Of a DNA stretch of 64,000 nucleotides, positions 1 through 64,000 are shown in pieces. Made by a program: the position numbers and the translations under genes. The DNA is taken from contig JBBPFI010000018.1 in NCBI GenBank assembly GCA_037974965.1, positions 558,001-622,000 of the forward strand. The letters are read 5' to 3'. Source of the stretch: Dacryopinax spathularia. Lineage: Eukaryota > Basidiomycota > Dacrymycetes > Dacrymycetales > Dacrymycetaceae. Every line of letters starts with the position of its first letter. Within the stretch, counting starts at the first letter, position 1. The notes beneath the pieces are model-generated. The model worked only from the letters and a program-made list of their open reading frames with translations. It searched no databases and had not been told where the DNA came from.

Positions 1-1
1 A

Positions 2-948
2 CAAGAAGAGTTCCGAGCGTACATTGAGGGTCATGTGCGCCATCCTGTTGTGTAGTATGGACATCTCTTACCTCTTTCCAGATCGCATACTACGGAGCGT
101 CCAATCCATTCCCTCCGGCCCAGAATGATGACGGCTCGACTGCTTTGTCGTCCAACCAGCGAGAAACGTTAACGAATATCCTGATCATGCTACGTAAGAG
201 TAACAATTCTGCTACGGACCCGACTGATCGGGTACTAGGCAAGTTGCGAGAAGGTATCCTGGCCGCACAGCGGGTGGACGACTTTGCGATCGAAGCATAC
301 GAGACCTCTGCGCGCCTCGCAATTTATTGTCAGGACGACAAGGCCCTATCCAGCGTCTTTGGGCGCCTCGTGCCCGACCTGTACGACGAGCATGAGGAGG
401 CGAAACTCGTGGACAACTTCGCTCTGTTAAGGACCAATCCTTATACCGGTGCCACGCAATCGAACGGTGTACAAGTGGAGCAGCGCAAATCAAATCGGGA
501 CGAATACCTTGCCGTCTACCTCCTTCACCTAATTATTACCGGCTATCCATCTCAACGCGACGTCCTTCCTCGCATGAGACAGCTGCTACCCCGGACATCT
601 CCCAATTTTGATTTAGTCAAGGCCACTGCTACCCATGTTCGAAGAGGCAACTTCTGGGCATTGTCGCAGCTCGTCATCCGTCCTCCGCCGTCCCGAAGCG
701 ATTTGATACAAAGAATGCTGGTCGTTATTCTCGCCAAGACGAGGACACGGAGTTGGGCAACCTTGAAGGCCGCCTATATCCAATTGCAGCTCGATCAACG
801 GCATTGGCTCGAAACGGTTTTGGGGTTCGTTCAGCCGACGAGCGTGGAAGCCTTTATGAGCGAGCGAGTCAAGACGGGCGAAGCTGTCGAGAAACAAGGT
901 TCTCCTCTAACGTGGACCATCAACAAAGCCAGCAAGGTTCGAGGCTGA
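2..948 (+). CDS. SAC3/GANP-superfamily-like protein, 5' partial
   Basis: The 3' part of a gene whose start lies left of the window. The last two exons are visible, 2-34 and 82-948, joined by a 47-nt intron (donor GTGCGC, acceptor CCAG) that keeps the frame; 299 residues are seen. The region from AYETSARLAI to the EYLAVYLLHLIIT stretch resembles the SAC3/GANP/THP3 helical repeats (YETHARIALE, EFTAYRILYYIFT) of mRNA-export and transcription-coupled PCI-type scaffolds. This match is by eye and weak; another PCI-like family (CSN8/PSMD8 type) is possible. The final exon ends 43 bp before the stop of the convergent ADE8 gene. Codon use and frame look intact. Confidence 0.5.
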
Positions 949-991
949 AGCGGAGCGACTCCCATCGGTCCGTCCGTAGTACGGATTGCCG

Positions 992-1713
992 TTATGAGCG
1001 CTGCTGTTCAAGCACTTTCCGGGTGGCTTCGACGATGATGTCGTGTTCGACCTCGTGTATGCGCGCCTCAAGATCGTCCAGGCTGTCGCCGTCCTTGATT
1101 TCCACCTCTCGTACCACCACCGGTTCTCCTCGATCGACCTCCGGCACAACCCGATGAACCATCACACCCGTATTCTTGATCTCTCCAGCTTTGAACGCAT
1201 CGTACGCCCTGCCAATAGCGTTCGCTCCGTCGAATGCACCGGGCAAGGCGGGATGCAAGTTGATGATGGGAAGATCCCGGCCTCTCGGCGATCCCACATA
1301 GAGGACTTCGAGGAACTCAGCGGAGAGGATATGCATCCAACCCGCCAGCACGACGATATCCGGTTTCGCCTCCAGCACCGACTTGGCGACCGCGATGTCG
1401 TAGTCAATCCTCGTCTTGCCGGGGTTGGCTTTTAGGTACGTTACGAGGGCGAGGTATCCTGTGGGTATCGGAGGCTCGGCCGTGCGCGCACGTTCCAGCC
1501 CGAATGCATTCTTGCGGTTGGAAAAGACGAGGACTATGCGTGCGTTGGGTATCGTGCCGGATGCACAGGCGTCAATCAGGGCTTGAAGGTTTGTGCCTGC
1601 AATACGTTTAGAACAGACAGTACCTGCAATAATCTCAATGCCGTACCTGATCCCGAAATAAGAACAACGATTCTCTTCTCCGCACCATTACTCTGTTCCT
1701 GCAGAGTGCTCAT
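992..1713 (-). CDS. ADE8: Phosphoribosylglycinamide formyltransferase (GART)
   Basis: Transfers a formyl group from 10-formyl-THF to GAR, the third step of de novo purine synthesis, in the cytosol. Exons 1647-1713 and 992-1596 with a 50-nt intron give 223 residues, the usual length for monofunctional fungal GART. The intron falls inside the phosphate-binding loop, so splicing recreates ISGSGTNLQALIDAC. Further down are the active-site NLHPALPG segment (Asn-x-His) and GVMVHRVVPEVDRGEPV with the catalytic Asp. The start chosen is the only ATG just before the VVLISGSG strand. It shares a 281-bp divergent promoter with EGD2 and converges on the SAC3-like gene. Confidence 0.95.
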
Positions 1714-1994
1714 CGTGCACCAAAGTCTAACAGGTCAAACCCGTATCCGTCGCAGGCGATGAGAAGGTGTAAGAAGCCCTAAAAAGGAAGTGGCGAACGT
1801 GCTGCAGTTGCAACGGAAACAAATTCCCCACGTCCTTCAATTTTGCCGTTTGGTCGTCCGCCTCACTCACCGTCAACAACAGCATCAAAAGGTGTGTATT
1901 ATCCGTCTAGAAGGGTGCATGTATGCTGTCTGAGGAGCATATATGCTCTCCTTGAAAATTGTGGGGGGTTTGCTGAAGCGAGGTAATAGAAACC
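1714..1994. promoter_or_regulatory. Divergent promoter ADE8 / EGD2
   Basis: A 281-bp gap between the start codons of ADE8 (minus) and EGD2 (plus), so it must hold both promoters and both 5' UTRs. No clear TATA box or named operator is seen; the plus-strand half near 1900-1970 is richer in AT than the genes. Confidence 0.6.
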
Positions 1995-2766
<772 letters not shown>

Positions 2767-3178
2767 GTGCGCGTTTAGTAGCGACTATGATACATCTAGT
2801 ATAAAATGATGAGGTCCTCCTCGGTGCGATCGTCTCGTTCTCCAGCTTGGTTGCGTTGCCACGCCGGGCTCAGCGTTTGCGAAAAGGGGGGGCTGCTAGT
2901 CCTCTGTGTTCACGTGCCATTTGCTTGGCGTGGGCATGTTAGCTGCACGAGTGCAGGCTCTGTGATCATCCAAGAGTGTGCATGTGCAAGTAACCATAAC
3001 TTATCCAGTCCCGGCATATTAGCATTGTAAGGTGATGATCGCGTTAACTGGGAGTGGGCGTCACAGACTCTAGCCGGTCCCATCGATTACATAAGCAGTC
3101 GCGCCGGTAAATGGCGCTTGTCATCGGCGCCTTCCACCCACCTCCCCCTTTCCGACAGCCATCACCTCGTCACCGACG
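2767..3178. other. Intergenic EGD2-TFB3, no gene seen
   Basis: A 412-bp gap holding the EGD2 3' UTR and the TFB3 promoter. No ORF or repeat of note was seen. Confidence 0.6.
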
Positions 3179-4443
3179 ATGGCGACCAACCCCAAGCTGG
3201 CGTGGCTTAAGGGGCCATCACGAACCTCATCAACGACCACTCGCCCGTCCTCCTCCCGTCCCACCTCAAAACCAGGTACACCAGCACCGGGTGGTAGTCG
3301 AACGAACGGCAAGCCCGGCACTCCGTCCGCGTACCACAGCGCAATCCGCGACCCGAGCGGGCGAACGACCGAGTACAGCAACAAGGACGACAAGTGTCCC
3401 GTATGCACTACCGATCGGTACTTGAACCCCAAGCTGAGGCTGCTCGTCAGCCCGTGTTACCACAAGATGTACGTCTTCTTGTTCCATGCTTAGCTGGACA
3501 AGAAGGCTGACGTGAGACAGGTGTGAGAGCTGTATTGATCGCTTGTTCACCCTTGGGCCGGCGCCATGTCCGATATGCGGGAAGATACTGCGCAAGTCTG
3601 GATTCGTCGCGCAGACGTTTGAGGACCTGGAGGTAGAGAAGGAGGTCTCTGTTCGTCGACGGATTGCAAGAGAGTGAGTCATATCTGTTTCACCGTCTCG
3701 TTCGTCTGTGCTGACCGAAACACAGGTTCAACAAGAAGGCGGAGGACTTTCCAGATCGGAAAGCGTATGATGACTATCTTGAGGAAGTGGAAGATATCAC
3801 CTTCAACCTCATAAATGGGATCGATATTCCACAAACTGAAGCGCGAATCGCGGCCTTCCGAGCAGCGAACGCCGCACTCATCGAGGCGAACATCCAGCGG
3901 GATAGTGCAGCGGCTGCTGAACAGGCCGCGCAGGAAGAAGAAGAGCGGCGATTCCGTGCTGAACAGGCGCGCATGGCTCAGCGCGAGGACGCAGAGGAGC
4001 GTGCGGAGAAGGAACGTGAGAGGCGAGCCGTCCTGGAAGGATTGGAGAGGGGTGAGGATGCCGAAGAAGTACTCCGCCGTACACGCGCAGAAGCGGAACG
4101 CCGAGCGCGTCGAGCACAAGAGCTTGCCGCCCAGCAAGCCGCACGCCCTAGCGCGCTCACCGGCTTTGCCCGCACCGGCTCAAAGAAGAGCGACGTCATT
4201 CCAGACGAGCCGCACGTCGCTTATCTGGACAACCTGCTCAATGGCTCAGAACGCTATTCACTTTTGGACAAGTACGACGACCCGGTGAGCGCATCCGTGC
4301 GGCCGGAAGTCAAGGCACGCTGGCCTGCGGGAGGGTATAGGCTCGCGGAGAGCTGGCAGCGGGCGGTTAGCTGCGCTGTGATGGGACTTGGATTGGGCTT
4401 GGTTGGAGATGAGTCGGGGATGGATGTTGATGTTGCTGCATGA
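3179..4443 (+). CDS. TFB3: CDK-activating kinase assembly factor MAT1/Tfb3 (TFIIH)
   Basis: Bridges the Cdk7-cyclin H kinase to core TFIIH, acting in Pol II initiation and repair. Exons 3179-3468, 3521-3673 and 3726-4443 give 386 residues. A disordered Ser/Pro/Thr-rich N-terminus (1-65) precedes a C3HC4 RING finger with Cys73, Cys76, Cys93, His95, Cys98, Cys101, Cys113 and Cys116; the first intron splits the RING between CYHKM and CESC. Next is the MAT1 helical region (KSGFVAQTFEDLEVEKEV, FNKKAEDF, a long Arg/Glu coiled coil about 165-265), then the CAK-binding tail. In yeast and human proteins the RING starts near residue 6-13, so the N-terminal extension of about 70 residues is longer than usual. 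Confidence 0.94.
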
Positions 4444-5921
4444 GGGGTGTAGTACCTTTCATGGAGACTGCGCCGGATGTACGTGAGCAAGCCCACTCTG
4501 AGGAAAGGACGGATGTACTCGCGGTTTCTCGCCCTAGCTGGTCGTGCTTCGGATGTTGAGCTACCACCTAAGGGAGGAGCCTCGATTCTTGGGTTGACAG
4601 TGGATGTATGTTACAACTGTACTATAATACAGTGGCATGATGGATGCCAATCATAATGTTTCGGAGGAGCCTGACTTCAACCTAACATCATGTGTATCAG
4701 CTCGATATTTAACAGTTTGGAACTCCCCAAACTGCGCGCAGTCTCTGATTGACACACTCCACCGAGCGACTTACCCTCCCTTGCCGAGAGGAAGTCAGCT
4801 AGCCTGCTTTGAGGTAGGGAGTCTAGAGTAAGACGCGTATGATTATGCTAAAAGGTGCACGCAAAGCAATGCCGCCCCGCTAGCCTAGCGGTAACAGCGG
4901 CAGAGGGCTACTATATCCTGAGCCTGGGGTTACTCTATCGTGAACCCTTTTGTTCGATCCCGGCAGGCAGCTAATCTTTTTCAAATCTCTTTCGCTCGTG
5001 CAGGGGACGCCGGAGTTGCGCTTCGGGTCGTTCGGGTGGTCCATAAGGGGAGCGGGAAGATGTTGGAAGACTCTCGGAGGCTATGTCTCGTCGTCGGAGC
5101 CGACCGCCGAGCTCGCCCTGCTAACCAAGTCTCTCTTTCCTACGGAACTTTACCAACTTAATTACGACTTTCGGGTTATATTCTCACAATGGTCTAACGC
5201 CTCTACAAGTGTGCAAAAACTGCTAAGTTTTGTAAACTCAGTGGTGCCGTGGAGCGGAAGTGACGAGATGATGTTGGGGTAAGACATTGATTCCGCATCT
5301 TCCAACATCTTCCCGCTCCGCTTATGGACCACCCGAACGACCCGAAGCGCAACTCCGGCGTCCCCTGCACGAGCGAAAGAGATTTGAAAAAGATTAGCTG
5401 CCTGCCGGGCTCGAACAAAAGGGTTCACGATATAGTAACCCCAGGCTCAGGATATAGTAGCCCTCTGACGCTGTTACCGCCACACTAGCGGGGCGACATT
5501 ACTTTGCGCGCAACTTTTAGCATACACATAGCCATAATCACCGTCTCGCTGGCCCAATTTCCTATCAGTACAAACCGCATCCGAAATAAATAAATACATT
5601 GTGAGCTCATGACTCAGTGCGCCCAACTGGCAACTGCCGACTCATGGTCTTCGCCGATTATACAATACGAGGGGTTTGGAGGTCTCCTCCCTCACTCAAT
5701 CCTTTGAGCAGCACCAGCAGTTCAGCACCGGGCAGACTCGGACTCTGGCGGCACTTCTTCACCTGACAAAGTAGTCAAACGTCCAGGTATATCCGTATAT
5801 ATGAGGCATCGACTAGGATATTACAGTAAGAGTAAAGGGTAACGTAAGCTCGCGGGTATACTACGATGATTGCCAAAATTCCAGCGCGCGTTGCGCCGCT
5901 GATTTTGCCAGAATTGGGGTA
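4444..5921. other. Convergent intergenic region holding fold-back element A
   Basis: Lies between the stops of TFB3 and NIP100. Apart from the palindromic element at 4844-5524 it holds only the two 3' ends; 5525-5921 is somewhat AT-rich with no gene seen. Confidence 0.6.
4844..5524. repeat. tRNA-headed fold-back element, copy A
   Basis: A long inverted repeat: arm 4844-5070 pairs with arm 5298-5524 (about 227 bp each, over 90% alike by eye) around a 227-bp unique loop. Each arm carries a tRNA-like head starting GCCGCCCCGCTAG. In the left head TAGCCTAGCGG (4881-4891) fits the Pol III A box TRGYNNARYGG, and TGTTCGATCCC (about 4970-4980) is a 9/11 match to the B box. Past the heads the arms continue through the same roughly 110-bp body. 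The loop edges (CTCGGAGGCTATGTCTC and CGGAATCAATGTCTTA) recur in copy B at 37.8-39.3 kb, so this is a family and not a chance palindrome. It has no coding capacity; the ORFs on both strands here mirror each other. No target-site duplication could be fixed. Confidence 0.75.
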
Positions 5922-8900
5922 TCATGTCGCATGTAGTGAGGCGGACGCCTGCCTTATCAATCCCGTCACTCTCCGCGCAAGGACGTCCCGCTCCCTTCTC
6001 CGCTCCGCCAGCTGATACTCCGGTGTCTCCTTCCTCGGTCTCCATCGCAGGCCATCGGAGGGCTTCAGCTTCGATAGATCGACCACACGAGCTGACGCAG
6101 CATGCATCAGGACATCTGAGTAGAGGTGTTTCGTCGCCTCGGCGAGCGTTCGTACACTGGGCGGCGTAATGGGCCTGTCAGCTTCACTGTCGGAGTCGCC
6201 GCTGTCGTCTACGAGACTTGGTGGAGCTGGCGATGCCAGAGCTGGAATGCGAGGCGGTAGAGGCAGGACAGGTTCCAGAGGAGGTAAGGAATGCAACTCA
6301 TTGAGCAGCCCGCGCCCCTTGAGATAGGAGTTCTCCGAGCGAAGGAAGCGTAGTGCGCCCTTCAACGACTCGATCTGGCAGCGTGTTAGCGGGTGCGATG
6401 CCGCAAGGGGGAGTTTTACAGACCTGCTCTACTAACTGAGAAGTTTCCAGAGTCCCTTCTGCGATCAATGGATCCGCATCGCCCAAGTTAAAGCTCCTGT
6501 CAGCAGAAGCACCGTTCGCCTTGAGCTTGGCATTTTCTTGTTCGGCCGCGTCCAGTTCCGCTTGGATCTGCTCCAATGATTCTTGATACGAGGCCTCGGA
6601 CTTGCGCAGCTTCCCGAGTTCAGCTTCGAGATTGGCGATAACCTCGGCCTACGCAATGGAGAGTCAGAGGCGGAACGAAGGGACAGTTGAGATGGGGGAC
6701 GGACCTGTTTCTTCAGCGCCTCCATGCGATGCTCCATGAGCTCTCTCTTGACTTCTGCCTCCTGGATGATCTGGTCCTTTGTCTTGATGACCCGCTGGAG
6801 CTCGGTCGTCGTTTCCTTAAGGAGGGCAACTTCCCGTTCGGCTTCCAGGTTGACAGCCGCCTTGGCGCGGATCTCTTCGACTCGAGCAATCCACGGAGGG
6901 TTGCCGGTTACTAGAAATATTTATTAGCTGTTGCTAACATGCGAGGTCTTGATGCGTACTTCGCAGGATGCTGTCCGCCTCCATGGTGACAGGCAAGAAC
7001 GCCGCAGCTTCGCTGGCCAGCTCACCAAGCGTCTCAGAGACCGCATCCCATGAAGCATCGCGCTTGCCCAGAGCTTCAGAAGCTACCGCACGAATCATCG
7101 AGACGATTTGAGACAGATGGAGAGGCTCTTTCGAGCTTCGGATATCCATGACGTGCATGCTAACACGCTGTGCCAACTAGAACTCTGTCAGTAATCATAT
7201 TCTGTCAACTTCGAGGTAACTGACCTGGATACCGAAGTCGATCGTTTTGCTCATGTGCTCTGTCAGACCACCCAGGGTAGGGATAAGATTTGACCGCAAA
7301 GCCGCCTTGTCGTTGACCAGATCCTGGATGCGATTGATGATTTTCCTGATACCACGTCAGAAAAGGAACTCGTTCATGTGGGATCGATCCTACCTAATAG
7401 CAGTCCGTGCGCTCTTCGCCTGACCAAGTACGCTATTGATCGGTGCATAAAGGACGGCATCCAGTTCGAGGTCATCCGTCTCAAAGGCGATTTCTACGGC
7501 ATTCCTTCAGTACAGACCCAAGCAGCCCCGAGGGTCAGCTTACCGGGGTCTTCAGTAGCAGCTGAGATCGCATGCTGAATCAGCCCAAGAGACGCCATGA
7601 AAGTATCGAGATCAAAATCCAACGAAGAAGCAAGATCCAACTCCTGCTCTCCAAGAGCAAAATGGAATCCAGCGAAGAAAGTCTCCGCCAAATGCTCAAA
7701 TTGGGCCAGCATCCTGTATACACTTAGCATCCGCTGCAGGATCGGGCTCGGTGGCTGCACTTACTTGGAGACATCGCTAACACAGTCTTCTTCCTTGAAC
7801 TCCTCCCGGCGAAGTCGCTCGATGTGCATGTCGAGGCGTTTCTCCATGCCCGCTATCTCGGGGAAGAGCGTCCCGGCCTTGATGAACACTTCTGGGTCAC
7901 ATCGTCTAAGAACAGCGACAAATCGGCGACACAAGCCCGAAAGGTGGGCAATGCGACCGCGCATCTAACCAGGGGTCAGCAACAAAGAGGGAGGGTTGTT
8001 TATGGGCGTACCTCGCACACCCCCACCAAGCTCTCCGTCACCTCCTCGCTCAGACTTTCCGGCAGATTGTATTTCTGCGCCACGACAGCATTAATAAGCT
8101 CGGCCTTGTACGCCAACCTCGAGAAGAACAAGTAGCACGCCGTGGCATCACTGTCCCCCTCAAAATACGCCTGGGGCAGGAAAAGCTGGATGATGGAGAG
8201 ATGTTCTTTTGCCTGTGTGGCGTCGAGTCGACGGAGCTCGAGGTCGATGTTTTTCGCTTGGTTCTTGGCGACTGTCGATTGGAGCTTCATGTTGAGCGCT
8301 AGGATGGCCTGGCTTTGGTTGTTCAGCGCTTGGGCTTCGGTTTGCTGAGTTGTTTGTTGATTGCGCAGGTATTCGATGTCGCTGGGCGGTTGTCAGTGTA
8401 GCAACGTAGAAAGAGAACAAGGCAGGCAGGACGCACGCTTGCAGGGTGAGAACGGCATCACGGAACTGCTGGATCGTATTCTCATACTCCATAATCTGGT
8501 CCTGCTGGTCCCCAATTCTGCTCATCGCCGCCCTGAGCTCCGCCGTCCTCGCGTCTGCACAAAACACATCCTCCATCAGCACCCGCATGCACAAAGCCAG
8601 AAGCACGGCAAGCAAGCCCAACGCACCCAAATCGTCCTGCAACTGTTTCTCCGTCTCCTGATGCGACTCCTCGAGCTCCTCGTTCAGCTCCTTGAGCGTC
8701 TCGTAGTCCTCGATCATTATGTCCTTCTCTGCGATCTCTTCGGAGAGCGACATGACCCTCTCGGTGAGCTGCATGACCATGTCTTCTGCGCCGAGGGAGG
8801 CGTCGAGCTGCGCTTTGAGGTCGTCGATTTGCGCTTCGGCGTTTTCGAGCTTGGAGAGGGCCATCTCGTATTGAGCTGTGTCGATATTTCAGCACAAGGT

Positions 8901-10718
8901 AGGAACATGGAAATCAGCAGGTGGGCTCACATTGCAGATCCTCGACCGAAGCGACCTCCCGCTCGAGCTCGTTGATCTTTTTTCGCTGTTCGCGCTCGCT
9001 TTCCTGGGCAATATCGCGCAGCCTGCTCCACAGTCAGCTTCACCTCTGGCCAAGCGACGCGCATACACGCACTTGAGCAACGCCTCCTTCAGCCTCTCAT
9101 TCTGCTTCTCCAGCTGCACATACGCCAGCGTCCTCCTTCCCCCCTCCTCCTCCTCTCCCTCCCCCATCCCCACCCCACTCTCATCAGCCAACCTCTCCTC
9201 CCTCAACACATCCCGCTCAACCTCACTCTCCGCCAGCTTCTCCTTCAGGTCCTCCACTTCGGCCTCCGCTGCCTCAGCCCGCTCCTCGGCAACTTCTTTG
9301 TCTAGCAGGGACATCTCGAGCTGGTCGTTGAGCTCTTGGATCTTACTCTCCAGAGAGTCCTTCTCGACATTAAGGTCCTTGACGGTCCGGCGGAGCTCGA
9401 CGAGCTCCGTTTGCTGCGAGGTGAGCTTTGCTGTTCAGCTCCGTCAGCTACCCTCTTCTCGATCTGAGAAAGTAGGGGAGGCAAAAGGCGTACCTTGTAG
9501 CTTGGGACGGAGAGAGACAAACTGCTCCGCATCGGCCAACCGGCTCTCGAGCTCCCTAATCCGACTCGAATCGTCAGCCCTCTTGACCTCCAATATCCTA
9601 ACTTTCGCCCTCAGCTCTTCCAGTTCACGCTACCCACCTTCAGTCAGCCTCCAAAGCGCATCAGAGGGGGATGGAAGACGTACGTGGTGTTGAGGAGGGG
9701 AAGGCGAGCGCTGTACTTCTGGGCTGTAGGGCGCTAGCTCCTCGGTGCGCATCCGTGCATGTTCGATCACCGGGCTTTGGCCTACTCTCCTCAGCACGGG
9801 GGAGTGTGCGGGCCGGGCGGGCGCTTGGGGCGTCTGTTCTTGCGGCGGAGGTGGAAGGTCATCTTCGTCTTCTAAGTCTGCTACTGGTGGAGGGACAGAG
9901 GTGAGAGATTCTTCTCGGATTTGAGAGGGTGGGGAGAGGACGGGAGGGGTAGTCGAGGAGGAAGCAGTAGGAGCGGACTGGGTTCGGGTCGTTATGGGCG
10001 TTTGGAGCGTGAGACGGCGGGAGGATGCCGAGGGGCCGCTCAAGCGGGAGATGGGCGTAGGTCGGGCTAAGGAACCTGGAGCCCTCGTAGCAATTGGCTT
10101 GGGCGGACTTGCTGCTCGTGATGCTAAAGAACTGGAAGATGACGTCCTCTGTGGTCTCTGCAGGCCTGCTGCGGGCGTTGATGGAGGTCGAGAGAGCGTC
10201 TGAGCCGATTGGGTGCGTGAGATGGACTGGTTTGATAGTGTTCGGGCTACGGAAGGGGGAGCGCCGAGTCGGGTTGCTGGTGGGGTTGCTGTCCCATTTG
10301 AGATAGACGTTCTGGGAGCAATGGTCGTTCGTAGCGCACTTGGAGGAGGGGCAGCAGTGCGCGATGCCGGCCTTGATGTCGGTCTCGAGGCAGTACGAGG
10401 GGTGGGCTGCTACCAAATCCTTAGCACATTCGTCAGGTTCGAAAGAGCACTGAGCACACGCACCGCCGGCGCCTGAACCGGTTCATCCAACACCTTCACC
10501 TGCGCACTCCTCACAAACACACCATGTCCCTGCTCGCACGTAAAGTACCGCACGCCCTCCACGCTCCCGTCGTTCTTCCCGTTCGGCTCGAACAGCTCAA
10601 CGCCGATCCATTTGCCCGGTGCGAAGGCGGGGGAGCCTATGAAGCGGATACGACCTCGGCCGGCTGTTACTTGGACTAGGGCGTTGAGCTGGAGGTCGGG
10701 AGGTGGGAGGGGTGGCAT
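5922..10718 (-). CDS. NIP100: Dynactin large subunit p150Glued
   Basis: Microtubule- and dynein-binding subunit of dynactin. Sixteen exons with phases that sum exactly give 1331 residues (family about 1250-1300). Exons: 10464-10718, 9684-10409, 9494-9629, 9073-9430, 8931-9022, 8627-8875, 8437-8554, 8012-8381, 7765-7964, 7544-7713, 7394-7493, 7225-7345, 6960-7176, 6705-6910, 6424-6648, 5922-6374. Domains: CAP-Gly at 1-80 with GKWIGVEL and the EB1/tubulin-tail-binding GKNDG (47-51); a Ser/Pro/Arg basic linker (86-325); a first long coiled coil (about 330-680, dynein-binding CC1); a globular helical region (about 690-1035); a second coiled coil (about 1040-1200); and the C-terminal p150 tail (HLYSDVLMHAASARVVDL). 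The basic linker likely adds microtubule affinity. Confidence 0.95.
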
Positions 10719-11087
10719 TGATGCCTGCCCGGGTTTTGGGGGGGGAGACGGCTCTCCGGCTGCTGAGGGGTATACTGTGGGTATGCTGGGTTCCTCCTAG
10801 TGAGTGAGTGGGTGGGAGGACGACGCGTTTGGTATGATGCGGAAAAGTTCCGATTAGGGACGCGCACCGCGTTCCACAAAGTCATCTTCCTCCCAGCGAA
10901 GGACTTCTGGTAACAACGGTTGGGTTTCAGTGCGCAACGCATAATGATAACATTTATTCATTGATTGGCATGACAAGCTAAATAAAGAAAATTGTTTGAA
11001 CGGAGCCAGGGGTAAGTACCTATATACACATCCTATCCTAACCCAAGAATCAAGTGACCACTTTCACGCTCCGTCTCACGCACAAGC
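10719..11087. other. Intergenic NIP100 promoter / GLT1 3' end
   Basis: A 369-bp gap holding the NIP100 upstream region, including an 8-G run near 10739, and the GLT1 3' UTR. Nothing else seen. Confidence 0.6.
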
Positions 11088-14000
11088 TCACGCCACAGCA
11101 GGGACGGGGATGGGCGCATAATTCTCCGCATTCCCGACTGGCACAGGCTGCTCGTCCACGATGGGCGGAGGGGTGAAGATACGCTTCTTGATCCCTCCTG
11201 CGAGTGGCAGGCGCGTGTTGCCCATCAGGTACGAGTCGACTTCTGCCGCTGCGCCGCGGCCTTCGTTGATGCCCCAGACGATGAGGGACTGACCGCGCCT
11301 GCAGTCTCCGGCAGCGAACACGCCCTCCACGTTGGTGGAGTACTTCTTCATCGGCGTGGAGATGTTTGACCGAGCGTCGGTCTTCAGCGAGAGGGCGTTG
11401 ATGAGCGCTTGCTCGGGGCCGAGGAAACCGAGAGCGAGGAAGACGAGCTGAGCGGGGAAGTACTTCTGCGAGTCGGGCACTTCTTCCATCTTCCATCGGC
11501 CGCTGCTGTCCTTGCTCCACTCAACGCGGACGGTGTTCAAGCCCTTCAGCTTGCCGTTCTCGTCTACGACAAAGTCCTTGGTCGAGATGCAGTACTCGCG
11601 AGGATCTAAACGGGAAGTCAGCATCAACGATCCTCATAAGGGCACAAATCAGCGTACCATTGCCGAAGTGAGCAGCAACCTCAGTGTGACCATAGTCCGT
11701 ACGGAAGATACGCGGCCATTGCGGCCACGGGTTATCGCGACCACGGGATGCAGGCGGCTTGGGAAGCAGCTCAAAGTTCGTCACCGACTTGGCACCGTGC
11801 CGCATAGCAGTACCGATACAGTCGTTACCGGTATCACCACCACCAATGACGATGACGTCCTTGCCTTTGGCGTTAATGTACCTGTTGTCCTCAAGACCGG
11901 AGTCGAGCAGGGACTGGGTGTTCAGCTGCAGGTACTCCATCGCGAAGTGGACACCATCGGCCTCACGTCCTGGGATCTTCAGGTCACGCGGCCATGTCGC
12001 ACCAGTGCAGACGACAACGGCATCATTCTCCTCCTTGATCTTCTCCGCGCTCACGTTGACACCGACGTCGGCGCCGGTGACGAAGGTGACACCCTCGGCG
12101 GCCATCAGGTCCACTCTCCGCTGGACGACCGACTTGTCAAGCTTCATGTTCGGAATACCGTACATGAGCAGACCACCGATTCGGTCGTTACGATCGTAGA
12201 CGGTCACAGTGTGGCCAGCCTTGTTCAGCTGGTCGGCGCAAGCCAGACCGGCAGGGCCCGAACCGATGATGGCGACCTTCTTGCCCGTGCGGAAGTTGGG
12301 AGGGTTAGGCTCCATCCAGCCCATCTCGAAGCCCTTGTCGATAATCGCGCACTCGATGCTCTTGATTCCAACAGGAGCCTCATTGATACCAAGCACGCAA
12401 GCACCCTCGCAAGGAGCAGGGCAGACACGGCCAGTGAACTCGGGGAAGTTGTTGGTCATCAGCAATCGGTTGAGTGCGTCGCGCCACTGGCCCTTGAAGA
12501 CGAGATCGTTCCACTTCGGGATGATGTTGGAGATCGGGCAACCCGTGTCGGACTGGCAGAACGGAACACCGCAGTCCATGCATCGCGCTGACTGGTACTT
12601 CAGCTCGTTCTCGTTCAACCGGACCGACAACTCCTTCCAGTCCTTGACACGCTTGCGAGGAGGACGGTAGGCCTCACCCAATCGCTTGTACTTCATGAAG
12701 CCACGGGTCTTGTCGAGCTTGGCAACGCGCTCCTTCGTGGTAGCCTCGTCAACCAAGGTATCTTCGAGATCCATGACAGAAGGTTCATGGGGTTTGCGGG
12801 GAGGAGAGTAGGCAGGAAGGTGGGCGGAGTTGAGGGCATCAGCAAGGGACTCCTTCGGGACAAGAACATCCTCCAATGTCTCAGACGCGAGATCAACCTG
12901 GCTTGCGGTGTGAGAAGGAACAAGGTCGATCCAGCTCTGCTTCTTCCTCTCCTCCTTCGCCTTCGCCTCCTGCTCCTCGAGGACGCGCTTGTAGTCCAAT
13001 GGCATAACACGCACGAAGAGAGGCAGCAAGTGGTGGAAGTCAGCGAGAACACGGTCGGCGACCTCAGAGCCGGTGTAGTGACGGTGATCCTCGATGAGAC
13101 TGCGGAGCTGCGCAACCTCACGCGGATCCTTCACCTTCCCGAGCTCAACCATCTCCATGTTCACCTTGGAGGCGAAAGTGTGCGCCATGTCGAGGACGTA
13201 GGCGATACCACCGCTCATACCGGCGGCGAAGTTGCGGCCAGTTGTGCCGAGCACAACAACACGACCACCGGTCATGTACTCGCAACCGTGATCACCACAT
13301 CCCTCAACGACAGCGTTGGCACCGGAGTTACGGACCGCGAAACGCTCGGCAGCAACACCACGGATAAACGCCTCGCCGGACGTGGCACCGTACAAGCACA
13401 CGTTACCGATGATAATGTTCTCCTCCGCCTTGAATGTCGACTGCTTAGGCGGGTAGACGATAAGACGACCACCAGAGAGACCTTTCCCGACGTAGTCGTT
13501 GGCATCACCCTCCAGCTCGATGGTGATACCAGGAGCCAAGAAGGCACCGCATGACTGACCGGCCGAGCCCTTCATATTGATGTGAATGGTGTCCTTGGGG
13601 AGACCCTCCTCGCCGTACGCCTTCGACACCTTATATGACAGAGTGGTGCCGAGAGCACGGTCGGTGTTGACGACGTTGCAGTCGATGCGGACCGGAAGGC
13701 CCTGAGTGATAGCAGGCTCGGCCTCATCGATGAACTTGTTGTCGAGACGGACGTAGAGCTTGTGGTCTTGCTGACGGACACGGTAGGTAGCGGCACCCGG
13801 ACGCATCTGCCATGCGGGCTTGAGGATAGCGGACAAGTCGAGATGAGCGGTCTTAGTGGTCCGCAATGACTCGTCAACTTTGAGCATATCGGAGCGACCG
13901 ACCATCTCGTTGATCGTGCGGAAACCGAGCTTGGCCATGATACCACGGAGCTCTTCGGCGATGTAGTAGAAGAAGTTGATGACTTGCTCAGGCTGGCCGG

Positions 14001-17000
14001 CAAACTTGGCACGCAGTGCCGGATCCTGAGTAGCGATACCAACAGGGCAAGTGTTCACTACACTGAGAGTGAGCAATCACATTCTTGTCAAGGAGCAAGT
14101 AATACGCACAGTGACACTTCCTCATCATGATGCAGCCCATGGCAATCAAAGGCGTCGTGGCGAAACCCCACTCTTCCGCACCGAGCAAGCACGCAATGGC
14201 GACATCACGACCAGTACGAAGCTGACCATCAGTCTGGACGGTGACACGACCACGAAGATCGTTAAGCACGAGCGTCTGGTGGGTCTCGGACAGACCGAGC
14301 TCCCATGGGAGACCAGCGTAACGGATACCGGTCCACCTTGAGGCACCAGTACCACCATCGTGGCCGGAAATGAGGATGTGGTCGGCCTTCGCCTTGGCCA
14401 CACCCGAGGCAACGATACCGACACCAACCTCAGACACGAGCTTGACGGAGACACGTGCACGCGGGTTGGAGCACTTCAAGTCGTAGATGAGCTGCTTCAA
14501 ATCCTCGATGGAGTAGATGTCGTGATGCGGCGGCGGCGAAATCAGGCCGACACCAGCAGTGGAATGACGCGTGCGAGCAATGGAGTTGGAGACCTTGTGG
14601 CCTGGCAGCTCACCACCCTCACCGGGCTTGGCACCTTGGGCCATCTTGATCTGGAGCTCGTCCGAGTCGGACAGGTAGTTAGAGGTGACACCGAATCGGC
14701 CGGAAGCGACCTGTTTAATGGCAGAGCGCATAGTGTCGCCATTATGGAGGACCTGCGACCTTTCGGCATCCTCACCACCTTCACCTGTGTTCGACTTGCC
14801 GCCAAGACGGTTCATCGCGACCGCGAGGGCGGAGTGCGACTCCATCGAGATGGAACCGTAGGACATAGCGCCAGTAACGAACCGACGGACGATCTCGTTC
14901 CACGGCTCGACCTGCTCGATCGGGATCGGCGTGCCCTTCTCATACTTGAAGTCCAGCAGACCACGGAGAGTGATGTTCTTGATCTGCTCGCGGGCGTTCT
15001 TGGAGTACGCGTCATAAGCAGCCTGGTTCTTCTCACGCACGGCATCCTGGAGATTGGCGATCCCAACCGGGTCGTTAACGTGGAATTCGCCACCATCGCG
15101 CCAGTGATATTCACCAGCCTCGGGCATGCCAGGCGGGATGATAGTCTGGCGAGTCGGCCAGCCGCGCTCGTGGTACTCGAATGCATCCATAGCGAGGAGC
15201 TCGAACGTTGCACCCTGGACACGACTCGCAGTGCCCGTGAAGCAGCGGTTGACGACTTCGCTGTGCAGACCGAGAGCCTCGAAAATCTGGGCACCCTTGT
15301 ACGACTGAAGAGTGGAGATACCCATCTTGGACATGACCTTCAGGATACCATTGTCCATCGCGTGGTGATAGTTCTCCAGAAGCTGCTCCTTCGTGAGGTC
15401 GCCCTTTATCAGACCCTCGCGAGCAACCTTGTGGATAACCTCCATGATTTGGTAGGGGCAAATGGCGTCCGCACCGTAGCCGACGAGAACGCAAAGATGG
15501 TGGACCTCACGAGCCTCGCCAGTCTCGATCATGAGCGCGACCCTTGCACGCGTTCTCGAGCGGACCAGGTGGTGGTGGACGGCACCGCATGCCACAAGGG
15601 CGGAGAGCGGCACACGGGAAGGACCGATGGCACGGTCGGAGAGGACGATGATCTTGTACCCATCCTCGATCGCCTTGGTCGCCTCGTCGCACACGCGGTC
15701 AATCGCTCGCTCGTAGCCGGGCAGACCCTCGGTTTTCGCGAAAGTGATATCGATGGTCTTGGCAGACCACTTCTGGTAAGCCTTGTTGATGTTCTTCATC
15801 GCGTTCATCTCCTCGATGGAGATAAGCGGTGAGGGAAGGAGGATACGATGGCACTGCTCCTGGCGCATCTCGAGCAAGTTGCCCTCGGGACCGACGTACG
15901 ACTCCAGCGACATGACGATGCTCTCGCGGATGGGGTCGATGGGAGGGTTGGTGACCTGGGCGAAAAGCTGCTTAAAGTACTCGTAGATCAGCCTTGGCTG
16001 GGTACCCATGCAGGCGAGAGAGACGTCGTTGCCCATAGACCCGAGCGCCTCCTTGCCATCAGCGAGCATGGGAAGCATGAGCAGGTTGAGCTGCTCGACG
16101 GTGTAACCGAAAGCGAGCAACTTCGGGTCGGTGCTGAGCGCGGTCTCGTCGATCACAGGGTCGATCGACATCGAGCGCCGGACACGCTTGAGGATGTTCG
16201 GCACAAGCAGCATCTGGTTCTCGATCCAGCTTGCGAAGTTCTGCTTCCTCGCAGTCTTCATCTTGAGCTCCTTGTCGTCGACGATACGGCCCTCTTGGGT
16301 GTCGACGAGCAGCATACGACCGGGCTTTAAGCGGCCCTTCTGGATGACCTTCTCCGGCTCAAGGTAGAGCGCACCGACTTCAGACGCGCAGACCATGATG
16401 TCCTCGTTGGTGACGACGTATCGGCACGGACGGAGACCATTACGGTCAAGATTGGCACCGCAGTACCGACCGTCGGAGAAAGTGAACAGCGCAGGGCCAT
16501 CCCATGGCTCCTGCAAGCATGCCGCCCAGTTGTAAAATGCCTTCTTCTCAGCCTCCATCAACTCGTTATCCTGCCATGCCTCCGGCACCAGCATCATCAC
16601 TGCCTCCGGGAGCGTCACGACGCCGTTAACGACGAGCAGTTCGAGGACGTTATCGAACGCAGCGGAGTCGGATCCGCCCTCCTCGATGATCGGGTAGAGG
16701 AGATCGATCTGGTCACCGAATTGAGGAGACTTGATCACACCCTCACGGGCATGCATCCAGTTCTTGTTGCCCCGGACAGTGTTGATTTCACCTGATAGGG
16801 ACACTTAGACCTGCATATATGCGCATATAGTCAGCATACGCACCGTTGTGGGCAGCAAAGCGCATCGGCTGTGCGCGATCCCATGAAGGGAAGGTGTTGG
16901 TCGAGAAGCGAGAGTGGACGAGGGCGAAGTGGGACTTGTAGAGGACATGGTTGAGGTCGTGGTAGTAGTCGTATACCTGAGGAGGGGAGAGCTGGCCCTT

Positions 17001-17797
17001 GTAGACGATGTTCCTGGTGTTAAGGGAGCAGATGTAGAACCAATTTGCCAATTGACTGTATGCAGAAAGAAAGAAAAGACATGCTCAGAACGGGTCCATA
17101 CACGGGCAATACTTAGCACTAACATCTCGCGGGTTGCTTGCTTGCGGAGGATATACAATTGCCGCTCAAACGCCTTCTCATCGAACGGGCCGTTCGCGCA
17201 GGTCGTGCCGGTGCCGTAGTGCTCCTTGACAACGACGAAAGGCTGGAGGATGGCGGGCTCCTTGGACCCAGATGCAGGACCAAGGATCGTGCCATCGGTA
17301 GGCACCTCGCGCCAACCGAGCACTCGTAAGCCGTGGTCGTCCGCAAACTTTTCGAAGATTCCCTTCTGCTTCTCGCGCTCGGCCTCGTCCGACGGGTTCA
17401 AGAACACATTCCCGACCGCATACTGACCCGGCTCAGGTAGCTTGCACCCGATATCCCTCTCTCCCTCTCGTACGAAAAACGCATGTGGAATCCCAGTCAT
17501 CACACCTGCACCATCGCCATCCCGGGAGTCGGCACCGGTAGCACCGCGGTGAGTCATTGCGCAGAGAAGCTGTCGGGCGTCAGAGACGATCTTGTGGCTT
17601 GCCTGGCCCTTGATGTGGCAGACAAAGCCGACACCGCACGAATCCTTCTCCTGCTCTGGGTCGTACAAGCCCTGCTTGGCGGGCTGGGACGCTCCCCAGG
17701 ACGAGGTGTCGCGCTGCACCTCATAGTAACCGCTCGTTGAGACGTCGACGGTCTCCTCGACGAGCGGCAGCTCGGACGGTCCACTAGGCACCCTCAT
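11088..17797 (-). CDS. GLT1: Glutamate synthase (GOGAT), fused large and small domains
   Basis: Makes two glutamates from 2-oxoglutarate and glutamine; nitrogen assimilation. Exons 17124-17797, 16844-17055, 14110-16791, 11658-14057 and 11088-11605 give 2161 residues (yeast Glt1 is about 2145). The N-terminal glutaminase nucleophile is Cys54 in [15 protein letters not shown] after a short propeptide. The synthase/FMN half has [10 protein letters not shown] and [19 protein letters not shown]. The 3Fe-4S cysteines lie in [15 protein letters not shown], a motif rebuilt by splicing of the third intron. The small-subunit half has [16 protein letters not shown] (4Fe-4S), [12 protein letters not shown] (FAD) and [14 protein letters not shown] (NAD(P)H). 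Fungal fused enzymes usually use NADH. Two TGATAA sites lie upstream of the start. Confidence 0.98.
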
Positions 17798-19337
17798 CGT
17801 GCGCTGTGTGAGTCACTGAGCAGATTTTACGGCAAACAGCTGTAGTCGTTGGTGACGCTGACGAAGGCTGGTCGCTGGTGGGATATGACGGGGCTAGTAC
17901 CCTCTATGAACAGCAAGTGATAATAAGAGCAGTAAGAGAGTGATAAGACCGTCAAGCAATGCGCTCGGAAGGGGTGTGTGGAGACTGCCTGGTGGACGTC
18001 AGGCAGGAAGAAGGAAGGAGGAGGATGACGAGCGCGCGGGGAATAGAAGGGGGGAGTGGGGAGTGCCTGCGGTGGACGAGGAATAGAACTTCTACTGCCG
18101 TTTATCTACCGCGGCTGTGATTGGTTCCCAGCAGCGTGGCCCGTCAAATTTCCTCCATCGATGCCCAGGATTCACCTTCTGCGGCGCTCACCTCCGTCAC
18201 CTTCCGCCCAGAGACCCCAGACACCGCAGTCCCTCTCAATTCGTTTACCCGGTTCCCTCCTGCATCCTACATCCCACCCGGCGGTTTCCGCAAAGCTGGC
18301 CCACGCTTCGAAATGGAGGATTCCTACAACACGCACTGACTCGAACTAGAACGTCTTTCTCCACATAACAAACGTTTCTCCACATCGAGTCTATTCGTCA
18401 ATCTCTGGTCCTGGTCCCTAGCCATCGGCGGTATGCACCTTCCATTAGGTGGAGGAACTTCCCCTACCATCCCATCGCCCGAAGCGAACAAGCACACACT
18501 TTCTTGTCCGTATTTCCATATAAGACCATGTATGCGCAGCGTCCATCCATCAGTCGAGCAAGAAGCCTGCTTGTACATGCGGGCAACAGAAACCTGCAAG
18601 TCCGAAAATCCCGCCCGAAAGTCCGAAATCTCCAACTCCCCTTACGACGCACTACCAAGCGACCACCAAACAAACGGTACAGCACCAAGCAGCCACCAGC
18701 AGTTTCCCCCTTCAAACGTGTATCTCCGGCAGAGCAGCTCCTCCACCCTCCAGCAGCGGGATCTCCAACATCCAGGACCCCGAGGGCAGCGTACACCGCC
18801 ACCAGCCCCGAATCTGTCTCGGCTTGCATCATCGGCTTCTTCTGCTCCCACACGGACTGAATCGATTCAGGGTCCTCTGATGTGGGGACAGAGTGTGGCT
18901 GCACGTGCTAATCCATTTGCCTTTCTCGGCCATCACTGATAAAGTTTTGTGTCTGTGGCTGGAATGATCCCAGGATGTCTCCCAGAGGGACGTCTGGCGT
19001 ACGGGACATGTGCTGGAATTGTGCGGGGAAATTGTACGTGTGTGGGTTCTACCGGTTGTGAAGATGGAAGACAAGTTGGATTCTGCCGCCCCAGGCACCA
19101 AAATCTGAGTCATGGCGTAGCATAGAAACTTCTCTCGGCGAGTCGGACGAGTCGGTTGTCCAAGACCGACGGGAGCCCGCGCCGTAAAGCCCCTTCCTCC
19201 CGCTCAGCAAATCGGCTTCTTAGCATTTCCGCCCTAATTTCAGTGCGGCGTTTGCCGGAGCGGTACGGCTCGATGGAGTGAGAGAAGCAGTGGTTATAAT
19301 ACATTGCATAATACAGGAATGGAGCGCGGAACGCGCC
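17798..19337. other. Long intergenic region upstream of GLT1
   Basis: 1.54 kb between GLT1 (start) and LST8 (stop), both minus. It holds the GLT1 promoter near 17.8-18.1 kb and the LST8 3' UTR near 19.3 kb. ORFs up to 168 codons (for example 18433-18939) have low-complexity Ser/Pro/Gln composition and no recognisable domain, so none is called. Confidence 0.55.
17918..17946 (-). promoter_or_regulatory. Paired GATA-type sites upstream of GLT1
   Basis: Two TGATAA hexamers (17918-17923 and 17941-17946), 23 bp apart, about 120-150 bp upstream of the GLT1 start. Fungal nitrogen GATA factors (Gat1/AreA type) bind HGATAR, often as close pairs, and GLT1 homologues are nitrogen-regulated. Binding here is inferred. 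Confidence 0.45.
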
Positions 19338-20907
19338 CTACCGCCCTCTGGGTATCGGTATGCTCACGTCGTTCAGGCTGCAACAAACAACAGCCTTGTG
19401 GTGTCCGTTGTACTGTCGTACCGTCTCACCGCTGGCGACTTCCCATAACCTAGCAACATGGTCGGACGACGCTGCCAGTGCACATCAGCTTGCGTCGTAG
19501 TCGATGGCCACGTTTGCGTACCTGTTACCAAATATGCTGAGTCTGCACTGAAGGCAGCGTCCCACACCCATCTCTGATGACCCGTCAACGTCTTCGCATG
19601 CCGGAACTCATAGTTCTCCCCAACATCCCAAATCTTCACTGTCGTGTCGGAAGAGCAAGTTGCGAGGTACCTGACCAACCGTCAGTCTCAAACAAACGGC
19701 GGGGGGCCGAGCCACGCACTTCACATCCGGGGATAGCAGGCATTTTGTGAGGTATTTGCCGTTGCTGTGTGCATCGAACTTCTTCACGGCAACATAGCGG
19801 TCTCCCAATTCACGCTCATCCCGTATCTTCCACACGTAAACCTTTCCCTATCACATACATCAACCCAGAGCACAAAGGTGAGCGTCGTGTCCAATAGACG
19901 CACCTTGCTGCTCCCAGCTACTAAGCATGTCCCATCCGAAGCGAAGTTGACGGATCGGATTGGTACTGGTCCGGCTGGTGCCTATTCCCGCATTAGTACA
20001 AGGAGCCAACATTTACGAGCCAGTATGACATACCAGCTCGTACACGCATGCGTTCTCTGCCAGATCCCATTGCTTAATGCTCCCACTTTGATCGCACGAG
20101 ATCAATTCACCCTGATTCGGGTGGATGTTCACGTCGTTCACTGTGATCATCTCTCAGAACCCGAATGAGAGCCACAATCGGGAGAGCATACCAGGACTAG
20201 CATTATCATAATTCCGCTGTGTATGTGCAGATCTGTGCCGAGGCCGTCAGTGATTGTGATAGGATGATGGATCCTGGGTCACCTCATATCCCATATCCGT
20301 ATCGAGGAGTCTTCACTTCCGGTCACTAGCCAGTGGCCTTCCCCTTGGAAAGCGAGAGAAGTCACATTGTCTGTGTGCCCATCGAAGGTCACATACTGCG
20401 CACTGCATCAGTCTATACCAAGAATGGCGAAAGAAGTGCGGCGAACAGGTTGCGTTGATGCACTTGCGATCTCGTAGATGTGGACCTTCTTATGCACCGC
20501 GGCCGCTACAAATCGCTTGCTGCTCTACGTCAGTCACGGCTGCAATGTAGGACCCAACGACAGCATACTCCGGTGAAATCGCCAATTTATTTATTTGCTG
20601 CGCTCTATCAGCATACAAACAAGGCGACTGGTATAGCTATGCGTACGCCAACCCCAGGAATCGTCCTCGAGCAGATCCCACTCCAAGCCTCCCAGAACCG
20701 GATCTCGTGGTCATAACTCCCAGTCACAAGGATGACGGACAGATCTTGCTGATACGTTTGTGCTTGATGCTGGTGGGAGCTGCCGCCGACGTAGGATGCG
20801 CGTGAGCGCATCTTGGTCTCTGCGGGCATGGACAAGTGAGCTGCTGCAGGCGGTGGGTATGGGGAGGAGGCGATCGAGCGCTCATCGGGGACGCGAACTG
20901 TGCCCAT
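19338..20907 (-). CDS. LST8: TOR complex WD-repeat subunit Lst8
   Basis: Stabilises the TOR kinase domain in TORC1 and TORC2. Ten exons: 20647-20907, 20569-20597, 20447-20519, 20283-20395, 20192-20232, 20034-20140, 19904-19981, 19720-19847, 19522-19670, 19338-19471, giving 370 residues. Seven WD repeats are visible: [97 protein letters not shown] and [16 protein letters not shown]. The segment [15 protein letters not shown] is diagnostic of Lst8. The N-terminal extension of about 50 residues is longer than in yeast (303 aa). Exons as short as 29 and 41 nt make this the most finely split gene per length in the window. Confidence 0.95.
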
Positions 20908-21247
20908 GATTGCTCCCGCCCTGTGCTTCTCGGCCGGCGGTGAAGATGCTTCTTGCTTTGCACACCACCATGACTTGCGCAGTCTGACCTCATTCGGCTT
21001 GTTTATCTCGCACCCGCACCGAAGGCCTTTTGTACCCAACAGGGGTACGCAAACTGTCAATGCATATCTTTCACGACATTGTCAACCAAATTGCCATTTC
21101 AGTCCTTTCAGTCCCGAGAACCCAAAACTACAAGAGAAAAGGAACCTATGTACAGCTACCAGTACATCGCCAATGCAGCTCATTGAATGGAGCGCAAGGC
21201 CGTCTACTCGTGCCATATGTACATGTTTTGTTTTGTTTTCTTTTGTG
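20908..21247. other. Intergenic LST8 promoter region
   Basis: 340 bp between the LST8 start and the 3' end of the next minus-strand gene. Nothing beyond expected promoter and 3' UTR sequence was recognised. Confidence 0.6.
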
Positions 21248-22527
21248 TTAGAATGCCAACGCGCTCCTCGAGTTGTACGACGTGACCGAGCCCGGGCCAG
21301 CAGAGTCCATCCCCTTCATCTCAAGCGTCTCTTCGCCCTCTTCGAGGATGGAGGCATCGTCGTATGCTGCCAGGCGGTGTGTGTCGACCGTCCGCTGAAC
21401 GGAGATGTTCATTGGCTTTGAGGTGGAGGAGACGCGGCCGTTGCTGTGCCCGGTCTGGGTCTTGGCGGATACGCCGAGACCGACTCGGACGACGATGAGG
21501 GAGAAGGTGATACCAATACAAGGGGAAATCTATGATGACACATGAGCTAGTACAATAACAAGGAAAGGAGCAAGCGTACCAGCTGGAAGAACAACAGTGC
21601 CGCCGAGAGAGCGCTCGTGATAGCTTGTGTTGTTGTCTCGACGACCATCAGCATGGTGTAGATAGCGCCGGACTCGATCACGATCCACATAATAGGGTAG
21701 AGCGACCGCCGAGCTGGGCCAGACACGGCGCGTTCTACTTGCCAGAGGCGGAAGGCGATGAGGACAGTTGCGATGACCGTCTGGCCGAGGCTGAGGGCAG
21801 GGACGACAATTGCCCAGTGCGACAGCATGAGGAGGTTGGCGAAGTCTGTTGGGTTCTTGACGCCTTCGACTTCCAGCTGGATGATGCGGATGGTGCTCCC
21901 TATAGGAGTGTTAGCGGCGTAATGTATGCGCTCCGCGTGGGGACTAACCGAGTGCGGCGAGCCAAAGGACGATGTTAACCACCACAAACGGCCAGCGTTT
22001 GCCCCATACAGCCCAAACCCGGTACAGCTAGCCAAAGTGAGCCGCATGCAACATAAGCGAATGATGCTAGGCGTACCATTATCGCGTCAGCAGTAAGCAT
22101 GTTGACCATCAGAGTACTAAGCTGGAGGGCATAGGTCCAGCCTCCCGCGCCAGAGAAGTACAGATCCGGTGTCAACTCCGGAGGAGTGAACAACAGGCCA
22201 ATGAGCAGACGGTTGCAGCTGAGAATCACATCGGTCGTTGTGAGAGCGAAGATCAGGAGCGAGGCGGTTAAGAGGATATAGTTGATGCGTTCTTGCGTGC
22301 GGCGAAAGCAGAGAACGTGCAGACTAAGACCGAAGAGTGCGCAGTAGAAGCCTGAGGGGCGCGTTAGTCGGGCACGCTAACGCCAGGGCCTTTGAGCTAG
22401 GCTACTGACCGTAGAGACCGAGAGCGGTGAGACCGCCAATGAGGGTATTGACGGCGGTGCCTGGGCCCGCCGACGTGACCACTGGAATGGACGGTGGAAC
22501 GAGCGTGGGCGATGGTGCAGAGGCCAT
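21248..22527 (-). CDS. Multi-span membrane protein, basidiomycete-rich family (copy A)
   Basis: Five exons (22410-22527, 22077-22351, 21949-22027, 21580-21899, 21248-21529) give 357 residues with about seven hydrophobic helices and a hydrophilic C-terminal tail rich in Ser and acidic residues. The pattern (GLYGFY at the first helix, TDVILSCNRLLIGLLF, the DAIMLYRVWAVWGKRW loop between helices 3 and 4, and SLYPIMWIVIESGAIY) matches large unnamed families of seven-helix proteins abundant in Agaricomycotina; function unknown, receptor-like topology. The signature RVWxVWGxRW is shared with the second copy at 39529-40768, which also has the same four intron positions. No signal peptide. No ligand or partner can be named. 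Confidence 0.8.
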
Positions 22528-23213
22528 TGTCGCAGCAACAGGAGCAACCACGACCCTTCATTTTCTTGCGCAAGTTGAAGGATTAATACGAGAAACCCGA
22601 GCATTGTGGAGCGTGCGATAACAGCATTTTGCGACATCCAAAGAATGGTCGCCAGGAAAAGTCGGTGACAGTTTCCCTCCGCCATGAGGGCATCCATCAC
22701 CTCACCGTCCCGAAAGAGGTCGGCCGGCCAAAACCCAATAGTGACAAGCTCTAGATACCAAAAGAGGGCGCGAGGGATCGGCGCGCTCCTATTCGCCAGT
22801 ACATGTTTTTTTTCCCAAGGACCCTCAAAACCGGGGCGCCAGTTGGAGGGTAAACTTGAGCGCCATGATCGTTCCGTCTGATTTGAGAGCTGACCGGGCC
22901 TCGCCGAGCTGGCTCGGGAGGGGCTGCAGTGTGCATTATTCCGAGCGTGAGCGAAGCTTACTTGATCGAGATAAGCCGAGACCACGAAATACTCCGACCG
23001 ATTCCGTGGACATTTTGCCGGCATTCCGTCTCGTAAGGGTCCTAGCCGTGTTCGGTGAATTTACATCAGCGTCTCAGGCACCGGACAACCACATGAGTAG
23101 AGGCACCGCCTTGAGAAGAGGTGCCTGTAGGTTTTCCCATTGTCACCATCATCAGCATATGGTATTCATCGGTGCGACAACGCACTCTGTGATAGATGGT
23201 AGTAGGGTAGGGT
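22528..23213. other. Intergenic, promoter of multi-span gene A
   Basis: 686 bp between the start of the multi-span gene and the stop of RPC82. A minus ORF running into the gene (22377-23024) has no domain and is treated as chance. Confidence 0.55.
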
Positions 23214-25139
23214 CTAGAGAGCCAATCCCGTCCCCCAGCCGGACCCGCCCACAAGATCCCGCAATACTAATACACCAGCGTCTGCTCGCCCAACTGCACC
23301 CCAAACTCTGTCCCGCTTGCGCTCGCGTTCACTCTGGATACCCTCCCGCTCCGCGGTGCGGCCGGCACGGGCGACATTCCAAGGCCTGGCCACCTCTCGT
23401 GTTGCGTCTTCCTCTTCGCGTTCTAGACGCTCGAGCAGGTTCGCGATTGTCCCGCATAGAATGGAGAGCAGGGCAGAGTAGCACGTCTGCGGCGAGCAAT
23501 ACCATAGGAAGAATGAGCGTGCAGGTTCCCGCTGTGGCGTTTTCGGCACTTGTTGGAGAGATAGCAACCCGGCGGTTTGCAGCGCCGTCAGCGCGGACCG
23601 CACAACCACGGCTTGCATCAATGCCACTTTGGAAATCTATACCAGCGATAAGCATCCAATATCAGAACGGCAGGAAAGTGAAGAGAGTACGTACCTGCCT
23701 CTCATCCATCATAGTGCCACCCCACAGCACGCCTAGTACTCGGCCCGCCCCATCTCCCCATCGCTCCCTCACATAACCCTCTACCAGCCGTCGCCGCATG
23801 CGCTCCGCGATCGTCTCGTACTCAACCTGCACCTTCCCCTCTCCTCCCCCTCCTCCCGCAAACCTCGACGTAAACACCCCAGCTTGTCCAGCCGGAGACG
23901 GATTATCCGAAGCGGACAGAACGAGCAAATATTGCTTCAGGGCACTGGTCGGAGCAGTCGAAGATGACGGAAGTCTTATGCCCGCGGATAAAAGTGAGCC
24001 GTGGGACTTGGAGCCGTTCATCGAAGTAGCGGAATCCGGGAGGAATGTGGAGAGGGTATGCGTTGTTATGGGTCCTGAACGGACGTCGGATAGACGGGGG
24101 TATGACTTCGGCACCGCTGAAGCTGCCTCTAATAGTGCGCGCATTACAATGCCGAAAGAGGCGTTGTACCGTTCTGCTGCTCCTTGTTCAATTAGCTGCT
24201 CTGCAAGTTAGCTGGACGAAAAAATCTGGGAGGCGGGTCGACACGTACTGCATCCCGCAAATGCACATTAAACCTTTCGTAATTCACCCGAAACCACACA
24301 TCCTCATCAACGACCTCCTCTTCGTCCTCGTCCCTCTCCCGTCCCCTTGCGCGCTTCTTAGCCCGTCCACCAGTAGTAGTCGCCTTCCTCTTCAACCCGG
24401 TCGTCTGACCCTCCCTCTCCCGCCTTAGCCGGTCCTCGACCTCATCCCGGATCGCTTTCATCACTTTTGCAGAGGGGATCTCCTTGAGCTTGCGCTTTTC
24501 GGCTTCTTCCCAGGCGATAAGTTTGTCCTTGGGTGAGGTATGGAGGAGCCGCGAGGTTGGTGTGAGGTAGTGCGAGGTTACTAGGTTGTGGAAGGTCGAT
24601 CCGTGGGAGATCTTTTCTATAGGCGGAAGTCAGTCAGCTCCTTCGCGCAGGGAGATAAAGGGGAGGACACGCACTTTTGGCATCGCTGACTTCTAGCATA
24701 TCGAGTACAGTTGGGAGTCGTAATTTTCCGTGATTCAATATACACTTTACGATATTCATGGCCTATGTACAGCAATTAGCGTATCCACACTTATTGCAAA
24801 GTATAGGCTCACCTCATCACCAAACACCTCCCCAGCAATCTCCACAAACCTCCCAAACCTCAGCCTCATACAAACTTCCTCCACGTTCACCTCATAGAAC
24901 GTCTCCGCTCGGGGCGTATCATCCTCCGGCTCGCTCTCCGCAAACCACACGACATTATGTTGAATCAGGACCATCAAGCAAGCGCGTACGAGACGCGGCT
25001 TGAACCCCGTATACCGTGCGATGAGGGGCATAGGTAGACGCCCGCGGGAGAGGAGGACGCGTCCGATTTCGCTGCATGGTTCGCCGAAGAATGTGCGCAA
25101 GATTTGAACGCATAAGTGGGTGGTAGAATGGTCCGCCAT
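23214..25139 (-). CDS. RPC82: RNA polymerase III subunit C82/RPC3
   Basis: Part of the Pol III-specific C82-C34-C31 subcomplex that opens promoter DNA. Exons 24813-25139, 24675-24762, 24249-24616, 23695-24195 and 23214-23636 give 568 residues (family 530-655). The N-terminal winged helix is clear: LCVQILRTFFGEPCSEIGRVLLSRGRLP is followed by the QHNVVWF beta wing; a second wing region is MNIVKCILNHGKLRLPTV. A basic then acidic insertion (KRKATTTGGRAKKRARG, EDEEEVVDED) sits near residue 210. The C-terminal RPC82 domain carries SFFLWYCSPQTCYSALLSILCGTIANLLERLE. All introns keep phase. It is divergent from the small membrane gene at 26176, with a MITE between. Confidence 0.92.
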
Positions 25140-25496
25140 GACCAGTGGGAGGTCTTATGCTATAAGACTGGCAGGTGAGGAGTGTGCATCAGCCGTCCCT
25201 ACAGGAGGCCCGTGAACGTTGCTGGCTGAGTTGGGTTGGGCGAAGATTGCAGAGTCTACCAGACACAGCCACAAAGAAGGGGACAGCTTTTATCACCGAT
25301 AGACATACATAGCGAGAAAATAGTGCAGGACTGCCTTTGCCATTGCTACCTTCCTACTGGTGAAATACCAATAAAGCGAGGGTAGGAGGTCTGCTTGTAA
25401 AGGGGAATAGACAGAAAGGAGTGGTGTACCATCAGTATTGTTTGGGAAAGTCATTATCGCCGATACACTTTCAATGGAAGGCGCAGACCCTTATTT
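25140..25496. other. RPC82 upstream region, left of the MITE
   Basis: 357 bp between the RPC82 start and the MITE. It is the promoter side of RPC82; no other element was recognised. Confidence 0.5.
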
Positions 25497-26059
25497 GGAG
25501 CGAATGACCCGGATGACCCCTTCGGCCCGCATAACTGACGCGGATGACCCCTTCACGGCGAATATGCCTCGGATGACCCCTCATAAGGGTCTTCAGAGCA
25601 AAGATAAGTGCATAACGGTCTCTCTTGCACGTAAAGGACACCTGTATATAATCAAAACAAGTATTTTCAGATAACCTAAAAATTAGTAGAAAGAGTCAAT
25701 ATGTTGTGCACAATATGACGTGGCTTGGAGCAAAGCATCTTCCTTATAAATGAGGCGTTAATAAGTCGAATATAAACTGTACATGCTAATAAAGGTTACA
25801 GAGTATTTGACTGGGTGTGCTAAATCTTACCTATGTTCTTTCTTGCCAATCTAATCTCGGGCAGAACTAGTTTTTTTTTTCAATTGCATGAGTATATAGG
25901 TGTGCTAAGAAAAACTGTACTTCGAAGAGCTAAAGCAAGAAACTACAAATCTAGTCGCACTTAAAGACCCTTATGAGGGGTCATCCGAGGCATATTCGCC
26001 GCGAAGGGTCATCCGAGGCAGTTATGCGGGCCGAAGGGGTCATCCGGGTCATTCGCTCC
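25497..26059. mobile_element. hAT-like MITE with ~97-bp terminal inverted repeats
   Basis: A 563-bp non-autonomous DNA element. The left end (25497-25593) and right end (25964-26059) are near-perfect inverted repeats starting GGAGCGAATGACCC, with one indel and a few substitutions. Each repeat holds several GGATGACCCC motifs, as expected of subterminal transposase sites. The outer ends are flanked by the direct repeat CCTTATTT (25489-25496 and 26060-26067), an 8-bp target duplication typical of the hAT superfamily. The interior is AT-rich, unlike the host, and has no ORF of note. Near-identity of the ends suggests a fairly recent insertion. It lies in the divergent promoter between RPC82 and the gene at 26176. 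Confidence 0.88.
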
Positions 26060-26175
26060 CCTTATTTGGGTTGACGTCACGAGCGCTAAGTTACAGACAG
26101 CCTACTACTTTCTCACAGCAACGGCACAACCGTACTGCAATTTATCCCTTCTTTCGCACCAGAGTATCCTCAATC

Positions 26176-26849
26176 ATGGCCACCCCTCCCCCTTTCACCT
26201 CAACCCCAACATCAACAACAGTCGACACGTCGTACCTCGCCCGAACCCGCGCACTCCAAGCCTCCCAAATCAGCTCCCTCCTCCTCCCACCCGCATACAC
26301 CCTCTTCGCGCTCTACCGGCGCACGCCACTAAGCGCCAGCAGAGTTCTACGTGCCAGCTGGGCTGGAGTGGCTGGCGCTGCTGTGCTGGGAGGGGTAGGA
26401 GAGATAGTGAGCTTGCATGGGTCCGATCCTGTGGTTGTTGCTGAACGGGCTTGGATGGTCGGGCACGATGTACGTTTCCACTCCTTCTTCCTTGCCTCCG
26501 CTCCCTTTATACTGAATGATTGTGATGGCAGGCCCGTCGGATAAGAGCACAAGACTACTCCCTAATCGGTGCCTTCCTTGGCTCCCTGACAACATCCGCA
26601 ATCCTCTGGAAACGCGCTCCGAGAGTGCATCTCATTCTTGGCGGAGCAGTGCTGGGCGAAGCAGCGGGCTACGCGGCACATTTGTACCAGACGTATGCTA
26701 TGGGCTCTCCCAGCGCGACTGCGGCGAGCGCCAATGCTAGGCCGGTGCCGGTGACGGCCGCTGAGGGGGAGAGGAAGGCGGAGGAGGCGGCTGTCGTTAA
26801 TGCTCAGACGGCGGTTCAGACGCCGCGTAATGTGACCAAGTCGGGATGA
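26176..26849 (+). CDS. Small multi-span membrane protein, unrecognised
   Basis: Exons 26176-26469 and 26532-26849 give 203 residues. Four hydrophobic segments are visible (about 32-48, 60-79, 107-121 and 128-147; the second and fourth are Gly/Ala-rich), separated by Arg-containing loops, then a polar Ala/Glu-rich tail. The intron (62 nt, GTACGT...GCAG) is phase 0. The Gly/Ala-rich helices recall small mitochondrial inner-membrane proteins, but no diagnostic motif was found and no function is assigned. The start at 26176 is the first ATG after the MITE; the MITE end lies only 117 bp upstream, so the promoter must overlap or lie within it. Confidence 0.7.
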
Positions 26850-27158
26850 GGTTCCTTGTCTTGTATGTATATTTGCTGCAGGAACCCGGATGAGAGGGTG
26901 AGAGCGGGGTGATGCGTGGGATGAACTGCTCTTTCTGCTAAGCACCACTTTCTAATGTGTATTGTTTTGAGGCACGTTTGTTGGGGAAGTGTGCGGGGAT
27001 TCTTGATTGACAAGATGCCTTCATGTATGACGTGGACAGAATGGGGCGACAGACAGTGCTCTGTGCCAAACCTCCCATATCATGGAGTGGCTCCGAAAGA
27101 CGCCCAAAACGGCTGGAAGAATCCGGAAATTGTATACCATCCTGGCAACATAGTACAC
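26850..27158. other. Convergent 3' ends
   Basis: 309 bp shared as 3' UTR by the membrane gene at 26176 and PRE6. Nothing else seen. Confidence 0.6.
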
Positions 27159-28231
27159 TCATGCATCTGATGCTCCCGGCGCGCCCGTACCCGTCGTAGC
27201 AGCCATAGCCGCCTGACTAGCAGCAGTAGCAGCCAGCCGACTCCTCTTCCTCTCCGCCTCCTGCTCCTTCTCCCTCTCGATCTCCGCGACGATCGCCTCG
27301 ATCTGGGGCAAGTCCAAGCTCGTAATCTGGCCAAACCCCTCCATCACGCTAATCTCGATATTCTTCGCTCCGGTCTGGACGACCTCGAGTAGGGATTTGA
27401 TAGTCAGCTTGATCGCTTCGTCTCGCGACATGTCGTCTTTATGGTTCTTCTCGAGGAACTCGCGCACGGTTTTGGACGAACGGCCGATCGCGTTCGCTTT
27501 CCAGGCGCTGTAGATACCGGAGGGCTCGGTCATGTACAGCTTGGGTTGCGTGCCTTGTGGGTCAAAGCCGACAATGAGGGTGGAGATACCGAACGGGCGG
27601 ACACCTCCCGATTGCGTGTATCGCTGAAACACAGTTAGCCTCACACGACGTCGAGCTTGGAGGCACAAGACGCACTTGTTGGATCCCAGCAATATGCCGG
27701 GTGATATACTCGATGCTCACGGGATCCTCGACAGTCAAACGATGTGACTGGCACTCTATCCGTGCTTTGTCGATCAGAACACGCCCATCGGCAGTCAGAC
27801 CTGTACACATATGTCAACTCCACGACTACTTATGCAAGTTCCAGAGCGCACCAGCAAAGGCAAGGCAGACATGGTCGTCCAACATGGCTACTTTCCGCAC
27901 TGTACGGGGATCTTGCAGCTGAAGGACGGACTTCTTCTCCACACCGAGTACGACAACGTCTTTTCCCCGAACTCCGACCTTTACAGCTCCCAGTTAGCAG
28001 TCGGACTCTCCTAGGTCGGGGTTGAACATACTGCACACGTTCCCTTGCGTACAGCTTCGGCGGCATACTCTACCTACACAAACGTCAGTATATGCATATA
28101 TGCGGCGGGCTGACGCGTACTTGGAACAAATGGCCATCAGGGGAGAAGACGGTGAGCGCTACGACCCCTCCATTAGTCTCCCATTCCTTCTACTCCAAGT
28201 ACTACATACCGCGGTCGTAGGATCTCGACAT
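27159..28231 (-). CDS. PRE6: 20S proteasome subunit alpha4 (PSMA7/Pre6)
   Basis: Outer-ring alpha subunit of the 20S core. Exons 28210-28231, 28121-28158, 28032-28073, 27852-27978, 27676-27800 and 27159-27623 give 272 residues. The alpha signature follows the start ([20 protein letters not shown], rebuilt across two introns), then [45 protein letters not shown] and [13 protein letters not shown]. The REFLEKN segment and the [19 protein letters not shown] stretch separate alpha4 from the other alpha subunits. The C-terminus has an Ala/Thr/Gly-rich extension of roughly 20 residues past the usual Lys/Glu helix. Exon 1 is only 22 nt. The second intron holds a TATATGCATATATGC palindrome. Confidence 0.95.
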
Positions 28232-28530
28232 TTTGCTTGTTCTAGGAAGATAGGGAGAGGAGACGGGGTGGTATAGCGATTACGACTGCTCTTTGGTACT
28301 TTTGGGCGCGAGGAGGGGACGACGCGTACGCATCCTGACCGGAAACAGAATGGGGTTGTGATTGATTCCGTGGCACGCAGGGCAACGATGAGGATGGGCT
28401 TCTTCGCTACTTCGCCCAGTCCCACCACCTACTACAGCACATACAAGAGTCAAAAGGCAGAACTCTGTTACTGGCTTCTCTTCCCAATGTAGCGACAAAC
28501 GTCATTCGACGAACAAAGACTGCCTCCCAA

Positions 28531-29327
28531 TCAGAGCGTCTTCATGGCTACCGTAATCCTTCCCGTCAGAACCCCACTCTACTCGATGCAAGCAAGACGA
28601 ACAAGACCACTTACGATCATGTCCCCAGTTCTATCACCCAATCATCAGCATACTGTAAAACAAGCACGAGAGGACCGTACGACTGACCTTGAGAGATCTA
28701 GTACTCTTGGTCTGTCCCAGTTCCTCAGGAGTCTTGTTATCCTTGAGTTTCTCCTCCTGCGCCAGATGGCGCTTGCAATATGAGACGACCTTGCGCATAT
28801 GGGCGATGTCCTCCTGCACATGCTTCAGCATTCGGAGTACTATTGGGCGAGGCGACTTAGAGGTCGGGAATGAGGAGTAGAGGGCGTACCTCGGTGTATT
28901 TGTCGGCGTCCTTGGACGGGTTGCGTCTCAGAATATCCACTATGGTGCGCCCGCTGCATATATGCACATATATCAGTGAACTCATGTTTCCCTTAGCTGA
29001 CAGCCACAATCCACCTCTCATGTCCGACGGTCTCGCCTGAGCCGCTACCGCCTTGCCAGCCCGCGCCGGTGTTTGACTCCGTCTTGAGCCATTCCTCCAG
29101 CTCGTCGGCCGGCATGTTCACGTATTCTGCACGAAGCGCCCGCATAAGACCCTCTGATTAAGATCGCAGGTCCTAAGCTTACGATTGAAGTCATCGATGA
29201 CCTCTTGTTCGGGCTTCATTCTCGCTATCCTCGTACAGTGGAACGGTCTGTTAGGACTAAAGACGGGCGGACGGATGAAGTGTATGCGCCTGGTGTGTCG
29301 AGCAAGCCAACGGTTCGGGAAGAGCAT
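28531..29327 (-). CDS. DUF3140 family protein
   Basis: Six exons (29183-29327, 29015-29126, 28890-28953, 28688-28813, 28615-28630, 28531-28547) give 159 residues. The whole DUF3140 pattern is present: F-N-x-x-VNMPADELEEWLKT, GETVGHE, SGRTIVDILRRNPSK, EDIAHMRKVVSYCKRHLAQ and a C-terminal NWGHDPMKTL. The family is known mostly from bacteria and is sometimes labelled DNA-binding; function is unknown. The first 36 residues are Arg-rich with few acids (LARHTRRIHFIRP) and could be a mitochondrial presequence; alternatively translation starts at the second Met (29219), just before the conserved part. Two terminal exons of 16 and 17 nt rebuild the conserved C-terminus. Confidence 0.85.
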
Positions 29328-30849
29328 GGCACATTAATAGAGATTGACTACGGGATGTCTTGAATATATGCTGCATGTGCTGTAGGATCACTACTACTGT
29401 ATCAGTAACGCGTTCGTCGATGGTGGCTTTGCGGGGTACAGGTGGTGAGATCGAGCGGCGTCGCGGGGATCGCGCTTACGTCACGTTGCCCTGAGGATCG
29501 AATCGTCGCCCTCCTACTACCCCATGGGCAGCTTTGGTACGTATCTCTCCACAAGACATATGCCAGACGGTAAATGGCACTCCCCACGCCGTGGTCAACA
29601 GCTTGGGAAGAAGTTTCAAGTACAGACAACGCGCTAGCTTCAACCTTCGCGGTTTACTACCGGTGCCTTGCTGAGCGGCGAGTCAACCGGGCCAAGCCCG
29701 GTCAAAGAAGTTAGCCGCCTTGGACGTTTTCCCAACAGCCGCAGGTTGTTTACGGCAGTTTTCCGCTGGGGAAACGCCACGATAAACGAGGGATGAGCTC
29801 GGCCTGACAGTTCGCACGCCCCTGGAACCTCGGCTATGTTTCTACCCGACTCATCGCCCCTTAAAACCGTGAGAAGGCGCCGGCACATTCCGGTACAAGG
29901 GCCGATCAGCCGTATTCCCTTATTTGGCTTGCCTTGTCCTTTATCGGTTCCCTTGTCTACCGGTTGATAGGCGTCCAGCCGAGATGAAGAGCACGTGTAT
30001 TTGAGAGGCAGTTTTATTTCTGGGGCGCTTCGAGCGTTTGGATTACCGTATTTGTTGAGGTAACGCAGATTGCTTCTCTAATCTTACTTCATGAAACAGT
30101 AGTCAGCTGGTACTTTTACATGGTGTACACTGTTTCCCGCCTAAGAAGTAGATGACTTCATTCCCCCAACATCATCCCCCCCGCTTCAATTCTCTTGACC
30201 TACCAGTAAGCCGAAATAGCCACTACCAGGATCCATCCAGCTCACGACCGCCAATTCCACTGCTAATAGTAGTAGCCGCCAAGAATAGCGCCCCACATGC
30301 TGTCCCGGAACCTACATGCCAAGCCCGCAAGCGGAAGCAAAACAGGCTTCCAACTTTGAAACCTATTTGCGCGCTTCGGTATGTCCCGCATCCCTCCGAC
30401 CAATCGACCAACCGTTGACCGCGGCAGCTTCTGCTCCCACGTCAGCCCTGTCGCTTGTCATTACAGTGACGCGCGTACCTTTGCAATCCTGACAGGCACC
30501 GGTGCGTAAGAACTGCTCTGCTTGTGGTGGGCGCTACCAGTTCTGTCTGTCACACACTGGAAAACTTGCAGACGCCTTGGCCGCTCCTACGGAACTCGGG
30601 CCTGTATATGCTCCTCGACCACATTTGGAAATCGGATGCGCTCGCCTTGTGACCCGGAGCTCCGCGTGGGGCCCCTTCGTCTTCTTCATCATGCTGGGGC
30701 GGGGGAGTCCACTGTCTCGTCTTGAACTCGGCATACGTATATAAAGTGGCTAGACGAGAAGGAGGTTGAGGCAGCGATCCCCGCACCTTTCCCCACCCTT
30801 CCCCTCATCTTCTCTTCTCCCCCCAACTGTACACCCTTTGCCAGTCGCC
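29328..30849. other. Divergent intergenic region DUF3140 / MFS permease
   Basis: 1.5 kb with no convincing gene on either strand. It must hold both promoters. A TATATAAAG box (30738-30746) lies 104 bp upstream of the permease start. Confidence 0.55.
30738..30746 (+). promoter_or_regulatory. TATA box of the allantoate-type permease
   Basis: TATATAAAG 104 bp before the start codon at 30850, followed by a CT-rich leader typical of strongly or inducibly expressed fungal genes. Confidence 0.5.
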
Positions 30850-32539
30850 ATGTCTCTCAGCCGGACATATAGCGATAACACGCAAACCACGGATGACAAG
30901 GGCCTTGGGCAGCACAACGAGCATGCCCAACGGCCGGCGATGCCACAGCCTGTTCAATCTGGCGACAAGGCCGCTCAGATGATTGCTGAGAAGCGGGTAA
31001 CCGTCACAGAGGAGGACGTGAGTAAATGGCCCCAACGCGCTATTATGCAAGAGCTTATCGCGCGTTTAACAGAATAAGCGGATTCTGCGGAAGACCGATA
31101 TGGTCATCCTCGTCATCCTTTGCTGGGTCTACTTCTTGCAAATCCTCGACAAGTCCGTTATCGGTTATTCCGCGGTCTTCGGCCTGCAGACGGATACGCA
31201 CCTTGTCGGCAACCAATACTCTTTCATCGGCTCAGTCGGGTACATTGCCCAACTCGGTCTTCAGCCCTTCTCGACCTACCTTATCGTCAAGATTCCGGCT
31301 CGATGGCTTATGCCTGCAATCGTCTTTGCCTGGGGTGCATCCCTGACGGGCATGGCTGGCGCACACGACTACGGTGGACTCGTCGCTACTCGCTTCCTGC
31401 TCGGTCTCTTCGAGGCCGCCTGCCTGCCGCTTTTCACCATCATCGTCATGTCCTGGTACCGTCGCGCTGAGCAGCCGCTGCGCATCGCTGCCTTCTACTC
31501 AACAAATGGTATCGCTACCGTTCTCGGAAGCGCCATGGTCTTCGGCCTTGGTCATATTCAAAGCTCCGTCCTCCACTCCTACCAGATCATCTTCCTCGTT
31601 TTCGGTCTGATAACCGTCATCTCCGCTCCTCTCATCCTTTGGAAGCTCGATAACGGCATCACCGAGGCCCGCTTCCTCACTGAGGAGGATAGGTTGAAGG
31701 GCATCGAGCGTCTCCGTGCGAACCAGCAGGGTACTGGCACGACAGAGTTCAAGTGGCACCAAGTGATCGAGACGTTCCTCGAGCCGAAGACATACCTCTT
31801 CGTCGCCATGACCCTCCTGCTCAACATCGGCGCATCCGTTACCAACACCTTCGGCCCACTTATCATTAATGGCCTCGGCTTCGACGCGTACATCTCCTCC
31901 CTGCTCAATATGCCCTTCGGCGCCGTGCAATTCCTCGTCATTCTCGCTTCCTCGTGGTGTGCCTACAACTTCAAGAACAAGGGCTACATCCTTCTCGCCC
32001 TGATGCTCCCTGTCGTCGTTGGTTGTGGCATGCTTTACGGTCTTGGCCGGGGTACGCAATACCAAGCGCCTCTCCTGGTTGCTTACTACCTCCTCGGGTT
32101 CCTTTTCGGCGGCAACCCACTCATCGTCTCCTGGATCGCCGGCAACACTGCTGGTCAGACGAAGAAGTCAACGATCATGGCCTTCTACCAGGCTGCCTCC
32201 TCGGCCGGCAATATCATCGGGCCCCTGATGTTCAAGTCCGCCGACAAGCCGTACTACAAGCCCGGCCTCAAGGCAACTCTCGGCATCTTCTGTGCCCTGG
32301 TCGGTATCATCGCTCTCCAGATCATCAACTTGATGTTCCTCAACAAGGGCAAGGAGCGGCAACGCGTTGCCAACGGCAAGCCTGCTAAGCTCCACGATCT
32401 TTCTATGGTCAAGCACTTCAGGCAACACGACGAGCGGGATGAGGCTGCTGCTGAAGCAGCCGGTGGCGTGCACCTCGGTGCAAATGCCTTCTCTGACATG
32501 ACCGACAAAGAGAACGACGAGTTCCTGTATATCCTGTAA
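30850..32539 (+). CDS. MFS permease, Dal5/allantoate (anion:cation symporter) family
   Basis: Plasma-membrane uptake of an organic anion or vitamin-like acid with protons. Exons 31073-32539 and 30850-31017 give 544 residues with 12 predicted helices. The family hallmark follows the intron: NKRILRKTDMVILVILCWVY, then LQILDKSVIGYSAVFGLQTD, HLVGNQYSFIGSVGYIAQL and FEAACLPLFTIIVMSWYRR. The central hydrophilic loop (about 240-280) and a charged cytosolic tail are usual. Members transport allantoate, ureidosuccinate, nicotinate, pantothenate, biotin precursors or others; the sequence does not tell which. No linked purine- or vitamin-catabolism gene was seen. Confidence 0.9.
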
Positions 32540-33000
32540 ATTTTGGGCTGTTGACGTGGGGTATTTTGGTGCGGGATTGTAACGCAAAAACACAGACGGC
32601 AAGTAGGGCATATCTGGTGTCATTCGTCTGTACGGTTATCAAGGGCATAATCCAATGAGTATTTATGCCATCATTTCAAGCTTTGCTGCGCGCCCGAGGT
32701 CCTGTATTGGTTGCCTACAAGATGGGGCCTCGGCCTAAATTACATCCGAGTAGCCGATTGGACAAAAATGATCGGGCGTCTAATCGCGCTCGGCCGGACC
32801 CACGCGAGCGCTTCTTTTACAATATTTCTGCCCGCATCCCATTCCCCGCATTGATTACTAGGGCTTATGAGCACATGAACGGTCTTTCTTTGGTATCTCG
32901 GTGGTTTGCTATATAGACTTGTATCACTTGCTGTCGTCTTCTTGCCTGCTCGGATTTCTCTCCTTTTCATCTTGATTACTGCGCGCTCGAGGCTTTCAAA
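32540..33000. other. Intergenic between MFS genes
   Basis: 461 bp with the permease 3' UTR and, near 32908, a CTATATAGAC TATA-like box about 90 bp before the next start. Nothing else seen. Confidence 0.5.
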
Positions 33001-34705
33001 ATGGATCTCGCAACGGTGGAAATGTCAACCCTCGGGGAGCAGTCCCAGCCGTCGACTCCATCTGTGATGCGGGACTCATCTCCCGATGCAAGGCTGATCA
33101 CCTCCAATCTCCCTCCGGTGGATCGGGGTTGGGGAGCTTGGTCGTTCGTGGCCTGTTCTTTCGTCATGGAAACCATGATCTGGGGATTGTAAGTTGCTCT
33201 ACAGGCTTGCAAGCTCGATGCCGAACCACGTTTGTAGCGGATTCACTTTCGGGGTTTTCCAAAACTACTATATGTCATCTCCTGCATCCCCGTTCTACGG
33301 TTCCTCACCGACAGCGATTTCCGCCATCGGAACTGTCAGTTTAGGCGTACAATATGTCTTCGGCTTTGGAATCCTTGCCATTCAGAAAATGTATCCGCAG
33401 CATGTCAAGGCGATGCTCTGGATCGGACTAGCAGTTGCTTGCGCCTCCTTTGTCGTATCTAGCTTTGCGAACCAGGTACGTCGTCTGACCAAAGGAGCCC
33501 AGTGTCCGGCTGAGTCTCGTTAGATTTGGCAACTCGTTCTTCTCCAGGGTGTCATTCTCGGTGCCGCCGGCGGAGTACTCTACGGGCCCGCCCTTCTCTG
33601 GCTATCCGAATGGTTCGTCCAGCGCCGAGGACTAGCAGGCTCCCTCACTTTTTGCGGAAGTGGAGTCGGAGGAGCCCTCTTCCCTCCAGTTCTTGGCATG
33701 CTGCTCGAGAAGACCGGTTTCCGATGGACGCTCCGTATATGGGCGGCTGTGTTCGCTCTCTTCATGGGCCCTGCTATCTGGTTCATCAAGCCGCGTATCC
33801 CTCCTTCGAGCCATAGGGAGATCCGAATGGCCCCGATTGACTGGACCTTCTTCCAAAATCCTATCTTCATAGTTGTGTTCGTTACCGCGTTCATCCAAGC
33901 CATTGCATACTTCCCTGTAAGTCCAAGTTACATTGCTCGGTTCGCGTGCATATGACAGTCGTCCACAGGTCAGCCTGTATATACCAACCTATACCTCATC
34001 CCTCAAGCTTCAGCCCCTCGACTCGCAACTTGTCTTGTCTGCTTTCAACCTCTTCAGTGTCATTGGTTGGCTCCTCAGCATAACACTGCACACTCAGTGC
34101 TAATCATCGCCTAGGACAAATTGTCTTCGGATATCTCTGCGACAAAATTTCCTATTCCCGTGTAATTGTTGTGTCGGGTCTTGGTTCGGCGCTTGCTGCA
34201 TATGCACTTTGGGCTTACGCCTCAAGCTTGACACTGATCTTCCTGTTTGCCGTCATCTTCGGCAGTTTGGTACGACGATTCGCCAGCCTATTCCCACAAA
34301 TGCTAACATCGAAAAATAGGGCGGTGGGTTTTCATCCATAGAGCCACCAGCTGCGGCAGAGGTTGCTGGTGAGTCAGTGTTGTACCGGAGGGTGTATGAG
34401 GCTGAATCAGCCGCTGATGATTAGGATCAAACTCATTGTCGGCGGGAGTGATCGTCGGCTGCTTCGGCGCAGCCAAAGGTCTGGCGGCCGTCGTTGGACC
34501 ATCAATCGCCGGTTCACTCTACAATCCAGCGGACGCTGGCGTGCCAAGCCGATATGGTTTATTCGGCTTCGGCAAAGTTACTTTATTCGTCGGTAGCATG
34601 ATGATCGCTACCAGCATTGGAGGAGGGATATCATGGTTTGTGTCGCATGTGCGCCAGCGGCATTCGCGGAATTCGAATGATGGGCACAGTTTTGCCCAGT
34701 CATAA
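33001..34705 (+). CDS. MFS monocarboxylate-type transporter (copy 1)
   Basis: Seven exons (33001-33188, 33238-33475, 33524-33916, 33969-34065, 34115-34269, 34320-34368, 34425-34705) give 466 residues with 12 predicted helices. The MCT/MCH-type pattern is clear: the leader LPPVDRGWGAWSFVACSFV, then GFTFGVFQNYY, PALLWLSEWFVQRRGLAGSL, GFRWTLRIWA, a large central loop, IVFGYLCDKI, and helix 10-11 FGAAKGLAAVVGPSIAGSLYNP. In fungi this family includes riboflavin, monocarboxylate and mycotoxin-precursor carriers; no substrate is inferred. It is followed 0.9 kb downstream by a tandem paralogue on the same strand. Confidence 0.88.
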
Positions 34706-35603
34706 GTACTTAGCTGCCAATGCCGAGCTCGGTCTTCGGTAATCTGACCGTTGCGAAATGGGATGTGTCGAGAATATTCGCGATCGCACCAGAGCCATGC
34801 AGCGGATTGGAACCACGCGGTCAGATCAGGAAGATGCGTGAAGGCTGTGTCCATCAGGCACGTTGTCAGCACCCTTGAGCGTTTCGTCCGTCCCTCCACC
34901 TTGACGTGGTCTATCTTGAGCAACGAGGATCCTTCCAGGCGGCAATCCCTAGCGGTCGCACAATCGGCCGACAATGAGAGCACCCTGTGCCAATCCTCAG
35001 CATTGGGCTGGCTTCGGGGCCAATACTCGAAGGCAGTGTTCTGCGAGCCAAGCTCTGCTCTAATGCACCCAGCGTCTGGCCGTCGCTGTGTCTTTTGGGC
35101 ATGTCTTGTCCAAAGTACGACTAGCCGGTCATCGTTACTCTGATTACTCTGATTATGGAAAACGGACCGGTGCTTGATCAACAGCGAGCATAACACATTC
35201 TGCAGCAGTTGCAGTAAGGTGCGTGGCGTTCTCGCCTGGCAAATTTCATTGCCGGTCCGTCCTTCTCGCTGCGCTGTCATTGAAAGCGCGTGGGCATCAG
35301 TTCCCCCCTCACTCCTTCATCAGAGTGCTAGCCTTTATCCGCGAACCTGATCGAGTACTGCTTTGGGCTTCCGCCGATTTAGCTTACTTGAGTGGGCAGT
35401 TTCCCTTTTGTATCGGGGATCCACCTCAGTGGTGGTCTCCTGCTCCACGGAGTTGCATACGGCGGTTGTACGCGCATCAGCTCCTCGGCGGGGGCGTATC
35501 AACTGCCGCATGGCCGCTAAACTGCCTCTCATTTTCACAGCATCGTGAACACTTATACATGAAATGCGACACCTCAGCTGGGCAACCACCATCCTCTATC
35601 AAA
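34706..35603. other. Intergenic between tandem MFS genes; possible minus-strand gene relic
   Basis: 898 bp that include the promoter of the second MFS gene. On the minus strand an open frame of 253 codons (34519-35280) overlaps the 3' end of MFS copy 1. It contains TTCLMDTAFTHLPDLTAW, reminiscent of fungal F-box/LRR-like proteins. It has no clear start or domain, so at most it is a decayed gene. Confidence 0.3.
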
Positions 35604-37393
35604 ATGAACGCTGCAGGCTTGGAATCTAGACACACGGACTTGGAGAAGGAAGAACTTGGGACCTCGACACCGTCTGCTCCTTCCGAATCACTCGATTACG
35701 GCTTACCTCCAGTCGACCGTGGGCGCCATGCCTGGACATTCCTTGTCGCATCGACCGCGCTGGAATGTACCATCTGGGGAATGGGTCTGGCTTTTGGTAT
35801 GTCTCATGAATCGTCCTGCTTTCCATATATTGATTCATGCAGGTACATACCAGAACTTTCTTACTGGTTCCCCCGACTCTCCAATTACCGATGGGTACAA
35901 CATAACCGCCGTTGCTGCCATTGGAGCTTCGTACCTAGCGATGCAGGTGAATAAGCGCCCGTGGCTTTCACGTGCATGGGCTGATTGGTTTTCGCAGTAT
36001 CTCCTGGGCTTCGCTATAATGCCCTTGTTGAGAAGATATCCACAACATATCCGCGCGGCACTTTTTGCATTCGTGGCGATTGAAACCGTATCTTTGATCG
36101 GCGCAAGCTTTGCTACCCGGGTATGAATTTCGCAGCACCTCAAAGGGCTGGGCTGATGGCAAAGTAATAGGCATGGCACCTCATTTTGCTACAAGGCATA
36201 ATACCCGGGACAGCAGGAGCTGTGTTCTACGGCCCTGCCCTTCTGTGGCTCTCCGAATGGTTCGTGGAGCGCCGCGGTCTTGCATGCGGCCTCATGTTCG
36301 GTGGCACGGTGCGTCGACCACGATGGTGGAGTTCCACTTCCATGGTAACTCACCACCTCCCAGGGTCTTGGCGGCGCGGCATTCCCTCCTCTAGTTGGTC
36401 TGCTGCTACAACGGCTTGGATTCCGATGGACGTTGCGCATTTGGGCGGCAACGTTTACCGTTGTGGTTGGCCTTTCCATGTACTTCATGCGACCTCGCCA
36501 CCCAGCAGCGCGCCTCCACGAGACTGGTGATCTGAAAATTGATTGGTCTCGCTTCACGAGTCCTGTCCTTGCTGTGGTCGTAAGTTCTATCCGTTTCATA
36601 CGTATCCGAACACACTTAACATCCCTCTCATAGTCTGCAACCGTCTTTATACAAGCACTTGGCTACTTCCCCATATCAATTTACATTCCAACGTATACCA
36701 CGTCTATCGGCAATGGTCTCCCTCCTATTGACGGGCAGCTGGTCCTCTCGGTATTCAACCTATTCACTCTGATCGGTAGGCTCAAGTTTGTGCTCTTTCG
36801 ACGCTCATCTGGCTCATTGGATCCTTCAGGTCAAGTCCTGCTCGGGTACTTGTGCGACAAGTTCTCCTTCTCCCTCGTCATCATCCTCGCTGGCGTGGGA
36901 TCGGCGATTTCCACATTCTTGCTCTGGGCCTTCTCGAGCAATCTGGGATTGACGTTTGCCTTCGTAGTGATCTTCGGAACATCGGTACGTTTTTCAGAAT
37001 TTCAAGCTAATAGGAGAACCAGGCTCTAAATGTCGCTCACAGGCTGGCGGCTTTTCGTCTATTTTCGCTCCTGTTGGTACCGCGGTGTTCGGTAAGCTCG
37101 TCTTCCGCGATTGGCTCTATGTCTGTTTAACGCGGTTGCCAGGCACGGATTCGCGCTCGGCAGGTGTCATTCCCGGTTACTTGGGGGCTTTACGGGGCGT
37201 TGCGGCCATTGTTGGACCGCTTATCTCCGCCAGGCTGTATAATCCCGATGAACCACCTCTCTCCGGCAATTACGGTCTATACGGGTTTGGACAGATGGAG
37301 ATCTTTGTCGGTGCTATGACTGCGGTGACTATCATCGGTGGGATAGCCTCCTGGATCCTGACTGCTATGGAGGAGCGGCGTACTTCGTCTTAG
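35604..37393 (+). CDS. MFS monocarboxylate-type transporter (copy 2)
   Basis: Nine exons (35604-35796, 35843-35946, 35998-36120, 36171-36308, 36364-36579, 36634-36775, 36830-36984, 37043-37091, 37143-37393) give 456 residues. Same layout as copy 1: LPPVDRGRHAWTFLVAS, GTYQNFLTGSP, PALLWLSEWFVERRGLACGL, GFRWTLRIWAATFTVVVGL, VLLGYLCDKFSFS and GALRGVAAIVGPLISARLYNP. Several introns sit at the same codons as in copy 1 and two are extra, so one copy gained or the other lost introns after the duplication. Sequence similarity is moderate, implying an old tandem duplication. All phases sum, so the gene appears intact; substrate unknown. Confidence 0.87.
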
Positions 37394-37846
37394 ATCACGA
37401 GGTCATCCGGCAGACGAGGAATGACGTGTAAAGTAGAATTAGATACCAGTAATCCCAATGCCGAATCCAAGAAAACGGCTCACTGCATGAGTATACATCA
37501 TGAATGGCACGTCCGGTTGTCTGAAATCCCAGATCGCTTCCGATATAAAACAGACTCCATCGAGTATTGTGGCAGGGCATCTCCGTCAAGACGTCCTTGC
37601 CTATTCTTGCCCAATTCCTGTGCGGGACTGATTGACGCAGAACATCTCGCCTTCGAAGGAAGTCCGTCGAAGGAGTTGAGCACAACACGTCGTCCGCCAG
37701 AAACCACCTGAGTTGCTCTCAGCTATGAGGTGCGAGCACTGCTGCACAAGTCAGACTGTGAAACATCACGCTGCTGGTTCCACTTACTTCGTGCTACAAC
37801 GCATTGAACTCCTCAAAGAGGCAAAGGGTTCAAGCTCTTGCCGGAT
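37394..37846. other. Intergenic left of fold-back B
   Basis: 453 bp of 3' flank of the second MFS gene. No gene or motif seen. Confidence 0.5.
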
Positions 37847-39261
37847 GCAACTGCGTATGTGTATGGTAAAAAGTGCACTGAAAGTAATGCCGCCCCGCTA
37901 ACCCAGCGGTAACAGTGGCAGAGGGCTACTATACCGTGAGCCTGGGGTTGCTATATCGCGAACCCTTTTGGTTTCGAGTCTGGCAGGCGACAAATAACAC
38001 TTTTGCGCCGCTTTAACGGGTGCGCAACAACTAGGGACGACCTCTCGCGACGCCGTGGCCGTGTCGGTTGAAGATGATTAACTGAGACATTCTGGGAGCA
38101 GTAGGTGTACGACTCGATATAATTACAGTGATAACAGGGTGAGTAAGAATAGAGCAATAGAACACAAAATCAAGGGCGGAGAGGAGGTAAAAGGGTAGTT
38201 GTAGCTTAGATTGCGCACACGAAATATTGCCGCCCCGCTAGTGTAGCGGTAGCAGCGGCAGAGGGTTACTATGTCGTGAACCCAGGGTGGCTATATCGCG
38301 CACCCCTTTTGGTGTTCGAGCCTGACAGTCGACTAAACTTTTCAAATCTTGTTTCTCAGTTGCAGCGCGCTCGGAGACGCGCTCCGGAGCAACAAAAGGA
38401 GGCCACGAGGTGACCGGGAAGACGTTGGAAGACGCGGAATCAATGTCTTAGTTTAAGCCTGTCCACCCACATACACAACTCTGAGCGAAGACATTGCGAC
38501 CCTCAAAGACTCGTTTTCTTCCAGAACCCACCTGCGTGTGAAGACCTCAGTCAAAGGGCTTGGACTTGTAAGCGCGGAAACCCGCTCACTGCAGAAGGGA
38601 AAGGAGACTGATGAGGAACGGAGAACCTCATCTCGGCTCCGAGACGGAGACATAGCCTCCGAGAGTCTTCCAAGGTCTTCCCGCTCACCTCGTGGCCTGC
38701 TTGTGTTGCTCCGAAGCGCGTCTCCGAGCGCGCTACAAACGAGAAAAAGAATTAAAAAGTTAAGTCGACTGTCAGGCTCGAACACAAAAAGGGGTGCGCG
38801 ATATAGCCACCCTGGGTTCACGATATAGTAACCCTCTGCCGCTGCTACCGCTACACTAGCGGGGCGGCAATATTTCGTGTGCGCAATCTAAGCTACAACT
38901 ACCCTTTTACCTCCTCTCCGCCCTTGATTTTGTGTTCTATTGCTCTATTCTTACTCACCCTGTTATCACTGTAATTATATCGAGTCGTACACCTACTGCT
39001 CCCACAATGTCTCACTTAATCATCTTCAACCGACTCACCTGATCCAACGGCCACGGCGTCGCGAGAGGTCGCCCATAGCTGGCGCGCACCCGTTAAAGCG
39101 GCACAAAAGTGTGATTTGTCGCCTGCCAGACTCGAACCAAAAGGGTTCGCGATATAGCAACCCCAGGCTCACGGTATAGTAGCCCTCTGCCGCTGTTACC
39201 GCTGGGTTAGCGGGGCAGCATTACTTTCAGTGCGCGTTTTACCATACACATACGCAGTTGC
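37847..39261. repeat. Nested tRNA-headed fold-back element, copy B
   Basis: A 1.4-kb palindrome: arm 37847-38433 pairs with arm 38665-39261 (about 590 bp each, close to 90% alike by eye) around a 231-bp loop. Each arm carries two tRNA-like heads in tandem, near 37890 and 38230 on the left and mirrored near 38870 and 39220 on the right. A-box matches: TAGTGTAGCGG (exact to TRGYNNARYGG) in the inner heads, TAACCCAGCGG in the outer ones. The right outer head has GGTTCGAGTCT, 10/11 to the Pol III B box. The inner arm and loop edges are shared with copy A (in opposite orientation). The outer half adds about 250 bp of unique arm body. No protein is encoded. It lies between convergent gene ends, as copy A does. 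Confidence 0.75.
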
Positions 39262-39528
39262 GTCCGAGAACCGCATCCATAGCACAGGCCGTGTGCTTTC
39301 TGCAGGGCCTGTTGCAGGGCTGCCACTCTATAGGCGGCTGCCGAGCCGAAAGGTAAAGGCACGGAACGTATGAAGTAGCTCACGTATTGCATTCCAGTCA
39401 CGCTCTTCCCTGCAGACACCCGCTTTGTAAGTACGACAAATGAAAATACCAAAATAAGCTAGATTGAAGGAACACGAAAGACAGCAAGTCCGAAACCTCA
39501 TGTTCTCAGCTCCCGAGACCTCGGCCAC

Positions 39529-40768
39529 TCATAGTTCTACCTGCTCGTCCGAGGAAGCGTCCAACTCCTTGATCCTCGTCATCCTCATCGCCTCCCCACC
39601 TTCCATCATCGAAAACTGATCCCTGTCGTCCGTTCGGTGGACTGTGAACTCGCGATGCACGGATATGCTACCCATCGGATTCCCCATCTCCGAGTTCTTG
39701 AACGTCCCATTCGATCCGCCATGCTTGCTCAGGCCGACACGGACGATGATGAGATAGAAAGCGATGGATGTGATGGGCGATATCTGCACAAGCTGTCAAT
39801 ACGGCTGATGGCAGTGCTCATAGATACAGATGTCTCACAATCTGGCTCAGGAACAGCAGAGCCGGGCTCTGCAAAACAAGTGCAACGAGGTACGCCAGAA
39901 GGAATAACATGTACAGCAAACCGGACTCGACGACAATTTGTATAACCGGCATCAGACTCGTCGCTTTTGAGGTCGAGCTCGCATGATCGATCTTCCAGAT
40001 TCGAAACGCGATCATACCAGTGGCGAGGGTGGTCTGAGTGAAAGAAAGAACGATCGTCGCGATGGCCCAGTGATCTTGATCGATCAGAATGGCGAGGTTG
40101 GTCTGGTCGTTCATGTACGAGGCTTGTAGTTCGACGGCGCGGATGCTGCAAGCTGTACATGGTTGAGTCGAGCTCATGTCGTATGACCAGTATGCTCACC
40201 GATAGTTCCCAGCCAGAGAGCGGAATTGAAGATCACGAATAGCCAACGTCTACCCCAAACAGTCCAGACTCGGTACATCTACACGAAAGGGATCAGCATC
40301 TGTCCGTCCCGATAGCGATTCACCCACCATGATCCCATCCCCGATCCATACTGTAAAGAGCGCAATGGCACTATGGGTGACCTGCGCCCAATTGCCGACG
40401 TTTTCGAAATAGATGTCTTTCCCGATTCCTGGGGTGTATAATAGACCGATGAGGACATGGTTGCATTGCAATACGACATCGGAGGTGGTCAAGCAAAAGA
40501 GGAGGATGCTAGAGGTCGAAAGCAGGAGGTTGATGCCGCGTCGTCTTCGATTATACATGATGCTGACGGTCATGAAGAACAGTGCCAGGGAGAGGCCTAC
40601 GATTATTAGCGATCTTCCGGCAGGGAGGACGCTCAACGCACCATACAGAGTGGTCGCGGTCCAGTCTCCAATGATGGTGCTAATCGTGAAAGGACCGGTT
40701 GTGTTGGGGAACGGTAATGTGGTGGAGTTCGCAGACATGGGTTCGCCGACTCCAGGTGTGCCAGACAT
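39529..40768 (-). CDS. Multi-span membrane protein, basidiomycete-rich family (copy B)
   Basis: Exons 40642-40768, 40328-40596, 40200-40278, 39839-40152 and 39529-39783 give 347 residues with about seven hydrophobic helices. It is paralogous to the gene at 21248-22527: TTLYGLSL at helix 1, TSDVVLQCNHVLIGLLY, WIGDGIMMYRVWTVWGRRW, HWAIATIVLSFTQT and the post-helix ISPITSIAFYLIIVRVGL. All four intron positions and phases are the same, and exon 3 is 79 nt in both. The C-terminal tail is polar and poorly conserved. The Asn-rich N-terminus (ANSTTLPFPNTTG) offers glycosylation sites, suggesting an outside N-terminus. Function unknown. Confidence 0.8.
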
Positions 40769-41873
40769 CACGAGGGTATAGAGAGAGACGCATGCAACTG
40801 CTGGTCTCGCGCGTTGTTCCAGTCCACCGTTTTCTAGACTTTGAATCGAAGGGGATTCTCCAGTCTGATAGCATCACATCGGAGCCAAGTATCTCCGAAG
40901 CCAAATGGGGCATGTCTGAAGACACCGATTGAGCACTGTCATACTGCCCCTCGCAACGATGCGATTACTTTGTTGACAATTGCCATCTTCGATAACATGT
41001 CGAACTGTATCTTCTAAGGACCTCAGTTGAGAAAGGATATCCTCAGGAGATTGTAGGAACTCGCGAGCAGGGAGGAGAAGCGTTCCTCGCGGCTCACGGC
41101 AACCAAGCTTCGGCGTTGCTTCTCCGTCCCTGACAGTCTCGCCTCAAGAGGTTCTGAGCAGCAGTAGTTTCTAAGGAGAAACAAGGTGGTCTTGCTGACT
41201 GTCGCTTTCCAAGCTCAGGGTTCGGTGTCGATGGTGATAAGGTCAATTACTGCTATTTGCGGACTGCGACTTCTGCCAGAAATGCTGTTCCGCTGGCAGA
41301 CCACACATCAACGCGGTGCCGATGTTGGTGTCCGCTGGAGCCTCGGAGCCAGAACACACTTTTCGGTCTAAAGTGCCATATCCAGGTCTTCTTGTGAGAG
41401 TATAGCAGCGCCCTCGTCGAGTCTCTTAGCGCAGCTCTGAAGATTGTTGATCGCTCAAGTTTTGCTCAGCTGTTACGCCAGAACAGGAGACAAACATGAC
41501 GCGCTGCGCGTCAACAAACGACTAACTCCGAAAGATCCCGCTGCTAATGTCCGAATCATGGAACTGGAACCATCCTCTTCAGTTTCCGTTCTTGAAACGC
41601 TCTCGAAGCTGTTCGACCGTCTCACTCTGTGTTTGGGCTCGCTGGTCGGAATGTCTCTCGACAACTCTTGCTGGGATACCTTTGACTCTAACTATGGAGA
41701 TCAAAGATGTCTGGAACATCATAGCTCGATCACTTAGCCGACTCGGATGATACCGCTGTTGGGGCGCGGTCGTCGTTCGGTCTGCTGCTCGCTCGCGACC
41801 TAGCGTCTATCCTCGTTGATCAAGTCAAGGAGGACGCATATACTCTGCATTATACCGCTATCGTGGATCAACT
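40769..41873. other. Divergent intergenic region, no gene seen
   Basis: 1.1 kb between the multi-span gene B and the GT90 gene, whose starts face away from each other. ORFs up to about 97 codons show no domain. Confidence 0.55.
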
Positions 41874-44426
41874 ATGTCGCTACGTCCATCAATGCACAGC
41901 GGTACGCCGCCTCCCTCCCCTGGCGCCCCGTCGTTCCCGCCGTCGGCCACGGCTGGTCAGAAACCTCGGCCGTCGCGTCACAAGTACAAGTCCTCGACCT
42001 TACAAGGTGGACCAACCCCGGCTATGCCAAGATATGAATGGTTTCGTCCACGCTGGAACCGGGGATGGCTTGCGAAGGGTACCAGACGGCGCTGGGCGCG
42101 TCCGGCTCTCTTGCTGCTCGTCATACTGTTCCTCATGTACAAGCTTCGCTCGCCCTCGGATGGATCAATCATAGCTGGAGTGGACGAGAACGTCGTCAAG
42201 CGCTACACGCCTGTCCTTCAGCACTGGACTCGTCGACAGCCTATGCCAGCCGAACCGGATGGCGAGTGGATCGAACAGCCTGATGACGGCGAACAGGAGG
42301 AGCAGGAGATGGTCGAGACCGGAGGCAGGAAGGTCTTCGGTGCATCCGGAGAAGGTGTGGACGACGACCCGGACACGGACGAGCTAGCCGTTCCCGTCCC
42401 TCCGCCCGGTATGCGCGGTGTCGATGCACGTTCCATCGCTCAGAACGCGGACTCCGCCCGTTCCCAAACACGTGCTGGTCAAGAGGAACTCGAGGACCAT
42501 TTTTGGCTACCGAACGGCTTGCTCGCTGTCAACCCCTATGGAAGGCATCCGATCTATGATCTTGTCGAGTGGGCGGAACGTGAGTGGCAAGAAAAGCGCC
42601 GGAGGCAGAGCAAGACGCTGGAGGAAGCCGTGGCTGAGTATCGCAGGAGGTACGGCAGGAAGCCTCCTCGCGGGTTCGACAAATGGTCTGCGCAGCATAG
42701 ACTTGTCTTTCTGCTGTGATACGCTGACAAGGATTCCTAGGTGGTCGTACGTTGAGCGACACAATGTCCAGCTTCCGGACGAATACGACCAAATCCTCGC
42801 CGATCTGCACATGTTTTATGCATACACGCCTCGCTCCCTCCGGCGTTTGCAAGCGCTCACCCGCACAACGCCAGCCACGTATACCTTGTCCTCTTCCTCG
42901 TCTCTTGCTAGTATCTCGCTTGCGACAACAAACCTGGCAGAGGGCAGCGAGCGGCATATCGGCATGATCCGAGCAAAGGCGCAGCTGGACATGCTGCGGG
43001 GCTTCGGTGAGACTTGGAAGGATGAAGTGACGGGTGAAGACACGAGCGTCAATCGTGAGATCGTCCGCGCTACGGGGGATTGGGAGGCTACGTTTGGAGC
43101 CGGCGATGTACCCATGGAATTCGCAGATTGGGAGCTGTTCAACGAGAGGAGGGTCAGAGCTCGAGCCGGGCAGAGTGCGTTACACCGGCCATACTCGACG
43201 GATTACTGACTCGGTGATAGCTATGGACGTCTTCAAACGTACGGATATGACCTATCTCGGATGGGGCGGCGCTTGCCCGAATAGCTCACCTCTGCGTCGC
43301 TCGCCTCCGCCTCCGCTTGACGAAGTCGCCCTGCAACGACAGTCAAAGACGTTCATCTACTCGCATCGGGACAGTATGGACCCATGCACGCACCCGCAGC
43401 TCGTCCAGACGGTCGGCTTTCTTTCGGGACATTATGACCGTGGTCCTGGTCCGCAAGAAGTCCATCGCTTATTATTCGGCATGTGTAAGACGGAGGGTCT
43501 GCACGGAGATGTATTGACCGTTGCGAGCGAGATGTGGACGGAGGATGTAGGCTACGACCCGGAATGGGAACACAAATCAGACGAGCGCATCGTTTGGCGT
43601 GGTTCGAATACCGGCATTCTCGCTAATCCGGGAACACCATGGAAGGCCAGCCAGCGCGTCCGCGTCATTGGTATGTTGAACAACCCCAACGGATCGCACG
43701 AGGTATTGCTGCCGACGGAGCCGGACGAGCCAGTTGGCGACGCCGTTCCCAGAAGAAGCAGCTGGTTGAACCACGTCTTTGCGGACGTGGCGTTTACAAG
43801 AGAGCCGATTCAGTGTGAAAAGGCGGAATGCGATGAGATGAAGAGGATGTTCGAGTGGAAGCAGAAGATGATGACCCAAACTGAGCAGAACCAGTACAAG
43901 TATGCGCTAGACGTACGTGCCTCACTCGCTTATTCACTGGCGGAATGCTGATGGCTTCCTCCGTCATAGGTCGATGGGAACGGTTGGTCGGCACGGTTCA
44001 AGCGATTGATAACGACCAGAGCGATGCTTCTCAAGGCCACCATCTTTCCGGAATGGTACATGGACCGCATTCAGCCTTGGGTGCATTACGTCCCCGTCAA
44101 GATGGACTTTAGCGACCTGTATGATATTATGACCTTCTTCCGGTGAGTGTCTTTTCTCCCATGCCATCTATGGGAAGTAACAAGGCACAAGAGGGGACGT
44201 TGCGAGAGGCGGGGAAGGAGCGCATGATGATATGGCCCGAAAGATTGCACAGGCCGGAAGGAACTGGAGCCTGACTATGTTTCGCAAGGAAGATATGGTC
44301 GCCTATCAGGTGTGTCCGCCATGCATGCCATGCTGGACGATGCTGATCAGAGCGCAGTGGAGGCTATTCTTGGAATATGGCCGGTTGGTGAGCGAGGACA
44401 GAGACAACATGAACTTCGATTACTAG
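41874..44426 (+). CDS. Glycosyltransferase family 90 (CAP10-like), type II membrane protein
   Basis: Golgi-type glycosyltransferase; CAP10-like enzymes act as xylosyltransferases in capsule or glycoprotein synthesis in basidiomycetes. Exons 41874-42685, 42741-43174, 43221-43912, 43970-44142, 44192-44309 and 44358-44426 give 765 residues. A Pro/Ser-rich cytosolic tail is followed by one membrane anchor (about 80-96, LLLLVILFLMYKL), an acidic stem (125-180), then the CAP10 part: RGFDKWWSYVERHNVQLPDEYDQI at the intron-1 junction, KYALDVDGNGWSARFKRL (nucleotide-sugar site), ATIFPEWYMDRIQPWVHYVPVK and the C-terminal LFLEYGRLVSEDRDNMNF. The exon 2/3 junction (43174/43221) is the least certain. Confidence 0.9.
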
Positions 44427-46216
44427 ACAATTCTTGCAATGGCTCTCCGGATGCGCAATGGGGAGGACTTACATGGATTACATCTGCGATAGCTTTCGAT
44501 TATCCAAATTATTCGTTCACCGCGGAAGCGATCTTTTTTCGTCATCTATGCCCACAAATTCGACTTCTTTGGATGAGATTCACTCTTGCGGCGAAGGATA
44601 TGGATCTTTCGATGAATATCTCACTGTGCCACCAACAGTATGCTCCGGTGGTGAGCAGTATCCGGTTGCTCTGCTAACCGCATACTGCTTGTCCCGACGT
44701 GCCGGACATGGTGCGATTTCCGGTCGCGTATATTCAGGCCGACTCTGTGGCATCATCAAGGGGACGTCGTAATGGACAAGTGGCGCCCTCCAATTCTCGG
44801 CAAGTGGGGTTGGTGTGAAATTTCTGGTGACAGCCCGTGGTTCAGGACCCGAACAACGGTCTCGTTAACAGGCGTATGACCTCTCCATATTCCTTGGTCG
44901 TCGCGATGCTGCTAATCCCCGACGTGTATGCACACGGACAAACCTGAGCCGAATAGTGGAAGAGGCCGCACACCGAACAAACGTCATCTCCCCTAACGAT
45001 TGTCCAGTCTGTCCGGGTCACACCTTAGAAAACTGCCGGAGGAACAGGATTGGTATCCGGAGGTCAGTGGGGCCGTCAACATCGCTCGTACACCGTGGCA
45101 TGATTCCCATGAGACTCCGTGATGTGGATCCCTATGATGGTTTGCGGCTTGATGGGGGCTGGCCAGTGGTTGAAGGCGAGCAGTGAGAAGTAGGCTTGGC
45201 CGGCGGATATTTTTTCTTTAGGGAAGTCACTACACCGTGATATGAGACCGCAATCACCATGCACACCATTAACAATGGCCCGAATAAGGTGCGAGGGACT
45301 GGGAAGAGGCATATGACTTCGACGAAGGAGGTGCACTGGAATGATCTTTCCTTTGCCAGTCTAAGCCATCACCTCGGCGCCGGCCGCAGGACCAACGTGA
45401 CGTAGAAGGCCGAAGAAGCAGTGGCTGTGGTGCTTCTTCTCTGATAATGAACGCGCACCCAATGCGCTCCTGTGCTTGTCACCATCCTGTCTCACGCACA
45501 TGCTGACCCTTTGCTAGGTATGTTGACCGAACAAGACCGCTACTTGGACTTGCGCCGTGAACTGCTTCAATCAACGGGCGCCACAAACGGTACTAGAGCC
45601 GACACCCGTGAATTATCTTGATGCGTCCTTGCTTGTTCTGAAGGTTGGCACATGCTTCCCAGACGGTTTTACGTCGAATACGTTTGGCCGCACACGTCCC
45701 ATTACCACTCCCTTTTTGTCCTCCTTGACCGGCTCTCGATCATCTCTACCTCCGGTGGGAATCTTTCGGATCGTAGGACCTCATCACTGTCAATACGGCG
45801 AATAGCTCCTCATAAGTTCTCTCACAATGGTTCTCCCCGGTGGTGGCGCTAACTCTTGATACCCCAACATACCTGATGACTTTGCGGTAGAAGCTGGAGA
45901 TGCGTCACAAGGGCGAACATCATGGTGATAATGCCAGTGATGGTCGTTGAAGCATCAAACCGTGTGGCTTGGCGTCGAACGGGTTGGGCACCGAGATGGT
46001 CAGCGGTCACTTAGCGGACTTCTAGCCTTGTTCGGGAGATGATGCAAGCTGCGGGCGACCCAACCATAACGGGCTTGTCCTTTGACTATCCGGTCAGCGG
46101 GGGCTCGCTTTGAAGCGTATAAATACAGGGCCATTTGGCCTCAGTCTGCCCTCCATCTCCCGCAAAACTCTTCACTCGCACTACACACAACAACCGACCT
46201 CTGAACTCTATCAAAC
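44427..46216. other. Intergenic with lectin-unit relic sequence
   Basis: 1.8 kb between GT90 and the first lectin gene. From about 45.63 kb rightward the sequence is a diverged copy of 48.78-49.34 kb, the region upstream of the second lectin. A short stretch near 45365-45400 resembles lectin exon 3 (the NHLGTGQP coding part), suggesting an older, decayed lectin copy. No intact gene was seen. Confidence 0.5.
46118..46125 (+). promoter_or_regulatory. TATA box of lectin 1
   Basis: GCG-TATAAATA, 99 bp before the start. The same sequence lies at the same distance before lectin 2, so it is conserved between the duplicated units. Confidence 0.6.
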
Positions 46217-47017
46217 ATGTCTGCCAACATCACCCAGACTCTTTCTTTTGGTGTGCACGAGGGTGCCGCTTTCAATGACGCTGTTGCTCGTACGTACTGT
46301 CTGCCTCCATTGCTCGGTCTTCACTCATGTGTCGCTCCATCGCAGTCGGTGGCTTCCCCAGCACCCAGAACATCAAGGCGATCAAGCAGATCCGCATTAT
46401 GGGCGGCTGGCTGGTCGACGGTTTTGTGCGTGCATGCTCTATGACAGCCCAGAGAATATACTTAATAGCGTCGGACTTGTGTAGGAGGTCACCTACCAGA
46501 TGAAGGACGGCTCTACCAAAGTCGCCAACCACCTCGGCACCGGCCAGCCCCACGCTACGATCACCTTCAACGGTGCGCTCCTTTCTCCACCTTCTGAGGC
46601 GCAGAGCATCTGACCGCAGTATGCAGACCACGAGGTCCTGATCGGCGTCACGGGCAAGACCACCCTGCCCAACTACTACCAGAACAAGCCCTACCTCAAC
46701 TACCTCAAGTTCGTGATCATGGACACGAAGACGGGCAACGTGCGCGTTGAGGGTACGTTTTCATTCTGATCTTTTGGACAGTTCCCTCCCTTCTCCTGCC
46801 CGCGCCCTTCCGTCCAGGGACGTTGGCTGATCAATCTGGTTCAGGTCCCTACGGCAATGGCGCCGGCGACAGCAAGTACACCGGCCAGACCTTCGCGGTT
46901 GCCGGTCCTATCGTCGCTTTTGCGGGCCAGGAGCACTCTGGAGGCGACCCGGTCAATGCACTTACGCTGTCGTTCATCAAGTCCGAGGCTCTGGCCCTCA
47001 ACAACAATCTGAACTAA
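46217..47017 (+). CDS. Jacalin-like lectin (copy 1)
   Basis: Five exons (46217-46289, 46346-46425, 46485-46572, 46627-46752, 46845-47017) give 179 residues, one jacalin-type beta-prism domain. Visible pattern: QTLSFGVHEGAAFND at the first strand, IKQIRIMGGWLVDGFEVTYQ, EVLIGVTGK, LNYLKFVIMDTKTG and the hallmark GPYGNG followed by VAGPIVAFAGQEHSGG. There is no signal peptide or membrane segment, so the product is probably cytosolic, like other fungal lectins thought to act in defence; the sugar is unknown. The paralogue at 49345 has every intron in the same place. The conserved TATA box suggests strong, perhaps stage-specific, expression. Confidence 0.85.
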
Positions 47018-47553
47018 ACCTGTAAGATGACTCTCCAGGTCCTACGTCAATGCATCAAGAAAATTGGTCATCAAGAATCCGAATTAGCCAAAGTCAGTTT
47101 TCTTCAGGATATAGTTGCATTCGTCTCTTGCTGTGCCGATCTTGTATGGCGTAGAGATAGTCAATTAGCACTATATCTTCTATTCTCCCCGTCCCGCCGA
47201 GCGTCCGCCGCCTGCCGCAAGACTCGGCACGAGTCTGTGCTTTGCTACGACGCGACAAGAGCATGGTAACGCCCGACAGCGCAGCCCTGCTACCTTTCCC
47301 TGAACCTTGACTGACGACGATACCGCCTTTCCATTTCTAGACGGTAAAGGACACGTGCCGAGGCTGGCCTGCTTATTGCACAGGTGCTCTCCTCGGAATT
47401 CCCGGCTCGCGGACCCACAGTTCTGAGAGCCTGCACTGAGTCGTCTTCACGCAGTTCAGGAACCATACTGCCTGCAAAATGGCAAGGAGACTCGTTGGAC
47501 AGTAGGGCCTGCAATAGTGTCATCTACTTGCTGGAGGGGACCACTCTGAGCAG

Positions 47554-47764
47554 TATAAATCCGGTGCTGGATGGTGTGGTTTCACTTTGTGCCTCAACCG
47601 CTGCCGAGATCGTGGATACTAGTACACTCAGTCACGAAACGTGCCGCCAAATCGTCCTATCATATCGTTTGCGATCGGCGGCACGTATCTTACGATCCGG
47701 TCTGCCCGTTCGCTATCTCCTTCATCAAGTCTGAAGAGCTTGCTGTCGGACACAACCTTCAGTA
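47554..47764 (+). pseudogene. Lectin gene relic
   Basis: A third lectin trace between lectin 1 and the carrier relic. TATAAAT at 47554-47560 resembles the lectin promoters. The stretch 47705-47764 encodes CPFAISFIKSEELAVGHNLQ and then a stop, like the lectin C-terminus (LSFIKSEALALNNNLN). The middle exons are missing, so it cannot make a lectin. Confidence 0.5.
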
Positions 47765-48184
47765 AACAGCTCAGGCCACGGAGGCGGGGACAAGCTTGTA
47801 TGTAGCAGCTGGATGTCTCCGGTACTAGTAGCTCCGAGTTGTCTCTGAGTCGTGTTCAGCACTGGTCAATCAACGGGCGGGATGTGCCTAACCTACATAA
47901 TATCCAGCTTCCCTCATGAGACCTCTCGAGCTGGCTTATCCATCTTCCTCTAGATGAGCACGAAAGAGCAACATGCTACCAGAGGGGGAGATTGGAAAGC
48001 GTTAATAGTAAGAGATTCAGATTGACGCCATGACCGTGGGCCCGGCGTCCGGACGCGGCCTTCGCGACGCGTCCCAATCGGCATCGTCATCCTTACAACC
48101 TACCCAACGTGCAGCCGCTACAGTCCAGTACAACACACATGCGATCATAGCGTCCTCCTTTTCTCATTTCTGGCTACAATCTGA

Positions 48185-48770
48185 AATGCCAACCCAGCAA
48201 TCATCCATTCATAACGTCCTTCGAACCGAACTACGATGGCTTTCAGCGACAGCGAGCGTCGACCGTAGCTAGTAGCAGCAAAGCCGGCTTTGGCGGAGCT
48301 CTACTGTAGCACGGACGACGGCGCGTGCCGCGGCGCTGTATTTCTCAAGCTTGACCTGTGAGCCTGTTCAGGCCGCACACAGGCGCGTTGCGTGGCATTG
48401 TTATCGGGAGACAAGGATTGGGCGGGAGGAAGAGGTACTGAGTACGTCGATGACGCTGAGGGGTTGGCGAGCAAGCAGGGTGCTACGTTGTCGGGCAGTT
48501 CCTAATCAACTTTTTCGCACTCAAGGCGTATGCTCCCTTTCCCCGCTCGGATGTCCTACTAGTGCTGACACGCAGGAGTGGTGGATCTTGCAACATCATT
48601 TCCTCCCTTCGCTAATCCCAAACACATTCCTCGGGACGCCGTCGCAATATAGTACCTCATCAAGCTCCATCCCCTTCTCGCACCGCATAGAACGCTCTGG
48701 CCGCTTTTACGGGTACGGGTGCCGGTGATCTGCATGGCATGATGGGCCCACCGCTGGATAATGTCCCTAT
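48185..48770 (+). pseudogene. Mitochondrial-carrier-like gene relic
   Basis: A decayed 5' part of a second copy of the gene at 50641-52030. It starts at an ATG equivalent to 50641 and can be followed through the GGCGGAGCT...GCGCTGTATTT region, the LRGLASKQG-equivalent stretch, the QHHFLP exon and the PLDNV motif near 48760, then stops. Early stop codons and small indels break the frame in several places, and the 3' two thirds are absent. It belongs to the first unit of the lectin/carrier tandem duplication. Confidence 0.8.
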
Positions 48771-49237
48771 TGCTTAACTTACGAGTCGATGTTACGTCAA
48801 CCCGCTTCGATCGCACCATATCCTTAATTCTCCGTGTTTGCTCTTCTCGACCGGCTCTGTCGTGCGCAAGGTCCGGTGGGCGCACTTCGAATCATGAGGA
48901 CGACGTTCTTCCTGGACTCACCGATCACACCTGCTTCTTGTCACTTGTTCGGCTCGGAGTCGGGTTTCTTGGTGCCCCGACATCCCTAAAGCCTTTGCGG
49001 TACGCAAAAGAAGTGGAACACATGACTGTACCAGGCGTCTCTACATCAATGGATCCCCTTCACAGGCGCGACGTGGCTTGGAGTTGAGCGAGTTCTGTAC
49101 CGGAATGATGAGCGGCTTCGCTTTCTCAGGGTACCGGAGCTGTTGGCCCATCACTGCCGGTTTTCGAATGATGTGATTGCTCCTGCGGCCTTCCATCTTC
49201 TACCCTCCGACTGGCCTTCGGCCGCCTTCCGCAGGCG

Positions 49238-49245
49238 TATAAATA
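49238..49245 (+). promoter_or_regulatory. TATA box of lectin 2
   Basis: GGCG-TATAAATA, 107 bp before the start, conserved with lectin 1. Confidence 0.6.
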
Positions 49246-49344
49246 TGAGGCTCTTTGCGCTCACTATGCTCGCCATCCAAAGCTCAAGTCTTCACTACTG
49301 GTCCTCACACAACTGCTCTTACTCTCCGCGAAATCTCAACCATC

Positions 49345-50120
49345 ATGGCTGCCAACCTCACTCAGACTCTTTCCTTCGGCGTGTACGAGGGTGGCCGTTT
49401 CAACGACGCTGAGGACAGTAAGTAAAGATAGTCCTATAGGCCTGGTGCGGATTTTGAAGCGCATTTCCCGCACAGTCGGTGGTTTCCCCAAAATCCAAAA
49501 TATTGCAGGCATCAAGCAGATCCGCCTCTCCGCGGCATGGCTGGTAGACGGTATCGTACGCTCCCTCCTTTTGAAAGGCAGGAGCACGAACCATGTCTTA
49601 CCTGTAAGACAGGAAATTACCTATCGATTGAAGGACGGTTTCACCACCGTTGCTAATCATCTCGGGAAGGCTCAGCCCAACGTGACCATCGCCTTCAGCG
49701 GTATGGCGGTTCATCGTTCTACGTTGAAAAGCACTCCTGATAGTTCCGCGACTAGACACTGAAGTCCTCATCGGCGTGACCGGCAAGACCGGTGTGCCCG
49801 GCTATTACAACAACAAACCCTACTTGAACTACCTCAGCTTCGTCATCTTGGACACCAAAACGGGCAAGGCGCGTGTTCAGGGTAGGATCTCATGCTCCCA
49901 TTTCAATGAGCCGAGTCGTTGACTGAAAAATCGTCGTTACGCAGGGCCCTACGGCAACGGCGGGGGAGACACCATATACACCGGTCAGCCGTTCTCCGTG
50001 GCTGGGCCTATCATCGCCTTCGCCGGCAAGCAAGCGACCGGAAGCGGCGATCCCAATAACGCTATCACCCTCTCTTTCATCAAGGCCGAGGCGCCGGCCG
50101 TTAGCGGCGACTTGAACTGA
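49345..50120 (+). CDS. Jacalin-like lectin (copy 2)
   Basis: Exons 49345-49417, 49476-49555, 49613-49700, 49756-49881 and 49945-50120 give 180 residues; exons 1-4 have exactly the same lengths as in lectin 1. Matching strands: QTLSFGVYEGGRFND, GIKQIRLSAAWLVDGIEITY, VLIGVTGKTGVPGYYNNKPYLN and GPYGNGGGD ... VAGPIIAFAGK. Roughly two thirds of residues agree with copy 1; the exposed loops (GTGQPH against GKAQPN) and the C-terminal tail differ most, which could mean different sugars. Both copies keep all reading frames, so both are probably in use. Cytosolic; no signal peptide. Confidence 0.85.
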
Positions 50121-50640
50121 ACTCGCCCGCGTCGTAACCGGCGAACCGCCTCCAAACCGTACTGGGAATGAACCAGGAAAGGTATCAAGATCTCTCCAAT
50201 GCTTCGGGTTATTACCTCGTAATGATGTAGTTGCTTGAACTATACTGCCGCACCGGCTCTCGTGTGCTGCGTTTTCAATCAGTTCCCGGAACGCAATGCG
50301 CCGGTTGCCAGTGACAGTATGCGCCTTCGCGCATCGGAGACCCGAGCAAAACTAAGGGGAGAGATCGACCACGAACGTTTATACTAGATGCATACTGGTG
50401 CGACTGTGAGTATACCGGGTGTTCACGCACGGATTGTTTTGCGAGCCAAAGCGGAGGTGGTGGTTGCAACAGCGGAGTGAGCGAGTCGGCGATATGACGC
50501 GTTCAGTCGGCCGGCGATATATCTGAAGAATACCGAGCGACCCTTACATTCGGCCTCCTTACTTAGTACATCCTTCATTGTACGTAGATGGTCCCATAGC
50601 AGCCCTTCCTCTCTCCGACTTGCTAGAACTATCTCACTGG

Positions 50641-52030
50641 ATGTCAACCAACAATGATACTTCCATAACATCATCTGATCCAAACTTCGATGGCTCTTCT
50701 CAGAAACAGTCAACACCGACAGCAGCCTCCACCCTAGCAAGTAGCAGCAACACGGGTTTTGGAGGCGCGTTAGCACGGACGACAGCTCGGGCCGCGGCGC
50801 TGTATTTCTCGAGGCCTGTGAGACTGTTCAGGCCTCAGAAAGGTGCGTTGCTCGAGTTATGGCGGCTGGGAGGTGGCAATGCTGATGAGGAGGAGGATAG
50901 TGAGTCCATGGACGACGTTGAGGGGGTTGGCGAGCAAGCAGGGTGCCACGTTGTCGCCCCAGTTCCTGATAAACATCTTTCGCACCCAAGGAGTACGTCA
51001 TCTCTCCTTCCCCCTTAATTCGAACTAGCAAAGCTGACGCAGTGAACAGTGGCAAATCTTCCAACATCATTTCCTCCCCCCCTTAATAGTCAACACCCTC
51101 CTCGGCACGCTCCTCTTCACGTCCTACACGACCTCGCAATACATCATCACCCTCCATCCGCTCCTCGCGCCGCATACGACGCTCTCCGCTGCTATGGCGG
51201 GCGCGTGTGCGGGGGCGGTGCATGGGATGGTCGGTGCGCCGCTGGATAATGTGGCTCGGTATTTGGAGAAGGGGGATACGAGCTGGCGGCAGGCTTGGGC
51301 CGAGGCGTTCCATGTTGGGCGGGACCCTCCTTCTCCTCCTCCAGCCGGTGCCAATACAGCAGCGCCATCCTCCTCCCAGGGACAGCCAACAGCGCCCCAG
51401 CTCATCCGAGAACTGAAAAAGCAAGACCTCTGGCCACCCCCAACGCTCTCCGAAGCCCGCGCAGCCAAGTCCTGGCTCTGGGAATGGCGCCACCTCGCGC
51501 ACCGAGGCTGGGCAGGGTGGAAATGGGGCTTGGGAAGGGACATAACAGGGTTCAGCATCTTCTTCTCCCTCTTTGACCTGAGCCGGAGGACTGCGAACTA
51601 CCTCGCGGTCCGGTTGACGCCGGAGGGCTGGGAGAGCCCGGATCGGGATGGGACTGGGGCGGGGAGGAGACCGGGGCTGGCGAGGGCTGCGCATGGGTTG
51701 ACGCTGGTTGGGGGAGGGGTTGTGGGGGGGTTGGCGTATGAGGGGTGTGCGAGGCCGTGGGAGGCGGCGAGGGCGTTGTGGGTCGCTAATAAGCTTCTGC
51801 CGGAAGGGGAGAGACGGACGCTCCCCCAGGTTCTAGTGAGGGGGCTGAGGGAGAATGGAGTCAGGTTTTTCTTTAGGAGTCCGGGGAAGGTTTTGGCTGG
51901 GAATGGAGGTGGTGGGGGAGGGGGAGGGGGGAGATGGTATTGGAGAGCGCTGACGACGTTGGGGAGGGTGGGGCCGTGGGGGGTCGCGTTCCTTGTTTGG
52001 GAGGGGATTGGGGGGACTGTCATTGGGTAG
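50641..52030 (+). CDS. Mitochondrial-carrier-like membrane protein
   Basis: Exons 50641-50842, 50901-50992 and 51050-52030 give 424 residues. After a Ser/Thr-rich N-terminus come RPVRLFRPQK-VSPWTTLRGLASKQG and IFRTQGWQIFQHHFLPPLIVNTLLGTLLFTSY, the layout of divergent fungal members of the mitochondrial carrier superfamily. AGACAGAVHGMVGAPLDNVARYLE fits the odd-helix P-x-D/E-x-x-(K/R) signature in the form PLDNVAR. The second repeat is interrupted by a Pro/Ala-rich insertion; GFSIFFSLFDLSRR and LVRGLRENGVRFFFRSP follow. Only one clean signature motif remains, so transport activity is uncertain. A Gly run near 50 residues from the end reflects a G-rich stretch. It is paired with the upstream lectin in a duplicated unit. 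Confidence 0.7.
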
Positions 52031-52138
52031 ACACGGGGATTCATCATTTCACAGGGCGAATAATAGAGGGACTTCTTCATCTCTCCGACCGTACGACTCT
52101 CGGAACGAGCACGACCAACAACAAACCAGACAGTTCAC

Positions 52139-52728
52139 TCAAACGAGCCCCACCGCCCCTACACCCCCCAGAACAGCACCCACCATAGGCCCCACACTCC
52201 TAACGAAATTCAACCACCTCCACCTCCCCACCAGCTCCCTCACTTCCCTCTCCCTCCCCTCTCTTGCCTTCTCATCCCCCTCGATCCCCCGTACGACCTC
52301 CTCACTCTCATCGGCGATCCTCTTCAGCGCCGCGTTAGTAGGGACCATAGCCAGCCTAGTCCAAGGCATATTCGCTGCTCCGCACACTCCTGCGAGCGCA
52401 AATATGAGCCCTCTCGGCGTGTACTGGAGAGCGCCATTGGCCCAGGCAGAGTAGAGGAATAAGGAGAGAGAGGACAGGCCCATGGGAGGGCCTAGGCGAG
52501 AGCCGAGCGAGTAGAGGGCGGCCCATTGACGGGTGGAGGTCTTCCAGCCTGAGAGGGGGAGGACGGGGACTGTGAGGATGGAGATGGAGGCTGTGAATCC
52601 TGTCCGGGGGGTTAGCTGCTACTGGACCGCGGAGGGGGAGAGAAGGGGAGGGACGAACCGGCGAGGTAGGCGCTAGTCGAGATGGCTAGGACGGCGATGA
52701 GCTTGTTGAGCGTGTCGTTACCGGGCAT
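52139..52728 (-). CDS. DUF1772 (anthrone-oxygenase-like) membrane protein
   Basis: Exons 52659-52728 and 52139-52599 give 176 residues, usual for DUF1772. Four hydrophobic segments are visible, with the family's pattern: helix 1 LIAVLAISTSAYLAGFTASIS, W-(A)ALYSLGSRLGPPM, FALAGVCGAANMPWTRLAMVPTN, and the closing LVGRWRWLNFVRSVGPMVGAVLG (W-x-x-x-N-x-x-R). Some fungal members oxidise anthrones in polyketide pathways, but most stand alone with unknown role; there is no polyketide synthase here. Its stop is 109 bp from the stop of the convergent carrier gene. Confidence 0.85.
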
Positions 52729-53511
52729 CTTTCCTGTTTCTCACGTCTGTAGTGTGGTCCTTGGATCTGAGACTGGGATTGGTGTTCGATGGCTTGAGGT
52801 ATTGTGGAAAGGACGCGTTTTATATCTCTCCCCTGTGAGGCTGCTGGACGCGACGCATTTGGGACGCCGGACGCGTCTCTATGTGAGCGGCTCGTGCCTC
52901 CCGCTGTCCCTGAAGTTGGGAGTCATCGTTCCCCTCCTAAGACAAATTCCCGCAGATAGGACGCTGCGGAATGATGCACAGGGATTCCTCGAGGTGTTGT
53001 TATGAAGCGCCGTCCTAGGGAGCGATGACTCGCTTTTCCCTCAGTGATGGAGGTTCCGGGTCGTGACTTGTGGCAAGGGTAGTGAAGTTGTGAAGCGGTC
53101 GGCGATGTCTTCGCCGTCCGAGTCGTCGGTGCTTCCTGTCTGTCTTGTCTCACAGTGCACAACCCAGGGCGTAGTCAACCAACGGAGGAGTCATCCCTCC
53201 GCTCCTCGTTGTGCGCTGACTGACCGACCCTGCGCTTCATGCTGCACCTTGTGCAGTATGTTGGCAAGCTCAGGTGGTGACTGCATATCTCGCCGAGAAC
53301 TCGACCAAGTTTATGACGGTCAGGACTCAAGAGGACGTCCGGCATTTTGAACTTGACCCGAAGAGTCGCTCGAGTCACAACAGAACCATTACGCATTACG
53401 AAACCTGAATTACACAAAGCACGTCCTACAACAATACCAGTCTCAGTCTCTGGCGGGGCAGAACACGACTCTACTCATAAGGCCCGCCCGCAAAGGCTTC
53501 CCGCTCCCGGC
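52729..53511. other. Intergenic, no gene seen
   Basis: 783 bp between DUF1772 (start) and PHO84 (stop), both minus. Holds the DUF1772 promoter; nothing else was recognised. Confidence 0.55.
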
Positions 53512-55399
53512 TCACGCCGTCTCATACGCCGTCTTAGGCAACACGACCCCGCCCTCCTCCACCCTGACGGGGATGACGTCCTGGATGAACCCTTCCTGGT
53601 TCTCGTTACTGAGCTGCTCGAGCGTCTGCTGCTTCGTCTCCGGCAGCAACAGGGTAGAGAACACGCCCGTAAGCATGAACAGCGCAAAGATCTCGAGGAT
53701 ATGTCCGATCCAGTCCTGGCCGTTCCACGTCTGCAGCTTGGAGAACCCGACCTGGGCGATGATGGCCCCGAGCTTGCCGGAGGCGGCGGAGATACCGTGT
53801 GCTGTTGACCGGTAGCGCGTCGGGAAGGCCTCGCCGGGGATGATGAATGTCGTGCTGTTCGGCCCGAAGTTCTGGAAGAAGTTGGCCATGCAGTAGAGCC
53901 AGACGAACGCGCTCTTGGCGGCGTGAGTGGTCTTCATCGCCCAGTAGCCAAAGCCCATCGCGCAGAAGATCGCGGTCAGCATGCAGAACCCCATGAGCTG
54001 GATAGGCTTGCGGCCCCACGAGTCGACGAGCAGGAAAGTGGCCCAGTAGCCGGGGATGAGCCCGCCAACGGCGAGGATGATGTTACCCGTCGAGACGTTG
54101 TACAGCGTTTGGTACATCCCTTCGTTCGTAGTGGGTGAAGCGGGGTTGCCGAAGCCAATGGCGGTGAGCACGATAGAGCTGTTGAACCCGAGGCCGTAAA
54201 AGGCGATATCCAAAGCGAACCAGGAGTAGGCCGTGCCGATGAGGACCTTCATGTTCTTCCACTGGGAGAAGTAGGCCACGAAGTCCCGGCGGGAGGCCTT
54301 GGGCGCCTGGACGCGCTGGACGATCGCTTCGGGGTCGTCGTGGTGCGGCTGGTTGGCGAGGAACGTCTCGACGTCGATCGTTGCTTGGAGCACGTTGCGC
54401 TCGATGTCCATGGTGTAACGCGGGGTCTCGGGGATGGTGAGACGGAAGTAGAGGGCGATGCAGGCGGGCACGCAGCCAAGACCGATCAGGAGACGCCAGG
54501 TGTAGTCGACTGCCTGAGGGCCGGAGGAGATGATCTGTGAGGCGTCAACACTCCGTCCTCAGCGCATACATGGTAGAATAGCCACTCACGTAGCTCTTGT
54601 AAGCGACAACGACGACAGTAGCGACAACAGCAGCGGTGAAGTTACCGAAACCTGAATATATGCGTCAGTCCATGCCCTCCTCTTTCACGCGCATATATGA
54701 AAGCGGAACGCACCCTGCATGGCAAACACAGCGCTCATCATCCTGCCCCTAATCCTGGTGGCTGCGAATTCGCTCGTGATGACCGCAGACAAAGGATAAT
54801 CACCGCCGATGCCGACCCCCATGATGAACCGCCAGACGACGATCACGCCGGTGATTGTGACGGCGGTGTTGGTGCCTTGGGCGGAGAGGGCTTGGCCGAA
54901 GGTTGCTACGATGACTGTGGGTGAGGTGGGTCAGTCTGAATTCGTTCATTGCGGTGCCAGGTGGGCAAGAGAGGACGGAGATGGGGATGAGAGGGTGAAC
55001 AAGTGAAAGAAACGACGTACTGATCATCAGCTCAACACCATACATTCGCTTCCTGCCCACTAAATCCGCAAGCCAACCGAACAACAGCTGCCCAACGAGC
55101 GTCCCGACAGGCGTAGCGACCTTGATACCCAGATCCGCATTCGACCCCAGCGTAGTGTTATGGTTATACACCAAGCCGAGCATAGTAGCCGCGATGGAGA
55201 TAGCGAAGATGTCGTACGCATCCGTGAAGAAGCCTACGCCTGCGACGAGGACGGCCTTGACGTGAAACCAGCTGAACTTGGCCTGGTCGACCTCTGCGAG
55301 GGCGGCCCGTCGGCGTGCATCGAGTGCGGCTGCCTCGGCGGCGGTCTTCTTCTCCAGCCCGGGCGTGGGCGGGTACGCAGCTTGAGACTCGGAGGACAT
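53512..55399 (-). CDS. PHO84: High-affinity H+/phosphate symporter
   Basis: Plasma-membrane inorganic phosphate uptake. Exons 55021-55399, 54714-54914, 54590-54651 and 53512-54534 give 554 residues (Pho84 587). Twelve helices; diagnostic stretches: HVKAVLVAGVGFFTDAYDIF, VGTLVGQLLFGWLADLVGRKRMYG, GVGIGGDYPLSAVITSEFA, SWFALDIAFYGLGFNSS and QNFGPNSTTFIIPGEAFPTRYR. Phosphate- and proton-binding residues of the family (TDAYD, GGDYPLS) are intact. The C-terminal LPETKQQTLEQLSNENQ is shared with the longer relative downstream. Likely induced by phosphate starvation, though no CACGTG box was confirmed. The second intron contains CATATATGCGCG and GCATATAT motifs. Confidence 0.95.
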
Positions 55400-58334
55400 T
55401 GTTGCCTGCTTCGAGTTGGGGAAAGTGTGATGGAGAGAAGGGAGATCGCCAAGCAGGGGCGAATCGAGCTCGCAGTATTTATTCCAAGCGCGAGAGTGAC
55501 AGGTGAATGTGCTGTCGAGTCGATAGCGTGCCGTTCCCACCTGCTCTCTCTCACCGCTCGCATGCACCCAAACCCAAAAGTAAGGAGGCCGATCCTTCCT
55601 CCCTTCCTCTCCTGCCAAGAAGAGGCGCACGTTTCCCCTACTCGGCCGTCTTGTCACCCGTAGTCAGGCACGGCCGAGTCCCGGCCCACTTTCCACCTCA
55701 TGCAACAAGGAGGGAGAGCGAGTGCAGGATCGCAGTCAGCACTCGTACGGCTCGAGCGACGACGACGACGAGGGCCAGTGAACGAGCAGAGAGGACGCAC
55801 GTTCGCCAGCTGTGCTCGACCGTTCCATGTGCACGCCCGAAGAAGTGAGTGGGAGCGATACGGGACGGGCGAGAGTGCGAAGATCGGCGGCTGTAACGAC
55901 CCTGATTGAGATGGGCGCGCGGCCGCGCATCTCGGTCGGGTTCGTGATGTGATCGTGAAATGACCAGTGTTCATTTCAAGTTGTTCAGTTCTTGTTCGGC
56001 GGGAGGACCGCCGCTGGAGACGACACCGCCACGATCGAACGTGCTCGGCGGTGCACAAGAACGAGCAAGTCATACTTCCCGCCGGTCTAGAAAGGCACCA
56101 ATACAATATTAATCATCTCCGAGCGAGAGAGATAGAAACATAACAATGGGCGGAATCAAACGAAGAAGCTACTTTTAGAACCGGCCTGGACCGGAATCTG
56201 CCAAAGTGCACGCAGGCGTCATTCAGGGACTGACCACCACCCAACGGCTCTAACGGGGAATCGGCACGATCTGAGCACGGCTCGGCAGGGGCACGTTCAG
56301 GGTATCTTGCCACTTCTTTCTGGGAGTTGGAAGATGGGAGCGCGTGGTCGAGGAGGGATCGTGCCTGGACCTCGAGCTGGGAGAGGAGGGCGGGAAAGCG
56401 AGTTGGATGGTGTGGCGCGTCATACCACGCTTTTGCACCTTTCATTCGCGGAACACAGTCCGATCGAAGCCATTTGGCTGTTCGGATTTAGCTGGAACAG
56501 CAAAGACAGCAAGGACAGCAGGACAGCGGATCGCCCTCATCGCCGGATTTGTACGCTCTCGCCCCGGATTTAGACTCTTCGCCCTGCTGGAGGGCGCTAA
56601 TTCGGGAAAAAGGCGCGATGGCACCATATGGCCCCCGCCGCGTGGCTCGAGAACCTAGTCATCCGTTTCCCCTTTCCGGCCGCTCTTGCTCGCGTGGCAG
56701 AACCGTGGCGCCTGCTGTCGCTTGCTTGGCGAGAAATGGCTCGAGTTCCCGTGGCCAATTTAAATAAAATCTCGCAGGTATTCTTGGTTGGAGTAGGACC
56801 AAACCCATTCGGATACCCGATACACTGCTACATCAAGCGGGCGTGATGTGCCTCAGGTGGCCGTAGGGCACTGCTGGCCCTCTCCTTACCGGAAGCATGG
56901 GCAAGCAGAACCAGAACTACCAGCAGAATAATCAAGGCTCGTTGTTCATCATGATGATCGAAAGTGATGCCGTCGAGACATGTCCCACTGCAGGAACTCA
57001 GAGTCCTCACCGTCAGGAGCCACGCAGCTGGAGGATCGGAGATAAGGGCAAAGGGAAGCGGAGGGGTTAGGAAGGCGGATGGATAGGAGAAGTGGAGGTC
57101 CCGACGCTCCGGAAAGCCCGAGTTCCCGACGAGGCGGGTTTTCCCTTTCTAGAACGGAGCAGTGCCCCAGTTCTCTGGAGCTTGAAGGTATCAAGGATTC
57201 GAAACTGTACGCTACGGCGTTATCGGCCCTCTTACGCCGAATAAGTCGTAGGAGTAAGGAGCGCGTGGAGCGGTGATCGTGGAGGGCAATGTGGAGGTCC
57301 TGACTCTTGGCGGAAGTTCGGTGGGAACCTCAAACAGGGAGGGATGATAGGCTGCTCGTTTTCCGATAATTTGGCCCAGTACATGTACAGAACCGGCCGC
57401 CAAGGGGTTGATGCTCTTTGGTCGCATTTCTTTCCTCCGGGTAAGAGCTACAAGCCTACAGCGAAACAATAATTGCTAACTTCAGTGAAGCAACAATTTG
57501 TGGAACAGAACTAGAAGCATGAGCGTCTTCTAGATGGTGGTGGTCAGCCTGTAGCGGTAGCACGTGCGTCATGCGTTCGAGACCAGGATTACGAGTTTCC
57601 GCTGGCCACATGCACTTCAAAGCTAGAAACTCTCATCAGAGCCTGCTCGACCAGACAAAGACAACGGCATGTGAAGTCGTTCTATGCGCTAGAATTGCAC
57701 CGACCAAAGTGCATGCCGTGGGATAGTTAGAAGGGGCTCCGTACTGAGTAAGTGTTCCGCAGGGCGTGGTGCGCAGCGATATGCGGCCGCGTGGTGCAAT
57801 AGAAACACTGAAATTGTGGCGAAAGTTATCGTATGGCCGGCCTCGGCCGAACGCAGTCCGCCGCGGCAGTGAGGATCTGTCACAGTACGTCGTACAGTAG
57901 CCAAGCGCTTCTGGCCATAGAACGTCCACCAGAGCACCAGAAAAAAGCAGCACGACTGCAAACGTACACAGAAATCCATTAGCCAAACCGACGATCCCCT
58001 AAGTCTCCAGTCATAAACAAGTTCAGTAGCACTAGCAGGTATTTCACAATGCAGGGGTAAGGGTAAGTAGCCAAAAGTACACAGATGAGGATAACTTATA
58101 AGGGTTTACACATTACATTTCACGGGGTGGATGCTTGAAGGGACTCTTGGCTCCTTGAGGGTATAGGTATACGAAATGTCGGAAGCCGGAACAGGGTGTT
58201 GTACATACACTGTTGAGCCGCGAAAAAAAGAAAGAAACGAAGGCCGAAAGCGAATGTCGTGGCTCAAAGCAGCAAGGGGTTGTCGTAGACCGCTGAGGCT
58301 GGCGAGAGCACGGTGACGGAGATATGCCGACTGC
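55400..58334. other. Long intergenic region between phosphate transporters
   Basis: 2.9 kb upstream of PHO84 and downstream of its long relative. No ORF shows a domain. A short tRNA-like fragment is present at 57545-57590; otherwise the region looks like promoter and spacer sequence. Confidence 0.5.
57545..57590 (+). repeat. tRNA-like fragment
   Basis: CAGCCTGTAGCGGTAGCA resembles a D-arm/A box, and 25-30 bp on GCGTTCGAGACC matches the B box at 9 of 11 positions. No acceptor stem pairs, so it is not a working tRNA gene; it may be a remnant of the tRNA-headed repeat family. Confidence 0.3.
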
Positions 58335-61300
58335 TTAGGAGTGTCCACGAGCATATACAGAGGTATCATGCAGCACAGCGCCGGATGCGATGGGTACGCT
58401 CCCAGCGTCCGATCCATACCACCCGTTCTCTTGCTGCACATACATCCCCTGCCCGTGGCCATTACCGTTAGGAAGAGCATACACCCCCTGCATCTCCGGC
58501 TGTCCATGCAGGAGCACCCCGCCCGGTGCGTCGGGGAGCCGGACCTCGTGCATGTCGTAGATGAAGTTCTCTTGGTTTTCGTTCGAGAGTTCTTCAAGGG
58601 ATTTACATTCTGCCCATTCCTGATCAGTCGCATTTCCTCGCGAAGGTAGCTCAGAGGTACGCACTGGTTTCGGGCAGCAGGAGAGTAGAGAACACCCCGG
58701 TGAGCATGAAGAATGCGAAGATCTCCAGACTGCCGAATTCGCTCATTAGCTATCGGAGCTATGGGAGGTGGTAATGAGGTGTGGATACGCACATATGACC
58801 AATCCAGTTGCCATCCCCTGGTGCGCCGCCCACATCTTGAAGCCGGGAGAAGATGATCTGCGCGATTACTGCTCCCAGTTTTCCGGAGGCGGCTGAGATG
58901 CCGTGTGCTGTGCTCCTGTATCTGGTGGGGAAGACTTCACCGCTGCAAAGCGCTCGTGTCAGCTCTGCTGGGCTACACGGCGACTAGGAGAGGAGAAGGA
59001 AGTGGGGTGACAGCAGGGAGAGAAGCAGGAGAGTAGAAAGGAGAAGTGGAAAACGTACGGAATAACGAACGTCGTCGTATTCGGCCCCGCATTCGCCACC
59101 AAATTAGCCAGACAAAACAGCGCCACAAACGCGCTCGCATGGCCCTGCAGCGCCCAGTACGCAAATCCCATCGCGGACAACAACAGTGTCATCAGCAAGA
59201 ACCCGGCGAGCTGGAGCGGACGGCGGCCAACAAGGTCGACCAGGAAGAAGGAGGCGATGAACCCTGGTATTAGCCCCGCTGCGGCGAGGATGACGGATCC
59301 GACGGAGATGGACCAGACTGTTGTGTACATGCAGTCGTTTGGGTTGCTCCTGCGCCACATAGGTTCATCAGCATCTGCCATCTGCTCGTTGCATGTCGTC
59401 CCAGGAGGAGGAGGAAGAGTATGTGAGTGGAGGGACTCACGTAGACTGCCCCGGAACGCAAGACTTGCCCTGGATCCCATACCCGATCTTGTTGAGCAGT
59501 ATACTGCTATTAAACCCCAATCCATAGAACGCGATATCCAACGCGAACCAGCTATACGCCGTTCCAAACAGGATCTTGCCGTTCCTCCACTCGCCAAAAT
59601 ACTGCTTAAAATCCGCCCAGCTCATCCTCGGAGCCTCCGCACGCAGGGCCACGGCGAGCGGGTCTCGGTCTCGCTCCGCCGTAAGCTGGTCTTCACGCGA
59701 GCGTCGAGCGTCGTCCCGGTACGCGGCGGTCCGCATGAACTGCTCGCTTTCTGCCGCTGCGGCGAGCACGTTCCTCTCCACGTCCATCGTGAACCGTGGA
59801 CTTTCGGGGATGGAGAGTCGGAAGTAGAGCGCGAAGACGGCGGGGACGCAGCCGAGCCCGATGAGGAGCCGCCAGCAGGGGTCGACGCCCGCTGCTCCCG
59901 AGGACTCGATTTGGGTGCGGAAGGCCGCGACGCAGATCACGGCGATTACTGTCGCGGTGAGCGTGCCGAGGCCTTGGGCGCTGAAGACTGCTGTCTGCAG
60001 AGCGGGCATCAGCCACAAAATCCTCTTCACATTGCACTCCTTGGCTGCTGTTTCCCTTGCCGCGAAGTGCAAGGGGTGGAGCAGACGAGAAGCGAGGAAA
60101 GCAGGAAAGGAGACGCACCATCATCCTCCCCCTAATCCGCGTAGCCGCAAACTCACTCGTAATAATCGCGCTCAACGGATAATCCCCGCCGATCCCAACG
60201 CCCATTATGAACCTCCAGAAGACCAGGACGCCCGTGATGGTGACGGACGTGTTGGGGCCTTGGGCGGCTGTGGCTTGGACTAGGGTGGCTGTTATTACTA
60301 GGGGCGGGCGTCAGCAGGGCGCTCTCTTGGGTGAGAGTCTGCCGGGGGGAAGGCAGGCAGGAGGGAAGGGAAGTGGGGTGAGGCACGAGACAGCGGAAGA
60401 GGGCAAGAAATGGAGAGAAGGAAGGCAAGTGGGAGGGAGAGAGAGAGAGATATAGAGAACAGGAAGAGCAAGCGGTGAAAGGACGCACTAATAACCAACT
60501 CGACCCCATACATCTTCTTCCGCCCATACACATCCGCCATCCACCCGAACAGCGTCTGCCCGAAAAGGTTCCCAATCGGCGTCGCGACCTTTAACGCCAA
60601 ATCAGCCCCGCTGCCCAGGGAGGTACGGCCGTTTGCGTAGACTAGGCCGAGCATTACTGAGCCGACGGAGATGGCGAATATGTCGTAGGCGTCTGGGCGG
60701 GAGAAAGAGGGGGGTTAGCATGTATTTCACATCCCCACAGTGGTCGGAGTGGTTGCCTGCCTGGCTGCTCCTCGGCGGCGATGGCCACTCGAGCGAGCGG
60801 GTGCGAGTGATGGCGAGCAAACCAGGCAGGCAGACAAGCAAAAGTGGCCAGAATAGGAAAACACAGGGAGAGGATGTAGAGACTAGGAAAGCACGACGCA
60901 CCAGTAAAAAACCCAGCCCCAGCAACCAAAACAGTCCTCACATGAAACTTCGAAAAAGTCGCCTCGTCCAGATCAAGCAGCGCACGTCGACGTCGTTGGT
61001 CCAGCATGGCGGCCTGGCGGGACTTGGAGTCGTGCGTCGTCGAGGGGGGTTGGTCGGTTGCGAGGAGTTGGGGGGAGGCTGAGGGGGAGGGGGGGTGCGG
61101 CTGGGATTGGGATTGGGATTGGAGGTGAGGAGGGAGGTGATGGGGGTGGTGGGGCGCGGGAGGGAGGGGAAGGAGATGAGGTGGGATGGGCTGGTAGGCG
61201 GGTTGTTGTTGTTGGTGTTGTTGTTGGTGGTGGTGGTGGTGATGGGAAGGATGATACCTCTGTACAAGTTCTGCTGCGTTGGGAGCATCGGCATCCGCAG

Positions 61301-61856
61301 GAGCGTAGTGCGTCCCGGCTTCCTCTCCCTCTCCCTCCTCCAGCTGGATATCCCGCCGCAGCCTCGTCCTGCGTTCTTGCTCCGCATACCTCTGCGCCGG
61401 CGTCCTCGCCTCCCCTTCTCCTTGGCCTACAGGACCCAGAGGCAGAGGCACACACCGACGTCGACGCCCCCCGTCGTCCGTCTCATCCCCATCCTGCTCA
61501 TACCCCTCCTCCTCGTCAAAATTGTCATATTTCTCCTCTTCTTCCAGCTCGTCCACATCCACATCAATTTCCTCCTCTGCGTCTGCTTCGTCCTTGTTGT
61601 CCAGCTGTGAATGGTCGTTGGCGGATCGAAGGTGTTGAGTGTAGGGTAGGTGGTTGGGTGGTGGTGGTGGGGGGGGTTGGGGGAGCGGTCGGGCGTGCGG
61701 GTCGGAGGATGTTGAGGGGTTGCGCGAGTGGGAATGGGAATGGGAGTGGGAATATGAGCGCCCAGCTTCAGGTTGAGAGGTAGCAGTACTAGTAGCGGTT
61801 GACGCTTCCCGGGAGTGTGAGGCAGACGGCTGCTGAAGGTGCGTGGTGGAGTCCAT
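58335..61856 (-). CDS. PHO84-type phosphate transporter with long N-terminal extension
   Basis: Exons 60902-61856, 60489-60692, 60119-60297, 59441-59994, 59059-59349, 58793-58942, 58665-58729 and 58335-58609 give 890 residues. From about 285 on it is a full Pho84-like MFS: FSKFHVRTVLVAGAGFFTDAYDIF (rebuilt across intron 1), FGWMADVYGRKKMYGVEL, GVGIGGDYPLSAIITSEFA, SWFALDIAFYGLGFNSS and NTTTFVIPGEVFPTRYRSTAHG. The first 280 residues are low complexity: Ser-His repeats (35-44), a Pro run (60-67), an acidic block (88-128), Arg tract (131-134) and a His/Gln tract (205-217). It is not an SPX domain. Two introns are long for this genome (about 190-210 nt). The C-terminus adds a Gly/Tyr/Gln-rich tail. 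Translation from Met284 instead would give a normal-sized carrier. Confidence 0.85.
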
Positions 61857-62865
61857 CTCGTCCACCCGGGAGAAGAGCGCAGTCCGAGTGAAGCAAGACG
61901 TACAGTAGATGGAGTGGGAGAGGGGAAAGAGGAGAAAGGAGCCGCCCCGCTCTCTCCACCTCCCGTCTCGTTATTGAAGAGAGAAGAGAACAGACAGTCC
62001 CGTCCTCGCCGAATTCTTCAACCTTCTCACGCGCAGGCACCGATTATTCTTGGCACAACTTCAGAGCGTTCCCGTCGTCGTCCTGCAGGCAGCTTGAAAT
62101 GCGGGGCCTCCTTTCTCTCTTCCTCTCACTTCGCACGTCGAGTTGCCAGTGCCCAGCCTCACACCAGCGAAAGAAGACGACTTCAGTCCCGTGAATTCCT
62201 CTGCAGCGGTCGCAAGGACCCTGAAATGGGCGCACGTGTGTCCCCCATCGACTTCTCCATCTCCTGCCATCTCCGCTTCAAGCGCTTCTTTTCCCCTCTT
62301 TTGGCTTGGGCTGGGCTGTGCGAGCTTGTATTTCGAGAGGCTGGGGGGAGGGCACGTTTGAGACAGGGCATTGTTCCCGGGATTTTGTGCGGGATTCTTC
62401 TGCTGATGAGAAGAAGATCGAACGGGGTTCCCGCCGGGCAGTGGGATCGGGCGGTTGGGAGGGGACAGGGCGGAGATAGGAGATTGATTGGATGGAAGGT
62501 TTATCGCCGAAAGAGCGGGTCTCCCGGTCAGTCTTCCAGCCGTTGCGCGCAAGGAGCGCGATCCTCTCCCTATTTCTCCGCGTCGATTAGTACGACAATG
62601 CCTATTTGTGCAGGTCTAGACTGTGTGGAGTAGTGTAGCGTGGTAGTTACCGTATCATGACGAAAAGAAAGATGAATGACAAGATCCCACTTCCTCACTC
62701 GCAGGCTCGCAGGCGCTCGCAGGCGCTCGCAGGCGCTCGCAGGCGCTCGCAGGCCGAGGTCAACACTAGTACTCGTTCCACCCTGCTCTACACTCTTGGC
62801 CCTATCTCTGCCGTCCCACTCCGTACTGCTGCCGCTGCCGCCGCGGCTGCCGTCAAGTCAACCCC
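61857..62865. other. Intergenic upstream of long transporter / CYC3 3' end
   Basis: 1.0 kb with no gene seen; holds the promoter of the long phosphate transporter and the CYC3 3' UTR, plus the 10-bp tandem repeat at 62701-62756. Confidence 0.55.
62701..62756. repeat. 10-bp tandem repeat
   Basis: About five and a half head-to-tail copies of GCTCGCAGGC with no spacer, in the CYC3 3' flank. A minisatellite; identical copies suggest recent slippage. Confidence 0.85.
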
Positions 62866-63808
62866 TCATCGGCCCCAGAAATCGTCCCACATCCTCCTTA
62901 ACTGCATCCCCACTCCCTCAAGCGTATCCGGCGCAGGCCTGACATCTAAGAAGAACGACACCTGTCTCCTTTCCTGTCCCGTTTCCTGTCCTTGGTGCTT
63001 CATCGGATGCGTGCTCTCACTTGCGCTTGTGGCCGAAGCGGAGGAGGTAGAAGAGGATGGTGAGGGAGAGGCAGAGGCAGAGGGAGAGGGAGAGGGAGAG
63101 GGAGAGGAAGGGGGCCGACCGGTGTAGAAGTCGATTATGTACCTTATGCGGTGGCCGCACCGGTCGACGATCCAGTCGTGTCTGTCAAAAGGCGCTTGAT
63201 ACCTTCGTTTCGGAACCGCGGACAACAGTCAGCCTCGCAGGTCAGTTAAGGGGGGGGGGGGGGGGGGGGGGAAACAAGACAACCCACCCAAGCAAAACCC
63301 TCCCCCAAGCCCTCCACGTCCTCTCCCTCGGTTTCCCCACAAACGAGCTCAACCTCACCCCTCCACACATCTCCCCCCCCCTCCCCCTCTCCCACCTCAG
63401 AACCTCACCCCACGCCCGCTCATTCACAGCATTATGTATCGGCACTACCACTTCCATATCCCCTGCGTTTGGGGGGTGGGAGTAGGCACCCGAGGAGTGT
63501 TTGCGCGACATGGCGCTGAAGAACTGGGATTGGGAGGGGTAGACCCAGTTGGTGGGGGAGTCGGTGCGGGGGATGGAGGAGGTGACGCGGTCTGTTGGGA
63601 GGGGTGGGGAGGAGGAGCCGGCTGCTGCTCCTGGTACTGCGGCTGGGGACGAGGAGGGAGATGGAGAGGAAGAGACGGGCTCGGGCATGGGGTGCGGCGC
63701 TGACCGGCCAGCTGCGATCCACGCTAGACGGGTCTCGTGGTCGACGGGACATTGGGGTTGGTCGGTTTGCGCTGAAGGCGTGGATGATGAGGAGGAGGAC
63801 GAGGCCAT
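62866..63808 (-). CDS. CYC3: Holocytochrome c synthase (cytochrome c heme lyase)
   Basis: Attaches heme to apocytochrome c in the mitochondrial intermembrane space. Exons 63288-63808 and 62866-63202 give 285 residues (yeast Cyc3 269). A heme-regulatory CPV motif is at 20-22 (QCPVDHE). Then [25 protein letters not shown], the heme-ligating His125 in [35 protein letters not shown], and after the intron [17 protein letters not shown] and [10 protein letters not shown] low-complexity Ser/Pro/Ala insertion of about 45 residues, coded by a GA-rich microsatellite, lies between FYTG and the usual FFLDVRPA; yeast and human have a short loop there. The single intron contains a 22-nt homopolymer. Confidence 0.94.
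63250..63271. repeat. Poly-G/C homopolymer (22 nt) in the CYC3 intron
   Basis: Twenty-two consecutive G on the plus strand (C on the transcript), 16 nt past the CYC3 5' splice site. The true length may differ because such runs are hard to sequence. Confidence 0.9.
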
Positions 63809-64000
63809 GGTGGGTCGTCCTGCCGTCCTGGGAGGTGCAGAAGACACGCGAAGCAGCGTTAAAAGTCGAAAGGGTTCATAGAACTCTGTCGGCCTTTAGA
63901 GTGTCGGAGATTCTAGCTAAACGCCGAGGATGATGCCGTTCGCAGCTTCAAACGGTCGTGCGACTATCGAGGATATATAGCAGTACTTAGTATTCAACCA

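What the first reader, a model, noticed from the sequence alone, without database searches (positions are those of the whole stretch)
4844..5524. Palindromic element with tRNA-like heads on both arms (copy A)
Seen: two 227-bp inverted arms, each opening with a module that has a good Pol III A box and a near B box, then a shared 110-bp body and a 227-bp loop. Established: SINEs have one tRNA head and no inverted arms, and fold-back DNA transposons have inverted arms but no Pol III promoters. The mix is unusual. Inference: this is a tRNA-headed fold-back family; Pol III transcripts from the two arms would face each other and could form a long hairpin.
Basis: partly seen in the sequence, partly recalled or inferred. 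Interest (0 to 1): 0.82.

Follow-up and report, generated by a model that had tools for sequence, protein, structure and literature searches.

The report
Palindromes carrying Pol III-type RNA heads
A eukaryotic, probably fungal, genome carries a small cluster of mirror-image DNA units, most holding two or four facing copies of what looks like an undescribed small-RNA gene; sequence evidence favours many short RNAs over one long hairpin, but no expression data were available.

Summary
The inverted repeat is real: 233-nt arms, 94% complementary, 227-nt loop. In the 29.2 Mb own genome (species not identified, probably a fungus) the head pattern matches 12 times at up to 3 mismatches, at 5 places: 11 heads in four inverted-repeat units within 66 kb of contig C18, and one single copy on C1. 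A 13th is degenerate. All 12 heads have an A box and a B box within one mismatch, a T4-T5 run right after hairpin 3 and a T4-T8 run after the B box. A common fold has three covarying pairs. Rfam gave no tRNA match to the units. The head therefore looks like a Pol III-type gene for an undescribed RNA of about 85-120 nt rather than a tRNA-derived SINE head. The T runs make a Pol III hairpin through the arms unlikely, and the two arms would give nearly the same sense RNA. Heads are 76-99% alike, often where bodies have diverged; in this unit one arm seems to have overwritten the other. No convincing target duplication was found. No transposase search was made, and expression was not testable.

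The parts
4834..5534 (.). Palindromic unit A (whole); collinear with unit U at C18:541027-541727, 86% over 711 aligned columns
4866..4981 (+). Head A5: A box, three hairpins, T4, B box, T5 run
5387..5502 (-). Head A3: same module on the other arm
5050..5070 (+). Conserved motif at the inner end of the left arm; also at C1 and, without a detected head, at C13 and C14
5298..5318 (-). Same motif at the inner end of the right arm
5071..5297 (+). Asymmetric loop; a DNA search found it again only in unit U (82%), while local alignment of whole units carries weaker similarity (65-69%) across it to T and B
37842..39266 (.). Palindromic unit B (nested, two heads per arm, four in all); collinear with unit T over 1038 columns at 77%
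37884..38004 (+). Head B5o (outer left)
38223..38342 (+). Head B5i (inner left)
38754..38874 (-). Head B3i (inner right)
39105..39224 (-). Head B3o (outer right)
38412..38432 (+). Inner-end motif of unit B, left (1 mismatch)
38666..38686 (-). Inner-end motif of unit B, right (1 mismatch)

Best explanation
The head is a Pol III-type gene for a small structured RNA outside the Rfam families scanned: about 85 nt if it ends at the T4 after hairpin 3, about 120 nt if it ends at the T4-T8 run after the B box. The genes sit as facing pairs (two or four per complete unit) in palindromic units that were copied as whole units, mostly within one 66-kb stretch. TFIIIC would bind the A and B boxes and Pol III would make nearly the same short RNA from each head. 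The palindrome's part is to keep copies alike by arm-to-arm gene conversion, not to make a long double-stranded RNA. Shown: the anatomy, the kept boxes and T runs, three covarying pairs, heads usually more conserved than bodies, a pattern that looks like one arm overwriting the other. Inferred: transcription, function of the RNA, and how the units spread.
For: 12 of 12 heads have an A box (0 mismatches in 9, 1 in 3), a B box (0 in 8, 1 in 4) and a T4-T8 run 2-20 nt after the B box; 12 of 12 have T4 or T5 directly after hairpin 3. In 140 kb of C18 the arrangement with perfect boxes is found 5 times, all heads; with one mismatch allowed in the B box 8 times, all heads; with one in each 17 times, 11 of them heads. 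The fold pairs 97.8% of 312 cells against 33-41% when slid, with 14 both-side-change cells against 5.3 +- 1.6 in shuffles. Over 20 copy pairs heads are 76-99% identical and bodies 29-100% (e.g. U5/T5o: head 94, body 36). In the body stretch compared, A5 and A3 are identical, A5/U5 94%, A3/U3 67%, and U3 is closest to T3i, 83%.
Against: No expression data. Only three pairs covary and they follow a few head types, so they may be few events; the number of pairs with both-side change is no higher than in shuffles (3 against 2.6; 311 of 500 reach it) and pair types are fewer than in shuffles. The structure was derived from these same sequences, so it beats the slid versions partly by construction. 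Single folds of 7 heads are not unusually stable (z -0.1 to -1.6). In A5/A3 the body (100%) is more alike than the head (92%). Outer and inner bodies may not be homologous, so their low identity is weak evidence for selection on the head. Conservation could come from conversion among heads. The inner-end motif shared with C13 and C14 is unexplained.
Confidence: 0.5

Rival explanations
1. A non-autonomous DNA transposon with long terminal inverted repeats (MITE or fold-back type) that has taken in a Pol III gene near its ends; the RNA is incidental and a transposase acting in trans moves the unit.
For: A and U are collinear over 711 columns and their alignment stops at the unit ends; B and T over 1038. 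In several pairs the 30 nt upstream of the head are shared too (A5/B5o 80%, U5/C1 70%), which a transcript starting near the A box would not carry, though other pairs share little there (A5/T3i 30%). The arms' inner ends differ in the same way in the four units.
Against: Only 5-mer target repeats in T, U and A, none in B, none at C1. 11 of 12 heads lie in 66 kb, whereas another inverted-repeat element of this genome (window 25497-26059) has arm matches on 7 contigs. Terminal sequences vary. A transposase was not searched for.
Confidence: 0.27
2. One reading: tRNA-headed fold-back element whose Pol III transcripts form a long hairpin feeding small RNAs.
For: Real inverted arms and Pol III boxes.
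Against: T4+ runs in 12 of 12 heads; both arms give nearly the same sense RNA; no tRNA match in Rfam scans of the units. Read-through or Pol II transcription could still make a hairpin.
Confidence: 0.08
3. SINEs: either pairs inserted tail to tail with the inner-end motif as a LINE-type 3' end, or the head alone as a mini-SINE whose T run is its tail.
For: The C1 copy is single; there the inner-end motif is 100% shared with A5 and U5 while the body is 41%; the motif recurs without a detected head at C13 and C14. Heads of different surroundings stay alike (U5/T5o head 94, body 36). Fungal SINEs described in PMC5063351 (passages read) end in an oligo-T tract.
Against: T4+ runs separate head from body; no A- or T-rich tail after the motif at C1 by eye; no target duplication at C1 by the scan used; some upstream sequence is shared between copies; 4 of 5 places are pairs with a shared asymmetry of the inner ends, which argues against independent pairings.
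Confidence: 0.08
4. TFIIIC-bound chromatin boundary or clustering sites, like the B-box inverted repeats that flank the silent mating-type region of fission yeast.
For: Inverted repeats with several B boxes, clustered in one 66-kb stretch; PMC2040200 (passages read) describes inverted repeats with several B boxes whose barrier activity needs TFIIIC.
Against: Those barriers are said there not to associate with Pol III, whereas here A box, T runs and an RNA fold are kept as well. The neighbourhood holds ordinary genes: of 10 nearby ORFs scanned, 5 matched Pfam (mannitol dehydrogenase, F-box-like, DEAD helicase, methyltransferase, MFS transporter) and 5 did not.
Confidence: 0.07

Closest known systems
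Type 2 Pol III genes (tRNA genes; also yeast U6, whose B box lies downstream of its terminator; recalled)
   Same: A box, B box, T-run end, short structured RNA; if the T4 before the B box ends the RNA, the layout resembles U6
   Different: No tRNA match by Rfam; three hairpins, two of them with the loop TATATC; genes sit in palindromes
Helenus / TRIMp3 elements (PMC10886601, passages read)
   Same: Short mobile elements, also in fungi, with a tRNA-derived Pol III-type promoter in each terminal repeat
   Different: Those repeats are direct LTRs, conserved around the boxes, with predicted folds that do not support tRNA function; here the repeats are inverted and most of the head is conserved
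Fungal tRNA-related SINEs (AfuSINE2, PMC5063351, passages read)
   Same: A and B boxes followed by a tRNA-unrelated region; low copy number
   Different: AfuSINE2 have 4-14 bp target duplications and a tRNA-related 5' region; here no convincing duplication, no tRNA match, and heads are mostly paired
MITE / fold-back DNA transposons (recalled; one such inverted-repeat element is in this window)
   Same: Long inverted arms, defined unit ends
   Different: Clustered rather than dispersed, no convincing target duplication, a Pol III-type gene in each arm
Fission yeast mating-type inverted repeats with B boxes (PMC2040200, passages read)
   Same: Inverted repeats carrying B boxes
   Different: Those are said not to associate with Pol III and they flank a silent region

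Membership tests
SINE | Head derived from tRNA, 5S or 7SL RNA | tested here: not met
   No tRNA, 5S or 7SL match at E up to 10 for unit A or for loci covering T, U, B and C1; only the box motifs match
SINE | Internal Pol III promoter | tested here: met
   A and B boxes within 1 mismatch in 12 of 12 heads
SINE | Transcript runs through the body to a tail (no terminator in between) | tested here: not met
   T4-T8 run after the B box in 12 of 12; would not apply if the head alone is the SINE
SINE | Target-site duplication | tested here: inconclusive
   None at C1 by the scan used, but 143 of 200 random placements give a 6-bp pair, so the scan has little power
TIR / fold-back transposon | Long inverted arms in most copies | tested here: met
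   4 of 5 places with full heads; T lacks its right outer arm, C1 is single
TIR / fold-back transposon | Target-site duplication | tested here: inconclusive
   5-mers only in T, U, A and none in B; no control was run and 2-4 bp duplications could not be judged
TIR / fold-back transposon | Transposase recognising the ends | not tested
   No search for an autonomous partner was made
Type 2 Pol III RNA gene | A box, B box, T-run terminator | tested here: met
   12 of 12, each box within 1 mismatch
Type 2 Pol III RNA gene | Transcription by Pol III | not testable with these tools
   No RNA or ChIP data
TFIIIC boundary inverted repeats | TFIIIC bound without Pol III at a silent/active border | not testable with these tools
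   No chromatin data
TRIMp3 / Helenus | Pol III-like sequence inside direct long terminal repeats | tested here: not met
   The arms are inverted

The most novel reading that the evidence does not exclude
An undescribed Pol III RNA family that persists or multiplies as palindromic twin and quadruple genes in one chromosomal territory, with arm-to-arm conversion keeping the RNA intact while much of what lies between decays; possibly a selfish RNA-gene element.
Probability: 0.3. Interest if true: 0.7.

Novelty: new variant of a known kind. Interest (0 to 1): 0.5.

Why it matters
If the head RNA is made, it is a Pol III RNA outside the Rfam families scanned here, and the palindromes would be a small natural case of gene conversion preserving paired RNA genes. 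It also shows that inverted Pol III-type heads need not mean a long hairpin RNA: conserved T runs point to short transcripts.

Tried and rejected
tRNA origin: Rfam at gathering scores on the window, Rfam at E up to 10 on the units, ARAGORN and a head profile against 30 of the 54 tRNA matches gave no tRNA; the best tRNA-locus hit, E 5.4, lies over the 3' part of a tRNA-Val gene and covers the head's B-box part. ARAGORN with its threshold lowered reports 457 and 906 sites in 140 kb and is uninformative. The four sub-threshold Rfam hits (two of them the same mir-483 place inside unit U) are taken as chance. Target duplications: 5-mers only, no control; at C1 none, while 143 of 200 random placements of a similar scan give a 6-bp exact pair. 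Unusual stability of single folds: not found in 7 heads. C14 and C13: the motif is there, no head by profile at E up to 10, and the Rfam hits there are sub-threshold. Paper searches, judged by title and start of abstract, listed no element of this design; they cover open-licence full text only.

Full report
What is there. The window is C18:558001-622000 of a 29.2 Mb, 24-contig genome. Window 4838-5070 and 5298-5530 are inverted arms of 233 nt, 94% complementary, with 227 nt between. A search with the arm gave 13 matching stretches; a head pattern allowing 3 mismatches gave 12 heads, against 0 for the reversed-pattern control. They form unit T (C18 531.2-532.25 kb, three heads, right outer arm missing), U (541.03-541.73 kb, two), A (the finding, two), B (window 37842-39266, four) and a single copy on C1 at 366.66 kb. 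A pattern for the two tandem hairpins gave 11 hits, control 0; all 11 are among the 12 heads (A5 is the one missed). A head profile adds one degenerate head at C18:542497-542603 (E 3e-13 in the sequence scanned). The tool scores only the best candidates, so diverged copies may be missed.

What the head is. The twelve aligned heads (A1) share an A box, three hairpins, a T4 or T5 run, a B box and a T4-T8 run. The box consensus strings are recalled. A box: 0 mismatches in 9 of 12, 1 in 3; B box: 0 in 8, 1 in 4. In C1 the matching B box lies 86 nt from the A box instead of 71-75, with the T run 2 nt on. In 140 kb of C18, both strands, the A+B+T arrangement with perfect boxes occurs 5 times, all heads; with one mismatch in the B box 8 times, all heads; with one in each 17 times, 11 of them heads. 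On the structure as I wrote it, 97.8% of 312 cells pair against 33-41% when slid, and 14 cells change on both sides against 5.3 +- 1.6 shuffled. Against this, pairs with a both-side change are 3 against 2.6 in shuffles, pair types are fewer than in shuffles, and the structure was derived from these same sequences. One pair in hairpin 2 and two in hairpin 3 covary. This supports a kept fold from few events. Single folds of 7 heads are near their shuffles. Rfam gives no match at E up to 10 in unit A and 4 sub-threshold hits, none a tRNA, in 7 loci covering T, U, B and the C1 copy.

Why a long hairpin is unlikely. Both arms are read inward and, being inverted copies, would give nearly the same sense RNA (A5/A3 heads 92% alike). 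T4+ runs lie right after hairpin 3 (12 of 12) and again after the B box (12 of 12), before the roughly 100-bp body. A Pol III hairpin would need read-through of both, the body and the loop. Which run ends the RNA cannot be told here; if the first, the B box lies beyond the end, as recalled for yeast U6.

How the units evolved. A and U align over 711 columns at 86%, and this alignment stops at the unit ends; B and T align over 1038 columns at 77%. By eye on the alignments, the inner ends of the two arms differ in the same way in all four units, A and U in one orientation, T and B in the other; I infer that the palindrome was made once and copied. Over 20 listed copy pairs the head is 76-99% alike and the body 29-100%; the head is the more alike in most, but not in A5/A3 (head 92, body 100), and outer and inner bodies may not be homologous. 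In the body stretch, A5 and A3 are identical, A5/U5 94%, A3/U3 67%, and U3 is nearest T3i at 83%. The simplest reading is that U3 keeps the older form and A3 was overwritten by A5 after A and U parted; conversion into U3 from a T-like copy is the alternative.

The inner-end motif. GAGCGGGAAGAYGTTGGAAGA marks the loop side of the arms. It recurs with 0 mismatches on C14 and 1 on C13; the search gave 59 hits at up to 3 mismatches against 15 for the reversed control, so I take only those with 0 or 1 mismatch as real. A longer form was found at 6 places, C13 included, control 0. Neither the C13 nor the C14 site has a head by profile. Its role is open: a LINE-type tail, a binding site, or a unit end.

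Surroundings. Of 10 ORFs near the units scanned in Pfam, 5 matched (mannitol dehydrogenase, F-box-like, DEAD helicase, methyltransferase, MFS transporter) and 5 did not. Another inverted-repeat element in the same window (25497-26059) has 19 arm matches on 7 contigs, a contrast to the clustering here.

Verdict. The best reading is a clustered family of Pol III-type RNA genes in partly homogenised palindromes, at about even odds, with a Pol III-gene-bearing DNA transposon as the main rival.

Noticed in passing
window 25497-26059: Another short inverted-repeat element (arms 96-98% complementary); 19 arm matches on 7 contigs, nine inverted pairs and one single.
   Followed up: partly
L016 2497-2603 (C18:542497-542603): A degenerate thirteenth head standing alone; by eye hairpin 1 is recognisable and no T4 run follows its B-box-like stretch.
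   Followed up: partly
G000 C7 1.02-1.13 Mb and C20: A repeat with AAGCAGGAAGACGTTGGAATA (3 mismatches from the inner-end motif), 11 hits, four inverted pairs about 2.1-2.4 kb apart on C7; may be a TIR transposon.
   Followed up: no
L073 and L074 (C14:674.36 kb, C13:486.0 kb): The inner-end motif without a detected head; at C13 the match to unit T runs to about 49 columns.
   Followed up: partly
window 46336-51252: Several stretches 71-91% alike about 2.5-3.1 kb apart, suggesting a tandem gene duplication.
   Followed up: no
window 33527-33647 and 36174-36294: A 121-nt direct repeat, 74% alike.
   Followed up: no
G000 C19 and C23: Dense, duplicated tRNA clusters that look like organelle (mitochondrial) sequence.
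   Followed up: no
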